DNA of 64,000 nt from Halosegnis longus (GTDB lineage: Archaea; Halobacteriota; Halobacteria; Halobacteriales; Haloarculaceae). The number at the start of each line of letters is the position of its first letter. The stretch's first letter is position 1. Location: the NCBI RefSeq assembly GCF_009663395.1, contig NZ_QKNW01000002.1, positions 62,001 to 126,000 of the forward strand, written 5' to 3'. Below, one piece after another: positions 1 through 64,000 of this stretch. The notes beneath the pieces are model-generated. The model saw only the letters and a list, made by a program, of their open reading frames with translations. It was not told the DNA's origin and did not search any database. Position numbers and translations under genes: made by a program.

Positions 1-3000
1 CACTCTCGTCGGTATACGTGAACGTCGATGCCGTTGTCTCCTCGACACCGAGCGGCTCACTGGTTTCGACGACAATGCTCGTCTCCCCGACCGCCGCGGT
101 CGCAGAGATGACTGATGGACCAGTCGTGTCGTCGATCGTGACGGATCCAGTCACGGGATTGCCTGCCGCGTCGGTCGCGCTGCTCTCCACGGTAAGCTGT
201 TCCAGGTCCTCAGGTGGAACCGCCTGACTGAGCGTGACGGGATACACAACTTCGTCTTCGTCGTCGGAGTCAGTGTCGATTATTATCGGGTCGGCCACTG
301 AATCGACTGTGTACTCCTCGCCGGAGACCGAGATGACCTCAGTAGAGGCGGTTTCGAGCAGTTCGCTCGTCGTGAGTTGGACGACGGACGTCCCGGCGTC
401 AACTTCTGCATTGAGCAGTTCCGGCGCGACCGTGTCCTTCTCGATCACCGCGTCGTCGGATGCAGATTGGCTCGAGGCGTCGGTCACTGTCGCGGTGACA
501 GTGAGTTCACCATCAGCCAGCTCGGAGAGATCAAGCTCGGTGAAGCTAACCTCCCCGGTCACGTCGGTCTGCTCTCTCGTGACCATTGTCTCACCGTCCG
601 TGACAGTCAATTCGACATCGCCAACCGTGTCGCCGATGTCGACCGTCACTGGCCCGTAGCTCTCGACGTTCTCAGCATTAACGGGGCCATCTGCGGTTAG
701 TGTCGGCTCGCTGGGCGCCGAGGTGTCCGCGAGCGCGATCGTTGCACCGCTTGGAACTGGACGCGCGTTCTCGCCGTCAGTGTCTACGACTTGCTCAGCC
801 CGCACGCTGATCAGGTCGTTACTGAGGTCCTCGCTGTCGACAGCCGCATCCAGTGTGAGCTGAACGGTGTCAGGAGCGATTCGCTCAACGCCTGTGATAC
901 TGCTCGCGGGACCAGCGTTATCCTGATACGCGAAGTCGCTGCGATCAAGCGCTTCGTCGCCGTCGCCTGCGACAACGGCTTCGGTGAACGTCACCGTCAC
1001 AGTGTCACTGCCGACATTGGCGTTGACGGCCTCGAAGCCGGGCGCCTCGGCGTTCACATCAACTCCCGCCGGAGTCTGGTCGACGATCGGATCAGCATCG
1101 GTGTCGAGGTTCGTGTTGCCGTTCTCGTCGGTAGCAGTGACGAACACCTGATAGTCACTGTTGTCCTCAATCACCTCAAGCGTCGACAGATCGACGGAAA
1201 CGGTCTGATCCGTGTTGCCGTTATCGATGTCTTTCGTCACCTGCGAGAAGTCCGCGTTCTCGAAGTCACCGGCCGCGAACGCAGGAACGGTATCCTCGGC
1301 GACGACATGGATAGTGACGCTCGCTGCGTTCGTCACATCTTGGTAGGTGTAGGAGACATCTACCTCGGCATCCGTGCCGACGTCGCTGTCCGGATCAACA
1401 TTCACGTTGAAGACTTCTGGTGGCTCATCATCGACGACGACGTGCGGTTCGGCGGTCGTCCCCGAGACCGTCTCCCCGTTGTCGTCTGTCACCTCAACCG
1501 AGACGGTGTACGCACCATCGGCAAGCGTCTCGTCATTCTTGTCGAGGTCAAGCGCGAGACTCTTCGTCGTACCGTCGCCCGCGTATTGTGAGCTATCGAC
1601 CGCGTACGTGTATGACGCATCACCGTCAGCCTGAGTCAGCGTCACCGTGACATCTTGGACGCTATCTCCGCTTTCCGTGTATCGATAGCTCACGTCGAGT
1701 ACGTCCGTCGAGTCAACGAGTGTGCGCTCGCTCGGCGTCAGTACCTCAACGTTTGGTGCTGCTTCATCAACGACTACCGACTGGTCGATTGCCTGCAACG
1801 CATTACCCGCAAGGTCGGTTACCTCAGGACCGTCAGCAAGCGCCACCTCAACCGACCCCGTCGAGATGTCTGCGTCGCGGGCGACGGTGAGTGTGAACGC
1901 TTTGTCGTACGGTGAGTCACCGGTGGACACACTCTCGGGCGTCACGCCCCCGACCTCAAAGTCAGTGGTGTTAAGCGTGCTGTCGTCAACGGGTTCATCC
2001 ACGGTCACGTCAACCGTGTCAATAGAGCCGTCGTCGTTGTTATCACGCAGTACCGCTTCGGTCACGCTTGGCGACCCCTCGCTATCGCTCCGACTCGTAT
2101 CGCCAATTGTGACGTTCGTCACGGTGTTAGCGTCGTAGACGGCTTCAAGTTGCGCTGTTGACTGGTCTTCACCGTTGATGCCGGTGAAGCCATCCGAGCC
2201 TGTCGCATCGAATGTAAGGAAGCTCTCGGATGCGGCTCCTGTTACCGTATTCGACTCAACGGTCACGTCCGAAATCTCATCGGCGTTTTCGTAGAGGAAG
2301 ATACCCTGTTCGAAGCCCGTGATATCGTTATCACGCAGGGTTGCTCCAGTCGTGTCACCTGCATTATTCGACACCAGGATCCCCTGCCCAGCGGCATTAC
2401 CGTCGAATGTATTGTCGACGACAAGAGCATCCGTCGTGGAACTCAGAAGGATTCCTTGTGGAGTGGTCTCCCCAGTCACCTCACGCTGGACAAAGTCATT
2501 CCCTCGAATCTCGACGTTCGCCGCGTCACCAACACGCAAACCGTAGTTGCTTGTTGGCGAAATCGAGATGACATTGTCCGTCAGCGTGAAGCCATCTCCT
2601 TTCGTGTAAATAGTGGTACCATCCTCAAGATCGATGTCAAACCCAATGATACTCGTCCCGTCGCTGGGTCCGATTCCTGACTGGGTTACATCAATCTCTG
2701 GACGGTCACCCTCGGCTGCCCGAATTGTCACGTCGGATTCAGGGACGGTGAATGCGTCGTACGTACCGTCATACCCTTCGACGACAACAGTGTCGTCAGT
2801 CCCGACGTCTTCACTGTCGAGTGCACCTTGAATGGTATCAAAACCAGTGTTGCCGGCTGCATCTACCACATACGTGTTTCCTGCACTTTGCCCCACCGCT
2901 GCTCCAGCAAACGTGATGCTCGCCCCGAAGACAGAGACGACCATCAGTGCCGCTAGAAGCAGGGCACGTAATTTGTCTGGTGTTGAGTTATCTCTCATCA

Positions 3001-3001
3001 T
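1..3001 (-). CDS. Secreted surface glycoprotein with beta-helix and Ig-like repeats (3' end outside window)
   Basis: The reading frame stays open from the start to the left window edge, so about 1000 N-terminal residues are visible and the C-terminus is missing. It begins MMRDNSTPDKLRALLLAALM, a signal peptide of the haloarchaeal surface-glycoprotein type (TIGR04207-like), ending near residue 35. Residues about 40-250 carry short repeats (NTYVV, ADNTFDGN and IRGNDF-like turns) typical of a right-handed parallel beta-helix of the NosD/pectate-lyase class. The rest is a series of acidic beta-sandwich repeats (cadherin/Ig-like, with VTVTFTEAVV and TDENGNTN-type strands). It is probably exported and anchored at the S-layer; a PGF-type C-terminus would be expected but is not visible. 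In-frame ATGs at 3019 and further upstream are alternative starts. I chose 3001 because it gives the family-typical N-terminus and follows a GGGGGA box. Ligand or enzymatic activity cannot be deduced. Confidence 0.85.
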   Translation of the reverse strand, partial: MMRDNSTPDKLRALLLAALMVVSVFGASITFAGAAVGQSAGNTYVVDAAGNTGFDTIQGALDSEDVGTDDTVVVEGYDGTYDAFTVPESDVTIRAAEGDRPEIDVTQSGIGPSDGTSIIGFDIDLEDGTTIYTKGDGFTLTDNVISISPTSNYGLRVGDAANVEIRGNDFVQREVTGETTPQGILLSSTTDALVVDNTFDGNAAGQGILVSNNAGDTTGATLRDNDITGFEQGIFLYENADEISDVTVESNTVTGAASESFLTFDATGSDGFTGINGEDQSTAQLEAVYDANTVTNVTIGDTSRSDSEGSPSVTEAVLRDNNDDGSIDTVDVTVDEPVDDSTLNTTDFEVGGVTPESVSTGDSPYDKAFTLTVARDADISTGSVEVALADGPEVTDLAGNALQAIDQSVVVDEAAPNVEVLTPSERTLVDSTDVLDVSYRYTESGDSVQDVTVTLTQADGDASYTYAVDSSQYAGDGTTKSLALDLDKNDETLADGAYTVSVEVTDDNGETVSGTTAEPHVVVDDEPPEVFNVNVDPDSDVGTDAEVDVSYTYQDVTNAASVTIHVVAEDTVPAFAAGDFENADFSQVTKDIDNGNTDQTVSVDLSTLEVIEDNSDYQVFVTATDENGNTNLDTDADPIVDQTPAGVDVNAEAPGFEAVNANVGSDTVTVTFTEAVVAGDGDEALDRSDFAYQDNAGPASSITGVERIAPDTVQLTLDAAVDSEDLSNDLISVRAEQVVDTDGENARPVPSGATIALADTSAPSEPTLTADGPVNAENVESYGPVTVDIGDTVGDVELTVTDGETMVTREQTDVTGEVSFTELDLSELADGELTVTATVTDASSQSASDDAVIEKDTVAPELLNAEVDAGTSVVQLTTSELLETASTEVISVSGEEYTVDSVADPIIIDTDSDDEDEVVYPVTLSQAVPPEDLEQLTVESSATDAAGNPVTGSVTIDDTTGPSVISATAAVGETSIVVETSEPLGVEETTASTFTYTDES

Positions 3002-3498
3002 TCCCCCGAATGATTGCATGACAACCCTCGAGACGTCAAGCATCGTCCCATGATAAGGATTGTCACTCTCTGATAACGCCCCCCTTAACTTAATTACTGC
3101 TATATTGAGCAATGACCCTACCGATAATTTGCAAACGGTAAGCCAAAAATTGGATACATATATATTTTAAACTGCAAATAGAAAAGCTATACATATATTT
3201 GATATTGGCAGCCATTGAGGAGGAGAATACTGAAATTTTATTCAGCCGGTGGTACGCAAGTGGTTTTCCCACCGACTCATCCACTGATTGGCTGGGGCCC
3301 TAACCGACATACCATCTCAGTAAGGACAGCTAGTATGAACTGCAAGCAGTGTCCCATCAGTCGATGCTAATGATCGTAAGTGTCACATGTCTGTGATGTC
3401 GATGGGGTATTTCATTCATAGGTATCATGCCGCCAAACCCCATAGCACAAATATCTGGGGTGACAAAATATATGTGCTCCCTGAGCATAGCGTAGTGT
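3002..3498. other. AT-rich intergenic region with divergent promoters
   Basis: No convincing gene is present. The stretch around 3110-3240 is strongly AT-rich (runs such as tatatattttaaac), unlike the GC-rich coding DNA on either side. It probably holds the promoter of the leftward surface-protein gene and of the rightward DUF7342-like gene. A 64-codon leftward frame here has low-complexity, AT-driven codon use and is rejected as coding. Confidence 0.5.
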
Positions 3499-4179
3499 AT
3501 GTCAGACACCCCATCATCCTCCGATGGTCCCGACGAGTTCCCCACCGAAGAAGAGCTCTCAGAAGACCCAGTGACCGTGGATGATATTGACCCATTCAAC
3601 ACTGCTGACGACGATTTTGAGAGCATTGATGACTTCGCCGCCGCAGAGTGGAAAAGCGAGACCACTACCGACGAGCGAATTCGCACGGTAATCGATAGAA
3701 CAACTACTCCGAAATCGGCGTCCGACATCGCAGAGACAGCTCTCGTCTCAGAAACAAAAGCCAGAACCACACTCAACAAGCTTGCTGATGAAGGGATCGT
3801 CAAAACACAGCAGACCGACTCTGGAAAACTGTATACCCGAGACCCAGAATGGCACCTTCTCAAGCAAATCAGGCAACTCGCCAGCAGCGAAACACTCGTC
3901 GATCAGATTCAGCGAGTAAAACAAGAAATCGCAGGGTACAAAGACAAATATGACGCAACTGATCCAGAGGAACTCCTCGTTTCAGACAAAGAACTCGACC
4001 AGAATGAGCTCAGCGATGTCTCTCACTGGCGGACAGCAGAACGAGAACTCAGTCACCTCAGAGCAGCATACCGTCTCAAAGAGGCAAAAGATCAGGCGTC
4101 CATCGTAACTGACCCGGCAGACAAGCAAACAGAGAAGCAGGCAACGAACTCCACCGGCAATCGGTCCCCACGCCAGTAA
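3499..4179 (+). CDS. Winged-helix DUF7342-like protein, probable antitoxin/repressor of the next gene
   Basis: This is a 226-aa acidic protein. Residues 1-50 are a disordered Asp/Glu/Ser-rich leader. Residues about 57-115 form a winged helix-turn-helix (SASDIAETALVSETKARTTL as the HTH, then a DEGIVKTQ...GKLYTRD wing). Residues 120-205 are long amphipathic helices. This architecture matches the haloarchaeal DUF7342 family; paralogues lie at 14256-14795 and, as a fragment, at 15088-15378. Its stop overlaps the next start as TAATG, so translation is coupled. Two copies of the same gene pair, each with this wHTH gene first, suggest a toxin-antitoxin-like operon in which this protein is the DNA-binding, autoregulating partner. 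That role is inference; the family assignment is fairly firm. Confidence 0.75.
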   Translation: MSDTPSSSDGPDEFPTEEELSEDPVTVDDIDPFNTADDDFESIDDFAAAEWKSETTTDERIRTVIDRTTTPKSASDIAETALVSETKARTTLNKLADEGIVKTQQTDSGKLYTRDPEWHLLKQIRQLASSETLVDQIQRVKQEIAGYKDKYDATDPEELLVSDKELDQNELSDVSHWRTAERELSHLRAAYRLKEAKDQASIVTDPADKQTEKQATNSTGNRSPRQ

Positions 4180-4652
4180 TGGGGATGGGGAATGGCTCTC
4201 TCATTGATTCGGACGCGATTGATGAGGGCGTGAATCAGATGCGGCGACAACTCGGCAACGGAATCGTCGACGTCAAATTCCAGTATCAGAACGGTCACTC
4301 ATTCACACAGCGGAACGGAGACGATATCAGAGCGGCACGAGTCACAGTCGCTCCCGGAATTCACGGACAAGGTGGGTATTTCGATATTCAATGGTGGGAG
4401 AATGAGGACTACAAATACCACTATCGAGAGAAGGAACTGGAATTTAGATTCGGGCGCGAAGCAACGAATGAAGCCACCGATAAGCCGGTACGCCACTTTC
4501 ATCCACCCAATACTCGCAACGCACACAAGCAATCCTGTATCGGGGTTGACTACCCACCGGCACTTGTCACAATTGCTGTACTGAAGACGTGGTGGACAGC
4601 GGTTGAGAATGGTAATCGGGACTTGGTGAATGCGCAGGATGGCTTGCCGTGA
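4179..4652 (+). CDS. TumE/DUF6516-like protein, putative toxin of a two-gene module
   Basis: This 157-aa protein follows the wHTH gene with a one-base TAATG overlap. The core has the layout I associate with the TumE/DUF6516 family: a beta-rich N-terminus, an aromatic strand pair (YFDIQWWENEDYKYHYREK), a basic/His-rich turn (VRHFHPPNTRNAHK) and a C-terminal helix following a proline (DYPPALVTIAVLKTWW). The gene at 13794-14252 shares this layout (GWHQDGDHP... then PSLMLWEIVETLL) and also sits with a DUF7342-like gene. Members of the TumE family are toxins paired with a DNA-binding antitoxin. Activity here is inferred from layout and weak similarity only. An IS1341-type remnant begins within a few bases of the stop codon, so the locus was remodelled by insertion. 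Confidence 0.55.
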   Translation: MGMGNGSLIDSDAIDEGVNQMRRQLGNGIVDVKFQYQNGHSFTQRNGDDIRAARVTVAPGIHGQGGYFDIQWWENEDYKYHYREKELEFRFGREATNEATDKPVRHFHPPNTRNAHKQSCIGVDYPPALVTIAVLKTWWTAVENGNRDLVNAQDGLP

Positions 4653-4950
4653 CATCCTCCTCGCCGTAAACAACGAGGTTTCCGACGCATGGTGAATGCC
4701 AGTCAGTCGTCGCTGGCAGAGGGTTCCGACTCTTTGGGCGTCATCTGCGCTGGTATGCTCTGCTCACACTGAGTCGTGACGGTGTCACAACCGCTCCCAT
4801 CCCGAGGCGAGTCATCGCATTCCGCCTTGTCAAGCGGGACGCTCTCTCCCCACGGGTCAATCCGTCATGCGATATTCGCGGAAGCGGTGATGTCGGCCTG
4901 AACCAAATCTTCAGACTCGGTTTTTACCCACATTTCCCGGTTTCAGAAAT
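4650..4950 (-). pseudogene. IS200/IS605 (IS1341-type) tnpB 3' remnant with terminal hairpin
   Basis: Reading leftward and ending at a stop at 4703, the frame gives ADITASANIA followed, after an in-frame stop, by DPWGESVPLDKAECDDSP. This is the C-terminal zinc-ribbon tail typical of haloarchaeal TnpB of IS1341-type elements. The frame is interrupted and nothing upstream of about 4945 is TnpB-like. The element end at 4655-4680 has the hairpin-forming sequence cctcctcgccgtaaacaacg, also seen near 23570. It is a dead remnant. The start of the next gene lies about 80 bp beyond it. Confidence 0.6.
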
Positions 4951-5025
4951 GTAGAGCGATTTCATCCGTGATAGTTGGTAAATGGGACTACATTTACACT
5001 GCTGTACTACTGGTACTACTCCATA

Positions 5026-6768
5026 ATGAAACGGAGGACGTTCGCATCTGCCGCATTACCCGTAATCCTAGGTCTGAGTGGATGCAACTCCCTGAGAGAC
5101 GGGCAAGTTCAGGGAGAAAGTAACACAGAGACTGAGATGAAGACAACTGACTCTAAGACTGCAGAACCCACCAACAGTGATCAAGATACTGAAAGCGAGG
5201 GGAGTGACCGGGCTACGGTCGGAGTAGATCTGAATGCGCCTGAGAACTATCCGAAAGGCGGCCCCGGAGTCGTCGGTGTCACTACCACGGGACGTACCCA
5301 GACCGAATATAGCTATACGGTTCTGTTCGGTGATGAAACTCTTGACACGATTTCTGGCCAAATTGACGAGGGAGATATCTATGATGAACGCTATAGCGTC
5401 GAGTTTGATCAGGAGGATTCGGTCGAACTCCGTGTAGAAGGTGACCCGTCGGTGATACAAGAAAAATCTCGTACGATTTCACTTGTTGAGCCACGTCACG
5501 AATGGAACCAATACGGTGGAACGGTGAAAAACACGTTTAGCAATCTTCGAAGCTGGGGCCCTCATCTCGAGGCGACACACCAGTGGACGTCTGAAGAGAG
5601 TACCTACGGCCAGCCCGTGGTTTGCGAGAACAAGTTGTATGTCTGTAGTACTGACGAGGGCAGTAGCTTGGCATGTCTTTCTCTGGACACTGGAGACAAA
5701 CGATGGGAGGTTGAGACCGACGGCGTGTTCGAGGGAGCCACAATTAATGATGGAATCATCTACCTCACCGAGATAAACGCCGGGGCGAAAACACGAGCTG
5801 TTACCACTGATGGCGACGACGTTTGGGAGTTCGAACACGACACGTACTCGAATGAGCAACGTTCAGGGAACCATACCCCGCAGTCGGCGTTGACGTATCA
5901 TGTTCCAGTCGTCACCGGTGACACGGTGTTTGTGCACTCTCCTGAAGAGGGAGTATTTGCGTTGCACAAACGCGACGGGAGTGTCATTTGGAACACGAGC
6001 GACGTCAGGTCGATCTGTTCATTATCTGCCGATAGTGAGCGAATCTACGGCGCGGGACCGCTGACAGGCGACAAAAGCCAAACGTCTGGGCAGGAACAAT
6101 GGATTTGGAGCATACATCAGGAGACTGGAGACGTGGCTTGGACCGCTCGCACGAATGTAACAACGAATCCCGACCGATATGTTGGCCCTGATGACGAACA
6201 ATACGACCCCGCATTTCGATTTACACCGCCGAGTATTCACGACGGAAGCGTGCATATTGGAACGTCCCACCGAGTAACAGCACGTGGACGGGAAGGTGGC
6301 CCGATCGATGATGGAAACAATAACCATTTATTTAAAATAGATGCGGAATCTGGGGAGATAGAATACAAAACAGAAGTAAGCCACTACGTCCCCCCACCTG
6401 GTCCTGGCATCATTAGAGTTGGCGTATCTGCGCCGCTTAGTACATTTCTTGACTTCGTTCTGTGTAAGCCATTTTACAGCGATAGATGGTATTGGATGTC
6501 TCCTGAAGGCGTAAAGACGCGCTTTATTTCTGATGTGCTCTACAACGCTGACTTGGCTGTTCCACGTAACGTTGCTCCGGTGTCGATGGCAAACGGGGTA
6601 TACTTTCTTAGCTTAGACAACAATCTGGTACAGATTGATAATGTGGGTGAGCCTCACGAAATCGTAGAGGATGTAGATCGTTTCGCTGACGGACTGATCA
6701 TAGGTGACTCCAAAATTGTCGTCAGCGGCAGTGCAGGAATCCGCGTCCATGCACAGGATGCAGACTGA
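5026..6768 (+). CDS. PQQ/WD-type beta-propeller lipoprotein
   Basis: This is a 580-aa exported lipoprotein. The start at 5026 gives MKRRTFASAALPVILGLSGC, a twin-arginine-like signal with lipobox LSGC; 17 further codons upstream lack any signal character. Residues about 20-60 are a Ser/Thr/Glu-rich linker, followed by a CARDB-like beta domain (RTQTEYSYTVLFGDETL). From about residue 155 come propeller blades with the PQQ-like pattern: W-x-x-GG-TVKN, VVCENKLYVC, CLSLDTGDKRWEVETDG, VFALHKRDGSVIWN, IHQETGDVAWTAR. It is probably bound to the outer face of the membrane as a binding or scaffold protein; no enzymatic site was recognised. It sits 52 bp upstream of a second propeller gene in the same direction, so the two may be co-expressed. 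Confidence 0.75.
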   Translation: MKRRTFASAALPVILGLSGCNSLRDGQVQGESNTETEMKTTDSKTAEPTNSDQDTESEGSDRATVGVDLNAPENYPKGGPGVVGVTTTGRTQTEYSYTVLFGDETLDTISGQIDEGDIYDERYSVEFDQEDSVELRVEGDPSVIQEKSRTISLVEPRHEWNQYGGTVKNTFSNLRSWGPHLEATHQWTSEESTYGQPVVCENKLYVCSTDEGSSLACLSLDTGDKRWEVETDGVFEGATINDGIIYLTEINAGAKTRAVTTDGDDVWEFEHDTYSNEQRSGNHTPQSALTYHVPVVTGDTVFVHSPEEGVFALHKRDGSVIWNTSDVRSICSLSADSERIYGAGPLTGDKSQTSGQEQWIWSIHQETGDVAWTARTNVTTNPDRYVGPDDEQYDPAFRFTPPSIHDGSVHIGTSHRVTARGREGGPIDDGNNNHLFKIDAESGEIEYKTEVSHYVPPPGPGIIRVGVSAPLSTFLDFVLCKPFYSDRWYWMSPEGVKTRFISDVLYNADLAVPRNVAPVSMANGVYFLSLDNNLVQIDNVGEPHEIVEDVDRFADGLIIGDSKIVVSGSAGIRVHAQDAD

Positions 6769-6820
6769 GGCACCGACTGCGTAATCTTGACACAGTGGGG
6801 GTGAGCTATCTCTGGTAACG

Positions 6821-7969
6821 ATGCTCGACCGGACCGTACAGATGTACAATCCAACCCATCGCTTTGACACGTCAGCAGAGACAGCTCTACCCGACGATCC
6901 CACTGTCGCCTGGTCTCACGAATTTCAAGGCCCCGTGCGAGAGGTGGCTGTCTGGAACGAGTCAGTGTATATCGCCGCCGGAGACGGTATCGTAACGACT
7001 GACAAGCATGGCAATTTACAGTGGGCCTTCGAGAGTTATTGGTCGGTGCGGTCGTCGCCGGCGGTGGTGGATGGCACTGTCTACGTTGGGATTGAGGATG
7101 TCTACGCGCTGGATGCAGCTACTGGACTCAAGCAGTGGGCCTTCCAGGAGACTGATAAATGGGTCCCCTCGTCGCCGGCAGTGGTAGCTGGCACTGTCTT
7201 CATCGGGGATGGCAATGGGACTATTTACGCGGTAGATGGCAATACCGGCACTCAACAGTGGGCCGTCCAGACAGATGGCACGGTGCGGTCGTCACCGGCG
7301 GTGGTGGATGGGTCCGTCTATGTCGGGAGTAACGACGGGACCGTGTATGCGCTCGATGCAGCGACTGGACGCGAGGAGTGGACGTTCCGGACTGACGGCT
7401 CGGTGTACTCGTCGCCGTCGGTGGTGGGTGGCACCGTCTATGTCGGGAGTAATGACGAGACCGTTTACGCGCTGGATGCAGCCACTGGACGCGAGCAATG
7501 GGCGTTCAAGACCGATGACTGGGTAACCTCGTCGCCGGCAGTGGTGGACGGGATCGTCTATGTTGGGAGTAACGATGGAACCGTCTACGCGCTCGATGCA
7601 GCGACTGGACGCGAGCAATGGGCCTTCCACGCTGATAGGCAGGTGAGCTTGTCACCAGCGGTAGTGAGTGACACCGTCTACGTCGGGATTGACGACGTCC
7701 ACGCGGTAGATGCAGCTACTGGGCGCGAGCAGTGGGCCTTCGAGACAGATAGCATGGTACACTCGGTGACGGTAGTGGATGGCACCATCTACATTGGGAG
7801 TGAGGATGGGATGGTCTACGCGCTGGATGGCTCAGGGACCGAGCTGTCCGGAAAAACTGAGCAGGCAGAGAACAAGACACAGATCTATCAAGCGTGTGCA
7901 CGGTGTGGAGCCGATCTTTCTGACCACGACCCACTGAATTTCTGCCCGGAGTGTGGCGCGAAACAGTGA
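6821..7969 (+). CDS. Cytoplasmic PQQ-repeat propeller with C-terminal zinc ribbon
   Basis: This 382-aa protein has about seven PQQ-like blades, each with the pattern SSPAVVDGTVYVGSNDGTVY then ALDAATGREQWAF. It has no signal peptide. The C-terminus is a double-CxxC zinc ribbon (CARCGADLSDHD then FCPECGAKQ). The blades are encoded by near-identical 117-120-bp DNA repeats (successive copies begin near 7055, 7172, 7292, 7412, 7532 and 7652), showing recent internal duplication. The zinc ribbon is unusual for a PQQ propeller, suggesting an intracellular scaffold rather than a periplasmic dehydrogenase; quinone-enzyme residues are not evident. The gene follows the propeller lipoprotein after 52 bp. 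Function is unknown. Confidence 0.8.
   Translation: MLDRTVQMYNPTHRFDTSAETALPDDPTVAWSHEFQGPVREVAVWNESVYIAAGDGIVTTDKHGNLQWAFESYWSVRSSPAVVDGTVYVGIEDVYALDAATGLKQWAFQETDKWVPSSPAVVAGTVFIGDGNGTIYAVDGNTGTQQWAVQTDGTVRSSPAVVDGSVYVGSNDGTVYALDAATGREEWTFRTDGSVYSSPSVVGGTVYVGSNDETVYALDAATGREQWAFKTDDWVTSSPAVVDGIVYVGSNDGTVYALDAATGREQWAFHADRQVSLSPAVVSDTVYVGIDDVHAVDAATGREQWAFETDSMVHSVTVVDGTIYIGSEDGMVYALDGSGTELSGKTEQAENKTQIYQACARCGADLSDHDPLNFCPECGAKQ
7030..7840 (+). repeat. Tandem approximately 120-bp coding repeats (propeller blades)
   Basis: Successive units share long near-identical stretches: tcgtcgccggcggtggtgg, then gtctatgtcgggagtaacga, then gatgcagcgactggacgcga. Spacing is 117-120 bp. The nucleotide identity is much higher than needed to conserve the fold, so copy-number change by recombination is likely. 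Confidence 0.8.
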
Positions 7970-8318
7970 CTCTCCGATGTGAGGGAGACAGCACTCGATG
8001 AATCTGCGTGGTTGGCTATACCCTCGGTATCGCTGCCTGAAGCTCGATCGTTAAAACGGAGGACAGATTGCTCATAGCGGCCTCGGTACACAAATCCGGT
8101 GCAGACGGTGGTATCGGAAGCAGAATTAGACTCCCTGGTGGAGTCAATCTATTCCGTCTTACGGACCATGTCCCGTCTCACGGACCACTTCTATAAATAG
8201 TTTATAACGAGACGGCATTCTGTTTAATCGGCGGCGGCTTCAGCGTCTCCATACCCGTGGTCGGTTGTCGGCCGTGTTCCAACCGTCGTGTGCCACCTGC
8301 CGTGGGCGATTTCGTCAG
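7970..8318. other. Intergenic region with paired palindromes and a TATA-like box
   Basis: No gene was recognised. CCGTCTTACGG (8154-8164) and CCGTCTCACGG (8173-8183) are two copies of an 11-bp palindrome, 19 bp apart, and each is followed by ACCA. Twelve bases further on is tataaatagtttata (8192-8206), a good archaeal TATA element. No obvious open frame follows in either direction, so this may drive an untranslated RNA or be an orphan promoter. Confidence 0.5.
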
Positions 8319-8672
8319 TCAGGCCATATCACGTCGCGCGCGGATGGTCGCGAAGATTGCATCGGCAAGTGACTCGCCGAGTGGCGAACACTCGAGTCGT
8401 TCCGTGCCGTGGCTGTCGCGGTACCGGCCGATGAGCCCGGCGTCGGCCAGCTGCTGGATGTCGTCGGCGAGGGCGGTGGGTGAGCGGTCAAACTGGTTGG
8501 CGAGTTGGGTGGTCGCCGTTGGGCCGGTCGTCAGCAGGTGGTGCATGATGGTGAATCGGGTTGGGCTGCCGAGAGCAGCCAAGCGGGCGACTTCTCGATT
8601 GAGATCGAGGTCGTCACCGAGGAGGGCCGTCTCGATGTGTTCGCGGGCGTTGGGAGTTGTCTGGTCGGCCAT
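8319..8672 (-). CDS. ArsR-type winged-helix transcriptional regulator
   Basis: This 117-aa protein has a clear ArsR-like winged helix at residues about 28-95 (LAALGSPTRFTIMHHLLTTG, the recognition region TTQLANQFDRSPTALADDIQ, then the wing GLIGRYRDSHGTERLECSP). It has no metal-binding Cys pair in the usual places, so a metal sensor is unlikely. It lies 76 bp downstream of the UPF0175 gene on the same strand and may be co-transcribed with it. The target is unknown. Confidence 0.8.
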   Translation of the reverse strand: MADQTTPNAREHIETALLGDDLDLNREVARLAALGSPTRFTIMHHLLTTGPTATTQLANQFDRSPTALADDIQQLADAGLIGRYRDSHGTERLECSPLGESLADAIFATIRARRDMA

Positions 8673-8748
8673 GGGTGGTTAGTGGTAATGTACGAGGAGT
8701 GGGTGTGTAAGCGAGGGGTTTGGATGGGACGGTGGGGCAGTGGCCGAC

Positions 8749-8994
8749 TCACTCGGCATAGCATCGGTCCTCAGCGAGTTCCGCCCCGGTGTAGTGGCGG
8801 GGAATCTCGCGTTCGCCAAGGAGTGCGTGGAATTGTTGTGGCGTTCGGTCTGCGAGTTCGCGTGCGTTCGCGAACGAGAGCAGATTCTGCGCGTACAGTG
8901 CGATGGCGAGTTCCTGCACGAGTCGCTGTGACCGCTCCTCTTCGGGTAGTCGTAGTGCGTCGTATATTGTATCGTCAATTTCGATTGTCGGCAT
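8749..8994 (-). CDS. UPF0175 family antitoxin-like protein
   Basis: This is an 81-aa protein beginning MPTIEIDDTIYDALRLPEEE. The family signature is plain: LPEEERSQRLVQELAIALYA, FANARELADRTPQQFHALLG, then REIPRHYTGAEL. UPF0175 proteins are small DNA-binding antitoxin-like proteins, usually paired with a PIN-domain (DUF3368) nuclease. No PIN gene follows here; the next gene is an ArsR-type regulator. It is therefore an orphan or has been repurposed. I chose the internal ATG because the 18 codons upstream of it are not family-like. Confidence 0.85.
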   Translation of the reverse strand: MPTIEIDDTIYDALRLPEEERSQRLVQELAIALYAQNLLSFANARELADRTPQQFHALLGEREIPRHYTGAELAEDRCYAE

Positions 8995-9256
8995 GGGTAC
9001 GTGTTCGTGATTTCGGCTGGTGAATGTTTGGCAGACACTGGGTGGCAATCGTTGTTACTCGTGAGGTATCGTAGATGAGGGAGTGATTTGAATCAACTGC
9101 GGGGGCAGCGTCCTAAGTCCTGCAGTAGACCTCGTTCCAGTGGAACACAGTATACGCTATTGGTAGTGGAGTAGTCCCTTCGACGGTATTAGTGTGAGGA
9201 AGCATTCGCTACTCGGGAAAGAATGACATAAACACACCCGTGAGGGTATCCAAACC

Positions 9257-9964
9257 ATGGATCTCAGTGCACTTGTCTCAACGGCACAGTTTGGCTATTC
9301 GTATCTGACTGGACAGGAATCGACGACTGAAGCTCGGCGGGAACTATTTGATGCAGTTGTTGGGCAAGAAAGTTCAATCACGCCCCAGAATGGGTCACGG
9401 ATATCGACTCGCATACAAAACTGCGCATATCTCGATGAAGAGGGGGTCTCCCTCCTGATAATTCGAGTTCACGACCCAAATCACCAGCGTCGTATGGAGC
9501 GGCTTGAGAGCGATTTCAAGTATTACTACTTCAATACTTACCGCCGGCATACGAGTGAGTTTGCAAATCCCTTAGTCACAGAGAAACGGTTCCTGTCTCG
9601 GGGACCTAATGAATATAACGTAGAATTCCGTGTAAAAAGCCGAGATGCGCCGACAATGCAACTCCTCGCTGAACGTGTAGAGATCATTATCGCCAACCTG
9701 TATTCTGATCTTCACCGCTATTTCGAAGAGATGTATGCGGAGTATCACACAGAATACGACATTACACGAGAGATGGACGGCGGAAGCATGGAGTCAACGA
9801 TAACAACAGATTTGGATACGTCTGAACTCATTCCTCAGCCGAACGAGTACACGTTTCGGAACACCTCGGGGCAAGAGATATCCGAACTTGAACGTGTAGA
9901 CCTATCACATCGTGTTGATGATTATATCAGGTGGACTCTTGAGTCGCTGGACCCCCGCACGTGA
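9257..9964 (+). CDS. Hypothetical protein, haloarchaeal, unassigned
   Basis: This 235-aa soluble acidic protein has no signal peptide or membrane segment. The middle (residues about 50-150) is mixed alpha/beta with many aromatic residues (FKYYYFNTYRR, LHRYFEEMYAEYHTEYD). I recognise no domain or catalytic motif. It is preceded by a 260-bp gap containing tagtggagtagtc-type promoter sequence. Codon use is less GC-rich than that of its neighbours. The coding call is firm on length and composition; the function is unknown. Confidence 0.65.
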   Translation: MDLSALVSTAQFGYSYLTGQESTTEARRELFDAVVGQESSITPQNGSRISTRIQNCAYLDEEGVSLLIIRVHDPNHQRRMERLESDFKYYYFNTYRRHTSEFANPLVTEKRFLSRGPNEYNVEFRVKSRDAPTMQLLAERVEIIIANLYSDLHRYFEEMYAEYHTEYDITREMDGGSMESTITTDLDTSELIPQPNEYTFRNTSGQEISELERVDLSHRVDDYIRWTLESLDPRT

Positions 9965-10133
9965 TAGTCAGAGTGTGGGTACGCTCATCTAACACGCTGG
10001 TTGGCTTAATGCACTCCCTCCCCGCTCCCAGTGAACAATTGAACCTCCTGAGCGAGAGTGAGGCCGGGCCGTCACCCCTTCATATATACTGGTAGCCAAG
10101 CGAGTTAAGCGACCGAAGCCAACAAGTCTGGAC

Positions 10134-10286
10134 TTACCGCCCGTGTTCTACCGCTCGCTCCGGGTCGACCTCCGCCAACGCACTCCGCAACTCCGACCGC
10201 GCCGCTTCATTCTCCGTCGAGATATGCGCCAACGCTGCCTCGATCCGCGCAGCTACAAATTCCTCATCGGGCTCGTTCAAACTCAT
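10134..10286 (-). CDS. Small acidic protein, 50 aa
   Basis: This short frame starts MSLNEPDEEFVAARIEAALA and ends PERAVEHGR. It is rich in Glu and Ala, predicted helical, with strong G/C in third positions as expected for a haloarchaeal gene. Its ATG overlaps the stop of the upstream gene as ATGA, so the two are translationally coupled. Function is unknown; it could be a small partner of the upstream protein. Confidence 0.65.
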   Translation of the reverse strand: MSLNEPDEEFVAARIEAALAHISTENEAARSELRSALAEVDPERAVEHGR

Positions 10287-10609
10287 ACACCAACCTCCGA
10301 GCGCTCGATCACGCCCGCAATCCCGCCGCCGTACAACAACTCATCCCACCCGTACGCCTCGTCGACCGCGCCAACGAACTCATCGAGCGTCTTCCCGTTG
10401 AGATGATATCGATGCACTCGCTCGCCGTCGTCCGACACGACGTGCACTGTCCGCGTCCGGAGGTCCGCAACGTAGTCACAGTCACGCGTGCGCCCAAGCA
10501 CGAAGTAGGCAGGCCGGTGGCCGAGTTGTGGGTCGGGGGAACTGATATGCGATGCGCCGGTCGAACCGTGGCCAGCAGATTCTTTGCTAGCCGTGTCTGA
10601 TTTGCTCAT
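10283..10609 (-). CDS. Hypothetical protein, 108 aa, coupled to a 50-aa protein
   Basis: The start at 10609 gives MSKSDTASKESAGHGSTGAS, a typical disordered acidic leader; the longer frame adds a basic stretch unlike halophilic coding sequence. Residues about 30-108 form a compact alpha/beta domain (RPAYFVLGRTRDCDYVADL, RTVHVVSDDGERVHRYHL, FVGAVDEAYGWDELLYG). I do not recognise the family. The stop overlaps the start of the following 50-aa gene by four bases. Neighbouring small regulators suggest plasmid-type accessory content. Confidence 0.65.
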   Translation of the reverse strand: MSKSDTASKESAGHGSTGASHISSPDPQLGHRPAYFVLGRTRDCDYVADLRTRTVHVVSDDGERVHRYHLNGKTLDEFVGAVDEAYGWDELLYGGGIAGVIERSEVGV

Positions 10610-10744
10610 GGGTTCGTGTAACCCACTGGCTCGCCTGTCTCCAGCAGGCGGGCGTTTTCGCGCCAATTTACGGCCAGTGAGTCTACTTATGGCTATGGCC
10701 TAAAGCTCCAAAAACCCTTTGCATGTAGCAGAGCTAATTAGCAC

Positions 10745-10981
10745 ATGGTTCAGGGCAAGCTCACCGCCACTGATGAGGAGATATTGGAATGGATGCGGGA
10801 ACAGGATGAGCCTGCATATGTTGCATCAGAGGTAGCGACGGAGTTTGAAATGTCCACCGAGGCTATGCGCAAGCGGCTTGAGAGCCTCTCAGAGGAAGGT
10901 TGTGTAAACCGAAAGAAAGCAACTCAGAGAACTGTGTTGTGGTGGTTACCGAAGCAGACTCAGGTAGATTCTTCTGAGTAG
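10745..10981 (+). CDS. Small winged-helix regulator (78 aa)
   Basis: A wHTH fills nearly the whole protein: ATDEEILEWMREQDEPAYVA, then SEVATEFEMSTEAMRKRLES, then a wing NRKKATQRTVLWWLP. Helix 3 (STEAMRKRLESL) is the probable recognition helix. The last 22 bp overlap tail-to-tail with the related gene on the other strand (10960-11208). It is likely a transcriptional repressor; targets are unknown. A TATA-like run (aaaaaccctttgcatg) lies just upstream. Confidence 0.75.
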   Translation: MVQGKLTATDEEILEWMREQDEPAYVASEVATEFEMSTEAMRKRLESLSEEGCVNRKKATQRTVLWWLPKQTQVDSSE

Positions 10982-11208
10982 TGCTTACGTCCATCGTCCG
11001 TTATCCAGTAAATCACAGTCCGTTCTCCCGGCTTCTTGCGGGCTAACAGGCCTCTATCAACAAGCCGGTCCATAGCCTTGCGTGCAGTCTCTGCGCTTGT
11101 ATCGAACGATTCGGCAATTTCAGCGGGGACGAAGGCAGGATCCGGAGACACGACAAACTCATGTAGGAGTTCCACTGGATCGATTTTTGGGTCAGGTCCC
11201 CGGGACAT
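10960..11208 (-). CDS. Small winged-helix regulator (82 aa), convergent with a paralogue
   Basis: The layout matches the preceding gene: DPVELLHEFVVSPDPAFVPA, then EIAESFDTSAETARKAMDRL, then the wing ARKKPGERTVIYWITDDG. Both share the (K/R)K(A/P)x(Q/E)RTV(L/I)(W/Y)W wing, so they are paralogues facing each other. The 3' ends overlap by 22 bp, which makes transcriptional interference or sense-antisense pairing possible. The promoter is near 11225-11240. Confidence 0.75.
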   Translation of the reverse strand: MSRGPDPKIDPVELLHEFVVSPDPAFVPAEIAESFDTSAETARKAMDRLVDRGLLARKKPGERTVIYWITDDGRKHYSEEST

Positions 11209-11461
11209 ATTTGCTATCTGTCCCGGCGTTAGAAGTAAGCTATTGATTCAAACCCCTGCCCGAAGCCAAATGTTAAGTGAAAGCCAAGAGTATGCTCAGC
11301 CATGCCTCTACGACGCGGATTGCGCACCCACGAAAAGGGTGCGACCGTGCTCGAACACGGCCGCGTCGTGGGGTCTCTACCCGAGACATGTACACGCACG
11401 ACCCGAACGCCGAAAATCGTTGTGTCGTCCGCTCACCAGCCACGCCAACGGGTGACCGAGC
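11209..11461. other. Region upstream of the padR-like gene, possible short ORF
   Basis: A frame ending in TGA at 11463-11465 overlaps the padR start as ATGA. It could encode a short peptide, for instance MYTHDPNAENRCVVRSPATP from 11389. Codon composition is not decisive and a competing frame from 11302 is equally open, so no CDS is called. Confidence 0.3.
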
Positions 11462-11755
11462 ATGACGGCCCCGGACTGCACCGCCTTCCAACTCCGACTG
11501 CTCGCACTGCTTGACCGTCGCGATGACGCCCCGAAAGGCGTCACCATCAAACAGCGACTGGAAGCCTACCTCGGCGAGCAGATCAACCACGGCCGCCTCT
11601 ACCAGAATCTCGATACACTCGTCGAGGCCGGCTATGTCGAGAAGCGCCCCCGCGATGGCCGGACCAACGCCTACTCGATCACCGACGCCGGCCACGAAAC
11701 ACTCATGACGGAGCTGGCGTGGCTCCGCGGCGAGCACACGCCGGAGGCACAATGA
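11462..11755 (+). CDS. PadR-family winged-helix regulator
   Basis: This 97-aa protein has the PadR layout: FQLRLLALLDRRDDAPKGVT, then KQRLEAYLGEQINHGRLYQN as the HTH with the typical GRLYxNLDxLVExGYV, then the wing KRPRDGRTNAYSITDAGHE. Only the minimal domain is present, without the C-terminal helical dimerisation domain of larger PadR proteins. It is the first gene of a tightly overlapping set: its stop overlaps the next start as ATGA. Such regulators are common near haloarchaeal plasmid replication genes. Confidence 0.85.
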   Translation: MTAPDCTAFQLRLLALLDRRDDAPKGVTIKQRLEAYLGEQINHGRLYQNLDTLVEAGYVEKRPRDGRTNAYSITDAGHETLMTELAWLRGEHTPEAQ

Positions 11756-12021
11756 CCGCCAGTCGCGTTGGCGCGGTCCTCTACGATCACACACCTGGGC
11801 CGGCTCGGCTCGCACACGTGATCGACGAGACCGAGACCGACGGGCCCACCCGCTACACGCTCACGGACGCGACCCACACGCAGACGCGGTACTGTGACGG
11901 TCCCACGCTCCAGACGGAGTACGTCCCGGCCGGCTGGCAGTGGCCGATTACGGAGCCGCCGCTTCGGGCGTGGCCCCAGCCATCGTTCGCGCCAGCAACC
12001 CGGGTGATCCGTGGGCCATGA
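11752..12021 (+). CDS. Hypothetical protein, 89 aa, coupled to the padR gene
   Basis: The protein begins MTASRVGAVLYDHTPGPARL and is mostly beta (VIDETETDGPTRYTLTDATH, then QTEYVPAGWQWPITEPP). It starts within the padR stop codon (ATGA). The family is unrecognised. It overlaps by ATGA another open frame (12018 onward) that is not convincingly coding. It is probably part of a plasmid-type operon leading to the 416-aa protein. Confidence 0.5.
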   Translation: MTASRVGAVLYDHTPGPARLAHVIDETETDGPTRYTLTDATHTQTRYCDGPTLQTEYVPAGWQWPITEPPLRAWPQPSFAPATRVIRGP

Positions 12022-12339
12022 TAGCCCAGCGGCACACAACGCCGACGGCTCAGTTGCAGCGTGGGACCACGACTGGTACCACGCCGCCGACTGTTGAAGA
12101 AGAAAGCCCACGAACGCGTGGCCCCCGTCGCGTCACGATTCTCAAATTCACGCAAACCCACACACTGCGGCAGGACGACCCGACCCACCCCCACCAGCCC
12201 ACGCCTGGCTTCGTTTTCAACACCCTACTACTACACTACCATCCAGTTACCACACACACCACACACGTGAGAGGACAGGCGGTGTGTGGCACCGGCGTGG
12301 TACCACGGCGCCGCCGTATTGAACGCGGAGGTGGCCAAG
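12022..12339. other. Leader region of the 416-aa protein with inverted repeats and a palindrome
   Basis: The region holds the perfect palindrome CGTGGTACCACG (12296-12307), 33 bp before the start codon, related sequences near 12061-12083 (GTGGGACCAC, TGGTACCA), and the left arm of a long inverted repeat (12090-12107). A 109-codon frame from 12018 crosses it but has poor composition and is not called. This looks like a control region for the gene that follows. Confidence 0.5.
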
Positions 12340-12557
12340 ATGAGTGATCGTGTCCAACTCGGCTGGCACGTCCCCACCGTCGTGTGGGAGCGGTTCGAGG
12401 CCGATGTCGAAGCGAAATTCGGCAGTAACGGGCCGTACGAGCGGTTTGCGCTCGAAGTCGCCATCCGTGAGTACATCGACGATGACACCATCCTTGCCGA
12501 GGCCGAACGCCTGCTGCGCGAGCAGACAGACGCTCGGGCGCTTTCTTCTTCAACAGT
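12090..12557. repeat. 18-bp perfect inverted repeat flanking a start codon
   Basis: ACTGTTGAAGAAGAAAGC at 12090-12107 occurs as its exact reverse complement at 12540-12557, inside the 416-aa gene. The arms lie 250 bp before and 200 bp after the start codon. GGTACC and GGGACC/GGTCCC motifs lie near both arms. Confidence 0.6.
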
Positions 12558-13590
12558 GCTCGTGGGGACCGGCCGGTACCAGGGTGAACCCACGAAGAAA
12601 CTGATGCACCGTGTTGATCGCGAGCTGAAGGAGCGATTCACGCAGTTTGCAGACGAGCATGACGCCCGCTCGTACGGGCGAGCGTTGGCTGCAGCGCTGG
12701 ATACGTACACGGACGGCGGGCGTGACCGCCGGATTCTCGAGCAAGCACGCCAGCTTGCCGACGAGCCAGACACACCAGATAGCGACGGCGATGGTCCCAA
12801 CGGTGGGACCACCGAGCCGCGCGTTGAAAATCGTAGCTCCGACAGCGACGTGTCCACAGCTGCATTTTCAACGGCGTCACAGACTGGGACCACCCCCGAC
12901 ACGTCTTCAGCCGAGACCACGGAGACCGATGCGTCGACGACTACCGACACGGCCGAGTCTGCGACCCCAGCCCAGCCCCAGCGCATCGACCGCGGGAAAC
13001 TCATCGCGATTGCCGAATCGCTCCCGAACGAGACGATGCCGAAACCCGTCGTGCACGACACGATCACAGCGGAACTTGGGACAGACGAGCCCGCCGTCGT
13101 CGAGCGGTATCGCGAGGCCGTGCTCGAGCATATCGGCGCCGGCGAGCATCCCCACCGCGATGACATCTATCTCACCGACACGTATCGCGAGAGTCAGTGT
13201 CTGTGGGCGGATCTGAGTCGGTCAGACCGCATCGTCTTATTGCGGTGTTTCGCCGCGGCCGAGGCCGTTGACAACACAAGTCGCACGGCCACGTTCGACT
13301 ACCGGGAGGTGATGGAGGTCTTCGAGCACAACGCCGGCGGTGGTGGACCATCACACCAGTACGCGTATGAGTTGATGGAGGCCGCTGGGGAGGCGCAAGG
13401 GTTCGAGTACGGGAAATACCACGGGCAGTATCAACTCCGTGTCGATCTCGACCGGGTCGAGGAGTCGGTACTACACTACGCGCTGGAGGATAACCCGCAG
13501 ACGTCGCGCGAGGAACTCGCCTATCAGGGGGTGATTACCAGTTACGGGGCGAGTCAGCCGGGGACAACGCAGGCGGCCGGCGACGACTGA
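12340..13590 (+). CDS. Putative DNA-binding plasmid protein with duplicated N-terminal domain
   Basis: This 416-aa protein starts MSDRVQLGWHVPTVVWERFE; the upstream 18 codons have no such character. The N-terminal region is a tandem pair of ribbon-helix-helix-like units: VPTVVWERFEADVEAKFG...YERFALEVAIREYI, then HRVDRELKERFTQFADEHDA...GRALAAALDTYT. A Ser/Thr/Asp-rich linker covers residues about 145-225. The C-terminal domain (230-416) is alpha-helical with conserved-looking segments (LIAIAESLPNETMPKPVVHD, LSRSDRIVLLRCFAAAEAVD). It resembles DNA-binding proteins of haloarchaeal plasmids and viruses; a role in plasmid maintenance or replication is possible but unproven. The upstream inverted repeats could be its binding sites. 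Confidence 0.6.
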   Translation: MSDRVQLGWHVPTVVWERFEADVEAKFGSNGPYERFALEVAIREYIDDDTILAEAERLLREQTDARALSSSTVLVGTGRYQGEPTKKLMHRVDRELKERFTQFADEHDARSYGRALAAALDTYTDGGRDRRILEQARQLADEPDTPDSDGDGPNGGTTEPRVENRSSDSDVSTAAFSTASQTGTTPDTSSAETTETDASTTTDTAESATPAQPQRIDRGKLIAIAESLPNETMPKPVVHDTITAELGTDEPAVVERYREAVLEHIGAGEHPHRDDIYLTDTYRESQCLWADLSRSDRIVLLRCFAAAEAVDNTSRTATFDYREVMEVFEHNAGGGGPSHQYAYELMEAAGEAQGFEYGKYHGQYQLRVDLDRVEESVLHYALEDNPQTSREELAYQGVITSYGASQPGTTQAAGDD

Positions 13591-13793
13591 CGATGAGCGG
13601 GTCGACGAGCGTAGCGGCCGTGAGCGGTAGTGCCAGTTCCAGCATGCCAGCACGGACTGGCCGTCGGACGACTGGCGCCAACCGCGCCCGAATGCGACTT
13701 GCGATGGCACGATATCGGTACCGTGCCCTCTCGCTCACCTCGGAGAGAGCCTCTGAAGAGCCATGTGGGCGATCACCTGATGAGCCTTCGGAG

Positions 13794-14252
13794 TCATGCG
13801 TCTCCGGTCTCGTACTGGTAGGTCGGTCGAACGTCCGCAAGCAGTGTTTCGACAATTTCCCAAAGCATCAGGGATGGCGTCTCGTGCTCAAATGTAATCC
13901 CCCATCGATCCTCCGTTTCCGTAGTTGAATACTGGAAATGTGCCTCCCCAAGCTCAGGATGGTCCCCATCTTGATGCCAGCCAGCATGAAAGCCGGTATT
14001 CGGGTCCGTGTAATTGATCCGGATCCAGTCGGTCGGGTCCTGGCGGTACCACTTGATCGTCAACTCCGGTGACTTGGGACCTGTCGGAGGGTCCAGACGA
14101 GCTGGATCGAACGTCGCTCGCAACTGCTTGGCCTCAATCTCGTCCGGCACATACGTAACTGCCGAAATCTGCGGCACACGATCAAGTACATCTCGCTTCA
14201 ATTGCGCGTAGAGATTCGCGTTCGGGTTCCCGCCAGAATGTGGCACCGACAT
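13794..14252 (-). CDS. TumE/DUF6516-like protein, second copy of the module
   Basis: This 152-aa protein starts MSVPHSGGNPNANLYAQLKR, three bases after the stop of the DUF7342-like gene. A TTG directly before the ATG is an alternative start. It has an N-terminal helix (LKRDVLDRVP), beta strands (AVTYVPDEIEAKQLRATF, then ELTIKWYRQDPTDWIRINYT), a His-rich turn (GWHQDGDHPELGEAHFQY) and a C-terminal helix (PSLMLWEIVETLLADVRPTY). This is the same layout as the 4179-4652 product, although identity is low. Being second in a wHTH-plus-partner operon, it is the candidate toxin component. Confidence 0.6.
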   Translation of the reverse strand: MSVPHSGGNPNANLYAQLKRDVLDRVPQISAVTYVPDEIEAKQLRATFDPARLDPPTGPKSPELTIKWYRQDPTDWIRINYTDPNTGFHAGWHQDGDHPELGEAHFQYSTTETEDRWGITFEHETPSLMLWEIVETLLADVRPTYQYETGDA

Positions 14253-14255
14253 CAA

Positions 14256-14795
14256 CTAGCTGTGGGCCTCTGTGGACTCTGTCGTCGGTGTAAGGAAATT
14301 CCACTCACGGATTGCGAACCCGACGATTTCGATCCGGTTTTGCAGGTGCTCCCATTCACGGGCTATCGCTCGTCGCCGATCTTCCTCCGCAGCGGCAAGC
14401 GTTGCGTCAGCGAGCGTTCCACGAAGCTGATTCGGTGACTCAACGCCGAATTCCTCCGCCCAGTCGCTGATCTGCGCTTTCATCTCGGTGAGCCGGTCCG
14501 TGAGTTCCTCAACTGTGTGCCCACTGTCGCGAAGCCGCATCGCCTCCTGCAGTGCCTGCCGGCGGGAATCTGGATAATACGTCGTATGAGTACCGCTGTC
14601 GTCACGATGGAGAATGCCATCGGCGACAAGGCGGTCAAGTACTCGCTTGGTTGGCTCGTGTGACCAGCCCGCCTCAGAGGCAATCCAGTTGGCCGTCCGG
14701 GGCTCCGACAACTGCTGGGCGGTCATCCGGACGCGGTCTTCCCCTGTCGTCTGGCGGGACATGAGGCCTTCAGAGTCCGATGCATCGTCGGCCAT
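14256..14795 (-). CDS. Winged-helix DUF7342-like protein, second copy
   Basis: This 179-aa protein starts MADDASDSEGLMSRQTTGED. The wHTH is at residues about 20-78 (RVRMTAQQLSEPRTANWIAS, EAGWSHEPTKRVLDRLVADG, then the wing HRDDSGTHTTYYPD). A long helical C-terminal half follows (QALQEAMRLRDSGHTVEELT, MKAQISDWAEEFGVESPNQL, RRRAIAREWEHLQNRIEIVG). It has the same domain order as the 3499-4179 product and directly precedes the TumE-like gene by three bases. It is the probable autoregulator/antitoxin of the pair. A TATA-like aatatatgttg lies about 25 bp upstream of the start. Confidence 0.75.
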   Translation of the reverse strand: MADDASDSEGLMSRQTTGEDRVRMTAQQLSEPRTANWIASEAGWSHEPTKRVLDRLVADGILHRDDSGTHTTYYPDSRRQALQEAMRLRDSGHTVEELTDRLTEMKAQISDWAEEFGVESPNQLRGTLADATLAAAEEDRRRAIAREWEHLQNRIEIVGFAIREWNFLTPTTESTEAHS

Positions 14796-14879
14796 GCAAC
14801 ACAATTCGAGTCGCTTCTTAATATATGTTGTGGTGGTTGGCCCTATATCGAATGCTTACCTCCGCTATCATTCCTCGCT

Positions 14880-15080
14880 TCTGGAGGGGGACGGCGGTGG
14901 TCTCACGAAGGAGTCTGTGAATTGATTGAAGACGCAGAGTAGTTGCTCTCGGTGTTCGTTCGAACTGGCCACCTCCCAGCTGGCGATGCACAGTTGCTCC
15001 TTGACGAGATCAGCGACGCCCGTAGCTGGGACGCCAACAGTTACGTCCAGCGAGCCCGCTCGTTGCTCGACGACCCCTGA
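14880..15080 (+). pseudogene. C-terminal fragment of an unidentified protein with in-frame stop
   Basis: One frame reads HEGVCELIEDAE, a TAG stop, then LLSVFVRTGHLPAGDAQLLL and DEISDARSWDANSYVQRARS before TGA at 15078. The peptide is acidic, helical and halophile-like on both sides of the stop, and the opposite-strand frames are worse. It resembles the C-terminal helices of PIN/DUF3368-type toxins, but I cannot confirm this. It appears to be the decayed end of a gene whose start has been lost. Confidence 0.4.
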
Positions 15081-15087
15081 CATTAGG

Positions 15088-15378
15088 GGCGTTCTCACGC
15101 CAGAGCACGATGACATCGCGGCGGTCGCGGAGTTCGGCACTTGCGAGGTCGCCGCCGGCGAGCGACTGTTCGAGCGCTTCCCACATCTCGACGTCGTAGG
15201 TCGCCTGCCACTCCTCGAGCTCCTCGGGGATCGCGGCCAGTTCGTTCTGCAGTTCCTCGCGGCTGTTCTCCTCGATGAGCGTGCGGATCTCCTCAAGGAG
15301 CCGTCGCGTGTAGTCCGGCTGGTAGCGCGTGGTCGCCGTGAGCGGCAGCACTGTGCCAGTTGGTGTGTGTCCGTACAC
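15088..15378 (-). pseudogene. DUF7342-like C-terminal fragment
   Basis: The visible part (RYQPDYTRRLLEEIRTLIEE, LAAIPEELEEWQATYDVEMW, AELRDRRDVIVLW) corresponds to the helical half of the DUF7342-like proteins above. The winged-helix half is absent: a stop codon lies just upstream of the GTG at 15378. The C-terminus is cut after ENAPN, where the frame runs into unrelated sequence. It is a third, broken copy of the module component. Confidence 0.55.
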
Positions 15379-15607
15379 AGTGGCCTACCGAGCGACGTGG
15401 CCAGCTAAACCCGTGTGTACGCGACGGCCCGCCCCGCTCGCCACTGCCGGCCTCCGCGTCGCTCGCGACCGACCATTCCGGGCGGTCTGCCTGCGGTAGC
15501 GGGCGGGCTGCCGGACTAAGGTGAATGTGCCCTCGACGCCAGCGCTTCACGCCGGCTGGTCTCGGGGGAGCGGACCTTTATCGCCTATCGGCCTATAATT
15601 CTCGACG

Positions 15608-15922
15608 ATGGACGAGGAGACAGACACCGTTTACGTCGCCGCACAGATACAGGTTGAGGACTGGGAAACCTACCGAGAGGAATACATGCCGAAGACGTTC
15701 GAGCGGATTACTGCTCACGGAGGGGAAGTATTAATCGCCACCGAGGAGGCAGAGGAACTCGAGGGCGAGTGGGACGGCAACTGGACTGTTCTAATCGAGT
15801 TCCCCAGTGAGACAACAGCCCACGAATTCATGCAGGACGATGAGTACGTCGAGGTGATGAGCGCACGGCACGAAGCCAGCGCATGGAGCGACGTCGCGAT
15901 GTTTCCGAAGTTCTCGGGGTGA
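15608..15922 (+). CDS. DUF1330 family protein
   Basis: This 104-aa protein has a ferredoxin-like alpha/beta fold: TVYVAAQIQVEDWETYREEY, KTFERITAHGGEVLIATEE, WTVLIEFPSETTAHEFMQDD, then YVEVMSARHEASAWSDVAM. These match the DUF1330 pattern of small dimeric proteins related to dimeric alpha-beta barrels. Function is unknown. The TATA-like tttatcgcctat and a short leader precede the start codon. It is a stand-alone transcription unit. Confidence 0.85.
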   Translation: MDEETDTVYVAAQIQVEDWETYREEYMPKTFERITAHGGEVLIATEEAEELEGEWDGNWTVLIEFPSETTAHEFMQDDEYVEVMSARHEASAWSDVAMFPKFSG

Positions 15923-16153
15923 TCAAGCAGCCTGTTAGGGACGCAAAAGAGGGACCCCCTGTTTTCGCTGAAATGTCCAGTCGAAGCTGGTTGGATACCC
16001 TGCAGTCAGGGCGACATGGTCCCTCGCTTGATCTGCTGGGTGCATCATTTAGCCAGCATCCTGTGAGTATATCGATGTTTGAGGCTGAAGGAATGGAATG
16101 CAGCCCGTCAGCTCGTGGCTCTCGACTGACCTGTCGATGTCAGTGTTCAGGGG

Positions 16154-17377
16154 CTAAACACCGCCTGCGCTTGGAATAGCCTCCTTGGGGAGGTGGGGTA
16201 GCTTGTACGTGCGGTCGCCGGTTTCAACGATGATAGTCTCCGTGTCGAACCATCGGTCAATCCTCGTTTGGTGAGTTGTTGCAGTCGCTAGCTGTTCGGT
16301 GTCGAGTCGCCACTGTGGGCCGAGAACGCGGTCGCGAGCCAGTACGCCACCGGCCACGTCATACGTCACGAGGAGATACCGAAGCGAGCGGTCCACGACG
16401 CCCACGACGGCGGCCAGTAGTAAGAGCCACGCTGTGATGTTCCCCATCAGAACCAGCAATCCCACGCTGTTTGTCGTGATGCCGAGAATGGTGAATAGGC
16501 CGATGAAGACGCCAAGAACAAGAAGCACTGGTGACTGGAGTCCCCGTGTGACGCCGTTAAGCACGACGGCGCCAGGGTGTGACCGATAGTTCGTCGGTGA
16601 GGTCTCGAACGTCGTCTCCAGAGGCGGCCAGTCCTCATACTCGACGGCAAATCCAAGCTCAATATCGTCGGTTCTGTCGAAGGCGATGAGCCGATCCCGG
16701 TAGATGTTGGCGAGGTCACCAAGGAGCTTCACGCCGATAACCGCGAGCAGGATACCCCAAGCCGGTGCACCGACAGTGGCCGCCATCCCTGCAAACAGCA
16801 TCGCTGTCCCAACGCCCATGATAGGGACGAGTGCTGATCGTAGTGGATCCCCAACGGGAACATTCGTGTACTCACGGTTCCAGAAGTAGGCGACTCCCTC
16901 CCCGATTCGGGTTACAAAGACGGCAAGAAAGCCGAGCAGTGCGGAGCCGGCTGCTCGATCTATCTCTGATTCCGGCAACTCCATGCCTGCACCGCCGATG
17001 CCGATACTGCCTGTAATAGCCCACACAAGACCGAAGCCGACAATCGCTGCAAACACCGGCGGCAAGTTCGCCGGGCGAAGCATTGCCTGTGTCCCCGGCA
17101 GGGGAATCCCGCCGCGCTTGGTGACGAGAGCCCCAAACAGCAGTGTTTCCGTCGGACTATCGTCGTACATCGGTGGATACTCGGCGACCACTCCCTCCAC
17201 CACTGCGACGACAAGATTGACGCCGAGCTCAAACCAGTAGATCAACAGTAGTGCAAGAAGCGACCAATCAAGCGCGAGGACACCGACGACTGGAACGGCA
17301 TTCAAGACAAAAGCACGGGCGAGTGCTCGGCGTCGAGACTGGTCGGGGGATATCAATTCATCACCTCGTTGTGGCAA
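16154..17377 (-). CDS. DUF6498 family multi-pass membrane protein
   Basis: This is a roughly 407-aa integral membrane protein with about eight hydrophobic segments. The first pair (RAFVLNAVPVVGVLALDWSL, LLIYWFELGVNLVVAVVEGV) is the DUF6498 signature. Further segments are at VFAAIVGFGLVWAITGSIGI, ALLGFLAVFVTRIGEGVAYF, MGVGTAMLFAGMAATVGAPA and two near the C-terminus (LLVLGVFIGLFTILGITTNS, ITAWLLLLAAVVGVVD). A soluble C-terminal tail of about 70 residues resembles a PH-like domain. No ATG is in frame near the 5' end: a stop lies immediately before the TTG at 17377, so the start is TTG here or slightly downstream. Function is unknown. Confidence 0.8.
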   Translation of the reverse strand: MPQRGDELISPDQSRRRALARAFVLNAVPVVGVLALDWSLLALLLIYWFELGVNLVVAVVEGVVAEYPPMYDDSPTETLLFGALVTKRGGIPLPGTQAMLRPANLPPVFAAIVGFGLVWAITGSIGIGGAGMELPESEIDRAAGSALLGFLAVFVTRIGEGVAYFWNREYTNVPVGDPLRSALVPIMGVGTAMLFAGMAATVGAPAWGILLAVIGVKLLGDLANIYRDRLIAFDRTDDIELGFAVEYEDWPPLETTFETSPTNYRSHPGAVVLNGVTRGLQSPVLLVLGVFIGLFTILGITTNSVGLLVLMGNITAWLLLLAAVVGVVDRSLRYLLVTYDVAGGVLARDRVLGPQWRLDTEQLATATTHQTRIDRWFDTETIIVETGDRTYKLPHLPKEAIPSAGGV

Positions 17378-17527
17378 CTATGACTTGAACACGTTGCATT
17401 TGTCAGCTCACTTGACGGCTTACCCTGCGAGACATCTCAGCAGAACCCTTCCGGGTGAACCCTGGAGGAATTCGGCCAGCGCAACCGGCACACACATCGG
17501 GGAGCATGCGAGAACATCCTGCATGGA

Positions 17528-17781
17528 CATATCGATAGAGGGGTGTGTACCAGCGGAGCCACCCAGCCGTCCCCAGGAGCATACATTCCGATAGAGGGGT
17601 GTGTCTTCGCACCGACTTCCCGCTAAATCAGTCGGTAAACGCCTCCAGTACAGCTATCTCTACCCAATACATTTCGATAGAGGCGGGTGCCATCACTCAG
17701 CCATTGTGTCCCCGCCAGTCGAACAATTCGATAGAGGGGTGTCTGGTTGTGGGCCGAAACATTCCGATAGAGGGGTGTCTC
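17528..17781 (+). repeat. Five direct ORB-like repeats downstream of orc1
   Basis: Cores CGATAGAGGGGTGTG at 17533 and 17589, a degenerate copy at 17675, and cores with a final C at 17729 and 17765. Each is preceded by an AT-rich aca(t/a)(t/a)(t/c). All point rightward. They fill the gap between the orc1 stop codon and the DUF6498 gene and are the densest cluster of this repeat family in the window, so they are probable initiator-binding sites. Confidence 0.8.
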
Positions 17782-17789
17782 CCAGCCGA

Positions 17790-19109
17790 TCAGCTTTCGC
17801 CGCGAAGTTGTGCGGCAACGACACTATCGAGTTCGTCAGGGTGCAAGTCGTTGATTCGGGAATCCTCACGAAGCGTTTCCATGATGGTCGTCGGCTCCTC
17901 GGCGAACCGGAATTCAAGGAACACACCACTCGTCGGGCCACGTGACTGGCGCTCGAACTCAACGAGCGAGTACGTCGTGAGTTCCTTCATTTTGTTCACG
18001 TAACTCTCCTGCTGGTACTGCTCGGCATCAATCGACTCGCAGATATACTCGTAGACACGGAAGCCGGTCGTCGAGCGCGCTGTCCCATCGGTGGACTCAG
18101 CCGCCACCGCGGCCGTCGCATACAGACAGAGCTTCTTCTGGGTCGAGATGCCGCGGACGACCTCAAGGACCCGATTCTTCTCGACGTTCGCTTGGGCTTG
18201 CTCGACGTGTTGGGCCGTGACCGTTGCATCCCCGCCGCGCTCGGCAAGTTCCCCAGCGACGCGCATGAGATCGATCGCCTTCCGTGCGTCACCGTGCGTC
18301 TGTGCGGCATACGCAGCTGCGAGCGGGATTACGTCACCATCCAGCACACCGTCGGCGAAGGCATCCTGCCGTCGATGGAGGATATCCTGCAGTTGGTTCG
18401 CATCATAGTCACCGAAGTGAACCTCCTCAGGCGTGTACGAGGAGAGGGCTCGTGAATCAACCTGCTCGAGCATCTTGGTGTCGTTGGAAATTCCGACAAT
18501 CGAGACGTGGGCATCGAAGGCATCGGCTTGCCCACCGGCTCGCGACAGTTGGTACAGCAACCGAGAGAACGCGGGTTCATCCTTATCGCGACGGCCAACG
18601 AGCATGTCGAGTTCATCGAGGATGATGACGACCGCGTCGAAGTGGTCGTTGACGATACGATAGAGTTCATCCCATTTCTCCTTGGTCGCCACCCCGTGTT
18701 TCGGGACTTCGACCTCGACGCCAGCAGCGTCAGCAGCGCGTTCAGCGAGCTCATAGACAGCAACACCGAGGGTATCCAGGTCCTGGCAGTTGAGCTCGAT
18801 CGTGCCGAAGCGGATACCTCGCTGTGCACAGATGGCGTCGATCTTGTCACAGACGGCCTTCGAGATGAGCGACTTCCCCGTTCCGGAGGGGCCGTAGAGA
18901 AAGAGATTCGGTGGTCGATTCCCGCCAATCGCAACACGAAGCATCCGTGTGATCTCGGTCAACTGGTCGTCACGGCCAACGATGCGGTCTTCATCGACAA
19001 CGTGTGTCGGGTCAAGCAGGCTCCGGTCCTGGATCAGCTGCGCTCCCTCATCGAACTCGAGCAGCATATCCTCGATAGAGGGATCGGCATCGTCGGCGTC
19101 GGGAGTCAT
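17790..19109 (-). CDS. orc1: Orc1/Cdc6 replication initiator
   Basis: This 439-aa AAA+ initiator binds origin repeats and loads the MCM helicase. The start at 19109 gives MTPDADDADPSIEDMLLEFD; a longer frame to 19169 merely translates a copy of the origin repeat. Visible are Walker A (GPSGTGKS), Walker B (VVIILDELD), sensor 1 (VGISND) and sensor 2 (GDARKAIDLM). A C-terminal winged helix of about 100 residues follows (TTGFRVYEYICESIDAEQYQ, VNKMKELTTYSLVEFERQSR). Its length is usual for the family. Repeats with core CGATAGAGGGGTGTG lie on both sides, so it should be the initiator of this local origin. It is a plasmid-type paralogue by context; the number suffix cannot be assigned. Confidence 0.95.
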   Translation of the reverse strand: MTPDADDADPSIEDMLLEFDEGAQLIQDRSLLDPTHVVDEDRIVGRDDQLTEITRMLRVAIGGNRPPNLFLYGPSGTGKSLISKAVCDKIDAICAQRGIRFGTIELNCQDLDTLGVAVYELAERAADAAGVEVEVPKHGVATKEKWDELYRIVNDHFDAVVIILDELDMLVGRRDKDEPAFSRLLYQLSRAGGQADAFDAHVSIVGISNDTKMLEQVDSRALSSYTPEEVHFGDYDANQLQDILHRRQDAFADGVLDGDVIPLAAAYAAQTHGDARKAIDLMRVAGELAERGGDATVTAQHVEQAQANVEKNRVLEVVRGISTQKKLCLYATAAVAAESTDGTARSTTGFRVYEYICESIDAEQYQQESYVNKMKELTTYSLVEFERQSRGPTSGVFLEFRFAEEPTTIMETLREDSRINDLHPDELDSVVAAQLRGES

Positions 19110-19142
19110 AGACAGACTCTGTAAGGGAGATGGCAAAAAGCT

Positions 19143-19614
19143 TCGGACACCTCTATCGAAATGTATCATACGTCAAGACAGCGTAACTGGTCGGTTTAGT
19201 ACAGAATCGAAGTTATCCGCGGTGCCGAGACACACCCCAGTATCGAAATGAACACGGGGAGACACACACCCCTCTATCGATATGTTCGAGCTGAGCGTGT
19301 GTCGGCCGCGAGAAGCCCAGTATATCGGCGAGAGCGGGTTAATAACGTATGTTGACGGTAGAATCGGCGAGGCTGTCGAATTCTTGATCGTTTTCTCTTT
19401 TCTTTCTTCTTTCTAGTAACAACACAACACACACACACACCTGTATCGATTTGTTCGAGATGTTTCGTGCTAGGTCGTCACACCCTTAGTCCGTCAGCCG
19501 GAGTAATCTGCAGTCTTACCCTCGTTATCCGGCGATAATCGACACTCTCGACGAAACCGATGGCCGACGCTGGCCACAGACGCCCAGGGGGAAACATATC
19601 GATAGAGGGGTGTG
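19143..19614. other. Putative replication origin upstream of orc1
   Basis: Four leftward repeats (19143-19164, 19230-19251, 19264-19285, 19433-19454) and one rightward repeat (19600-19614) surround a low-GC pyrimidine tract. The tract (ttttctcttttctttcttct, 19391-19410) is followed by an (AC)n run ending at 19440. Archaeal origins typically pair such initiator-binding repeats in inverted orientation around an unwinding element next to orc1. That is the arrangement seen here, with 19280-19435 as the best unwinding-element candidate. Confidence 0.75.
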
Positions 19615-19729
19615 TGTCCCCCTCAAGGACGCGTGGGGATATCTCCTCACCGACCAGTTCTTCGAGCTCGTCCGCGATTGGTACTGTTGGCAACGCTGTT
19701 CCCGCCGTCGCCCGTTGTAGTCGAGTCAT
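19478..19729 (-). CDS. Small hypothetical protein upstream of orc1 (83 aa)
   Basis: The protein starts MTRLQRATAGTALPTVPIAD and contains LEELVGEEISPRVLEGDTHP then SIDMFPPGRLWPASAIGFVE. Codons for DTHPSIDMF are themselves a copy of the origin repeat (19600-19614, read in reverse), so coding and origin functions overlap. Its ATG directly follows the stop of the preceding gene, making an operon. The family is unrecognised. It might be a small regulatory partner of the initiator. Confidence 0.55.
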   Translation of the reverse strand: MTRLQRATAGTALPTVPIADELEELVGEEISPRVLEGDTHPSIDMFPPGRLWPASAIGFVESVDYRRITRVRLQITPADGLRV

Positions 19730-20160
19730 TCACTGCGATTCACGAATCGTCGCGACCGAGGTCGCACGATTTGCTCGGCTCGGGTCGCCATCGTGGATAA
19801 TGAGGATATCGTCTCCAGCGACGACCGGCGCCCGATCTCCGATCGTGAACCCGGCATCACCAGCGTTGGGTAGTTGCACTTGATATCCGTGTCCTTCTGG
19901 CTGAATGCGGGCATGGACGATTCGGTGAAGCGACCCTGCATCGCGAGCAAGCGACGTGATTCGTTCGACGCGGTCGCGTTCCGTCACCGCGTCACGGTTC
20001 CCAACGAGAATTGTGTCGTCCACGGCAGCAACGAACACAGGTGCGGTCCCTCTCTCAACTCGCCATCCGCTGTTTCCGTCACGAGTCCGGCAGCCCGTAC
20101 TGGCTGTGTGATCTGCAAGGCGAGTCCACCGCCAGATCGTTTGATGCGGTTCGGGGCCAT
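19730..20160 (-). pseudogene. Small AbrB/MazE-like gene, probably frameshifted, near the origin
   Basis: Two frames join here. The first begins at an ATG at 20160 (MAPNRIKRSGGGLALQITQP, then VRAAGLVTETADGELREGP) and looks like a swapped-hairpin MazE/AbrB N-terminus. The second is open from about 20040 (VFVAAVDDTILVGNRDAVTE) to the stop at 19730 and ends RAPVVAGDDILIIHDGDPSR. The only start in the second frame is a GTG at 20038. The simplest reading is one gene of about 140 codons broken by a frameshift near 20045. A separate GTG-started 102-aa protein (19730-20038) is possible. It is followed without a gap by the 83-aa gene and carries a palindrome immediately before the ATG. Confidence 0.5.
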
Positions 20161-20162
20161 AC

Positions 20163-20181
20163 GTTCGTATTGTATACGAAC
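20163..20181. promoter_or_regulatory. 19-bp palindromic operator
   Basis: GTTCGTATTGTATACGAAC has perfect 8-bp arms around a 3-bp centre. It lies two bases upstream of the ATG at 20160. A second copy with a different centre is at 20351-20369. The position suggests autorepression by the product of the small AbrB-like operon. Confidence 0.7.
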
Positions 20182-20350
20182 GAGCAAGCGTGTACCGAGG
20201 GGTCTGTTTTCCGGAATCGAGTACCGTCTATGACTCGATCACAATAGATCTCGATAGATACAACGGTACCGTTTCGACTGCAGATTTCCCGTACGCAACT
20301 GCGAACACGAGGGCTACGATTGGTCAGACAATGAAGCACTGCACACTCTC

Positions 20351-20369
20351 GTTCGTATCGCATACGAAC
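20351..20369. promoter_or_regulatory. 19-bp palindromic operator, second copy
   Basis: GTTCGTATCGCATACGAAC has the same arms as the copy at 20163-20181, 188 bp away. It lies only four bases from a leftward copy of the origin repeat (20374-20388), so the two binding proteins would be neighbours on the DNA. Confidence 0.7.
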
Positions 20370-20373
20370 AAGG

Positions 20374-20388
20374 CACACCCCTCTATCG
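20374..20388 (-). repeat. ORB-like repeat, leftward
   Basis: CACACCCCTCTATCG is the exact reverse complement of the core CGATAGAGGGGTGTG. It is flanked by the AT-rich aaatgt as in the other copies. Confidence 0.8.
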
Positions 20389-20753
20389 AAATGTTCTACG
20401 GGTTCTCAAGCCCAATCTGCACGCATCATGACCTTTGATATCTGACTCCAACTCTGTCTCGGAACTGATGGTCTGTCTGCCCGCTTTCTGTCCGATGGAG
20501 TCAGATAACCGATGAATAGTGCTACATCTCGATAGAGGGGTGTCTCCTCCAGCAGATGCATGTGATGACTATTCGGGTGTCGATAGGGGTAACTTCGAAC
20601 TCAGCACCGCCGTGTGAACTGCTGTAAGCTCCCGTCGGTGTTGCTAAGTTCCGCTCTACAGGTGGAACAGGCCGAGTGTCTCAGGGCTTGACCCCGAGGC
20701 GGTTCACAACTGTCGATACGCCACTTCTGTGCCAAGTTGGGTGAACTACTCAA
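20389..20753. other. Intergenic region with a solo IS1341-type end
   Basis: Apart from the repeat at 20530 it holds the sequence gggcttgaccccgaggcggt at about 20687-20706, a terminal sequence of IS1341-type elements that recurs at about 32411 and, inverted, at about 47206. No transposase frame accompanies it. No gene is called. Confidence 0.5.
20530..20544 (+). repeat. ORB-like repeat, rightward, most distal copy
   Basis: CGATAGAGGGGTGTC follows acatct. It marks the right boundary of the repeat family, about 3 kb from the left-most copy. Confidence 0.8.
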
Positions 20754-21566
20754 TTAGTCATGATACGCTGTCACGTCCTCTTGGAACCCGACAAAATGCT
20801 CCAATTCATCTTCATCGTCGTACAGTGGCGCAAGGGTCACACGATTCCAGAACATCTCACCATTCTTCCAATAATTCCGAAGCTCAACGGAGACAGGTTC
20901 CTCTGCCTCGATTGCATGACGCATCTCTGTGACTGGCTCTTCTTGTGTCTCCTCGCCCTGTAGAAATCGGCAATTTCGACCAATGACTTCGTCTCGATGA
21001 TACCCAGTCAGTTCGACAAACTTGTCGTTGGCGTAGATGATGGAATTATCATCCTGTGATGGATCACTCATTGTGATTCCAATTGGTGCCTTGTCCATCG
21101 CTCCCTCTTTCATCGACAACTCCTTGCGTATCGCCTCTGCTCCATCCGTCTCCGAGATGGTGCAAATCATCGTCTCCTCGGTCGTGAATGAGAGGAGATG
21201 GTCGACAGTAATCTGTTCACCACCTTTCGTCACGAACACCGTCTTTCCTCTCCACTGTCCACTCTGCTTGGCAGTTGGGATGATCTCGTCGTACGCGATG
21301 GAGATATCTGCTTCGGGGTAGAGCGTGCTGAAGTGTTCTCCGACGAGCTCACCGGGGTCATACCCCATGATATCGGCGTATGCTTCGTTCACGTAGATGA
21401 AATCACCGCTGTCATCAAGGGAGCTGATGCCATCGTACGCGGTCTCGATGGCCTGGAATCCCCGTTCAACCTGCATTTCGGCGCGGCGTCTTGCCACTGC
21501 TTGGTCAATATTTCGCGAGCAACTAACAACGCTGTTAGCTGCGGAAGAGGTGCAGCCATTCGGCAC
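20754..21566 (-). CDS. PAS-LOV sensory protein, N-terminally truncated
   Basis: Two PAS-type domains are present. The first (GFQAIETAYDGISSLDDSGD, FIYVNEAYADIMGYDPGELV) and the second (NSIIYANDKFVELTGYHRDE) differ in type: the second carries the LOV photosensor motif GRNCRFLQGEET with the flavin-adduct cysteine, followed by the typical core NYWKNGEMFWNRV...HFVGFQEDVT. Before the first PAS the helix RNIDQAVARRRAEMQVERGF is the usual linker after a receiver domain, but the receiver itself is missing. An IS200/IS605-type hairpin (21592-21612) lies just beyond, so the 5' end was removed. Translation could still begin at MQVERG (21476). The chromophore would be FMN. No output domain remains; it ends right after the LOV core. 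Confidence 0.75.
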   Translation of the reverse strand: MPNGCTSSAANSVVSCSRNIDQAVARRRAEMQVERGFQAIETAYDGISSLDDSGDFIYVNEAYADIMGYDPGELVGEHFSTLYPEADISIAYDEIIPTAKQSGQWRGKTVFVTKGGEQITVDHLLSFTTEETMICTISETDGAEAIRKELSMKEGAMDKAPIGITMSDPSQDDNSIIYANDKFVELTGYHRDEVIGRNCRFLQGEETQEEPVTEMRHAIEAEEPVSVELRNYWKNGEMFWNRVTLAPLYDDEDELEHFVGFQEDVTAYHD

Positions 21567-21579
21567 GGTAGCGCGTCGT

Positions 21580-21625
21580 TGAAGCAGGAAGCCCCGAGGT
21601 TTGACCTCGGGGTGAGTTCACGAAT
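21580..21625. mobile_element. Solo IS200/IS605-type terminal hairpin
   Basis: CCCCGAGGT, TTG, ACCTCGGGG (21592-21612) is a perfect 9-bp stem with a 3-base loop, within the recurrent context gaagccccgag...gtgagttcacg. It matches terminal hairpins of IS200/IS605-related elements. It sits at the broken 5' end of the LOV gene. Confidence 0.6.
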
Positions 21626-21705
21626 CAAGAACCAGTTCAATATATCACTTTCTGAGGATTTCAACAAAGCTCAAATCATTAAAGGCTCCAGCGTCGATAT
21701 GCTTG

Positions 21706-23382
21706 TCACCCATTATCACTGCCGTCTGAGTCTTGTGGTATCGATTCTCTGTTCCGATAAAAACGAACGACTACGGTAGTACCCGTGGTACCAGTAGACT
21801 GGAACTCAAGTTCAGCGCCCAGTTGGCTTACTGCCCAATTGACGAACCAGAGTCCGACACCAAGCCCGTGTTCAAGTTGTGTTTCGCCCGATTCGGTCAA
21901 TAAATCACGTTCCCGGTCTGGCATTCCGGGACCATTGTCTGCGATTCGGAGTTGCGGGATGTCATCAACTGTTGTTTCAACCTCGACATCAACTCGTATG
22001 GGATCATCTGAGTGAACGATGGCGTTCTCGACGAGCTCAGTCATGAGCCGGTGTACAACGGTCCGATAGGAGGTTAATTGTAGCCGCTCCGGTGCGGTGA
22101 CTGAGATGCTGCTATCCGGGTAGTCATCCCGGACCCTCGTGACGACTTCGTGGGCGACAGCAGCAATATCGACCGTCGACGGAGCGCCGACGCTATCGGT
22201 CATAACCTCTTCAGCCTCCCGTGCTTTCCGACTGACCGAGGCAAGTTCTCTGGCACTATGCTGAATTGATGTCCGGTGCGTATCGTCTTCTACGTGATCC
22301 GCATGCGCCAAGATCACGTCGAGTTTGTTCCGGGCGTTGTGTCGAAGCACTCGATTGAGTACTGAGAGCCGCTGTTCACGGGTCCGCTGATCGGTTACGT
22401 CTCGGAAGACAATTGTCCGGGCCACGGGCTCCTCGTCGCTGTCGCCTGTGTCGCGTTCGACGTCAGAAACCGTGTACTGAAACTGACGTCGGCCCTTTGT
22501 GGTCTGTAGCGAAACGACTCCTGTAGTACCAGTTGATAGATCTATCCCGTCGAATCCATCAACGGCCGTGTCGAGTGGTGTCCCGATTACGTTTTGTGTC
22601 ATCCACCCAAACAATTCCTCAGCTGCTACATTGGCATCGAGGATTTTTGATTTCCAATCTACAACGACAACTGCCTCCTGAAGCGATTCGACAACGCGTG
22701 ACCGCGCGACATAATCAGCCTTCGGGAACCCTGTCAATACTGGATAACGTTGAATCGCAACTGTCAGTAGCACTCCCGAAACTAACAACCCGCCTGTAAC
22801 TCCATCGATAATCGAACTTCCGTCGAGCCAGCCACCAATAATGTACGGCGCTGAGACTGCTCCTAGTTGAACTCCAACCTGTGTTCTTGAAACACGTCCG
22901 TGGTTCCAACCGTAGCTAATGAAGAGAAAGGCTGCGTAGACAAAGATTATAATTATCAAGAATAATTCAGCACCGACGAGTGACGCGAGTGAGCGACGAA
23001 TCTCCTCCCTCGTTGGGTCACCCTCGCACGTGGCGGCTGCCCCAGTTAGCGGGAGCGCCAGGAGAACAAACAGCGCGCCTCGGAGGAAAGTAAAGCCTGT
23101 TTCTCGGCCGGTATACCCGAGCACATAGACCAGCCATATCGCGGGAAGAAACACAATCGGTATAACCTGCGCGATAGCAGCCAAATTCGATCCGACCCCC
23201 CACGCGTTCGGAAGTTCAGAGATCAGCGAGAGGAACGCCCACAACAACAGACTGCCGGTCATTAGCGCAAAGGGGGCCGCATTTGGCGGGGATCGATCCT
23301 TCGCAGTTTGCCACGTTACCCATATCAATAGTCCAATAATGACTACATCAATGGAAACTGAGAGTCCTAATGAGAGCAGCAT
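21706..23382 (-). CDS. 7TM-PAS sensor histidine kinase
   Basis: This 558-aa membrane kinase has seven hydrophobic segments in residues 1-215 that match the histKA_7TM class of sensors. A PAS domain follows at about 225-325 (VVESLQEAVVVVDWKSKILD, ANVAAEELFGWM). The dimerisation/phosphoacceptor helix is LSVLNRVLRHNARNKLDVIL, with His in RHN. The ATPase shows an N box (ELVENAIVHSDD), G1 (DNGPGMPD) and G2 (GLGVGLWFVNWAV). This is the haloarchaeal HK type in which the H box is RHNxRN rather than SHELR. No response regulator is adjacent. The IS-derived element near 23560 lies upstream of the start. Confidence 0.9.
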   Translation of the reverse strand: MLLSLGLSVSIDVVIIGLLIWVTWQTAKDRSPPNAAPFALMTGSLLLWAFLSLISELPNAWGVGSNLAAIAQVIPIVFLPAIWLVYVLGYTGRETGFTFLRGALFVLLALPLTGAAATCEGDPTREEIRRSLASLVGAELFLIIIIFVYAAFLFISYGWNHGRVSRTQVGVQLGAVSAPYIIGGWLDGSSIIDGVTGGLLVSGVLLTVAIQRYPVLTGFPKADYVARSRVVESLQEAVVVVDWKSKILDANVAAEELFGWMTQNVIGTPLDTAVDGFDGIDLSTGTTGVVSLQTTKGRRQFQYTVSDVERDTGDSDEEPVARTIVFRDVTDQRTREQRLSVLNRVLRHNARNKLDVILAHADHVEDDTHRTSIQHSARELASVSRKAREAEEVMTDSVGAPSTVDIAAVAHEVVTRVRDDYPDSSISVTAPERLQLTSYRTVVHRLMTELVENAIVHSDDPIRVDVEVETTVDDIPQLRIADNGPGMPDRERDLLTESGETQLEHGLGVGLWFVNWAVSQLGAELEFQSTGTTGTTVVVRFYRNRESIPQDSDGSDNG

Positions 23383-23559
23383 TGATAGGGGGCGTTCGCT
23401 TTCGAATATTCAAACAGAATTGCATTGAATCGTCAGTCGGTTACAGCTATCATCGGGGTCAATCATATTGATTGATCAAGTGAATCATACATAATTTCAC
23501 CACACCTGTTACTGGTCCAGAAACGCAGATATCTCAAGTGATATACCGGTCCCAAGTGT

Positions 23560-23935
23560 GACCTCCTCCTCGCCGTAAACGACGAGGCTTTCCACGGCAC
23601 CGCACCGCTGGGTTGGGATATTTGCTGGTTTACGACCGGTCGGCATGACAGGCCAATGGCGGGGCCACGCCGCCGTTACTCCTATCCCAGCATGGGACTC
23701 GGAGTTATCATGGCCGAGACACCACAGCGGTTCGAGAGTGTGTCTCGAACATTCTGCGTCTCGGAGTCCCGATATTGTGCATTTGACTAGGCGGTGTGAC
23801 CGCCTCGGTGTACGTTATGCTACAGCACGATGCCAATTAAATATCCGTATTGTTGCTGAACGTGGGGGGTGGAAGCGTTGCCGGATTCACGCCCGTCGTG
23901 AACGGCGGGATTCTCTCCTCGAAGAAAGATAGTAC
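23560..23935. mobile_element. Non-autonomous, degenerate IS1341-type element
   Basis: The left side has cctcctcgccgtaaacgacg with an inverted ACGAGG arm, the same end as at 4655. The right side has gaacggcgggattctctcct. The 350 bp between hold no intact frame, only a 95-codon stretch without transposase motifs. Both ends being recognisable makes this a MITE-like internal-deletion derivative. The remaining gap DNA (23936-24235) is AT-rich and contains the promoter of the DUF3592 gene. Confidence 0.5.
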
Positions 23936-24235
23936 TTTCTGAGTTTGTTAATTCGTCCGACGGCTAAGCAATTAACTGATCGCTGTTACTACTGTTGAAA
24001 CACTCCGATTACGATTATTAATCCTCTTGAAGAGACTCAGGTAAATGCAGTTTACTGTCCGTGGGGTGGCTATCACGATTACGCCGGTGATCATTATCAG
24101 TAGATAGTAGCGCGGTTCCTTTTTCCAGAAACCACCGTGAAACTGAATCAGGGTGATTCGGCCACTACATATGCATGTGTTGCGCAGTGAGAAACACGTC
24201 AAAATTAACATTTAGTAGTCTAAGCAATCACGAAT

Positions 24236-24679
24236 ATGTCGAAGCTGTCTCTGATAAGTATAATACTGGGGATTGTGCTGCTCGGAGTTGCTGGATACAT
24301 GGCATACTCTCAGCAACAAAGCCTCTCGTCCGGGGTGCAGATTGAAGCCACGGTGGAGAGCAAAGAAGTCACCATGGATTCGTCAAAAAGTGGGGATAGG
24401 TACACACCCCACGTCACTTACAGCTACACGTACAATGGAACCCAATACACTTCCGACAATATCAGCCCGGGAATAGGAACAAAAGCGTCCGACACAAGGG
24501 CCGCCGCGGAAGATAGAATTGACCAGTACAATGTCGGGGAGACAACCACGGCCTATGTCGTGCAAGGCTCACCCTCGGAATCGTATCTTAAGAAAAAGAG
24601 TAGCCCCGTACCACTTATATTCGGCATCTTAGGCCTATTCCTGATCGGAAGGCCAGTCTACAAATCCGTCGCTTCTTAA
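24236..24679 (+). CDS. DUF3592 membrane protein
   Basis: This 147-aa protein has an N-terminal membrane helix (SLISIILGIVLLGVAGYMAY) and a C-terminal one (VPLIFGILGLFLIGRPVYKS). The external beta domain between them has the DUF3592 pattern: VQIEATVESKEV, YTPHVTYSYTYNGTQYTSDN, AAEDRIDQYNVGETTTAYVV. Function is unknown. A paralogue on the other strand is at 54857-55351. A TATA-like aacatttagtag lies close upstream. The gene is AT-richer than the genome-typical genes in this window, as is the whole 24-28 kb region. Confidence 0.85.
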   Translation: MSKLSLISIILGIVLLGVAGYMAYSQQQSLSSGVQIEATVESKEVTMDSSKSGDRYTPHVTYSYTYNGTQYTSDNISPGIGTKASDTRAAAEDRIDQYNVGETTTAYVVQGSPSESYLKKKSSPVPLIFGILGLFLIGRPVYKSVAS

Positions 24680-25024
24680 TTTTGAACCACTCCGTTAGGG
24701 TGATCTCCTTCCGCTTGGTTGCTGAATCACTGCTTCATGTTCTGTCTCTAAGTCTCGCACGTGTTTCGTAACAATATTGTGGTATTTTGGGTATCGGGCT
24801 GGTATGTGGATATCCTCTACTGAACGTGAGTTTCACGCACTACTCTGAAGTAAGAAACCGTATTACCAACTACTTGGTGCTGCCCAGTTCGAAGATTAAT
24901 ACCGGTGGTAGTTGCTGTATCAACTCGCACCTTTCATTTTCGTATTTATCACTTCAACTTCTCTCAAGATTGGAATATTCTATCAAACGACAAAAGTAAA
25001 TCTTTGTAATCAATAATCCGCACG
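24680..25024. other. AT-rich intergenic gap
   Basis: No gene is supported. A 70-codon frame (24787-24999) has low-complexity hydrophobic composition without halophilic acidic bias. The promoter of the next gene probably lies at about 24990-25015 (aaaagtaaatctttgtaatc). Confidence 0.4.
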
Positions 25025-25672
25025 ATGCCCTCCAGAGATCCCGAGCGCTCCCAAAAGGCAGTCGATGTCGCACAGAGCTATCTTAGACGCGAACGTCCAC
25101 TCAACGCGCTTATTATGCTCCTCACAGTGTCAGCATTCCTAGGCACATATCTCGTAACGTCATTGCTACTAGCCATTCCCGCCGGTGCTATCCTCATTAT
25201 ATTCATGCGATTTCCCATTTTTCAGTCAAACGGGACGCTCCGACTTCGGTCTAGTGACAATCTCGATACCGTTATTGACGAATTTTCCGGACCCGTACCG
25301 CCTGTTCTCGCACTTCAATGGGGTATGGCTGATGAAATTTCGATAGAAGATGACGCAGTAATATACTCCGTTTCATACCTATTTGGACTCCAGTCGGCCG
25401 ACGTGGCTGTCCAAACCGAGACGAATCCGACAGCAGATAGTGGATCTGTAATTGAGTCAGAAGTCAATATTAATGACCAACCATGGGCGACGTATACCTC
25501 AACGGTTAGCACCTCAGGTAAATACACAACTATCGATGTGACATATACCTCAAATCGGCGGTTCGGACTACGACGTGTCCCACAACAGATGATTGCGAAT
25601 CAGTATCGTGATGAGATACTCTCAGTCCAGGGATATACTGTTGTCACACGCGACGCACACTTCGGCATATAA
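25025..25672 (+). CDS. Membrane-anchored hypothetical protein (215 aa)
   Basis: After an amphipathic N-terminus (DPERSQKAVDVAQSYLRRER) there is a hydrophobic hairpin at residues about 28-65 (LNALIMLLTVSAFLGTYLVT, LLLAIPAGAILIIFMRFPIF). A beta-rich soluble domain follows (VLALQWGMADEISIEDDAVI, VNINDQPWATYTSTVSTSGK, VTYTSNRRFGLRRVPQQMIA). It belongs to a haloarchaeal family of paired-helix membrane proteins I cannot name. It is a stand-alone gene in an AT-rich stretch. Function is unknown. Confidence 0.7.
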   Translation: MPSRDPERSQKAVDVAQSYLRRERPLNALIMLLTVSAFLGTYLVTSLLLAIPAGAILIIFMRFPIFQSNGTLRLRSSDNLDTVIDEFSGPVPPVLALQWGMADEISIEDDAVIYSVSYLFGLQSADVAVQTETNPTADSGSVIESEVNINDQPWATYTSTVSTSGKYTTIDVTYTSNRRFGLRRVPQQMIANQYRDEILSVQGYTVVTRDAHFGI

Positions 25673-25910
25673 TCGAGGTCTAAGATTCCGCCTCTATACG
25701 TGTTAAGTTTGCCAGCACTGAGAACGGTCTTTGTAGAGGCTTCGTCTCGAGAGGTCCCAGACGCGATGAGATCTCATAATCGTCACAAATTGAGAACGGG
25801 ACGACCCCTGTTGGGTGGGACGAAAAGCGCAACGTCGTTGATTTCTATGTGATTCAGAGTGTGAAACGCTGACTTGTATTTTTTACTAACACGAGAAAAT
25901 CCGTTGGTTG

Positions 25911-26312
25911 ATGCGATCAGCATTGAGTTCATCCGATCCGGTACAATTCATCAGTAGTAAAAATATTGAGTTATTTGTAACACTAGGACTTGTTGTCTTG
26001 ATTTTTGCCGGATTTTGGAAGATGTTCGAGAAGGCTGGTAAGCCGGGGTGGGCTGGAATCGTCCCAATATACAATCTCTACGTCTTGGTCAAAATAAGCG
26101 GAAACACAGGGTGGTGGTTTATCCTATTTTTTATTCCAGTGATTAACTTTTTCGCCACGCTGAAAATTAGTATTGACATCGCTGGCAAATTCAACAAGGG
26201 TGTTCTGTTCGGCATCGGACTCACGCTTTTTTCATTCATCTTCTACCCGCTTCTTGGGTTCGGTGACTACCAGTATGATGATGCCACTACCCCGGATAAG
26301 AATATGATCTAA
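25911..26312 (+). CDS. DUF5684 family membrane protein
   Basis: This 133-aa protein has the DUF5684 pattern: FAGFWKMFEKAGKPGWAGIV, then PIYNLYVLVKISGNTGWWFI, FFIPVINFFATLKISIDIAG, and the C-terminal FYPLLGFGDYQYD. It has four membrane helices and no catalytic motif. I chose the ATG at 25911 over the TTG just before it. Members often sit next to signal peptidase or export genes, but none is nearby. Function is unknown. Confidence 0.9.
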   Translation: MRSALSSSDPVQFISSKNIELFVTLGLVVLIFAGFWKMFEKAGKPGWAGIVPIYNLYVLVKISGNTGWWFILFFIPVINFFATLKISIDIAGKFNKGVLFGIGLTLFSFIFYPLLGFGDYQYDDATTPDKNMI

Positions 26313-26948
26313 TAGTTGAATCTACAGCGGTAGGAAGGCGAAACCAACGGATTCAGTCCTATGATAAATTGGACATTGAAAATTATCTTGATGTAGTGAG
26401 GAACCCACGCCGTTCACAGCGGGAAGGAATCGCGTTCGTACGAGCCATCCCTTGCCCCACAGTGGCCCCTCGGTGTCCAACGCCTTCGCGCCCTGAATGA
26501 CGAGGCCTCGCCACGTTAGGCCGTGTGTGTCCTTCACTTTGCTCAGTCATTCGTACTCTTCGTCGCTCACTTCGATGTTCAGGTTCGGCATCTGTCCCTA
26601 AGATAGTAGTTCACTATTTCATTTCAATTGTCACTGGCGTTGTCCTCAGCGGTACTCGCACCAACGAGCGGGTTCATGATCGAGGTCGTAGCTTTAAGAT
26701 GTGGTAGTTCGGCTAGTCTGTCACTGCAGCCAGTGAAGGTCAAGGGGTCAACCACCTGTTGACGGCCTCACATCCAATTCGAATCTCGTGATCGATCAGC
26801 AATTCGTACCGCCAGAGAAAGTTCAAAAAAGGTGTCAGCCGCGACGATGGCGATCGAACTTGGTTGGTATTCAATATCCCCGTACCGGGTTCAGTAATCG
26901 GGATAAGTGAGAATCAAACGGAGAATAGTCCCGAGAAGTGTGGTGGAG
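26313..26948. other. Gap with only a pseudogene
   Basis: Apart from the antitoxin-like pseudogene at 26450-26591 no coding sequence or repeat was recognised. The stretch 26700-26948 shows no halophilic codon pattern in any frame. Confidence 0.4.
26450..26591 (-). pseudogene. Small RHH/antitoxin-like gene with in-frame stop
   Basis: The frame starts MPNLNIEVSDEEYE, has a TGA stop, then continues LSKVKDTHGLTWRGLVIQGA and KALD. This is the pattern of a common small haloarchaeal protein (the LxxxKxxHGLTWRG motif), usually one domain of 50-70 aa resembling ribbon-helix-helix antitoxins. The single in-frame stop at codon 15 and a run-on C-terminus show decay. Confidence 0.55.
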
Positions 26949-27137
26949 TTAGTGTTGATTGCTGAGTAAGGATTTACACCAATTGATACTCCTTCCTATT
27001 GAGGTGAGTACGACAAAGGCCCCAACCACGAGGATTAATCCTCCAAGAATGTGTTCGGATGAATGAAAAAGTAGCCAGCCTATTACAATGTTAGTACTGG
27101 CCAGTCCGAGCGGGTAGAGTGTCTGTAATAATTTCAT
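26949..27137 (-). CDS. Small two-helix membrane protein (62 aa)
   Basis: The protein starts MKLLQTLYPLGLASTNIVIG. Two hydrophobic segments cover residues about 5-24 and 30-48 (HILGGLILVVGAFVVLTSIG), and the tail is basic (WCKSLLSNQH). The longer open frame upstream lacks start context. Function is unknown; the call rests on the hydrophobic pattern alone. Confidence 0.4.
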   Translation of the reverse strand: MKLLQTLYPLGLASTNIVIGWLLFHSSEHILGGLILVVGAFVVLTSIGRSINWCKSLLSNQH

Positions 27138-27936
27138 TGCTCTCGACTCTGTCGTTACTGAATTGCGGTAGATATTGTTGAAGAACCTGTACCGAGTAGT
27201 TGGCAAGCAACGCGATTTCGGAAAATGGGTTTCAGATGATCTCTGACCCGCCGAATTGGGTGCGCTGTTTCCGATAACAGCTTGTTGAGGACTCTTTCCT
27301 GCCACCCCTTGTGGACGGTGAGATTAGGTTGCTTACAGAACAGGTGTCTTCCAGGAATCGACTGCGGAAATACACTCGTCATTGTGTTCAGTTGTACCTA
27401 TGTGCTGGTTCTCTATGTAATCAAGAGCGAGTAATACAAACTCAACGAGAAGCGTCGATCTAGCCATACAGACCCAGCAAGGTAGGATACTTTGGCGTCT
27501 TTGACAACTACAGTACCGGCAGTTAGGAGTACCAGCGATTTTGACATCTTCCTCCGATTTTAATAGGGAGAAATTGTCAATTACACATTAGATTGGGATA
27601 TGAAGATTCCAATTTTAATCTCAACTGGTACTCTCTAGACACATTACACTAGCCTCCAAAGCGGCTTGTCGCGGGGATCAAGACATTGGATCGTGAGTAT
27701 CGGACTGCGTCTGCTGGAGTACAATTCTGTCGCGCCAGTATCTTTTTGAACTCAAAACCATGCTACGATAGATAAAGCAGATTAATAGTTGAAGATTGAT
27801 TTCCAGCGTGGTCGCAGCGGCAACCGGACTCGCGTAACAGTGTTGATACACGCAGCTGGGCGTTTTGTGTTGTTCGTTGTTGCTCCTGACTGGAACCCGC
27901 CGTCGAATGTTTGCTCGCAAAACTCCTTGGCCCCGG
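27138..27936. other. Long gap without recognised genes
   Basis: No frame has acceptable composition. A possible element end (gacatcttcctccgatttta, 27548-27567) resembles the IS terminal sequence at 50671 but lacks a good hairpin. The stretch 27790-27930 is more GC-rich and may be a remnant of a lost gene; nothing identifiable remains. Confidence 0.4.
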
Positions 27937-28431
27937 TTAGCTGGTCTCGTTTGTCTGGCCAAGATTCGAGAACGATTCCCCGACCCGAAGCGCGATTGGC
28001 TCATTTTCGTTGCTTGAGCCAATGGAGATAGCGACGATTTCCTCTTCAGTACTGGTAATCGAAAATCGACGATTTAGCTGTGAAGTCCCTGCTATTACCG
28101 TATCTGCGAGTTCCAAGTCAACTTGATACTCACCGGAGGTGGTCCATACGTCGGCGTAGGCGACGATATTGCTCTCCCCACCTGACTCAGTAGAGGGAAC
28201 GTCGAACGAGGTATCGAGAACCGTCTCACCGTTGGGGTCTACGACCTCAATCGATCCACTGACTTCCTGATTCAACTGGTTGAGTAGGTTAATCTCCTCG
28301 AAAATCTGATTGCCAATCGCATCAAGGACTGTCGAACAGCCGGCGGTGGACGCTAGAGCGGCGCTGGCACCGATTGCGAGGGCTCGACGTCTCGTAACGG
28401 ACTCAAATGACAAGCGCGTGTTTCGGTTCAT
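27937..28431 (-). CDS. Tat-exported small lipoprotein
   Basis: This 164-aa protein has a twin-arginine signal (SVTRRRALAIGASAALASTA) ending in the lipobox TAGC at residues about 28-32, then a helix (VLDAIGNQIFEEINLLNQLN) and a beta-sandwich domain (SGSIEVVDPNGETVLDTSFD, TSGEYQVDLELADTVIAGTS, FSITSTEEEIVAISIG). It is probably anchored on the outer face of the membrane. The family is unrecognised; the fold resembles small Ig-like domains. It is a single-gene unit. Confidence 0.8.
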   Translation of the reverse strand: MNRNTRLSFESVTRRRALAIGASAALASTAGCSTVLDAIGNQIFEEINLLNQLNQEVSGSIEVVDPNGETVLDTSFDVPSTESGGESNIVAYADVWTTSGEYQVDLELADTVIAGTSQLNRRFSITSTEEEIVAISIGSSNENEPIALRVGESFSNLGQTNETS

Positions 28432-28914
28432 CGTCGGAGGGCGTATTGCTATTGATATGAGATTGAATTAAACCCACTTGGAGTGTCTCTGACGGTGAAA
28501 TCGGTCGATAGAGTGCTTATAGTGCACGGCTATGATTGGGAGGGTAACGTGTGTACCTGCCTGGGGACCAGTCATGATAATATCATCAACCGCTAGCGAC
28601 GCGCCGCATAGTTCAATTATTTCCGCGAGCAGTGCCAGATATCACAGTTCAAACGTGACCTCCGTGATTGTGGCCAAGAACAAGAGTTTGGGATTTTGCT
28701 GGGTTTGATATCGGCTCCCACAAGCCGATTCAAGATATCAAACGCAATCGGAGGAGATTGCTAAACGTGGGTGCTGTTTGGACGCAGATACTGTGGCCGT
28801 TACACCTCCAGTCGGTGCATTCTTAATTTAGAGATAAATCGTGTATTGTTGATGTTGGGTACAATGTGCGAACGAGCCCGTTCGGAACCAGACCCGCTAC
28901 CTCCTTTACGGCTG
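28432..28914. other. Intergenic gap
   Basis: No gene is supported. The right part (28800-28914) is the 3' untranslated side of the large kinase gene. Confidence 0.35.
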
Positions 28915-31827
28915 CTAGCGCAACACGTTCGGTAAAGAAACGTGAACGACAGTTCCACCATCGGTGGGTTGCTCAAACTCAATACCGCCACCAAGTTTCC
29001 GAACACCCCAGTTCACAAGCCAGAGACCGATTCCGTGATTATGCTGGAGCGGCGACTCACCGTCGGCTCGGAACGGACTGAGGACTCGATCAGGAATGCC
29101 AGGTCCATCGTCACGCACTGTGATTCGCGCCTCATCATTGGTCCTAGAAGCCGTCGTCTCAATTTCGACTTCCGGGGAGTCACCACCGTGTTCAACGGCG
29201 TTCTCAATGAGCTCGCTTAACACCAGCCGAAAGACAGCTGTATCAGCCGGTGCGGGAGCCTCCGCAGAGCACAGTTGAATCGTCGCTTCGTCGTGAGACT
29301 CACGCAGGTTGGCGACGACAGACTCCAGAACTGTTCCGGCTCCGCTATTTTCCGGCTGGTCGTTGTCCTGAAGCATTTGGCTGGCGGCGCGCGCCTTACC
29401 GCTCAGTTCCAAGAGACTGTTCGCAATATCGTGAACGCTTTCGGCGTATTCTTGAACGACCTCGTCTTCCGCCGTCTCCTCAATTGCAGCCGTGTATCCC
29501 AAGACCGCATCCATATCATTCCGTACGTTGTGTCTCAGTACACGGTTCAACACTTGTACCCGCTCTTCGCGGTCGCGCCGTCCAGTGACGTCACGAGCGA
29601 TAGTGACCACACGCTGCTCGCCGCCAATCTCTGTTAATGCCGCGTTAACCTCAATCCAGACTACCTCGCCACTGGCGGTCCGTAGCGCCCACTCGATGTC
29701 CCTCGCCGGGTCACCAGACTTGGCCACGTCGCGGATAACATCTCTGATCGTCTTCGCATCGAATCCAAGCGCCGTTGCCGTCACCTCTTCTGGGTCCATA
29801 TTGACGATCGTGTCGCGGGCATATCCGAGGAGCTCACACATGGTGTCGTTCACATCAAGTAGTTCTGCGGTCTGCGGGTCGTAGACCCCGATTATGTCCG
29901 TCACGCCGTTGAAGATCTGCTCGAACTCTCGTTCGCGACGCTTCCGCTTTGTGATATCACGCTGGATCGACAAAACTCGCTGTTCACCACCGATCTCAGC
30001 CGTCGCCAGCGTGACCTCAATCCATGAGTGCTCCTCGTCCGGCGGCGCGAGTTTCCACTCGATGGTCTTCGGTTCACCGGAACGAGCGACGGTCTGAAGT
30101 AGTTCTTTACCGCGTTGGGCTGTGTACCCATCCTCAGTCGCGCTGAGACCTTCGATACCGAGGTCTCGAATCTCCTCGAGATCGTCGCACCCTGCAAGCT
30201 CGAGATACGAGTCGTTCACACTGACAAAAGAGAGCGTCTCCGGGTCGAAGATGGCAATAGCGTCGTTGACACCGTTGAAAATCTGCTCATACTCCCGCTC
30301 GCGGCGCTTGCGTTCGGTAATATCGCGCAGCAAGCCGAGGACACGGCGCTGTCCACCTACAGTTGCGACTGTGAGGTTCGCTTCGACGAGACGGTGTTCG
30401 CCGTCGGCAGTCTCGATTCGCCACTCAACGGTCTCATCCTCCTCGTTCTCGGCGACATTGGTGATGAGATCCTTCGCTCGCGCACTGGTATACCCCTCAT
30501 CAGGGACACTGAGACTGTTGATTCCCTGTTGAAGGATCGTCTCATAGTCGTATTCGAATAACTCGACGTAACTGTCGTTCACATCGACGATCTCACCCGT
30601 TACGGGGTCGTGGACTGCGATTGCGGTGGTCACGCCGTTAAATATCTGCTCGTACTCTCGCTCGCGGCGTCGCGCGTCGGTGACATCCCGAATGACGCCG
30701 ACGATTCGGTCGACAGCACCGCCCGGGCCGCGGCTCGGGTAGCCGCGTACCTCTACCCAGCGCGTCTCACCGTCCACGCGGAGTCGGTGACTAAACGTGT
30801 ACGGACCCGACTCCTCCTCGCGGATATGTTCGCTCATATTGATGAGATCCGAGCGGTACGCCTCGCGATCGTCCGGATGGACGGCGTCGAGAACGGCCAT
30901 CGGGTCATCATACAGGCGTTTGACCGGTTGGTCGAACAAATCTGCGTAGGCCTCGTTAATAAAGAGCACCTCAGAAAGGTCCGCACGTGCCAGATAGACG
31001 ACCTCATCGATATGCGTCGATATCTCGCGGAACTGACGGCGCTGCCGTCGACGATCGGTCACATCCGTGGCGGTCGACAACACTAGTTCCTGCTCGTCTA
31101 TCGTGACCGTCGTCAGCGTTGCTTCGACCCAGACGTGTTCGCCATCAGCCGTCTCAAGCGGCCATTCAATTGGACCGACGGTTCCGCTCTCCGTCGCGGA
31201 GGTAATAACCTCCATGGCAGCGGCCTGATCGTACCCGTCGATGCTCGCAGTGTAATCGCCAACCTGCATGGAAATGAGCTCCGCTCGGTCATACTTTAGT
31301 AACTCACAGAGCCGCTGATTTGCGTGGATTAACTCTCCCGTCTGGGGGTCATGAAGTGTGAGTGGCTCAGAGACGTTGTCGTAGATGGTCCGATAGTCGG
31401 GTGTCGGCTGTACCTCTGTTGCGGTAACCGCTCGCTCGAGCACTGTCGTCGGCGATTCTGCGAGCAGTTCCCACGGGAGGTATTCCGTTACACCGGCCTC
31501 AAGCGCTTCAGCGATCGATGCCTCCGTAGAGGCGACGTACACCACCGGTGGGGCGGAGTCACGGGTGGCGTTCCGAACCGCCCAGTTGCTGACCTCGGTC
31601 GGTGACGCGGCTGTATCGCCGTCTGTCCGGTCGGCGCTGCCCGACTCAGGCGTTACCGCGGCAATCACACAGTCGAACTCCTCAACTGAGCCGGGAGCGT
31701 CACGTCCGGCAGACGCTATTGAAACAGCCACGTCGAGCGAATTCTGCGCGTCTTGAAGTGTCGTTTCGACCGACGCTGGCCCCACCACGCCAATTGTCGG
31801 GTGTCGTTGCGTGAAGAGCTCGAACAT
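28915..31827 (-). CDS. Multi-PAS sensor histidine kinase with degenerate receiver
   Basis: This is a 970-aa soluble kinase. Residues 1-135 form a receiver-like alpha/beta domain (HPTIGVVGPASVETTLQDAQ, FDCVIAAVTPESG, PPVVYVASTEASIAEALEAG, VTEYLPWELL) in which the phosphoacceptor Asp position reads VIAAV, so it is probably not phosphorylated. Five PAS/PAC units follow, each starting with an IFNGV- or IYDNV-type helix and ending with GEQRV-type strands and a DITxRRRRE-type linker. They begin near residues 148, 270, 400, 520 and 640. The kinase core has LNRVLRHNVRNDMDAVLGYT (H box), ELIENAVEHGGD (N), RDDGPGIPD (G1) and NHGIGLWLVNWGV (G2). It is a cytoplasmic multi-input sensor; the ligands are unknown. 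It has no adjacent regulator. Confidence 0.9.
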   Translation of the reverse strand: MFELFTQRHPTIGVVGPASVETTLQDAQNSLDVAVSIASAGRDAPGSVEEFDCVIAAVTPESGSADRTDGDTAASPTEVSNWAVRNATRDSAPPVVYVASTEASIAEALEAGVTEYLPWELLAESPTTVLERAVTATEVQPTPDYRTIYDNVSEPLTLHDPQTGELIHANQRLCELLKYDRAELISMQVGDYTASIDGYDQAAAMEVITSATESGTVGPIEWPLETADGEHVWVEATLTTVTIDEQELVLSTATDVTDRRRQRRQFREISTHIDEVVYLARADLSEVLFINEAYADLFDQPVKRLYDDPMAVLDAVHPDDREAYRSDLINMSEHIREEESGPYTFSHRLRVDGETRWVEVRGYPSRGPGGAVDRIVGVIRDVTDARRREREYEQIFNGVTTAIAVHDPVTGEIVDVNDSYVELFEYDYETILQQGINSLSVPDEGYTSARAKDLITNVAENEEDETVEWRIETADGEHRLVEANLTVATVGGQRRVLGLLRDITERKRREREYEQIFNGVNDAIAIFDPETLSFVSVNDSYLELAGCDDLEEIRDLGIEGLSATEDGYTAQRGKELLQTVARSGEPKTIEWKLAPPDEEHSWIEVTLATAEIGGEQRVLSIQRDITKRKRREREFEQIFNGVTDIIGVYDPQTAELLDVNDTMCELLGYARDTIVNMDPEEVTATALGFDAKTIRDVIRDVAKSGDPARDIEWALRTASGEVVWIEVNAALTEIGGEQRVVTIARDVTGRRDREERVQVLNRVLRHNVRNDMDAVLGYTAAIEETAEDEVVQEYAESVHDIANSLLELSGKARAASQMLQDNDQPENSGAGTVLESVVANLRESHDEATIQLCSAEAPAPADTAVFRLVLSELIENAVEHGGDSPEVEIETTASRTNDEARITVRDDGPGIPDRVLSPFRADGESPLQHNHGIGLWLVNWGVRKLGGGIEFEQPTDGGTVVHVSLPNVLR

Positions 31828-32152
31828 TTTCTCTGTAAGTTGAACGTTATAGAATAATAACGCTACGCCCGTGTAGCGGTATTTTGGGCCGGTAGAGCAT
31901 CAAGATGGTCCAGACATTCCTGCCCCTAGCGAGTGCGCCGGCCGAAGGAATCATGTTTCTATAGTGGTACCGAAATCGGAGGCTGTTCGATGTGGTACTG
32001 TCGAGAGAACCCTCTGCATGTCACGAGAGAGCAGTTGGCCATTATCAGAAACGTATCTACCAGTTGATCGGTATTAGTAACGGAATCGAATATGTGTTTC
32101 TGAATGTGAAACAGCGCATAAACATCTTATCTCCTAACGATAATTGAGAAAT
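31828..32152. other. Divergent promoter region
   Basis: The region between the kinase gene and the DUF5808 gene has no ORF of note. AT-rich patches near 31840-31860 (ttatagaataataacg) and 32125-32145 (atcttatctcctaacgataa) are the likely promoters. Confidence 0.4.
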
Positions 32153-32353
32153 ATGGAGAACCAACCAAAATCAAAAGAACCACAAGGATGGTTCATCGGG
32201 TTGCCCTATGATTTCCGGAAGCCGACGGCAACTCGCGTGAAAGAACGGTTTTGGAACCCAGATGATAGCCGAGTCTTTACCCCAATGGTATTCGGTTGGG
32301 GCTATGCAATCAATCTGTACGAGCTGGGGAGGCGAACTAATCTGATTCGGTAA
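32153..32353 (+). CDS. DUF5808 small protein
   Basis: This 66-aa protein is a single DUF5808 domain: FIGLPYDFRKPTATRVKERF, then WNPDDSRVFTPMVFGWGYAI and NLYELGRR. It starts MENQPKSKEPQGW; an ATG three codons earlier is possible. The domain is common in haloarchaea and Firmicutes, often fused to membrane segments, and its role is unknown. Here it stands alone and is immediately followed by IS-type terminal sequence. Confidence 0.85.
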   Translation: MENQPKSKEPQGWFIGLPYDFRKPTATRVKERFWNPDDSRVFTPMVFGWGYAINLYELGRRTNLIR

Positions 32354-32394
32354 GAAGTAGAGTGAACTCAGCACTCGGTTATCTACACGGTGTC

Positions 32395-32435
32395 GAGTCG
32401 AATACCACGGGGCTTGACCTCGAGGCGGTTCACAG
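32395..32435. mobile_element. Solo IS1341-type end
   Basis: Gggcttgacctcgaggcggt with the flanking ttcac closely matches the ends at about 20687 and, inverted, 47206. It lies about 50 bp after the DUF5808 stop codon. No element body is attached. Confidence 0.45.
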
Positions 32436-32622
32436 GTCGCTCTGGCGGCGTACATGTAATGACGACGTGAAAACATGACCCCCAAGTTACACCGTCATTC
32501 AACAAGCAAAATGCCGGAGAAGTAGCGCTACTCTTCAGTTACAAAGGAGACGACGACTAGAAGATTCGCGCATTAGCAGCGGCGCTGGGAGTAAGACGAT
32601 TGAACAACTCAACATCACCTGA

Positions 32623-33042
32623 TCACGATGCTTGGTCGACCCGGGCACCAGCAACAGTGTTTGCTACCCAGCCACCAATCCGACCGGAAATCAGGCCAAG
32701 TACTGGTGAGAGACACAGAAGCATCCCGACGGCGATAAGGAAGAATACGATTGTATTGAGCGACCACGCGACAGCCGTGGCTTCTGTTATAATAAACCCA
32801 GATATTGCAACCCCCCCGCCTAGAAACCCAGCGCGGAGCCCAGCAGCACTCGGTTCTACCGAGCGCTTAGCTGCGATGGCGCCAGCAATCATTGGTCCAG
32901 CTATCATCACCCCAGCACCGGCAGTCGCTTCAGAGTTCGGCAGCCAATTTATTATAATAGATGCAGGTAGTGCAGCTATTGTTCCGAGAATCGCAACGGA
33001 CCAGAGTTGAGGAATTTGACGGCCTTGGATCTTTGAGAGCAT
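32623..33042 (-). CDS. DUF5518-type membrane protein
   Basis: This 139-aa protein starts MLSKIQGRQIPQLWSVAILG; the longer frame upstream has no such character. Four hydrophobic segments are visible: VAILGTIAALPASIIINWLP, AGAGVMIAGPMIAGAIAAKR, GFLGGGVAISGFIITEATAV and SLNTIVFFLIAVGMLLCLSP, then a Gly-rich tail (GLISGRIGGWVANTVAG). The pattern, with a Gly-rich second helix and AKR turn, is that of the DUF5518 family of haloarchaeal membrane proteins. Function is unknown. Confidence 0.7.
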   Translation of the reverse strand: MLSKIQGRQIPQLWSVAILGTIAALPASIIINWLPNSEATAGAGVMIAGPMIAGAIAAKRSVEPSAAGLRAGFLGGGVAISGFIITEATAVAWSLNTIVFFLIAVGMLLCLSPVLGLISGRIGGWVANTVAGARVDQAS

Positions 33043-33487
33043 ACGATGTATTGCACATCTGTATATATAGTCCAATTCTTCTGTTGCTGAGTCTGAAACA
33101 GAACACAACGATACGGGTGTTAGTGACCAATCTTTGAAGTTGTAAAAGCACGCCTTACATGGAATCAACCGGAAAGCCTCGCGCTCCAGCGCGGGGAGAA
33201 TGTCAAGTCCCCATACGGGAGCACAGTCTGACAGCTTGGGATATCATTCGGGACCACCAAATCGATGCTCCACTACCTCCAGGCTAGCCAGCGAAAGTTG
33301 ATGGGCGCGTCATAAGATGAACACGCCAGCAGTAGCAGATAGCGTCCACAATTTGCTGTGCCGTGTCAAATTGATGTGCAGCCGCTTGCGCCCACACCGA
33401 GAAGTCTGTATAGTTGGATATCTTCGCAGAGCGGGCTCTGGATACTGAGCACATCCCACCAAGCGTGTTCCGTAACATCGTAATCAC
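33043..33487. other. Gap containing an IS-type hairpin and unrecognised remnant
   Basis: CGCGCT-CC-AGCGCG (33180-33193) within ggggagaatgtcaagtcc is a terminal hairpin of the IS200/IS605 class. A leftward 72-codon frame (33284-33502) has protein-like sequence but no identifiable family; it may be a transposase fragment. No intact gene is called. Confidence 0.4.
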
Positions 33488-33832
33488 ATGGCAGTGCGAC
33501 ACAAGTCGCGCGACAACCAGACTGAGGAACCGACCGACAATCCATCAACCGAAGAGCTACTCAACCTCTTCGGCGACGAGTACACCCGACGAGTGTTCGA
33601 GGCGGTTTCCGAGCAACCCCGCGGTGGACGCGCCGTCGCACAGGCCGCTGATGTCTCTCGACCGACGGCTTATCGGCGTCTCAATGAGCTTCAAAACGCC
33701 GGATTGGTTACCAGCGAGTGTTACGCTGCACCTGACGGCCACCACCGAGAGCAATTCAGTGCCTCCGCGCGACACCTCTCCGTGTCGCTCGATGGGGGTG
33801 ACATTGAGGCGACAATCAGTCTGAGTTGCTGA
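33488..33832 (+). CDS. Winged-helix transcriptional regulator
   Basis: This 114-aa protein has a polar leader of about 22 residues, then a wHTH (TEELLNLFGDEYTRRVFEAV, GRAVAQAADVSRPTAYRRLN, ELQNAGLVTSECYAAPDGHH) and a short beta tail (RHLSVSLDGGDIEATIS). It is closely similar in layout to the 51040-51405 product (LLAILGDDLARQVL..., GVARSTVYSRLNRLETAGLV, YHPDGHH, EELHVSLDDGEL). The pair are paralogues of a haloarchaeal ArsR/DUF7344-like group. Targets are unknown. Confidence 0.8.
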   Translation: MAVRHKSRDNQTEEPTDNPSTEELLNLFGDEYTRRVFEAVSEQPRGGRAVAQAADVSRPTAYRRLNELQNAGLVTSECYAAPDGHHREQFSASARHLSVSLDGGDIEATISLSC

Positions 33833-34146
33833 GTCAAAGAAGGATCTGCGCTGAGAACACGAACACACGCTTGTAATCAATTGGGTGTATCAGGTCTGAA
33901 ACCTCGGTCAGCGGGGCGGTGGCACGAGTAGTTTAACAGCGGTGACGTTCGTCGCTACACTCGCTACTGTGGGAAATGGTATTCGTTCAACTCTCAACGC
34001 CAAACATGTTGAATAACCTCTTGAATCAATTTTGAATGCTCTGTGAGGTGGGTGATACTTGTCATATGGTATCTGTTCGAGAGTAGCCTCGCCTCTTTAG
34101 CTCCGATAGTTCCATATCAGAATAACCGCCAGTATTATTACCTAAT
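33833..34146. other. Promoter-side gap before the XRE/ABC operon
   Basis: No ORF is present. The TATA-like agtattatta (34131-34140) directly precedes the operator palindrome at 34147. Confidence 0.5.
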
Positions 34147-34162
34147 GTAAAACGTGTTTTAC
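34147..34162. promoter_or_regulatory. Operator palindrome upstream of the DUF2178-XRE-ABC operon
   Basis: GTAAAACGTGTTTTAC has perfect 7-bp arms. It lies seven bases after the TATA-like element and 20 bases before the DUF2178 start codon, a position where a bound protein would block transcription. It differs by one base from the palindrome at 42028-42043 and is related to those at 39223-39271. Confidence 0.8.
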
Positions 34163-34182
34163 TACCGAGGGAGAATTACGCT

Positions 34183-34602
34183 ATGACAGCAACCAGCACA
34201 AATTCAAAACTCACTCGCCGGCGGTATCGGGGACTCGTATACGGAATTGCCGGGCTAGCAATCCTCGGACTACTCGCTGGATTCGTACTCAATCGACATT
34301 TTGTCGGTGCACTAATCTACCTACTTGGTGTATGGATTGCTGGCGGAATCACTGTTCTTGCACCGATGTGGAGCGAGACGACACTGCAAGATGAGAGAGA
34401 CTGGGAGTTACACAATCGTGCCAGCGGAATCCTAGTTGGAATCACGATGGTGCTCGGCCTGAGTATCCTCCCAGCGATTTATGTTCTTGATGCTGGTAAC
34501 TATATCGAAATCACAGGAATTGCTTCAGGTGTAATTCTCACGCTCTCAGCGCTCTTCCTGTTGTATGGTGTGTGTTTCGGGATTGCGAAACAGCGTATCT
34601 AA
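34183..34602 (+). CDS. DUF2178-type membrane protein
   Basis: This 139-aa protein has four hydrophobic segments (GLVYGIAGLAILGLLAGFVL, FVGALIYLLGVWIAGGITVL, GILVGITMVLGLSILPAIYV, GIASGVILTLSALFLLYGVC) and a charged loop LQDERDWELHNRASG, which is the DUF2178 hallmark (DERD...NRAS). In many archaea and Firmicutes such genes sit directly before a small XRE regulator, as here: the XRE start follows after three bases. The protein may be a membrane partner that senses the regulator's signal. It is the first gene of a four-gene operon under the operator at 34147. Confidence 0.8.
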   Translation: MTATSTNSKLTRRRYRGLVYGIAGLAILGLLAGFVLNRHFVGALIYLLGVWIAGGITVLAPMWSETTLQDERDWELHNRASGILVGITMVLGLSILPAIYVLDAGNYIEITGIASGVILTLSALFLLYGVCFGIAKQRI

Positions 34603-34605
34603 TCA

Positions 34606-34806
34606 ATGCAGAACGATCTCACTGAACGACGGGAAGATGAAGGTCTCAGCCAAGGCGAGCTCGCTGAAGCCCTCGGTGTTACCCGCCAGACGATTAATGC
34701 AATCGAGCGAAACCGATATAATCCGTCACTGGAACTCGCATTCAAGTTAGCGGATCACTTCGACTGTCGTATCGAAGAGATATTCGACCCAGATCAGGAC
34801 GAGTAG
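34606..34806 (+). CDS. XRE-family helix-turn-helix regulator
   Basis: This 66-aa single-domain HTH protein has LTERREDEGLSQGELAEALG, VTRQTINAIERNRYNPSLEL and AFKLADHFDCRIEEIF, the five-helix lambda-repressor-like fold seen in YozG-type regulators paired with DUF2178 proteins. It is the probable binder of the GTAAAA-N4-TTTTAC palindromes at 34147, 39223-39271 and 42011-42043. That would make it an autorepressor that also controls the hydrolase and the second ABC transporter. Binding is inferred from gene order and site position. Confidence 0.9.
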   Translation: MQNDLTERREDEGLSQGELAEALGVTRQTINAIERNRYNPSLELAFKLADHFDCRIEEIFDPDQDE

Positions 34807-34827
34807 CGCACAAATACAGTTCTGACT

Positions 34828-36462
34828 ATGAGTGTTATCAGGACGCTTCAACTGGGGAGGAAAATTGCCCGCGCGGAGTGGACGCGCCACCGCCGTGAAC
34901 GCGGGACTCCACTGACAGGCAACCTGGTCCTGTTCGTTCTACTCGTCGGTGTCGCTATCGGTGTCGGCTGGCTTGCGTACTCAGTCGGACGAACCGTTGC
35001 CTCCGGTCAGACACTTCCCTACACTCGGCTGAGCCTCTTTGTGAGTGTTGCGTTCGTCTGGATGACATGGCGGAGTTCCCAGTACACACGTATTCGGTTC
35101 GAACGGTTTGATCCCGATTTGCTGTTGACAACCGTCCCAGCTCGGATAGCGGCAATTGGACTCTTGGGCTTTGTCTACGCCCGGCTAAGTAGGACACTCA
35201 TCGTTCCAATGCTCGGCCTAATCAGTGGGGCAGTGGTCGGATTCGGAACACCGAGTATTGCAATTTCAATCGCTATCTCCGTCACCGCGATGGCTGCCCT
35301 CGCCGTTGTTCTTGGGATGACGGGCAGACTCGTTGGGCGACTCATCGCCCTCCGATTAGTACGAGTTCGCTACTATCGGGACTTGCTCATCGTGTTTGGC
35401 TGGATTCCGCTGATGATCGGCGCGATGATTCTGCAGGAACTCTCGATTTCACTCGCCCCGATGATTTCTATCTTTGGAGCCTTGCCGATCGCATGGTTCA
35501 TCGATCTGGCGTTCGTTGGTACCGGCGAAGCAACGGTATCAACTCGAAACGCCTTCGGTGTCCTCGGCCTACTCGTGATCGTCGTCCCGCTCCTCGTCGG
35601 TAGAACCACGATTCTGGCACGTCAAATCTGGGAGAGTGTGCCCGCTCGTTCAACGGGCACTCGTGGCTCCCATTCCCTCCTCAAGACGGGAATATTAGAA
35701 CGGATTGTTGGATCACGAATACCACGAGCGGTGTACACCGTTGCCCGGGAGCGATGGCTCATGGAGCGGCGCATTCCACGCGGGGTCCTGTCTACGGGGT
35801 ATGTACTCGCCGTGATGGGCCTCGTCGGATTCCCAGCAGTACTTTTTCTTGGTGAGACGCTCACGCTGTTAGTGTTATTTGCGGTCACGGTTGGCCTGGT
35901 CGCCGGTATCGCGTTCGGATCTGATCCCATCGGTACAGAGTACCGAACGCTACCGATGGTCCTCACCTCAGTCAGCGGCCGTCAGTTCATCACTGGTGGA
36001 CTCCTTGCTGCAGCAGTGGTCGGCATTCCACTCGTTGCCGTTATCGTTGTCCCGCTTGGTATCATCGGTCCCATTGGGCTCGCACAGACCGTCTTGACCG
36101 CATTCCTCGGATGGGTTGTGTGTGTCTGTACAGCAGCTGTGGCTCTCGCAGTTGGATTAGATGTGGAACACGAGGAATTCACACCGCTCCCGTTTTTCTT
36201 CACCGACGTCCCGATCTACGCCGAACAAGGGGTGAACGCGTTCCTTCGATATGGACAAATTCTTGGAATCGTCCTGCTGGCATGCCTACCGGCCTTTGTT
36301 GGAACGTCCTCGTACATTTCCGAGCCCATAGCAACTGTTGGGATACCAGGTTCCCTTGTTCAGACCGGATCGTTGCTTCTCACAATACTGACCGTCACTG
36401 CCGTCACCAGAATTGCCAGCCGAATCGCTGCCCAGCGATTTCAAACATATCCGATTCACTAA
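34828..36462 (+). CDS. ABC-2-type exporter permease (operon 1)
   Basis: This 544-aa permease has about 12 hydrophobic segments, beginning with LVLFVLLVGVAIGVGWLAYS and ending with GIVLLACLPAFVGTSSYISE and SLLLTILTVTAVTRIASRIA. Cytoplasmic loops are basic (RKIARAEWTRHRRERG at the N-terminus, RERWLMERRIPRG in the middle). The overall layout parallels the 39365-41101 product, the second permease of the window, including the VYTVARERWLMERRIPRG / LRRAVRSPFQFVF type central loop. It forms an exporter with the ATPase encoded seven bases downstream. The substrate is unknown. Confidence 0.8.
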   Translation: MSVIRTLQLGRKIARAEWTRHRRERGTPLTGNLVLFVLLVGVAIGVGWLAYSVGRTVASGQTLPYTRLSLFVSVAFVWMTWRSSQYTRIRFERFDPDLLLTTVPARIAAIGLLGFVYARLSRTLIVPMLGLISGAVVGFGTPSIAISIAISVTAMAALAVVLGMTGRLVGRLIALRLVRVRYYRDLLIVFGWIPLMIGAMILQELSISLAPMISIFGALPIAWFIDLAFVGTGEATVSTRNAFGVLGLLVIVVPLLVGRTTILARQIWESVPARSTGTRGSHSLLKTGILERIVGSRIPRAVYTVARERWLMERRIPRGVLSTGYVLAVMGLVGFPAVLFLGETLTLLVLFAVTVGLVAGIAFGSDPIGTEYRTLPMVLTSVSGRQFITGGLLAAAVVGIPLVAVIVVPLGIIGPIGLAQTVLTAFLGWVVCVCTAAVALAVGLDVEHEEFTPLPFFFTDVPIYAEQGVNAFLRYGQILGIVLLACLPAFVGTSSYISEPIATVGIPGSLVQTGSLLLTILTVTAVTRIASRIAAQRFQTYPIH

Positions 36463-36469
36463 CGAGACG

Positions 36470-37285
36470 ATGACACGGAACCAATCCAATCCAGCCGCTG
36501 TGAACGACCACGGAACAGATGACCAGCTAGCGATCAGTACCGACGATCTGGGAAAAGAATACGGCGGGACGATAGCAGTTGATGGACTCAACCTTACCGT
36601 TGACCGCGGAACAATATACGGGTTCCTCGGCCCGAATGGAGCTGGAAAATCGACCACGATCCGGATGCTGACAGCGTTACTCCCTCCGAGCAGTGGTACC
36701 GGACGCGTTGCCGGTGCGCCAATCACGGACCGAGAAGCACTCATCGACCATATCGGGTACCTCCCTGAGTCACCGCCAATCCATGACGAATTCACCGCCC
36801 GTGAACAACTCGAATACCACGGCGGTCTGCGCGGTATGAAGCTGACCGAGATCGAATCACGAATCGAGACGCTACTTGACCGATTCGAGTTGGCCGAGGA
36901 TGCCGATAATCGTATCGTCACGTACTCGAAGGGGATGCGTCAGAAGACCGGGCTCATCCAAGCAATCATGCACCAACCAGATGTGGTCTTCCTGGACGAG
37001 CCGACGAGTGATCTTGATCCCCGTGCCGCACGCACCGTTCGAGAGACGATTACTGACCTCGCCGCCAACGACACGACCGTATTCCTCTCAACACACATTC
37101 TCCCGGTCGTCGAAGAACTCGCAACCGAGGTCGGGATTCTCTACGACGGCCAATTAGTCACAGAAGGGGCACCAACTGAACTCAAGGAACGCCTCGAAGC
37201 CGGTAAGGAAAGCAGCCTCGAAGACGTGTTTCTCGAAGTTACCACTGACGAGCAGTACGCTGCAGAGGACTCAGAAGACGAATGA
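36470..37285 (+). CDS. ABC exporter ATPase (operon 1)
   Basis: This 271-aa ATPase starts MTRNQSNPAAVNDHGTDDQL. Walker A is GPNGAGKST, the signature is TYSKGMRQK, Walker B is VVFLDEPTSDLDPRA, and the switch His is in STHIL. The C-terminal tail (ERLEAGKESSLEDVFLEVTT) is typical of ABC-2 exporters of the CcmA type. It is very similar to the 41106-41897 ATPase, showing recent duplication of the transporter. It is the last gene of the XRE operon. Confidence 0.95.
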   Translation: MTRNQSNPAAVNDHGTDDQLAISTDDLGKEYGGTIAVDGLNLTVDRGTIYGFLGPNGAGKSTTIRMLTALLPPSSGTGRVAGAPITDREALIDHIGYLPESPPIHDEFTAREQLEYHGGLRGMKLTEIESRIETLLDRFELAEDADNRIVTYSKGMRQKTGLIQAIMHQPDVVFLDEPTSDLDPRAARTVRETITDLAANDTTVFLSTHILPVVEELATEVGILYDGQLVTEGAPTELKERLEAGKESSLEDVFLEVTTDEQYAAEDSEDE

Positions 37286-37501
37286 AGAATCGTTACGACA
37301 AGTCCGACAAGCAGAACACTTCCAACTGATACCAGAAGGCCGGAGAACGGGACTTGGAAGACCCGAACAGCGAGCACCCCCAGCGCGAAAAAACAATACC
37401 AGCAAACAGTACCCGCATCAGCGACGTGCCGTTCGCGGTCATATCACTTCGTTTATGCGACTATCGTATAAGCCCCCGTCCTCTCACGACACTACGAACA
37501 C
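37286..37501. other. Short convergent gap
   Basis: The gap lies between the rightward ABC operon and the leftward 73-aa gene. No terminator hairpin was obvious and no gene is supported. Confidence 0.3.
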
Positions 37502-37723
37502 TCAGTCTTCCGTTTCATCCAGAAGTTCCTGGACACGTTCGAAACCTTGGGTTGTCAGTGTCGGAAAGACGATTGCAACCACGGTTCCGACGACAATTCC
37601 GGCTGTGATGCCTTCTGTACTGTCTCTAAGGACTGCAGTTCCGAACGCAGCTCCAAATACAGCTCCGACAAGCATCGCAAAGAGCAGCCGTTCTGATGTA
37701 GAGACGCTTTCCTCGTCAGCCAT
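37502..37723 (-). CDS. Small Gly-rich two-helix membrane protein (73 aa)
   Basis: The protein starts MADEESVSTSERLLFAMLVG. Helix 1 is AMLVGAVFGAAFGTAVL and helix 2 is GITAGIVVGTVVAIVFPTLT, linked by RDSTE, with an acidic tail (RVQELLDETED). It starts four bases after the stop of the lipoprotein hydrolase gene, so the two form one operon controlled by the operators at 39223-39271. Function is unknown; it might be a membrane partner of the hydrolase or exporter. Confidence 0.7.
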   Translation of the reverse strand: MADEESVSTSERLLFAMLVGAVFGAAFGTAVLRDSTEGITAGIVVGTVVAIVFPTLTTQGFERVQELLDETED

Positions 37724-37727
37724 TGGA

Positions 37728-39152
37728 TTATGAGGGGTTTTGTGACTGGTTGGTTATGAACGTTGCAAGATCGACGACGACTTGCTTGGCAACAGGGTTC
37801 GGTTCAGACCACTCTGACGGTCTCCCCATCCCCTCGCCGGGCTGGAAGCGGTGATTGAGGGTCTCGTACCGTTTGATCTGGACTTCGGGATCTCCCGCCA
37901 GTTCGTCCTCCCAGATGGCCAGATCGTCTTCGACCGTCACGAGATAATCGCGCTCCCCCTGGAGGATGAATCGGTGGATATCGATTGAGGCGGCTGTCTC
38001 GACGTGATCGTATTCCTGGAGCGTGCGGAAGAACGGTTTCCCACGTTCACCGCCACCAAGATTGATCAGTTCATCGTCGCCGATATCGAGGGTTCGGATC
38101 CGCTCAGCTACCGCTTTGACCTGTGCCAGTTGGGCTTGGCGCTGTTCGTCCGTGAGGTTTGGATTTTGTTCTACCCGATGCTCGGTCTGCCGAACAATCG
38201 CATCGGAGATCGGTTCCGCGAGTGGCGCAAGCATAATGACGCCAGACAGTTCGTCGTCCTGTGCCGCGATTCGTGGGGCGAGCCGCCCGCCCAGACTGTG
38301 GCCAGCGACAAACGTCTCCTCGATTCGATTGTACTCACGGAGACGTTCGAGGGCTGTTACTGCGTCATCGGTGATCAAGTCGTCTACGGTCGCTTCTGTC
38401 CGATCGATCTCACACGCGACTGGTCGCTGGTCGTACCGTAACACTGCAACACCGCGAGTCGCCAGCCCCCACGCGATTTCTTTGAACGTCCTGTTTGGGC
38501 CGACCTGTTGATCTCTGTCTTGATCGCCACTGCCGTGAACGAGGACGACGCCCGGGACAGGCTCATTGGTATCGGGAATCGTTACCGTCGCTCCCAACTC
38601 ACAATCACCAGACGCAGCCAGCGTGAGTTCCTGTTGTATAAACGCCGATTCATCGGCGTACGCAGGCGGTGACCACGCATCGACGTTGAAAAAGAATCCC
38701 TCAATGACCTGTTCGTCGAACTGCACCGAAAATCCGACCCGTCCGTCGGCGAACGCTGCCTGAGCGCCGACGACATCTAATCCTCGTTCCTCGCCCTGGT
38801 AATCGATGGACGTGAACTGATTGAACTCCCCCAATGGAATAATATTGGCTTCCCATTGTTGGACAAGGTTGTCCTGCGGGACGCTTTGTGCGAACTCTGG
38901 GGAGGTGTATTCGTACGCTTCGTCGAAGGACTCTGCTATGAGCGCCTCCAGAAAGTCCTGTGTGATTGCTTCCAGTTCAGACTCCGTATCGTTCTGTTGG
39001 GGGGTGGTCTCGGTATCCGGTGGCTCGGTTTGGGTTTCGGTATCGTTGGTTGTGCCGGTAGTACCCGGGTCGTCGTCACTATTACCACTACAGCCAGCGA
39101 GGACGGCACCTCCTGCTGCCCCGAGAGCCGCGAGATACTGTCGCCGCTTCAT
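37728..39152 (-). CDS. Lipoprotein alpha/beta hydrolase with N-terminal DUF3887-like domain
   Basis: This 474-aa exported lipoprotein starts MKRRQYLAALGAAGGAVLAG with lipobox LAGC; a 17-codon longer frame to 39203 would precede the Tat signal and is less likely. A Thr/Glu/Asp-rich linker runs to residue about 60. A DUF3887-like domain (EAITQDFLEALIAESFDEAY, LVQQWEANIIPLGEFN) follows at about 65-165. The hydrolase domain begins near 185 (VPGVVLVHGSGDQDRDQQVG) with nucleophile elbow GHSLGG, acid at LQGERDYLVT and His in LNHRFQPG. This domain pair is common in extracellular esterases and peptidases. The substrate is unknown. Its promoter carries three tandem operator copies shared with two ABC operons. 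Confidence 0.85.
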   Translation of the reverse strand: MKRRQYLAALGAAGGAVLAGCSGNSDDDPGTTGTTNDTETQTEPPDTETTPQQNDTESELEAITQDFLEALIAESFDEAYEYTSPEFAQSVPQDNLVQQWEANIIPLGEFNQFTSIDYQGEERGLDVVGAQAAFADGRVGFSVQFDEQVIEGFFFNVDAWSPPAYADESAFIQQELTLAASGDCELGATVTIPDTNEPVPGVVLVHGSGDQDRDQQVGPNRTFKEIAWGLATRGVAVLRYDQRPVACEIDRTEATVDDLITDDAVTALERLREYNRIEETFVAGHSLGGRLAPRIAAQDDELSGVIMLAPLAEPISDAIVRQTEHRVEQNPNLTDEQRQAQLAQVKAVAERIRTLDIGDDELINLGGGERGKPFFRTLQEYDHVETAASIDIHRFILQGERDYLVTVEDDLAIWEDELAGDPEVQIKRYETLNHRFQPGEGMGRPSEWSEPNPVAKQVVVDLATFITNQSQNPS

Positions 39153-39222
39153 GCTTCTACTACGGTATTTTGAACGGGGTCGGGCGGAGTTTCGATCGTG
39201 CATCGTAACAGACCTCGTTAGT

Positions 39223-39271
39223 GTAAAGCACCCTTTTCGTAAAGTTTGCTTTACAGTAAAGAGTTCTTTAC
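39223..39271. promoter_or_regulatory. Three tandem operators of the XRE type
   Basis: Palindromes GTAAAG-TTTG-CTTTAC (39239-39254) and GTAAAG-AGTT-CTTTAC (39256-39271) abut a degenerate third copy GTAAAG-CACC-CTTTTC (39223-39238). A TATA-like ttttattat lies at 39278-39286 on the leftward strand, so the sites cover the expected start of transcription of the lipoprotein hydrolase gene. Confidence 0.8.
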
Positions 39272-39364
39272 ACCGATAATAAAACCACCGGTGTCAACGG
39301 TTATTCACCTTTGCTGGAAGTCAATGACCGCGCGCTCGCTGAGAGTTTCATCAGACAGACTCCA

Positions 39365-41101
39365 CTATATTTGATAGTCCTCAATGCGGTGAATCGCAAC
39401 CCGATACGCGGTAGCGATACCGATAACACCACCAACGAGTACAATCCCGCTGAGGATTGCCAGCGTTTCGACACCGATGTCAAGTCCGAAAGGCAGCCAC
39501 CGTGAGAGGAGTATCGCACCAACCGCGCGCGCAGTCTCATCAGCGACGAACGCACCAGCGATGACAATCAGACTCAACGTCACGGAAAAGAGACTGTATG
39601 CGCGTTTGCTTGGCGGGACCGCTCGTCGGGACCCATCGAAACTAACCTCGTCAAAGCGTGGGAACATAGAGCCGATGCCAGCCGCCACCACCGTACTGCC
39701 AGTGACTGCAACGACACTCGCAACTCCAAGCGCGCCCAACACAGGCGGAGAACTGCCAGCGAGATAGCCTGCAGCGAGTGCCACCACTGCTGTCAGGGGG
39801 ACACCGACAAGTGCTGCCGCAGTGACGTTCCCGTGAACGACATGCCGGCCGCGTGCCGGAGCTGTCAGCAGTGTCGGAAGTGCCGAACCCTGATTCCCCA
39901 ACGGATTCAACGGCAACACAGCCCCGGCAGCCCACGCACCATACCACACGACGAACCACGGCACGTACCAGGGGACCGAGCCTGTGGTCACAGCCCCTTC
40001 GATGAAAACAATCGCGGCCACCAGCGGCGGCGCAACGAACACAAACTGGAACGGCGACCGGACCGCTCGACGAAGCGTCGTACTAGCGATGCCCTGCGTC
40101 GCGGGCGCTCGGCACACAACGGCAAGTACCGCATCAACACGTGAATCTGGCGCGGACGGCAGTTCCCGTCCTTCATCAGCACTCGTCCGAGCGGTATCAG
40201 CCAGCCACGCGTATCGAGCTGCTGGAACCGCAAGTACCGCCCCGACGATAACGAGGACTGGCATGAGTCCGAGCAGGACAAGCGGGCCGGTCAGGGCAAC
40301 GCCAGCGTTCGGTGTCGTCACGAGTGCGAGGTGTCCGAACCACGCGACCGGCGGGGATTGTAAGACTGGCTCCAGTCGCTCGACGACAGTCAACAACTCG
40401 CCGGTGACAGAAAGTGTGATGTAGGCAAGACCGAGTGCGACGCCGAGAACGGTCGTGAGTTGGCCAAGGTTCTCAGAGCGACGAACGAATCCTTTGAGTA
40501 CGAACCCGATCGGGTAGCCGACCACTGCGGCCGTGGCTGGAATCCCGATCGCTGCGGCGGTGATACCAAGCAGCGGGAGGGGCGAGTTGGTCCCGGCTGC
40601 CAGTCCTGCGCCAGCAGCAAGCCCGAGTCCGATCGTGTACACCGAGAACTTGGCGGCGGCTGCGAGCAACAGCCCCCCGACGACATCGGTTGCCGGGCGA
40701 ACCGTGAGATACTGTCCGTCATTATCAAGGTCGCCGTTGCTCCCGAATCCATCACCAACGAGTAGGATCGTCAGGAACGCCCAGAGGACACTCGTCGCGG
40801 TCACCAGCCACGCTGGAAGTGCCTCGCCAGCAGCGAGCGCCGACCCGACAGACTGGGCAGCGTCGAACGTTTGTACGAGAAAGAAGACACTCATAACCCC
40901 AATGAGGGCGGTGAAGACAAGCCAGAAGTCCTGATGTCTTACCCACCGGTAGCCACGAAGTAACTCGATTCGAGCGATTTCCCAGCTCTGACTTGGCGAC
41001 GGAAAAGCACTCGTGGACGAGGTGTGTTGACGCGATCTGAGACTGTCGGGTCTACCTGATGTCGACGACGGTTCTGAAAGGCTCGTAGATTCTTCGGACA
41101 T
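39365..41101 (-). CDS. ABC-2-type exporter permease (operon 2)
   Basis: This 578-aa permease starts MSEESTSLSEPSSTSGRPDS with a Ser-rich cytoplasmic leader. About 12 hydrophobic segments are present, among them FWLVFTALIGVMSVFFLVQT, AWLVTATSVLWAFLTILLVG, VPWYVPWFVVWYGAWAAGAV and, at the C-terminus, LAILSGIVLVGGVIGIATAY. Its layout matches the first permease (34828-36462), and it partners with the ATPase encoded just upstream, four bases away. The substrate is unknown. Confidence 0.8.
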   Translation of the reverse strand: MSEESTSLSEPSSTSGRPDSLRSRQHTSSTSAFPSPSQSWEIARIELLRGYRWVRHQDFWLVFTALIGVMSVFFLVQTFDAAQSVGSALAAGEALPAWLVTATSVLWAFLTILLVGDGFGSNGDLDNDGQYLTVRPATDVVGGLLLAAAAKFSVYTIGLGLAAGAGLAAGTNSPLPLLGITAAAIGIPATAAVVGYPIGFVLKGFVRRSENLGQLTTVLGVALGLAYITLSVTGELLTVVERLEPVLQSPPVAWFGHLALVTTPNAGVALTGPLVLLGLMPVLVIVGAVLAVPAARYAWLADTARTSADEGRELPSAPDSRVDAVLAVVCRAPATQGIASTTLRRAVRSPFQFVFVAPPLVAAIVFIEGAVTTGSVPWYVPWFVVWYGAWAAGAVLPLNPLGNQGSALPTLLTAPARGRHVVHGNVTAAALVGVPLTAVVALAAGYLAGSSPPVLGALGVASVVAVTGSTVVAAGIGSMFPRFDEVSFDGSRRAVPPSKRAYSLFSVTLSLIVIAGAFVADETARAVGAILLSRWLPFGLDIGVETLAILSGIVLVGGVIGIATAYRVAIHRIEDYQI

Positions 41102-41105
41102 ATGG

Positions 41106-41897
41106 CTACCCCTCCGAGCTGATGGCACTGCTGTCGGTCAGTTGTGAGTGTTCCGAATCTGTGGTAGTCCGTTCTGCAGTGACCTCTAAGAAAGCGGTTT
41201 CGAGATCAGGGGACTCGTCTGCCTGAGATTTCAGCTCCGAGGGCGGGGCTTCTGCGACGAGCGTCCCGTCATTAATAACGCCAATGGTGTCCGCGAGTTC
41301 ATCAACGATTGGGAGAATGTGTGTCGACAGGAAAACCGTCATCTCACGGGTGACAAGGTCAGCAATCGTGTCCCGAACGGTACGTGCGGCACGAGGATCA
41401 AGGCCACTCGTCGGTTCGTCTAAGAATACTACGTCCGGATCGTGGAACAACGCTGCGATGATACCGACTTTCTTTGTCATCCCAGTAGAGTAGGATTCAA
41501 TGCGTTTGTCGGCGTCAGCGAGCAGACCGAAGCGATCAAGCAGCGTTTCGATCCGGGTGTCGGCCTTGTCTTCAGGGATACCATGGAGACGTGCGACGTG
41601 GCGAAGTTGTTCCCAAGCGGTCAACTCGTCGAAAACCGGTGGCTCTGCTGGGAGGTACCCGATTCGCTGCGTGAGACGGGCGCGATCTGTGATTGGGACG
41701 CTAGCGATTTGCGCAGTACCGGCTGTCGGTTCGGTAAGTGCGACAAGCATTCGCATCGTCGTCGTTTTTCCGGCCCCGTTCGGTCCGAGGAACCCGTAGA
41801 CGGTTCCCTGTGGGACCGAGAGGGAAAGATCGCTAACAGCGTGTTCGGTACCGTACTGTTTCGTTAGTCCGTCCGCAATAATCGCGTAGTCGGTCAT
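41106..41897 (-). CDS. ABC exporter ATPase (operon 2)
   Basis: This 263-aa ATPase has Walker A GPNGAGKTT, signature SYSTGMTKK, Walker B VVFLDEPTSGLDPRA and switch STHIL. Strong similarity to the 36470-37285 ATPase (shared DEPTS.LDPRAARTVR and .TVFLSTHILP segments) marks the two transporter cassettes as paralogues. The C-terminal tail is acidic and Thr-rich. The promoter lies about 110 bp upstream with two operator palindromes (42011-42043), giving a long untranslated leader. Confidence 0.95.
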   Translation of the reverse strand: MTDYAIIADGLTKQYGTEHAVSDLSLSVPQGTVYGFLGPNGAGKTTTMRMLVALTEPTAGTAQIASVPITDRARLTQRIGYLPAEPPVFDELTAWEQLRHVARLHGIPEDKADTRIETLLDRFGLLADADKRIESYSTGMTKKVGIIAALFHDPDVVFLDEPTSGLDPRAARTVRDTIADLVTREMTVFLSTHILPIVDELADTIGVINDGTLVAEAPPSELKSQADESPDLETAFLEVTAERTTTDSEHSQLTDSSAISSEG

Positions 41898-42010
41898 GAT
41901 TCGATCACTCTCAGCATTGATGTGTTATGATTGCTGATGGAGGACAACGGGCTGATGTGGGAACACGATTCGACGTGCTGGGGCATTCGTGGTCGGTCAG
42001 GCATCGCAGT

Positions 42011-42043
42011 GTAAACACTCCTTTACAGTAAAACATGTTTTAC
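42011..42043. promoter_or_regulatory. Two tandem operators of the XRE type
   Basis: GTAAAC-ACTC-CTTTAC (42011-42026) and the fully palindromic GTAAAACATGTTTTAC (42028-42043) are separated by one base. The TATA-like ttttaataatt, leftward, lies at about 42047-42057. The flanking attaaaaccaccg matches the promoter at 39280, indicating a common promoter architecture. Confidence 0.85.
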
Positions 42044-42209
42044 ACCAATTATTAAAACCACCGATGAACTCACCGACTCTCAGAAACTGGGTTCGATAGG
42101 CATCAGCATCGGCTCCGCCAGCAGATCCTGCCGGGAGGACCCGTAGCCGCGGACCCACTTACCACTGCTAGCAGCCCATGTGGTTGAGCGCGTGTCGAGA
42201 GCGTCCTCT

Positions 42210-42947
42210 TCAGCCAGAGACATCATCTGTGTTCGACCAGTCGCCATCTGGCGTCAGCAGAATCTCTGTCAAACAGCCGCCGATTTTAGCCAGCCCATTC
42301 AGAATGTGGAACGAAATAAACGCAAGACCAACACCGAGGAGTCCTCCCGCCAGTGCATCGGTGAATGAGTCAACAGAATGCACCCCGACCGTATACACCA
42401 TGTTGGGTGTGTCATAGAACAGCGGCAGCGTTACCAACGCTCCAACGATAGCGCTGGCTGTCACGACAGTCGTGAACGCGACGACTCCATAGGCGAACTT
42501 CAGAAGCACGAAAACCAGGCTCATCCACGTGGTTCGAGAGGCAACGAGACGGCCTGCAGCCGTAGTGAGCCCGTCGATTGAACTCAGATCATCGTCAGAA
42601 GACGGCGAAGCTACCTCTGGAGGATCGACATCAATTTGCAACAGCAACGAGGCTAGGCGAGCCTCGAATTGACCAATGTATCCAACTACAAGAAGCGTCA
42701 GTAGTAGCAATGGCAGTCCAACAAGGGTGAGTGCCAGCCCAGCGCCGACAGAGAGTCCGACCGTAATGGCGATAAAGTAGGTCATCCCCAGAGGAAATGC
42801 TAACAGCAGGAAGGCGATGTTACGATACGTCTGGTACCGGAACGGAACGCCGAAGAACCACCTGAGTCCGGAACGGTTATCGGTCAAGTGAGACTTTCTC
42901 TGTATCACATAATCAGCATATGACCCACGACCAGTATAAGTGAGCAC
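42210..42947 (-). CDS. Sensor-domain (PF13796-like) membrane protein
   Basis: This is an about 245-aa membrane protein. The N-terminal half has the sensor-domain pattern: WFFGVPFRYQTYRNIAFLLL, AFPLGMTYFIAITVGLSVGA, GLALTLVGLPLLLLTLLVVG, then QFEARLASLLL. The second half has two to three further helices (LVFVLLKFAYGVVAFTTVVT, SIVGALVTLPLF-like, ALAGGLLGVGLAFISFHILN). In bacteria this domain precedes histidine kinases; here it stands alone. The only starts near the 5' end are GTG codons (42947 or 42905). The call of family is firm; function is unknown. Confidence 0.75.
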   Translation of the reverse strand: MLTYTGRGSYADYVIQRKSHLTDNRSGLRWFFGVPFRYQTYRNIAFLLLAFPLGMTYFIAITVGLSVGAGLALTLVGLPLLLLTLLVVGYIGQFEARLASLLLQIDVDPPEVASPSSDDDLSSIDGLTTAAGRLVASRTTWMSLVFVLLKFAYGVVAFTTVVTASAIVGALVTLPLFYDTPNMVYTVGVHSVDSFTDALAGGLLGVGLAFISFHILNGLAKIGGCLTEILLTPDGDWSNTDDVSG

Positions 42948-43019
42948 GGTGTTGCTCGGTTACAAATCCGACGATAAATACAAGTGATTGCTCCGGTCGC
43001 TGCACTCAGGTTCAGGTGC

Positions 43020-44774
43020 TCAGTTGGGGCCTTGCCAGCGGGCAACCTCACCGGTGGCACCGTCGACAGTCGCGTACACGACAACCTCATCGCCTTCTGG
43101 CTCTACGGCCGTCTCGAGCATTGTCCCAGCACCGACCGGCTTGTCATTGGTCAGCGAACCGACGCGGTCGGTGAACAGGCCCGGTGCCTCCTGTGGTTGC
43201 GCGACAAGCGTCTCGGCGTCCGTGTCTGCAACGACTTCGACCGTGAGTGACCCGAAATCGCTACCATCAGGGGATTCGTAGCTGAACGACAGCGCGTCTG
43301 CCGGAACCGCCCGGTTGGCCGCTGTCTCGGATAATTCGTCCGTGGGGACGGACAGAGTCATGAGCTCACCGGCCGCACCCTCGGCATTGACCGCAAAGAC
43401 AGTCACCGAGTCCCCGTCCGGATCGACTTGGACCGCAACACTGTCACCAGCGCTGATAGACCGCTCCTGTGGCTGCATCTCGGTGTATCCGCCCGAATTA
43501 GCCTCTATCCGAATTCCTGCCGCGTCGGTATCTTCGGTAACCCGTACCCAGAGTTCGCCGAACTGCTGACCACGTGGCGGCTCGTACTGGAACGTCAGCG
43601 CTTCTGGCGATACCAACTCCGCAGCCGCTGCCTGCGAGAGTTCTTGCCCCGCCGGGTCCGCAGCCAGTTGTTCGATATCGTAAGTCCCGCTAGCGGTGAT
43701 GCGGTCGTCGTTCACCTCAACTGATCGCGAGCCATTGACGGCTGCTGTCCCGAACGAAGCTTCGATCGTCTCTTGTCTGTCCTCACCGAGGTCGGCCGCG
43801 GCAAAGGCGAACTGCGACTCGAACGTCTCCCCGCTCGCGTCGAAATCCACTGTTGAAACCATATCTTCACCGGAGCGTGGCCTGAACTGCGGGTCAGAGT
43901 TGGGCTGGAAGTCTCCGAACAGCTGCTTAGCTGTTGCTGACCCGAATTGACCGACCACGAGATCACCGGTCCCGGCCTGTTCGAGCAAGTCTATAGCGGT
44001 TTCATCAGCCTCGAAGATACGGGACCGATTCCCGTCGCCGGCAGCGATCGTCCGGTCGAGTCGGCTGGCGTCCGGCCCGACGATGACTGTCTCGTCTGCG
44101 ACTGCTACCGCAGGTGGATCGCTCACTGAATCGGGAATTTCAGCGGGTTCGTACCGGTCGTACCCACGGTCCGTGCTGGTTCGTTCGTAGGCAATACCGA
44201 ACGTTTCGTCTGTGGGCTCGACCAGTCGTTCATTTAGTTGGTCGGTTGCGAACGATCCCTCGGCGATTATACTCTCGTTAGTGATGGTTAGCTCCCGTAC
44301 TGTTGAGTCGGACGTGGCCGTAGGGCTCACAGCATCTGTAAGCCCAGCAAATGAAAGCGACAATTGGCCGACTCCGACAGCTGCGCCGCCTATTATGAGC
44401 GGATACAGAGCCAGCGGATCATCGACGGATAGTTCGGATGAGTCACCGGAGCCAGCGACGGTGTCCTCGGGAAAACTGTTCAGATTAGCGTAGGCAAAAA
44501 ACAGCCCACTCTGGTCTGTCGTCAACCACTGGCCGTAGGGCAGGTCGCTCGCTGGATCGAACGTGTCTGTTGAGGAGTCGTCGGCCGGAGTGTCGTCGGT
44601 CGGAGTCTCTTCGGTCGAAGAGTCGTCAGCCGGGGTATCGTTTTCTGCTTGAACATCGTCGCCGCTGCAACCGGCAAGTGCCGCTGTCAGGGTGCCTACC
44701 CCAAGCAGGAATCGGCGTCGATTCTGACTCGTCTGTGTCGCACTGTCATCGTCGTCGGTAAAGCGTGGGAACAT
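43020..44774 (-). CDS. Large Tat-exported lipoprotein with tandem C-terminal beta domains
   Basis: This 584-aa protein starts MFPRFTDDDDSATQTSQNRR; the signal is RRRFLLGVGTLTAALAGCSG with lipobox LAGC. A Thr/Asp-rich linker precedes a large alpha/beta body (residues about 80-400, with PVVVADETVIVGPD-like strands). Near the C-terminus two units of about 90 residues repeat each other: SPEALTFQYEPPRGQQFGEL and PADALSFSYESPDGSDFGSL, each followed by a VRVTEDTDA/VEVVADTDA strand. It is anchored at the outer membrane face. I do not recognise the family. A short AT-rich gap separates it from the glycosyltransferase gene. Confidence 0.75.
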   Translation of the reverse strand: MFPRFTDDDDSATQTSQNRRRFLLGVGTLTAALAGCSGDDVQAENDTPADDSSTEETPTDDTPADDSSTDTFDPASDLPYGQWLTTDQSGLFFAYANLNSFPEDTVAGSGDSSELSVDDPLALYPLIIGGAAVGVGQLSLSFAGLTDAVSPTATSDSTVRELTITNESIIAEGSFATDQLNERLVEPTDETFGIAYERTSTDRGYDRYEPAEIPDSVSDPPAVAVADETVIVGPDASRLDRTIAAGDGNRSRIFEADETAIDLLEQAGTGDLVVGQFGSATAKQLFGDFQPNSDPQFRPRSGEDMVSTVDFDASGETFESQFAFAAADLGEDRQETIEASFGTAAVNGSRSVEVNDDRITASGTYDIEQLAADPAGQELSQAAAAELVSPEALTFQYEPPRGQQFGELWVRVTEDTDAAGIRIEANSGGYTEMQPQERSISAGDSVAVQVDPDGDSVTVFAVNAEGAAGELMTLSVPTDELSETAANRAVPADALSFSYESPDGSDFGSLTVEVVADTDAETLVAQPQEAPGLFTDRVGSLTNDKPVGAGTMLETAVEPEGDEVVVYATVDGATGEVARWQGPN

Positions 44775-44861
44775 ACTGGTGAACGCCTCTATAATGTATA
44801 CGAGTGCTACTCTCTCATTAGCCACCGAGCAGCGTTTCTGTTTGAGAGACAGTACGTATCT

Positions 44862-46262
44862 CTATTTTTTACTGACGCTATACCATTCTCCGTCCCAAGT
44901 CAGGAGATACTCAACAACTGCCTTGATTCCGGCCAAGCTATATACAGGAAGGATAACAGGCAATAGAAGATAGCCGACACCGAGTGAATCCAAACGACCA
45001 GCAACGACATCATGAAGACGAATTGCTGCCGCGGTCATAGCTAACGTACCAATCGGGAGCCACAGCCAGCCCGGTATCTCCTGAATGAACAATGCTGCTG
45101 CTTTGGGCACCAATGATAACATGAAGAGATTTCCCAACACGGATGCGGCACAGATTGCTGGGGCAACTATGCTTCGGTAGCCAGTCGGCGACCGGCATTC
45201 CCCGAGAAGTCGGTGGAGTACCTGCGCGTAGCCAGTCATCCAGCGTTTGCGCTGTCCCCACCAGTCGGTTAGACTGTGTGCGGCCTCGATAACGGAGGCG
45301 TGGGCGAACTGTTCAGTCACGTCAAGCCCGGCGTTGTAACACGCGAACGCGAAGTCGTAGTCTTCGGTCAGCATCTCGCGGTCGTATCCGTCGACCGTTG
45401 TGAACGCGTCACGACGCATCACGACTGTCCGGCTCGCAGCCATCGTAAAATCAGTCAGAAGTGTCGTGAGCCGTCTACTCAGGTCTCCTAGAACAACCGA
45501 TTCGTAGTAAGCAACGGTCTCGATGAGTCCGTCAGGGTCGGGAATTGTCCGGCCCTGCACAATGTCAGACCCGCCGTTGAGACGGGCCACTGCGCTGGCG
45601 ATAAACGCCTCGTGTACTTGCTCGTCAGCATCGAACACTGCGATGTAGTTACTATCAGTTGCAGCGACAGCGTGGTTAATGGCACCTGCCTTGCTGCCGG
45701 GAGTCTCTGTGTTGATGAGCATGCGGGCACGCTCATGGTCATCCGCGAGACTGCGGGCTTGAGCGATTGAGTCGTCATCATTTGGTTCCGTGACAATCAC
45801 GACCTGAAGATCACAATACCGGCTAGCGAGGAGCGACTTGACACTCCGATCTAGAACTGCACCGTCGTCATAGACAGGGATGATGGCCGTAACTGTCGGG
45901 CCGCGTGTGGGAAGCGAAGGAATTCTGCTATTCCGCAGTTTCGCCAGCAGTGCCGTGCCTGAGAGCCCGAAGATCGTCGTGAGTGTTACGCAAGCGACAG
46001 CTGCCTGGGGGAGTGCGATACTCGCTCCACCCAACGCGGTCGGCAGTGCAAGGATAATTTCGATTGTCCCTTGCAGATACCCTGTGATCATGATAACACC
46101 GACCGCAAGCCCGAACACAACTCTGTCAATACTGGCGTGTCCGATGGTGAGAAGCTCGTGCAACGACCCGGTCGACGCTACCGTAGCGGCTCGAATGGAT
46201 GCAAGTCGGGTAGCAATAACCTGCTGAAGGGATCTAGCTATGTCGGATGGACTGGACGACAT
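44862..46262 (-). CDS. Membrane-bound family 2 glycosyltransferase
   Basis: This 466-aa protein has two N-terminal membrane helices (residues about 45-105), a GT2 catalytic domain and three to four C-terminal helices. The catalytic domain shows TAIIPVYDDGAVLDRSVKSL, the metal-binding DxD (AVFDADEQVH), TEDYDFAFACYNAG and the QxxRW motif (QRKRWMTGYAQVLH). This is the processive, cellulose-synthase/hyaluronan-synthase-like type that makes beta-linked polysaccharide at the membrane, so an exopolysaccharide role is likely. No other polysaccharide gene is adjacent. The product sugar cannot be read from sequence. Confidence 0.85.
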   Translation of the reverse strand: MSSSPSDIARSLQQVIATRLASIRAATVASTGSLHELLTIGHASIDRVVFGLAVGVIMITGYLQGTIEIILALPTALGGASIALPQAAVACVTLTTIFGLSGTALLAKLRNSRIPSLPTRGPTVTAIIPVYDDGAVLDRSVKSLLASRYCDLQVVIVTEPNDDDSIAQARSLADDHERARMLINTETPGSKAGAINHAVAATDSNYIAVFDADEQVHEAFIASAVARLNGGSDIVQGRTIPDPDGLIETVAYYESVVLGDLSRRLTTLLTDFTMAASRTVVMRRDAFTTVDGYDREMLTEDYDFAFACYNAGLDVTEQFAHASVIEAAHSLTDWWGQRKRWMTGYAQVLHRLLGECRSPTGYRSIVAPAICAASVLGNLFMLSLVPKAAALFIQEIPGWLWLPIGTLAMTAAAIRLHDVVAGRLDSLGVGYLLLPVILPVYSLAGIKAVVEYLLTWDGEWYSVSKK

Positions 46263-46591
46263 ATATCTCAGTATTGGTTAGCCTCGGCACGTGGGGTGAG
46301 GCGAAGTATGTCGATTCGGTACCGGTTCCAAGGGGAAGCCGGTGCAAATCGCCCGGACTCATCTTCATCGGGAACAACAGCGTGTGTTCCAGAGACGTGT
46401 ATCCAAGTTGGCTCGTCCATTGTGCCCAGACGTACCGTGCATGTCCCCATCGGTGTCATCGCTTACAGTCCAGATACCAGCGAAGATCAGTATCCAACAG
46501 TTCAGACGACAAGAGACAGCTGTGGATGCTCCAGCCTAGAACAGCGTCATGGGACCACTGGAGTTACAATACTACACGCACAGACTCGAAC
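46263..46591. other. Divergent gap between glycosyltransferase and HalX regulator
   Basis: A leftward 63-codon frame (46268-46459) contains PTWIHVSGTHAVVPDEDESG and could be a gene fragment, but it has no start context or recognised family. The frame that runs into the HalX gene from 46247 is not coding before about 46592. Confidence 0.35.
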
Positions 46592-47176
46592 GTGGCCGCT
46601 TCAGGAATCGACGACGCAGAGGTTCGAGCTCTTGTCGTCGACGACGAGAAGGAAGTCGCGGATGCTTACGCCCTGCGGCTGAAAGGTGTCTGCGAGACCT
46701 CGACAGTGTACAGTGGAGCAGCGGCACTTGATCACGTTGAGACGGAGTCTGTCGACGTGATTCTGCTCGACCGACACATGCCAGCAATGTCAGGTGATGA
46801 GGTGCTCAAGCAACTAGATGAGCGTGGATTTGATGGGAGAGTAATCATGGTAACAGCGGTTGATCCGGAGTTCGAGGTCCTTGATATGCCGTTTGATGAT
46901 TATCTGTGTAAACCGGTAGACCGAACCGATTTGCACGCAGTTATCGACCAACAACGGCAGGTCCTCGCATACGAGATGTTAGGGAAGTATTTCACCGCAG
47001 AGTCGAAGCGGGCTGTGCTTGAGGCTGAGCTGGCGCCCGACAAGCGAGCCAAGCGGCCGGAATTCGAGGCTATCGAGCAGCGGACGTCCAAGCTCGAACG
47101 GCGGGCTAGACGCCTGCTTGGTGACGAGACAGCCGTACTCGAAGCGTTCAGCGACATCGATCGTGAGGACAGGTAA
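46592..47176 (+). CDS. HalX-type response regulator
   Basis: This 194-aa protein starts with GTG (VAASGIDDAEVRALVVDDEK); no ATG is suitably placed. The receiver covers residues about 10-120: acidic pair VVDDEKE, phosphoacceptor Asp in VILLDRHMP, Thr in MVTAV, Lys in DYLCKPVDR. The HalX domain follows (VLAYEMLGKYFTAESKRAVL, EAELAPDKRAKRPEFEAIEQ, KLERRARRLLGDE), a haloarchaeal helical output domain of unknown function. There is no adjacent kinase; orphan histidine kinases in the window are possible partners. IS-type terminal sequence lies just downstream. Confidence 0.9.
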   Translation: MAASGIDDAEVRALVVDDEKEVADAYALRLKGVCETSTVYSGAAALDHVETESVDVILLDRHMPAMSGDEVLKQLDERGFDGRVIMVTAVDPEFEVLDMPFDDYLCKPVDRTDLHAVIDQQRQVLAYEMLGKYFTAESKRAVLEAELAPDKRAKRPEFEAIEQRTSKLERRARRLLGDETAVLEAFSDIDREDR

Positions 47177-47194
47177 GCGCCACCTCTTGATATC

Positions 47195-47265
47195 TTTCTC
47201 CTGCGTGAACCGCCTCGGGGTCAAGCCCCATGGCATTCGCCTCAACACCGTGTAAACGCCGAGAA
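47195..47265. mobile_element. Solo IS1341-type end
   Basis: Accgcctcggggtcaagccc is the exact inverted form of the end at about 20687-20706. It is followed by catggcattcgcctcaacac. It lies between the HalX and Bat-like genes, with no transposase frame. Confidence 0.5.
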
Positions 47266-47334
47266 ATCCCGGTCGATGGGAGCTTCAGATTTGCAATCAA
47301 AAAACGGAGCCAAGTCCCAGAAACACAACTCCGT

Positions 47335-48945
47335 TCAGTTGTCCGGGTTCCCGTTACCCTGATTCATGCTATTGACACCGACAGTCGGATCGGCTCTTGA
47401 GTCCACGTCAAAATACACGTCAAGCAGCTTCCGCTGGCCCGCACGAAGGTGATGGAGGAGAGTTGAGCCGGTGATACCGAGTGCGGCCCCAACCTCCTCG
47501 GCGGTGCTGTCGCGTGGAGATTGGAAGTAGCCGGCCAGATAGGCAGTCCGGAGTACATCCGTTTGTCGGTCGGTCAATCGATCGCTGAGTTCGGTGCGGA
47601 GTTGTTGACCGGTGACCGGTGCTCGCTCTTGTCTAATGGTCGAGACGGTGTCAATATCGAACCGTCGACCCAGCGTTTCGGCGAGCCGTCGCACATCATA
47701 TTCTGGTCCTTGTGGAAGCTCGGCCGTGACTCGTCCTTGATCCGGTGTAAAACGAGCATCAGCGATGCTCGCGCCGAAGGAGACGACAGTATGAAGCGGT
47801 GTTTCTGCTGCAAGCTCAACCTCAAGACGGCCAGCGGTCCCGTCATCAGTTAATGTACGAACAGCACCAACGGCGGACTCAGAGCGAAGTGTCGATGCGG
47901 TCTTATTCGGAGATTCGCCGTCAACATGGAGATAGCAGGTGAGATGATTATCGTGTGGCGGAACGGTCCCATCAACAGTTAGAACTGCGCCGGTGGTCGT
48001 AGCGGCCGACACGAGCGGAGCGTCGGGTTCAGTCACCTCGAACGTGTACGCCGTTACCTCATTTGCCGAGAGAAGGTCGCGATTCCGGATAGCGTCGACC
48101 GCAAAGCCGCCGACCGCGCCAAGCGTCTCGAAGCTCTCCCGTGCCCGTTCCGAGAACGCGTCACGCTGGGTCGCGTAAACCCCGACCACACCGTACACTG
48201 TCTCACCGTGGACCAGCGGAACGGCGATTAGCGACTGGATTCCATCAGCGAACGCGGCACGACGGACCTCCGGCGGAACGCGCTCATCGTTCGCGACCGA
48301 TTCAATGACTTCTGTCTGGCCGGTGTCCATCGCCTGGCGTTCTGGACTCGACTCAAGATTATCGCGAACACTGGCGAAGGTCTCGCCAGCCTCCCCTCCA
48401 GTTGCACGTATCTCCATTGTATCAGTCGCCGGGTCACGCTCCCCGAACCACGCAAATGCGTATCGGTTAACATCCCCGAGACGGGTACAGATCCTTTCCG
48501 CAAGCTCCTCCCGGGTCGAGGCGTCGATAAGTTGCGAGAGCACAGTCGAGAGTAGCTCTGAGATGGCTGCAACACGATCAAGACGACCAGTCAGGCGTTC
48601 GACTTGCCGCTCGCCGGCCACCCTGTCAGAGATATCTTTGACATAGACAGCCGCCCCAACCGGAACTGGTTCGACAGTTACCGAGAGCCACCGGTCGAGA
48701 TCCGGATAATATTCGTCAAACTCGATAGACTGCGTCGGGTCCCCGTCTGCGAACACTTCTGTGATGGGTCGGTCAACAGCGTCAGGAAACACGGCTTCAA
48801 CAGGCTCTCCATCGGGCGAGTCGATATCGAGTGTGTCCCTCGCAGCGGCGTTGCACTCCCGAACGATGCCATCAGCCACGGTGAGGACGCCAAATGGACA
48901 AGCATTGAGAACGGTAGCAGTCGACGAGTTATCACCGCCAATCAT
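47335..48945 (-). CDS. Bat-like regulator (PAS-GAF-BAT-HTH_10)
   Basis: This 536-aa protein has a PAS domain at about 5-110 (PFGVLTVADGIVRECNAAAR, ISDRVAGERQVERL), a GAF domain at about 125-290 (ISELLSTVLSQLIDASTREE, GIQSLIAVPLVHGETVYGVV), and a BAT ligand-type beta domain (LLSANEVTAYTFEV... HDNHLTCYLHVDGE). It ends with HTH_10 (LTDRQTDVLRTAYLAGYFQS, STAEEVGAALGITGSTLLHH). This is the architecture of the bacterio-opsin activator family of transcription regulators. Its start overlaps the stop of the kinase gene as ATGA, so sensor and regulator are translated together. Targets are unknown. Confidence 0.9.
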   Translation of the reverse strand: MIGGDNSSTATVLNACPFGVLTVADGIVRECNAAARDTLDIDSPDGEPVEAVFPDAVDRPITEVFADGDPTQSIEFDEYYPDLDRWLSVTVEPVPVGAAVYVKDISDRVAGERQVERLTGRLDRVAAISELLSTVLSQLIDASTREELAERICTRLGDVNRYAFAWFGERDPATDTMEIRATGGEAGETFASVRDNLESSPERQAMDTGQTEVIESVANDERVPPEVRRAAFADGIQSLIAVPLVHGETVYGVVGVYATQRDAFSERARESFETLGAVGGFAVDAIRNRDLLSANEVTAYTFEVTEPDAPLVSAATTTGAVLTVDGTVPPHDNHLTCYLHVDGESPNKTASTLRSESAVGAVRTLTDDGTAGRLEVELAAETPLHTVVSFGASIADARFTPDQGRVTAELPQGPEYDVRRLAETLGRRFDIDTVSTIRQERAPVTGQQLRTELSDRLTDRQTDVLRTAYLAGYFQSPRDSTAEEVGAALGITGSTLLHHLRAGQRKLLDVYFDVDSRADPTVGVNSMNQGNGNPDN

Positions 48946-49973
48946 GGTTGTTCCTCCTCAGAGTCCTGAAAGTAAACTTCCACGCGTGCGCCACCTGCCT
49001 TGCTCTCAGTGATTGAGACCGCCCAGCCATGGGCTGTTGCAATGCGTTCGACAATCGCCAACCCGAGGCCCGTCCCATTGTCGGTCCGACTGTACCCGGC
49101 TTCGAAGACAGCCGCACGCTCGGTCACTGGGATTCCGGGACCGTCGTCGGCAAGGTAGAACCCGCGGGTCTGTTCTAACCGCCCCGCCCTAACCGTGGGT
49201 TCGGCGGCAGGCTCCCCAGTCGTGCCATGTTCTATGCTGTTTCTGAGGAGGTTCTCGAATAGCCGTTCGAGGCGACGCTGGTCGGCGTCGGCCACTGGAA
49301 GGTCGTCCACGATGGTAAGCGAGGCGTCAGCCGTCGCAACCGATTCCCAAGCATCTGAGAGGACGGCAGTCAGATCCACGTCCTTGTCCCGGTCAAGGGC
49401 ACGCTCACCCCGCGCCAGCGTCAGTACGTCGTTGATGATCTGTTCCATTCGGTCGTGTGATGCCAGCACCGTCTCGAGGTGGTCGTCCTCGGGATGTGCA
49501 TCTACGCTCGCACGGAGGTGAGCCTTCGCCACGTCAAGCGGGTTTCGGAGATCATGACTGACCACCTGTGCGAGCGCCTCGGGTGTCACCGGTGTGGCAT
49601 CAGCTCCTGCGACTGGTATTTTAATAAACACCAAATGACCGGCAGACTCTCTCTGCGCCCCGGTCTGCTGCAGTAGTCTTGGCCTCGATTCTCCATCGAA
49701 CGTCACGGTGTCTGGAAGCGGAGCTTCACCAGTGAGTGCGGCGACAATCTCTGAGCCGGCGGCGTCGGCTAGCCACCGGTCAAGGAGAAGGGCCAACGGT
49801 TGGCCACTGGGTCCGGTCACGGACCGGTCTGGTCTGGCGTCGCGGAACGACTCGTTGACAGTTGTGACGACGGTCTCTCCACTCTCCTCGGTCACGTATC
49901 CGAGAGCGGGGTCGGTATGGTCGGCAGGGACAATGGCAACCTCGCTGGTGTTCTCTGAGGAGTCTTTTGTCAT
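48942..49973 (-). CDS. PAS-like sensor histidine kinase coupled to a Bat-like regulator
   Basis: This 343-aa soluble kinase has an N-terminal PAS-like region of about 120 residues (DPALGYVTEESGETVVTTVN, SGQPLALLLDRWLADAAGSE), an H box (LAQVVSHDLRNPLDVAKAHL), an N box (LFENLLRNSIEHGTTGEP), G1 (ADDGPGIPVTE), an F box (VFEAGYSR) and G2 (NGTGLGLAIVERIA). It has the classical SHDLRNP box, unlike the RHNxRN kinases elsewhere in the window. The last four bases overlap the Bat-like gene. A Bat-like regulator has no receiver, so signalling between them is unclear. Confidence 0.9.
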   Translation of the reverse strand: MTKDSSENTSEVAIVPADHTDPALGYVTEESGETVVTTVNESFRDARPDRSVTGPSGQPLALLLDRWLADAAGSEIVAALTGEAPLPDTVTFDGESRPRLLQQTGAQRESAGHLVFIKIPVAGADATPVTPEALAQVVSHDLRNPLDVAKAHLRASVDAHPEDDHLETVLASHDRMEQIINDVLTLARGERALDRDKDVDLTAVLSDAWESVATADASLTIVDDLPVADADQRRLERLFENLLRNSIEHGTTGEPAAEPTVRAGRLEQTRGFYLADDGPGIPVTERAAVFEAGYSRTDNGTGLGLAIVERIATAHGWAVSITESKAGGARVEVYFQDSEEEQP

Positions 49974-50515
49974 CGTGTACTCTCCCGTCTAGTCGTTAGC
50001 ATTGTGTCGGCGCTTCTGAAGGAAAGCGCGACAAATGGCAGCGGTGTGGAGGTCATGGTTGACCCACAATTGACTACGCCACCTCTTAGAATATTGGTCC
50101 AATGATACAGGGTTCCATCGGGCGACTCTAGTCTGCATACTGAGACATGGGTGAGGATCGAGACTCTGTGTGGGTAGACATATTATCGAAGTGGGTTCCG
50201 CCCATCGGTTTGCTTGCGGTGGCTCCCCCACCGCGTGCCCGCCTCTGTCACACCCCATCAATCCCTCCTTTTCGGCCCTCCAAGCCACTGTGGCGGGCAC
50301 ACTGATCCCCTGCATCGATACCGCAACACCCTAGGAATACACTCTCTCCGAACTGATGTCCGTATGTCGATGTTTCCGCACTTGCAGCCGGGTGTTATGT
50401 GCAGGTGATGTCGCGGGCTTCCCACTGATGCAACAGTGTCGGTGGTCTGCCATGCGCTGATCAGAGCGAGACAGGCTGCTTGGAGATGTCGCAGGCCACC
50501 GTTTGACTGACTCCT
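49974..50515. other. Gap upstream of the kinase gene
   Basis: No convincing gene was found. A leftward 108-codon frame (49989-50315) contains KRWRSQLWVNHDLHTAAICR, which is protein-like but unrecognised and may be a gene remnant. The promoter of the kinase/Bat operon should be near 49980-50010. Confidence 0.35.
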
Positions 50516-50668
50516 TCAGCGACTCCCGGGAAGATCCACAATGACGGCGGTGCCACCGAGCGCGCTCGACTCAAAGGTGAGGTCGCCGCCAAGCGTTTTT
50601 ATTGCCCAGTTTGCATCGTAAAGTCCGAGGCTGCTCGCATGTGCCAGTTCATGTTCGGTGCCAGAAGT
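50516..50668 (-). pseudogene. C-terminal fragment of a histidine kinase
   Basis: The frame reads GTEHELAHASSLGLYDANWA then IKTLGGDLTFESSALGGTAV and ends VDLPGSR before a stop at 50516. It is the G2-box end of a haloarchaeal kinase ATPase domain (LGLYDANWAIKTLGG corresponds to the GLGLWLVNWxVxxLGG of intact kinases in this window). Everything upstream is replaced by an IS200/IS605-type end starting at 50671, so the element cut the kinase gene. Confidence 0.7.
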
Positions 50669-50670
50669 GT

Positions 50671-51033
50671 TGACATCTTCCTCCGCCTGAAAGCGGAGAA
50701 TCCTCGAGCGTTGGGATATTAAGATTTGCAGTTTCCCTGTTCTCTCGGTGTGAACCGTCCGCTCTCACGGTTGAACAGGAGGACTCCGGGCTGTGCCAAC
50801 CAGCCGTTACTCATATCTCTGGTTGGGGAACTCTGAGTCATCTTTCTGCGAATGTTCACCGCACCGTTCACCCCAAACGGCGTCGCTAAATCGGCATACA
50901 CGTTGGCCACTGCCCCCCGACGACGAATTGCGGTGATTCCGATAAGGAAACTACAGAGTCCCGCAGCAGCGGGAACCGCAATGTGGAGGCCGACCTCAAC
51001 CCCAGTTCCAAGCACTGAGGGACTCGTTGGCAC
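50671..51033 (-). pseudogene. IS1341-type element remnant with tnpB C-terminal tail
   Basis: The end has the hairpin CTCCGC-CTGAAA-GCGGAG (50681-50698). Reading leftward, the tail VYADLATPFGVNGAVNIRRK then SNGWLAQPGVLLFNRESGRF and TPREQGNCKS (stop at 50719) is the TnpB zinc-ribbon C-terminus with its usual A(D)xNxAVNI motif. Upstream of about 50880 the frame continues with an unrelated hydrophobic stretch (VPAAAGLCSFLIGITAIRRR), evidence of a fusion through deletion. Confidence 0.6.
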
Positions 51034-51039
51034 GAGCGA

Positions 51040-51405
51040 TTAAATTGATTTAGCTGATGCAGCGAGGTCGACACATAGTTCACCATCGTCCAAAGAGACG
51101 TGGAGTTCCTCAATCCGCGCCACAAACCGACGACGGTGGTGGCCGTCAGGATGGTAACTCATCGACGACTCAACTAGGCCGGCAGTCTCAAGCCGATTGA
51201 GTCGGCTATACACTGTTGACCTTGCTACCCCCATCCGGTCGGCAAGTACCTTCGCAGGAAGCGGATCTTCGGCGACGTGACGCAGTACCTGCCGGGCGAG
51301 GTCATCACCAAGAATCGCCAGCAGTTCCTCGGGTGATAGCTCGTCGGCTTGATTGCCATCAGTCGTCTGCCGGTCCATCTGACGGGGTGCGACTCGTTCG
51401 GCCAT
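51040..51405 (-). CDS. Winged-helix transcriptional regulator, paralogue of 33488-33832
   Basis: This 121-aa protein has LLAILGDDLARQVLRHVAED, LADRMGVARSTVYSRLNRLE, TAGLVESSMSYHPDGHHRRR and RIEELHVSLDDGELCVDLAA. The start is 51405 or, nine codons on, MDRQTTDG. Its position 200 bp from the ABC operon, on the same strand and downstream of it, could make it part of that transporter's control. Confidence 0.8.
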   Translation of the reverse strand: MAERVAPRQMDRQTTDGNQADELSPEELLAILGDDLARQVLRHVAEDPLPAKVLADRMGVARSTVYSRLNRLETAGLVESSMSYHPDGHHRRRFVARIEELHVSLDDGELCVDLAASAKSI

Positions 51406-51600
51406 CGTTCCTGCTGATGACCATGCACCATAGTGGATTGTATAGCGTGGCTATCAGTTCCGACAAATCGGTATAATCGTAGTCTAGGCATGCAGACTGG
51501 GCGTCACTCATAATACGTGGCACAAGCAGGGGCATCATTCCGGCCGCCGGTCGATGGGGAGTCTCCGACATTGGTTGTCTCCAGCCAATCCGACGATTGC

Positions 51601-52401
51601 TTAGACGATATCCGAATTGCGGAAGCGAAGATACCCAAGTGCAGGAGCGATAATCAACCAGCCAATCAAGAGGATTACCGGAAGCCAAACGGAACCGAAG
51701 GGATCAGTGGTGAGGAGACGTCCGCTGGCAAGCGCGTCGAACGCGGAAACGGCTGCGCGGTTCGGAGAGAGCAACCCGACAAATGTTAGCCAGCCTGGCT
51801 GGGCACCACTCTCAATAAAACCGAGCTCAACTGCCCCGAGCCGAATCCCCGTGATGATGAGATTCCACAGAGCTATAAAGATCATGTACGCACCGACCGC
51901 GAGAGCGGTCGCGCGCCCATCGCTTCGACTCGCGGCCGAGATGCCAACTCCAAGTCCGACAAACGCACAGCCCATCAGCCCGAGTGCACCAATAAATGGT
52001 GCCACCAACGCGGCTCCACTCCCCAGCGTCACCACCGCGACCAGCGCCGTCGCAAGCCCCCCTAACAGAGTTGCGGCAAGCATCAACGCCGTTCGCCCAG
52101 CCAGTTTTCCAAGGAGTATGTCGCGCCGCCCCGGTGGAAGACTCAACAGAACTCGCAGTGACCCAGATTCGCGCTCAGTTGTAATTGCTCCTTTCGCTAA
52201 GAGGAGTGCGACAATGGGGAGGGTTGTGACACTGAGCTGCATCGCCAGCCGGAACACTTGGCTAGCCGCTTCATCGGTACTAACGGTCACGAGCGCAGTG
52301 ACACCAGCTGTTGAGAGAACGACCAATATCGTAACTGCCCACAGCACTTTCGACCGGCCGGCGTCGGCTATATCTTTCCGGGCGATACCAGCGACACTCA
52401 T
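51601..52401 (-). CDS. ABC-2 exporter permease (operon 3)
   Basis: This 266-aa permease of the NosY/ABC-2 type has six hydrophobic segments: VLWAVTILVVLSTAGVTALV, LSVTTLPIVALLLAKGAITT, the EXSGSLRVLLSLPPGRRDIL loop that is diagnostic of the family, TALMLAATLLGGLATALVAV, LGLMGCAFVGLGVGISAASR, ALAVGAYMIFIALWNLIITG and a final VWLPVILLIGWLIIAPALGY. It overlaps the ATPase stop by four bases. The substrate is unknown. Confidence 0.9.
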   Translation of the reverse strand: MSVAGIARKDIADAGRSKVLWAVTILVVLSTAGVTALVTVSTDEAASQVFRLAMQLSVTTLPIVALLLAKGAITTERESGSLRVLLSLPPGRRDILLGKLAGRTALMLAATLLGGLATALVAVVTLGSGAALVAPFIGALGLMGCAFVGLGVGISAASRSDGRATALAVGAYMIFIALWNLIITGIRLGAVELGFIESGAQPGWLTFVGLLSPNRAAVSAFDALASGRLLTTDPFGSVWLPVILLIGWLIIAPALGYLRFRNSDIV

Positions 52402-53348
52402 GGTTTCACCGTCATCTTAGCAGTAGCATCACTCTCTTTATCAGTGGTCTCGCCGGTGTAGCTGGCGAACATCTCTTCTAAAGAAGACTCCTCGATGCGA
52501 ACATCGGTAACAGTCGTCGTCTCTCGAACGCGGTCGATGAATTCGAGTTTGGCTGTTGGTTCGGCGCACGTCGCAGTGACGACCCCATCTCGAACCTCAA
52601 CATCACGGACGTTCGCCAGGTCAGCCAGCTCCGTCTCCGGTGGATGCGACACATCCAGTGAGACCTGAGCCCCCTTATTGAGTTGCCGTCGCAGCTGTTC
52701 AATGGTATCGACCGCGACTAGCTCCCCTTCAGCAAGGATTCCGACTCGGTCGGCGACAGCCTCCACCTGTTCGAGGATGTGACTAGAGAAGAACACTGAC
52801 GCGCCTCTGTCATTCTCTGCTAGTATCAGCTCTCGTAGCTCGCGAGCCCCGTTTGGGTCGAGACCGGCCGTCGGCTCATCAAGAATGAGCAGATCGGGGC
52901 TGCCAACGAGCGCAACGGCGAGTGCGAGTCGTTGAGCCATTCCAGTCGAATACTCGCCAGCGGGACGGCTTGCCTCATCAGGTGAGATCCCGACTCGGTT
53001 GAGTAACGTGGCGGGGTCATCCATCGCATCTTTGAATTCAATCGCAAGCTCAACGTGACGCCGACCACTCAACCGGTCGTACAGCCCGTAATTCTCAGGA
53101 ACAACACCGATACGACGGTGGAGTTCCTTACGCTCGGCCGCCACATCATACCCCAACATCGACGCGCTGCCAGCGGTCGGGGAGATCAAGTCCAACAGTA
53201 CGTTGATTACCGTCGATTTCCCAGCGCCGTTGGGCCCAAGAAACCCGAACACTTCGCTCGATTCGACGGTGAGGTCAAGTCCCTCAACAGCGGTCACGTT
53301 GCCGAACCGCTTGGTCAAACCTGTAATTTCGATAGCTGGATCAGTCAT
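52398..53348 (-). CDS. ABC exporter ATPase (operon 3)
   Basis: This 316-aa ATPase has Walker A FLGPNGAGKSTVI, signature EYSTGMAQRL, Walker B LLILDEPTAGLDPNGA and switch SSHILE. After the ATPase core a C-terminal domain of about 90 residues (LNKGAQVSLDVSHPPETELA, VEVRDGVVTATCAEPTAKLE, SSLEEMFASYTG) is typical of ABC-2 ATPases. It belongs to a different subgroup from the two XRE-controlled ATPases. A copper or antibiotic exporter role would be guesswork. Confidence 0.95.
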   Translation of the reverse strand: MTDPAIEITGLTKRFGNVTAVEGLDLTVESSEVFGFLGPNGAGKSTVINVLLDLISPTAGSASMLGYDVAAERKELHRRIGVVPENYGLYDRLSGRRHVELAIEFKDAMDDPATLLNRVGISPDEASRPAGEYSTGMAQRLALAVALVGSPDLLILDEPTAGLDPNGARELRELILAENDRGASVFFSSHILEQVEAVADRVGILAEGELVAVDTIEQLRRQLNKGAQVSLDVSHPPETELADLANVRDVEVRDGVVTATCAEPTAKLEFIDRVRETTTVTDVRIEESSLEEMFASYTGETTDKESDATAKMTVKP

Positions 53349-53444
53349 CGATCTATCCTCTGGTGAGACATCTGTGATTGTAATTCGGGGTCGACTGTTC
53401 GCGAGCCACGAACACCGATCCAGTGGTGCGACGCCGGCGCGGAG

Positions 53445-54122
53445 TTACTCCTGTTGGGTCGGAAGACGGGGAGCAAGTACCGACACGAGCGCGTCGAGAT
53501 CGCGCGTCTGGTACCACGCCGTTCCCGGCCCGGTGAACTCGAAGACAAGCCCCTCACCACTCAGGAGCGTCGATTTCAGCCCGCCGACCCGCTCAACGGA
53601 GTACTCGATGTCGTCGTCCCACGCGATGAGATGCTCGTTGTCGAGGACGTACGATTCGCCGGCATCGAGTTCAATCTTCTCAAGCCCGCCGTAGGCGTCG
53701 ATGAATGCCGTACCGGTGCCTTTCAATGCCAGCGGCGTCAGACTCGCCTCACCGAGCATCGATTTCACACCACCGATTTCGGAGTCGATATCGATTCCCT
53801 CAGTCGCGGCAAGAAAGGCCCCATCAACAGTGTATAGCGCCGAATCCTCCAGTTCGTGGGCCATGACATCACCAGGCGAAGGTGGTGCGAACGTGACTGT
53901 TCCACCCTCTGCGCTTGCAGTAAAGCTGTTCGCGAACGCTGATTCGCCCCCGAGCAGTGACTTCGCTGAGCTCAATAGCCCATCCCTGCTCGTGCCGGTC
54001 TCCACTGAGACAGTCGAGGAGTGACCGACCATTGCGCCCGGTTCTGCGATAATTGATTCGTTTGCATCAAGCGAGACGACAAGGTGTGTGTACGACGGTT
54101 GGTGTGTGAACTCGTAGTTCAT
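53445..54122 (-). CDS. AIM24 family protein (TIGR00266-like)
   Basis: This 225-aa protein is entirely beta, a tryptophan-RNA-binding-attenuator-like fold repeated: THLVVSLDANESIIAEPGAM, VGHSSTVSVETGTSRDGLLS, GGTVTFAPPSPGDVMAHELE, then GLEKIELDAGESYVLDNEHL and GLVFEFTGPGTAWYQTRDLD. These match the AIM24/TIGR00266 pattern (FTGPGxxxYQTR at the C-terminus). Function is unknown in archaea; a mitochondrial homologue affects inner-membrane architecture. It lies 96 bp upstream of the ABC ATPase gene, same strand. Confidence 0.9.
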   Translation of the reverse strand: MNYEFTHQPSYTHLVVSLDANESIIAEPGAMVGHSSTVSVETGTSRDGLLSSAKSLLGGESAFANSFTASAEGGTVTFAPPSPGDVMAHELEDSALYTVDGAFLAATEGIDIDSEIGGVKSMLGEASLTPLALKGTGTAFIDAYGGLEKIELDAGESYVLDNEHLIAWDDDIEYSVERVGGLKSTLLSGEGLVFEFTGPGTAWYQTRDLDALVSVLAPRLPTQQE

Positions 54123-54443
54123 AGGAGGGCTTCACGGAGTTGTGAATCTGACAAGCAATCAAACTATCGGGACAGTATTCTGAACGAAAACGCCCGGCGT
54201 ACACTGTCTCGCAACTTAGCTGAATCGACGCGTAGTTCGGGGGCAGCGTATTCGGTACGTCTGGCGTACATGCCGCCATCGAAGATTCGTGAATACAGAG
54301 GATGTAGTCAGCAGTTGGCCATCGTTGGCCACACCAATCTGAGTGACTCAGCCGATGAGTGGAACTGCATATTGGTCTGTCCACTGAGACCGATGTTAAA
54401 TATGAAAATAATTTTTAATCTGGTGTTTAGTATGCTATGATCG
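54123..54443. other. Promoter-side gap
   Basis: No gene is present. The AT-rich tgttaaatatgaaaataatt (54393-54412) is a probable promoter for the 54-aa membrane protein. Confidence 0.4.
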
Positions 54444-54608
54444 ATGCCAGTGCTCGATCTGATTGGATCCCTGCTTGTGTGGCCCCTCAGAACTGGAGCG
54501 AACTCTCTCACCGGAATCGTCCTAACGATCGGTTTGATGATGCTTGTGTTTCTCGCCAGTTATCTCTGGAAAAAAGCCCGGCAACTAATATCAGAAGATG
54601 GACCATAG
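54444..54608 (+). CDS. Small single-helix membrane protein (54 aa)
   Basis: This short frame starts MPVLDLIGSLLVWPLRTGAN and ends KKARQLISEDGP. It has one strong membrane helix (LTGIVLTIGLMMLVFLASYL) followed by a basic stop-transfer (WKKAR), the usual positive-inside pattern. The AT-rich upstream region suits a promoter. The frame is clearly better than the overlapping 78-codon frame in another phase. Function is unknown. Confidence 0.6.
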   Translation: MPVLDLIGSLLVWPLRTGANSLTGIVLTIGLMMLVFLASYLWKKARQLISEDGP

Positions 54609-54845
54609 AGAGCTCCATGGCTGGTGACCATTGTAGCACATTCTTTCTCGCGGTCTCAGAGGCGCCGGAGTGAGATACCCCGAGTCAGTACCTGTGGAGG
54701 TTGCACTCCCTGTGGATACACCCGTACCTACAAATGGACAAGGCGAGTGCCTCAGCGCTTGACCCTGGGACTGTTCCCAAAGCGCGTCATGGAAACAGGA
54801 AGCCCTATGCTCACGGGGCGAATGGCGTCAGCCGTGAGCGAGTAG
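54609..54845 (+). pseudogene. Decayed tnpB 3' tail / IS1341-type end
   Basis: A rightward frame ends RVMETGSPMLTGRMASAVSE before the stop at 54843-54845, a tail I associate with the C-terminus of haloarchaeal IS1341-type TnpB proteins. The nucleotide context gcctcagcgcttgaccctgg resembles the other element ends. The rest of the frame (CGGCTPCGYTRTYKWTRR) is a degenerate zinc-ribbon region. It is not functional. Confidence 0.45.
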
Positions 54846-54856
54846 GAGACGATAAT

Positions 54857-55351
54857 TCACACTTTCCTTACGGCAGAAACTGTTGCGAAGAGGGTGAATA
54901 ATCCACCGAGTACAATTGCTATAATCGGTGCGTTTGACGTTTGATTTTCCAGAAATGCATCTCCCGGCTGGTCGGGAGAAACATATGCGGTTGTCTGCGA
55001 CCCTTCTTGATACTCTTCAATAGCTGATTCGGCTCCTGACTGCGTTTCGTAGTTCTGTTCAATATCTGCGGGATATATTTTTGTTCCAGTATATTCGGAT
55101 CCATCATAAGTGTACTCAAACTCAACTACCGGATCGAAATTCGCGCCTGGGTTTGATGACGTTCCGCTGTCCGCCTCGATGTCGAGTTCAATGATAGTCG
55201 CATCAACCTCGACTGATTCTCGAACTGCCTCAGTCTGTTGAACGTAATCATATCCTCCGTAGCTGATGATCGCAATTCCGATGAGGATGTACAACAACGC
55301 ACCTTTGAGACTATCGGGACCATTGATATTCACACCTGAGTCGTCACCCAT
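54857..55351 (-). CDS. DUF3592-type membrane protein, paralogue of 24236-24679
   Basis: This 164-aa protein starts MGDDSGVNINGPDSLKGALL. A membrane helix (LLYILIGIAIISYGGYDYVQ) is followed by the external beta domain (VEVDATIIELDIEADSGTSS, FEYTYDGSEYTGTKIYPADI, AIEEYQEGSQTTAYVSPDQP) and a C-terminal helix (APIIAIVLGGLFTLFATVSA). The pattern YSYTYNGTQYTS / FEYTYDGSEYTG is shared with the paralogue. The 3' end abuts the tnpB remnant. Confidence 0.85.
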   Translation of the reverse strand: MGDDSGVNINGPDSLKGALLYILIGIAIISYGGYDYVQQTEAVRESVEVDATIIELDIEADSGTSSNPGANFDPVVEFEYTYDGSEYTGTKIYPADIEQNYETQSGAESAIEEYQEGSQTTAYVSPDQPGDAFLENQTSNAPIIAIVLGGLFTLFATVSAVRKV

Positions 55352-55903
55352 ACTGTCAATCACCACGAGGTTCCTTACAATGGAGAGAGAGTCGGGCGTT
55401 GCTGCGGGGCGCAGTTAACTGCGGGCTAACCTGCTCACACCACCGAAGGCGGTATAGCAGGCGAAGCAGCGAGAGTCGCTGTATGCGTCGTCCGAATGTC
55501 CAATCTTCTTGTTGGAGGGCTGTATGCATCGCCCCTATGTTCGCACACCTGGCAACTAAAAATTGTATATCGTCACTGTACACAGCCTACCCAACGTGGC
55601 TTTCGGTTCAATTGGACCGACGGAACCACCGAAGAACACCGCCTATAGGTGCGTCGTGTCAGAGATTGTCATAGTCTTGGTTCTGTTGAAATCCAATTTA
55701 TCAGATATATAACCAGATAAAACGGGTGGTCGTTGAATGGTGCGTATTGCCTGCTGGCACTTCTATCAGAACTGGTTGATGTTCAGCGTCGCGTACGAGA
55801 TACAGGGCGTATCTCGGTCACAGGCGTCCAGGAAGAGCGCCCCGGCAGTAGCGTTTCTCGGATGTGCAGGACGTTTATTTGCGAAGTCTTCAGATATATA
55901 TGT
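55352..55903. other. Intergenic gap with promoter and inverted repeat
   Basis: No gene is supported. TTATC-N13-GATAA at 55698-55720 surrounds agatatataacc, a TATA-like element. Closer to the next gene, agatatatatgtatg gives an AT-rich box directly at the start codon, and the message is probably leaderless or nearly so. Confidence 0.4.
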
Positions 55904-56542
55904 ATGCCAACACTGGAAGGCTGGACACTCTGGCTACACATCGGTGCCGGAACAGTCGCTGTGTTGGCTGGCGTTGGGGCGCTCGTGACGAACAAAGGGG
56001 GATGGCGACATCGTCAGGCTGGAAAACTCTTTGTGATATCAATGGGGGTAGTCGTTGCGACAGTGTTTGGTCTTCTCGTCTTCAACCCCACAACTTTCCG
56101 AATCATCCTCACACTCGTTGCGATCTTCAGTGGCTATTTCGCGTTCTCGGGATATCGAGTGCTCTCCCGAAAGCGACCTGGTGATGACGCAGATACGATC
56201 GATTGGGTCGCAACGGGAGCTGTCTTTGTAGCCTGCCTCGGCTTAGGAGTGTGGGGAGGCATATGGTATCTCGGCGGGCAGTCGTTCGGCATCGTGATGA
56301 TTGTATTCGGTACAATCGGAGTGGTATTCGCCACGCTTGATGCGTGGACATTCCGTCGGGATGGAACAGACGAGTGGATGGTGAGCCACCTCCAGCGGAT
56401 GATCGCCGCGTTCATCTCAACCGTCAGTGCTGTCTCGGCTGTCAACCTGACACCCATACTCGGCATTTGGGCCTGGCTTTGGCCGACAATCATCGGCGTT
56501 CCACTCATCGTCTACTGGTCGAATGTCTACAGCACCGAGTGA
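55904..56542 (+). CDS. DUF2306-like multi-pass membrane protein
   Basis: This 212-aa protein starts MPTLEGWTLWLHIGAGTVAV; the longer open frame upstream lacks any coding character. Seven hydrophobic segments are visible, with the opening LHIGAGTVAVLAGVGALVTN then KGGWRHRQAGKLFVISMGVV. The pattern Hi-x-GAxAL-(x)8-KGGxxHRxxGxxF is typical of DUF2306-like and related haem-protein-like membrane families. Conserved His residues near residues 12 and 35 could bind a cofactor. Function is unknown. Confidence 0.75.
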   Translation: MPTLEGWTLWLHIGAGTVAVLAGVGALVTNKGGWRHRQAGKLFVISMGVVVATVFGLLVFNPTTFRIILTLVAIFSGYFAFSGYRVLSRKRPGDDADTIDWVATGAVFVACLGLGVWGGIWYLGGQSFGIVMIVFGTIGVVFATLDAWTFRRDGTDEWMVSHLQRMIAAFISTVSAVSAVNLTPILGIWAWLWPTIIGVPLIVYWSNVYSTE

Positions 56543-56711
56543 TTGCCCTCCCCTCCAATTCTATCACTTGAGATGAACGTCTGAGCTAACATCGCTCAGA
56601 GCACGAGCTGCATTGACACTTTGTATGCAGCACAGGGGTTGTATCTGCCTGTAAGGGAGTGAACGGAACCGGCTAGGATAGTTTTACAATACGACTGAAC
56701 TGGTGTACAGT

Positions 56712-58130
56712 ATGAACGTGACGAAGGGTCGCTGGCGAGTTCTCTTCATAGTCGGAGTTGTTTTACTTTCAGGCTGTGCCGGCGTGGTGCCAGATGGCCC
56801 TGTCGACGATGCAGAACCTAATAACGGGTCTTCAACTCCAGTTGATGGCACTCTGGAGATGCACTACATCAATGTTGGCCAATCGGTGAGTACACTCATT
56901 ATTAGTCCAGGAGGTGAGACAATGCTGGTCGATACAGGCCATTATAACGACGACGGGGAACACGTCTTAGAATACCTCCAAGATCACGATATTAGTCGAA
57001 TTGATCACCTCGTCACCTCCCACAATGACGCCGATCACATTGGGGGACACGCTGCTGTCATCGAGTATTTTGAAACAGAGGCCGAGGGCGTCGGTACCGT
57101 CTACGATCCCGGTATCGCTGCGAGTACACAGACCTACGATGAGTACCTCGATGCAATCGAGCAACACGACGTACCCTTACTCGAGACCCGAGAAGGGGAT
57201 TCAGTCTCATTTGGTGACGTCGGGGTCGACGTACTTGGCCCACCAGATCCGTATCTCGATAGCGAGGACCGAAACGAGAACAGTATCGTTCTCAAGTTTA
57301 CTCACAGTGAGACAAGCTTTCTCCTCTCTGGTGATGCGGAGATGGATCAAGAAAGCTATCTTGTAGATACCTACGGCGGGCAACTCCAATCGACAGTACT
57401 GAAGGCAGGCCATCATGGCTCTTCAAGTTCCTCTACCGGAGCGTTTCTCGATACGACGCAGCCGCAGGCGGTGATTATCTCTAGTGCGTATGATTCTCAG
57501 TACGGTCACCCAGATGAGGAAGTGCTACAACGGTTTGCAGATAGGTCGATTCCGGCGTACTGGACTGGTGTCCACGGCAATATCGTGCTCGTGAGCGACG
57601 GACGTTCGGTGTCGGTACAGACGCAAGGCGATGTGGATACGGATCCACTCACCCTCCGTGATGCTGCTCCAATCGACCCGGGGACGGGTGGTGCGGTAAC
57701 TGAACGAGCTACGTTGGATAGCAACGGAACGACTATCGTTGAATCTACCTCTAACAGCAGAGATTCTGGCACGGATGAATCGAGTGACGGCACGTCAGGA
57801 GAGGGACTCATTATTAACGAGATTAATGCTGACGCTGACGGCGATGAGCGTGAGAACCTCAATGACGAGTATGTCATCTTCGAAAACAGCGGTGACGATG
57901 CTCTTGATCTCTCAGGATGGACGATTGAAGACGACGTAGGCCAGAGCTACACCATCCCGGATGGCTTCACACTTGATGCGGGCGAGACAGTAACGCTTCG
58001 AACTGGGAGCGGAGAAAATAGCGAGGATGAACTCTACTGGGGATCTGGCTCACCAATCTGGAACAATGATGGTGATACGGTGATTGTCACTACCGCCTCG
58101 GGTGACCTGGTGCTGGAGGAGGAGTACTGA
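56712..58130 (+). CDS. MBL-fold (ComEC-like) lipoprotein with lamin-tail domain
   Basis: This 472-aa protein starts MNVTKGRWRVLFIVGVVLLS with lipobox LSGC. The metallo-beta-lactamase domain (residues about 45-310) has MHYINVGQSVSTLIISPGGE, the zinc motif SHNDADHIGGH, LLSGDAEMDQES and LKAGHHGSSSSS, as in the hydrolase domain of ComEC-type proteins. After a Ser/Gly/Asp linker comes an LTD (lamin tail) domain at about 365-472 (GLIINEINADADGDERENLN, LSGWTIEDDVGQSYTIPDGF). It is an exported, surface-bound hydrolase, perhaps a nuclease or phosphodiesterase. Its stop overlaps the start of the DUF3006 gene (TGATG). Confidence 0.9.
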   Translation: MNVTKGRWRVLFIVGVVLLSGCAGVVPDGPVDDAEPNNGSSTPVDGTLEMHYINVGQSVSTLIISPGGETMLVDTGHYNDDGEHVLEYLQDHDISRIDHLVTSHNDADHIGGHAAVIEYFETEAEGVGTVYDPGIAASTQTYDEYLDAIEQHDVPLLETREGDSVSFGDVGVDVLGPPDPYLDSEDRNENSIVLKFTHSETSFLLSGDAEMDQESYLVDTYGGQLQSTVLKAGHHGSSSSSTGAFLDTTQPQAVIISSAYDSQYGHPDEEVLQRFADRSIPAYWTGVHGNIVLVSDGRSVSVQTQGDVDTDPLTLRDAAPIDPGTGGAVTERATLDSNGTTIVESTSNSRDSGTDESSDGTSGEGLIINEINADADGDERENLNDEYVIFENSGDDALDLSGWTIEDDVGQSYTIPDGFTLDAGETVTLRTGSGENSEDELYWGSGSPIWNNDGDTVIVTTASGDLVLEEEY

Positions 58131-58426
58131 TGGAAGAAATTGAACTACCGGATGGGAGCTACACGGCAGTTGTTGATTCGATTGAAGATGGACTCGCGAG
58201 AGTATTCTTTGAGCAAGATGGAGAAGAAGTAGGAGACGCTGTTATCGATGCTTCGCAGTTGCCTTCAGACGGCCGCCACGCTGATGCCATTCTGTCGGTA
58301 TCAATCCACGATCACCAGCTCGAAACCGCGGTTTACAGGCCAGAGAAGACGGCTGACCGAGCCGAGGATGCCCAGAATCGGTTTGATCGACTAGCAAAAC
58401 GCCCCTCTTCAGATGAGGACAATTGA
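58130..58426 (+). CDS. DUF3006 family protein
   Basis: This 98-aa protein has the DUF3006 core YTAVVDSIEDGLARVFFEQD then GDAVIDASQLPSDGRHADAI, and a charged C-terminal helix (DRAEDAQNRFDRLAKRPSSD). DUF3006 proteins regularly follow ComEC-like MBL hydrolase genes, as here, where the start overlaps the stop by one base. The partner role is unknown; no signal peptide is present, so the protein stays inside. Confidence 0.9.
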   Translation: MEEIELPDGSYTAVVDSIEDGLARVFFEQDGEEVGDAVIDASQLPSDGRHADAILSVSIHDHQLETAVYRPEKTADRAEDAQNRFDRLAKRPSSDEDN

Positions 58427-58679
<253 letters not shown>

Positions 58680-59060
58680 TCACTCGTAGTCGTAGCCCCA
58701 CTCCCGAAGCTTCGCCGCGACGAGGTCCTCATTCTCCTGCGCGACCAGCATAGCTGCCTCACGAACGTCCGACTTCGGAACTGACTCACCGAGCCGCCCC
58801 TCAACTGTGTCGCGAAGGTCGTCTTCGCCCTCGCGAACGAAGTCCCGAAGGAAGAACGGGACTTGATCACGTCCTTCGTTGACCTTGCTTCGCCGGTGGA
58901 TGTACGGCAAGCGGGGTGTCGATGGCTCCGTGGTTCCGCTGTCGTCGACCGATGTTTCTGCTGTTTCGGTGGGCTCCACATCTGTCTCCTCGACGGATTC
59001 TTCGACCTCTTCATCATCGCTGTCGTACGGGTCGCCCGATGAGCCGGATTTGAGCCCCAT
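58680..59060 (-). CDS. Acidic partner protein of ParA
   Basis: This 126-aa protein starts MGLKSGSSGDPYDSDDEEVE. Residues 1-50 are a very acidic, disordered Glu/Ser/Thr leader. The C-terminal half is a compact helical domain (LPYIHRRSKVNEGRDQVPFF, LRDFVREGEDDLRDTVEGRL, SDVREAAMLVAQENEDLVAA). Its start follows the parA stop directly, so the two are one operon. By analogy with small plasmid partition operons it is the likely DNA-binding adaptor for the iterons at 59960, although no classical HTH is obvious. Confidence 0.8.
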   Translation of the reverse strand: MGLKSGSSGDPYDSDDEEVEESVEETDVEPTETAETSVDDSGTTEPSTPRLPYIHRRSKVNEGRDQVPFFLRDFVREGEDDLRDTVEGRLGESVPKSDVREAAMLVAQENEDLVAAKLREWGYDYE

Positions 59061-59915
59061 CTACGCCACCCCCTCCACGATGCCTGCTTCACGTTCAAGA
59101 TGACGTGCAAGGTCTTCGAACGCTTCGAGCGTGTCCATCTCGTGATCACGCTCTCGCGAACGATGCTCGTCGACGTACGCGAACGGCGAGCATTGTTGTC
59201 GCCAACTCCCTTCCATCAGCGACGCCCGCTCGCCGATGACAATCGGCACATCGAATGGCCCCTCACGAAGCTCATCAAGGATCTCCTGTTGGTCATTGGT
59301 TCCCTTGAAGCCGATCGGGACGACCGCTAAGACTCCGACATCAACGCCGGTGTTCTCTTCTAACCCGGTCACAAGATCGTCTAGTCCCTCAATGGACTCC
59401 TGTCCCTTCGCTGTTGCCTCGAACGGGATGACGACGTTTCCTGTTGCTACGAGCGCATTGTACAGTACCGGGCCGGCCTTGCCTGCCGTGTCCACGATGA
59501 GGACATCATACCGGTCGCGAACGTTGGCCTCGTCAAGAACACGGTGGAGTTGGTGGTATACCGAGTACGACCGTCCGAGCTTCGAGGCCTTCTCTTGTTC
59601 CTGAATCAGCAGTTCAGGAAGGTCCTCAAGCATGTTGTGTGATGGGATGAGGTCAACGCCTGCTTCGACGGTCTCGACTAACCCGTCAAACGGCCCCTCG
59701 GGACTGTCGACCATGTGCTTGACGAGATTGTCGGCCGATGAGTCACCGCGGTCGTATCCGTCTGGCCCGAACAGATAGGTGAGTGAGCCATTCTGGGTAT
59801 CAAGATCGATGCAGAGGACATCGAGTCCGGCGCGTGCGTGTGCGACCGCGAGTGTCCCAGCTGTCGTTGTCTTTCCAACACCGCCAGCTTCGGAGACTGG
59901 CGTGTACGCGAGCAT
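59061..59915 (-). CDS. parA: ParA-type partition ATPase
   Basis: This 284-aa ATPase has the deviant Walker A SEAGGVGKTTTAGTL, the ParA-specific LDVLCIDLDTQNGSLTYLFG, Walker B VLIVDTAGKAGPVLYNAL and a C-terminal helical part. It is the haloarchaeal type without an N-terminal HTH. ParA drives segregation of low-copy replicons, working with the downstream acidic protein and a centromere. The tandem 13-bp iterons 45 bp upstream are the likely centromere/operator. Together with orc1 40 kb away it supports a replicon of its own. Confidence 0.95.
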   Translation of the reverse strand: MLAYTPVSEAGGVGKTTTAGTLAVAHARAGLDVLCIDLDTQNGSLTYLFGPDGYDRGDSSADNLVKHMVDSPEGPFDGLVETVEAGVDLIPSHNMLEDLPELLIQEQEKASKLGRSYSVYHQLHRVLDEANVRDRYDVLIVDTAGKAGPVLYNALVATGNVVIPFEATAKGQESIEGLDDLVTGLEENTGVDVGVLAVVPIGFKGTNDQQEILDELREGPFDVPIVIGERASLMEGSWRQQCSPFAYVDEHRSRERDHEMDTLEAFEDLARHLEREAGIVEGVA

Positions 59916-59959
59916 GGTTCTGGCGTCGGTGAGACATCTATTAAATGTTAGCCATATTG

Positions 59960-60063
59960 TGTAGTTAGTGGGTATAGTTATGAGCTATAGTTGGCTGTTA
60001 TAGTTGTAGGCTATAGCTGGTGTATGTGGCTACAAAATATAGTTGCTATGTGTAGTTGTAGTG
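59960..60063. repeat. Eight tandem 13-bp iterons upstream of parA (putative centromere)
   Basis: Octamers at exact 13-bp spacing: TGTAGTTA (59960), TATAGTTA (59973), TATAGTTG (59986, 59999), TATAGCTG (60012), TGTGGCTA (60025), TATAGTTG (60038), TGTAGTTG (60051). The array is AT-rich against a GC-rich genome and sits immediately upstream of the parA start. This is the expected form and place of a partition site or operator. Confidence 0.85.
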
Positions 60064-60807
60064 TGTCGGCACTACAACCTCTCATACGGCCGATTTCGAC
60101 GGTCTCAGAAGTTCTGACAATATTCGAGGCCAATTTGCCTGTGGACAGCTATGCGCTTTCTGAGAGCCTCCTACCCGATATCTCTCAGCGCCAACGGTGT
60201 CGTCGTTGTACACGGGCAAATTCGCAAACGCTCGGTCGGAGGGCCTGGACCTCGCGACTCAGAGGTATCGCCATCAGAACCACATAATAACCGTAGAGGC
60301 TGATGACACGATGACCAACTAGGTGGCCTGTCCCAGACAGATCTATCGCAATCGCTGCTTACTGGTCATCAGCTGCACCGTACTATGCACTATTATGCGC
60401 TATTGATCGTTGCCACATGATCTCCTACCGAAGCTGAACACGAGCGCCGGGGTATCGAATGGTATTCTAGAAGAGCTCCGGGCAGACCAAGCTAATATTG
60501 CTGAGCTTGGACACAATCTCTTGGAACCAACGCCGGTTGCACAACGTCGTCGCGCCTACCTGCCAACAGCTGGAATGAATCACGCACGTCGATTGTTGTG
60601 GTTGCTCGGCCACTCGCCACTGGTGGTGTCGCAGATTCAATATAGCAGTATACACTTTATCGATGGGTAAAACAACCGAATATCGTGGCTTGAGGTGTCT
60701 GAGAGGCCAGTATTCTGGGTCTCACTACCTGATCTATTCCACTCAGTTGTAATGCAATACAAATGAGTGGCTATTTGCACCTCCACGCTGTACGGTCATC
60801 ACGACGC
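60064..60807. other. Gap between the centromere and the recombinase gene
   Basis: No gene is called. An 86-codon rightward frame (60410-60670) contains ILEELRADQANIAELGHNLL, which is protein-like, but has no ribosome-binding context, recognised family or stop-to-start relation to a neighbour. The recombinase frame is open from an alternative ATG at 60763. Confidence 0.4.
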
Positions 60808-61977
60808 ATGCCCCAGGACTCAGACCGCCCATACCCGGCTGCAGACGACGCCAGCACCGACACGCCGGCGCTTGACCGACTCGTTGCGGATTTCCTCCGT
60901 TCCAAGCGACGTGACTCGCAGGCGTACGCAACCTCTGCCGAGTCAGTGTTGGAGCGGTTTGTCGACTGGTGTGGGCGTCGGGGGGCAACACTCGAACGCA
61001 TCGACGATAACGACCGCATCCTTCGCGAGTACGCGAAACACCTGCAGCGGCGTGTCGACGGCGACGGCATCGCTGCCTCAACGGCGAACGCCTACTTCAG
61101 CTACGTCTCGGCATGTCTCTCCTATGGGGTTCGGGATGGGGTACTCACGCGGAATCCAGCATTGAGTGCAAGCGCACAAGAGGAACTCCCAACAGCCGAA
61201 CAAACCCAGGCTGACCAGCAGTTTTGGACGCCGGCCCAGCGGGAGCAACTGGTCGCTCATGTCGACGAGCGGGCCCGAACGGCGATCAGTGACCGCGCGT
61301 TCGATGCCCACATCGAGGCTCGGGACCGCGCGATTGTCGCTGTCCTCGCGTATACCGGGGTGCGAGGAGCAGAGGTGTTTCGCCATCCACAGGATGACCG
61401 AGACGGCCGACAAGGGCTTCGCTGGGGGCGCGTCGACTTGGACGCGGGTACGGCACGCGTCCTGGGGAAATCGAAAGAGGAGAGCAAACGCTGGCAGGAG
61501 GCATCACTGGTCAAACCGGCTCGAGAGGCACTCCGCCAGCTCAAACGCGTCCAACGGCCGCCGACGGACGATTGGCCAGTGTTCGAAACGGCACATGCGC
61601 CGTCACTCCACCGAGCGGCTGATGCGGTGCTCTCGGAGGCAGCCAAAACCGAAGCACTAGAGACGTATGGGGGAATCCGTGAGGTGTTGCGCGAGCACGA
61701 GATCACCCCGCCAGCGCTCACGACCGATGGGGCACGGCGGCTGATGCAACGGCTCACCGACGCAGCCGAAATTGACGTGCCCAACGGGACGTACCTACAG
61801 CCCCACGGTGCACGGCGTGGCATCGGAGAGGCCGTGTATCGCGAAGATCGGGAACAGGCACAAGATCTACTGCGCCACCAGTCGCTCTCAACAACGAAAG
61901 ATCACTACCAGCATATCGACGCTGCAGAACGAACAGAGGAGCTTGACGAGACCCTGGGGTTCGGGGACGACGCGTAG
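60808..61977 (+). CDS. Tyrosine recombinase (Xer/phage-integrase type)
   Basis: This about 389-aa recombinase starts MPQDSDRPYPAADDASTDTP; an in-frame ATG at 60763 would add 15 basic residues. The SAM-like N-terminal domain (LDRLVADFLRSKRRDSQAYA, FVDWCGRRGATLERIDDNDR) is followed by the catalytic domain with Arg in YTGVRGAEVFRHP, Lys in VLGKSKEESKRW, His/Arg in LQPHGARRGIGE, His in DLLRHQSLSTT and nucleophile Tyr in KDHYQHID. All catalytic residues are intact. Its place by parA suggests resolution of replicon multimers or integration. No attachment core was identified. Confidence 0.9.
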   Translation: MPQDSDRPYPAADDASTDTPALDRLVADFLRSKRRDSQAYATSAESVLERFVDWCGRRGATLERIDDNDRILREYAKHLQRRVDGDGIAASTANAYFSYVSACLSYGVRDGVLTRNPALSASAQEELPTAEQTQADQQFWTPAQREQLVAHVDERARTAISDRAFDAHIEARDRAIVAVLAYTGVRGAEVFRHPQDDRDGRQGLRWGRVDLDAGTARVLGKSKEESKRWQEASLVKPAREALRQLKRVQRPPTDDWPVFETAHAPSLHRAADAVLSEAAKTEALETYGGIREVLREHEITPPALTTDGARRLMQRLTDAAEIDVPNGTYLQPHGARRGIGEAVYREDREQAQDLLRHQSLSTTKDHYQHIDAAERTEELDETLGFGDDA

Positions 61978-62180
61978 CCGCTCAGTATACTGATTCGACT
62001 TTGGGGTAAAATCCCGATTCTGGGTTGAATGACACGCCAGATTGATACGGCGCAAATCCAGCGGCGGTACACACTGCTGTTGCGAACATGGGATCGCCAT
62101 CCGCAGACAATGGAGACAGGAGTCACAGTCTGAGAAGGCTGTCTAAAACAGGGCGACAGCGGTTGTCTCTCCGGAAAGCG

Positions 62181-64000
62181 TCATCGTGCTGCCCGTCGCC
62201 CGAGAATGAACACGAGCAGAGCAAGCATGACCGCGCCAAGGCCTGTCTCGACGGTAGTCAGGAGTCGTCCGAGCCCGACAGGCTGGAAGTCACCGAAGCC
62301 GAGGGCTGTGTACGTCAGCGTTGAGTAGTACACTGCATTCAGTAGCTCAACAGGGTTTGCAACAATTTGTGTATAGGTGATCGGAGCCCCCTCTGCTGGT
62401 TGCATCCACCCGCCAAGCGGGTAGAGAAGCGCAAATGAAAGGATGATTCCAAGGCTCCAGGCGATGACGCGCCACGGACTCTCCCCATAGAGGAGTGTTA
62501 CTCGGGCTATCTTCGCTCGACTCCACCGAGCGCCGGCGATGAGTCGCTCTTCTATGCTCTCAGCTGCCGTTGCATCGTCCCAGTAGCCCTGTGTCTGGAG
62601 ATCCTGTCGCCGGACAAATGCACGCGCTTGGAGCCGGGGACGAGCGTGTTGTCCGCCGAGTTCCTCCAAGGCGCGATAGACGCTTTTTGCCGTATCGACA
62701 TCTGTCTCTCCAGCTCCGCCGTCGTAGCCGGGATCATAGACGCAGGTGTGGCGTGAGCGAATCGCAGCAAGCGTATGCGGAGACACGTCGCTGTTGTCCG
62801 ATGGATCGCCGAGAAACCGTGTCTCTTCGTCAATCCGAACATCACCGAGTGAGGTATCTGCAAGCTTCGCGCCGCGCAGATCTGCACCAGATAACGTTGC
62901 CCGGCTCAGAATACTACGCTCCATGTCAACCCCACGGAGATCAGCATCCATCAGGTCGGCCTCTGTCAGATTCGCCTCCGAAAAGATCACGCTCGACAGA
63001 TCCAACTCCCGGAAATCAACACCGTTGTTGAATTCAGCATTGCCGAAGTCCACTGACTCGAGGCGTGCATTACGGAATCGGGCTTGTCCGTTGAAACTGA
63101 CATCGCGAAAGCTGGTTCGATCGAATGTTGCGCCGACGAAGTTTGCCTCCCGGGAGAATTCGGCAAATCGGAAGGTGCCGCCATCGAAGTCTGCTTCATG
63201 GAAGGTCACGCGATCACCGAAGGTTGTCTGGAAGAACTCACCACTGTGGAGTGATGCACGGAGGGCAAACAGCTCATCTTCAAACGAGCAGTTTCTGAAG
63301 CTCGCTTCAGTCTGTATCGTCGCGTTCAACAAGCTCACGTGTGCTTCAAACGTCGATGCGTCAAACTCGACCTCGGTGAATGACACATGCCCGAAATCGA
63401 CGCGCTCAGCAAACCGGCTGGCATGGAAATTCACGGACGCCGCAAACACAGCATCTGAGAAGTCTGTCGCTGTCTCGAAATGTGCCCCCGAGAAGTTCAC
63501 ACTGTCAGCGAAGGTCGCCGACTCGAAGCCACCAGTATGGAAGTGTGCGTCCTCGAACGTTGCCGCAGCGTGGAATTGCGATGCTGTGAATACCGCTTCA
63601 TCGTTGAACGCGGCCTCCCGAAAGGTTGCCTTCCCGCCGAATTCCACCATCGAAAACGCTGCTGGCCCCGCAAACGTGACCGATTCAAAATCGGCGTCAC
63701 CGCGGAAGTTTGCCCCCGTGAAAGTGGCATGGGGGACCGTTACCGACGCTGCGCCGATGTCAAACGTACCGAACTCCGCACCCAGAAATTCTACCGCTCG
63801 GCGGTGGGCGTCGGAGTCAGTCTTGTCAGTCGCGGTGTCAACTGCGTCTAGAAAGGCGGCAACCACATCAGCATCGTCTTTCTCCTCGACTGGCAGGTGG
63901 AAGATGCAGTGGTCTTCCTGCGCCTCGGCCGCATGTGGGCAGGTCCACACCCCAGCCTCGTTGAGGAGCTCCTCGTCGACATGGCACGCATCCCCCGGTT
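62181..64000 (-). CDS. Pentapeptide-repeat ion-channel protein (5' end outside window)
   Basis: The frame is open to the right window edge. It shows an N-terminal Cys/His segment (TCPHAAEAQEDHCIFHLPVE), then about 250 residues of pentapeptide repeats of the A(D/N)Fxx type (HATFTGANFRGDADFESVTF and following), ending in a more regular block (LSEANLTEADLMDADLRGVD-like). A linker with an acidic helix follows. The C-terminal ion-channel domain has two helices around a pore loop YYSTLTYTALGFGDFQPVGL, a TxxTLGYGD-type potassium filter, then LLTTVETGLGAVMLALLVFI. Such fusions are known in haloarchaea. It is a probable osmotic or signalling channel. Confidence 0.85.
   Translation of the reverse strand, partial: PGDACHVDEELLNEAGVWTCPHAAEAQEDHCIFHLPVEEKDDADVVAAFLDAVDTATDKTDSDAHRRAVEFLGAEFGTFDIGAASVTVPHATFTGANFRGDADFESVTFAGPAAFSMVEFGGKATFREAAFNDEAVFTASQFHAAATFEDAHFHTGGFESATFADSVNFSGAHFETATDFSDAVFAASVNFHASRFAERVDFGHVSFTEVEFDASTFEAHVSLLNATIQTEASFRNCSFEDELFALRASLHSGEFFQTTFGDRVTFHEADFDGGTFRFAEFSREANFVGATFDRTSFRDVSFNGQARFRNARLESVDFGNAEFNNGVDFRELDLSSVIFSEANLTEADLMDADLRGVDMERSILSRATLSGADLRGAKLADTSLGDVRIDEETRFLGDPSDNSDVSPHTLAAIRSRHTCVYDPGYDGGAGETDVDTAKSVYRALEELGGQHARPRLQARAFVRRQDLQTQGYWDDATAAESIEERLIAGARWSRAKIARVTLLYGESPWRVIAWSLGIILSFALLYPLGGWMQPAEGAPITYTQIVANPVELLNAVYYSTLTYTALGFGDFQPVGLGRLLTTVETGLGAVMLALLVFILGRRAAR

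Follow-up and report, generated by a model that had tools for sequence, protein, structure and literature searches.

The 13-bp repeat array upstream of parA on a Halosegnis longus replicon is very probably the centromere of a haloarchaeal megaplasmid partition (par) locus, and probably also the operator of its operon, as judged from the sequence of the locus and from its relatives. A partition site at this position was the original prediction, and the comparative evidence supports it. The locus combines the array with a ParA-type ATPase that lacks the signature lysine of its family and with a small acidic partner protein, which is likely the reader of the array.

The par operon and its replicon

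The window, i.e., the whole 64,000-nt stretch of DNA analysed, comprises bases 62001–126000 of a 181,532-bp contig, and the same assembly includes the chromosome, as a contig of 2.45 Mb, and another contig of 136 kb. The 181,532-bp contig is very likely an independent megaplasmid, since it encodes its own Orc1/Cdc6 replication initiator (17790..19169, minus strand; TIGR02928, 1.1e-123), which places replication functions away from the array, at a distance of about 41 kb.

The parA gene (59061..59915, minus strand) encodes a 284-aa ParA/MinD-type ATPase with no N-terminal DNA-binding domain (Pfam AAA_31, 5.6e-21; PHROG ParA-like partition protein, 1e-32). The P-loop occupies residues 10–16, with the AAA_31 domain starting at residue 10, and Soj/ParA proteins are matched in the PDB. 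As originally described, parA is followed by the gene of a small acidic partner, a 126-aa protein encoded at 58680..59060 (minus strand), and the two genes abut without overlap.

Beyond the array, a tyrosine recombinase gene is found at 60763–61977 of the window (Phage_integrase, 2.3e-10). A site-specific integrase likewise adjoins the par locus of pHLAC01 of Halorubrum lacusprofundi, and the recombinase beside the par locus is perhaps a dimer-resolution module. A different ParA gene is located on the 136-kb contig (L003, G000:C3:61540-62034), with a canonical SAKGGTGKT motif, its own acidic downstream partner and no 13-bp array, so that at least two kinds of par locus are present in this genome. 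Finally, the chromosome carries a truncated remnant of the ParA family of the window (L002, G000:C1:15722-16042), perhaps the trace of a past plasmid integration.

The 13-bp array

Direct reading shows eight 13-bp units at positions 59960–60063 (plus strand), in an exact 13-bp step, with the consensus TRTAGYTR followed by 5 bp. The units start at 59960 (TGTAGTTA), 59973 (TATAGTTA), 59986 and 59999 (both TATAGTTG), 60012 (TATAGCTG), 60025 (TGTGGCTA), 60038 (TATAGTTG) and 60051 (TGTAGTTG). All eight octamers thus lie where they had been predicted; seven match TRTAGYTR exactly and the unit at 60025 carries one mismatch. The parA ATG is located 45–148 bp downstream. The AT-rich island reported directly before parA is also found, with a GC content of 37–44% against 55–65% nearby.

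The array stands out statistically from its surroundings. A search with the paired pattern TRTAGYTRn5TRTAGYTR, allowing up to two mismatches, returns seven overlapping matches in the 64-kb window, all of them at the array, where 0.35 would be expected, and at most three in 100 shuffles. The lag-13 self-match over the 104 bp of the array is 0.604. No lag of 7–30 gives a higher value anywhere in the window, and 3000 first-order simulations of the AT-rich segment stayed below it at every lag (maximum 0.564). In the pattern search of the 2.77-Mb genome no second array appeared, the only hits being two isolated two-mismatch matches, and Rfam gave no match at the array.

The array reads TRTAGYTR n5 in the window, and the consensus of its class (class A, see below) is TATAGCTATA n3. 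The class-A unit is a near-palindrome, TATAGCTATA, plus 3 bp, with a self-reverse-complement correlation of 0.78, and the TATAGTTG of the window is a variant of it.

Between the array and parA, 23–30 bp upstream of the ATG, lies the TATA-box-like sequence TTTAATAG (59938..59945, minus strand), which was read directly; a TTTATA is equally placed in most class-A homologues. It probably marks a leaderless promoter of parA. The array lies just upstream of this box, so the complex formed on it probably controls parA expression as well. The same position would suit an array that is an operator only, through which the partner or ParA autoregulates the operon while the true centromere lies elsewhere. 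This option is improbable: the arrays often comprise 7–12 units and in some loci reach 400–700 bp from the gene, some replicons carry further arrays downstream of the partner gene, and neither the window nor the pattern search of its own genome reveals another such repeated site. Moreover, operator and centromere are commonly one site in the known small-partner systems.

A second element, GTCTGAC, precedes parA in 69 of the 105 loci (e.g., L004–L018), belonging to all partner classes, and also in L003 (at about 1410), L174 and L175. Its start is nearly always 41–44 bp before the parA ATG, and a degenerate copy is found in the window. A GTCTGAC-like element also precedes canonical-lysine ParA genes without arrays, and the element is found before a ribbon-helix-helix (RHH) gene on the chromosome of the same organism (C1:1404482). 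It is possibly a common promoter or regulator site.

Recurrence across haloarchaeal loci

The sample comprised 126 loci from haloarchaeal genomes and plasmids, 105 of them with distinct ParA (52–100% ParA identity). These loci were drawn by ParA similarity, with more distant lineages outside the sample; at the sensitivity used, the ParA-family matches listed were all within the haloarchaeal order. The absence of a periodic array from homologous loci, together with a lack of binding by ParA or its partner, had been named beforehand as grounds for rejecting the prediction; the first of these two did not come about. The best upstream period, among lags of 7–30, is 13 or 26 bp in 100 of the 104 distinct loci with enough upstream DNA (13 in 64 loci, 26 in 36). 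The exceptions are four class-E (Haloarcula-type) loci, which show one or two clear units each. The mean lag-13 self-match is 0.408 upstream of parA and 0.262 in downstream control DNA. The 13-bp signal was not seen upstream of 49 other ParA genes from viral contigs (mean 0.27), all of which encode the signature lysine.

The distribution of the arrays within genomes was analysed by searching for paired class-A units in nine class-A genomes. Matches were obtained in eight of them, all on the parA-bearing contig and nearly all at most a few hundred bases away from the operon, some being just downstream of the partner gene. A replicon thus nearly always has a single cluster of units. A general regulatory motif would not be expected to be placed in this way, but a site that acts in cis on a single replicon would. 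Three additional class-A arrays were recorded (G201:C3:153342-153390, G010:C1:123629-123664 and G292:C3:1543-1785), one of them on the parA-bearing replicon but 80 kb away from the gene, and two just downstream of the partner gene. Another class-A genome shows an isolated unit pair far from parA. Several such par loci can occur in one genome.

The same parA/partner pair is carried by the haloviral contigs L171–L173, with clear arrays in L172 and L173 and a weaker periodicity in L171; the viral scans yielded three family members, of class D only. In L171, a second partner-like C-terminal sequence is located directly upstream of the parA region, within 300 bp, and is perhaps a captured or decoy reader.

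Array dialects follow the partner protein

The arrays fall into five sequence dialects that match partner classes A–E. Unit consensus sequences were obtained by phase-locked folding; a free-EM motif model was dropped, as it blurred the consensus because the units have two dyad axes. In class A, to which the window belongs, the partner domain contains VNEGREQVPYFLR and the units read TATAGCTATA. Class B combines the domain sequence VQDGRDRVPLFLQ with TGAACA/TGTTCA units, class C combines VQFERDERLTFFVH with TGTTnCAAACG, class D combines ITDGRxxTVQLHLQ with GRTAWSTnTCTTA and class E combines DRKQRPIFIRP with RTAKCTAWWC.

When the arrays were compared without regard to class, the nearest array came with a partner of the same class 95% of the time, versus 21% in permutations (maximum 39%). 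The partial Mantel correlation between motif and partner given ParA is 0.60 (permutation maximum 0.07), array and partner gene being co-inherited, so that part of the covariation is ancestry, for which ParA distance served as the control; the correlation between motif and ParA given the partner is 0.00. Individual class pairs behave in the same manner. Classes B and D, whose ParA proteins are the most alike (67%), have unlike arrays (0.29), whereas classes A and E have distant ParA proteins (56%), the most similar partners (49%) and similar arrays (0.67). Since the array sequence follows the partner and not ParA, the partner protein is likely the reader of the array, in agreement with the suggestion that the 126-aa protein acts as the adaptor.

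Within the partner domain, the partial correlation with the array is highest for the loop and second helix (0.54; VYKSD in most class-A members). The third helix comes next (0.47), ahead of the pre-helix and strand segments (0.38), and the first helix is last (0.14). This ranking suggests where in the domain the DNA may be read.

The dialects also bear on two further interpretations. An AT-rich island with direct repeats resembles an iteron origin, which the replicon needs, and the array might be taken for the iterons of a Rep or Orc1/Cdc6 protein. Against this view, the Orc1/Cdc6 gene of the replicon is remote, the array of the window has no gene for an initiator next to it, no gene beside the array is annotated as an initiator in the three annotated plasmids examined, and the array sequence tracks the ParA partner; an origin function is therefore very improbable. 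It is equally hard to credit that the array is read by a chromosomal host protein, such as a nucleoid or cell-division regulator. The deletion of CdrS in Halobacterium does misregulate three par-family genes, sojA, sojB and sojE (PMC7439475), and the GTCTGAC element near −42 has a fixed position common to most loci. However, the array sequence varies between par loci together with the linked partner, whereas a host factor would favour one sequence, and the CdrS ChIP sites are confined to the main chromosome in Haloferax volcanii (PMC8406309).

The partner protein

A small acidic partner ORF directly follows parA in all 105 loci, either abutting it or sharing 1 or 4 bases with its stop codon, and in the annotated plasmids examined its product is a 'hypothetical protein'. 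The gene context and the dialects make the protein of the window (58680..59060) a candidate centromere-binding adaptor. According to the alignments, the partners consist of an N-terminal peptide, an acidic stretch that is variable and a C-terminal domain that is conserved.

The N-terminal peptide of the window partner, MGLKSGSSGDPY (59025..59060, minus strand), includes a K-x-G-[AST] motif that occurs within the first dozen residues in 105 of 105 homologues. In bacterial systems, ParA is stimulated by N-terminal peptides that carry an Arg or Lys at their centre (PMC12462528), and the conserved K-x-G peptide is accordingly a probable ParA contact.

The C-terminal conserved domain (58680..58910, minus strand) is the candidate DNA-reading domain. 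In an AlphaFold model of one class-D domain (pLDDT 79), an extended segment precedes three helices, at residues 24–41, 47–57 and 62–71, an order that would suit a ribbon-helix-helix fold with an extra helix. This strand-helix-helix order, together with the precedent of ParG, omega and SegB, prompted the RHH reading of the partner.

The original prediction held that the partner has no obvious helix-turn-helix and that the adaptor may be of a new type. All the searches are consistent with the lack of a known DNA-binding domain, although a diverged RHH is compatible with them too. The partner has no match in Pfam (including RHH_1), NCBIfam or PHROGs, and a profile of 15 partners against PDB sequences gave no match, with no SegB chain at E ≤ 10. 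When compared with 27 aligned haloarchaeal sequences from an RHH_1 search, the hhalign probability is 3%, the same as for the reversed control, in a comparison that a diverged RHH could escape. The AlphaFold monomer of the whole partner (pLDDT 68) has no fold match, and Foldseek and VIA-align found no convincing relative of the class-D domain monomer, only weak helical matches (best Z 4.7), a result that a two-chain fold could escape.

A ParA family without the signature lysine

The ParA family is defined by a deviant Walker A motif, KGGxxK[ST], with a signature lysine (PMC9178275). In the window the P-loop reads SEAGGVGKT, with Ala10 at the signature-lysine position, and Ala is present there in 105 of 105 family members, versus a lysine in 49 of 49 other ParA proteins from viral contigs. 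Another lysine, Lys170, is invariant in all 105 homologues, inside the motif PxExxxKG. It aligns to residue 171 of a deposited chain of McdA in an ungapped 68-residue fragment that is weak alone (E about 0.9), while the match of the whole window ParA to McdA reaches 6.7e-06. The substitute lysine of McdA, on the adenine-side loop of the C-terminal half, which we take to be Lys151, would be chain residue 171 if the tag comprises 20 residues. In the haloarchaeal family Lys170 may stand in for the signature lysine, or the N-terminal lysine of the partner may do so, or neither.

McdA, the carboxysome-positioning ATPase, resembles the haloarchaeal ParA in being without the signature lysine (PMC6328274, PMC8262871); its P-loop reads SGGQGKT (PMC9178275, Table 1), and the cyanobacterial protein is an active ATPase (PMC6328274, PMC8262871). 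The two differ in that McdA, together with McdB, places carboxysomes without using a DNA site, whereas the haloarchaeal locus includes an array and its partner is unrelated.

A further-reaching proposal can be made from these features, although we consider it rather unlikely. The partners would form a new centromere-binding family, with a fold that is neither RHH nor helix-turn-helix (HTH) and with at least four to five specificities, and the ParA would use a lysine from elsewhere, either Lys170 in cis or the partner N-terminal lysine in trans.

Relation to known partition systems

The SegAB system of Sulfolobales is similar in that a ParA-type ATPase and then a small partner are encoded by successive, overlapping genes, with partner sites upstream of the ATPase gene and a 13-bp palindromic recognition unit (that of SegB, upstream of segA) (PMC12284271, PMC5120986). 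However, SegB sites (TCTAGASTCTAGA) occur dispersed along the chromosome, whereas the haloarchaeal arrays are tight, with a 13-bp step, other sequences and a location nearly always beside parA. In addition, the haloarchaeal partner has no sequence match to SegB structures and the haloarchaeal ParA has Ala where the signature lysine would be.

In bacterial type Ib plasmid partition, the partners have a flexible charged N-terminal tail, as does the haloarchaeal partner. The delta/omega system of pSM19035, ParF/ParG of TP228 and pB171 share with the haloarchaeal locus a small ParA without an N-terminal DNA-binding domain, a small partner encoded just downstream and an upstream repeat centromere that overlaps the control region of the operon (cf. 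PMC9178275). The haloarchaeal locus differs in its 13-bp repeat length, the lack of detectable partner kinship, its haloarchaeal lineage and the loss of the signature lysine.

The pNOB8 system of Sulfolobus has three components, with the HTH protein AspA and a separate ParB, whereas the haloarchaeal locus has two and no HTH was found in it. The AspA–ParB–ParA system is alike as an archaeal plasmid partition system with a site-specific DNA-binding adaptor (PMC5120986).

Judged by its sequence features, the locus would work like bacterial type Ib loci and SegAB yet is assigned to neither. The absent signature lysine sets it apart from canonical ParABS systems, and partner sequence, motif and site distribution set it apart from SegAB.

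Proposed mechanism and significance

For a partition locus of this kind, the following mechanism can be proposed. Using their C-terminal domains, partner dimers would bind one 13-bp unit after another, the units being partly palindromic, and so assemble a partition complex. The acidic flexible linker of the partner would offer the N-terminal Lys-containing peptide to ParA and boost its ATP turnover. By analogy with the ParA family, ParA-ATP would bind nucleoid DNA non-specifically, and cycles of capture and release would shift and space out the plasmid copies ahead of division. The partner–array complex, given its position, probably also sets parA expression. Partner lineages that read distinct arrays would make co-resident megaplasmids compatible.

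A 2016 review counted among the open questions what kind of centromere archaea have, on chromosomes as well as on plasmids (PMC5120986). The par genes of Halobacterium plasmids respond to the loss of CdrS, in a study where sites are not mentioned (PMC7439475). No description of these arrays was found in the open-access literature searched. Concrete candidate sites and their probable reader proteins can now be named on about a hundred haloarchaeal replicons, including PHS2 of Halobacterium salinarum and pHME132 of Haloferax mediterranei, both of them laboratory species.

A partition ATPase without the signature lysine would also be a test of the purpose of that lysine. Through the natural code between partners and arrays, specificity, plasmid compatibility and the swapping of centromeres become open to direct tests. 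If the proposal of a new partner family and a lysine-swapped ParA were true, haloarchaeal megaplasmids would have in this pair their standard machine for DNA segregation.
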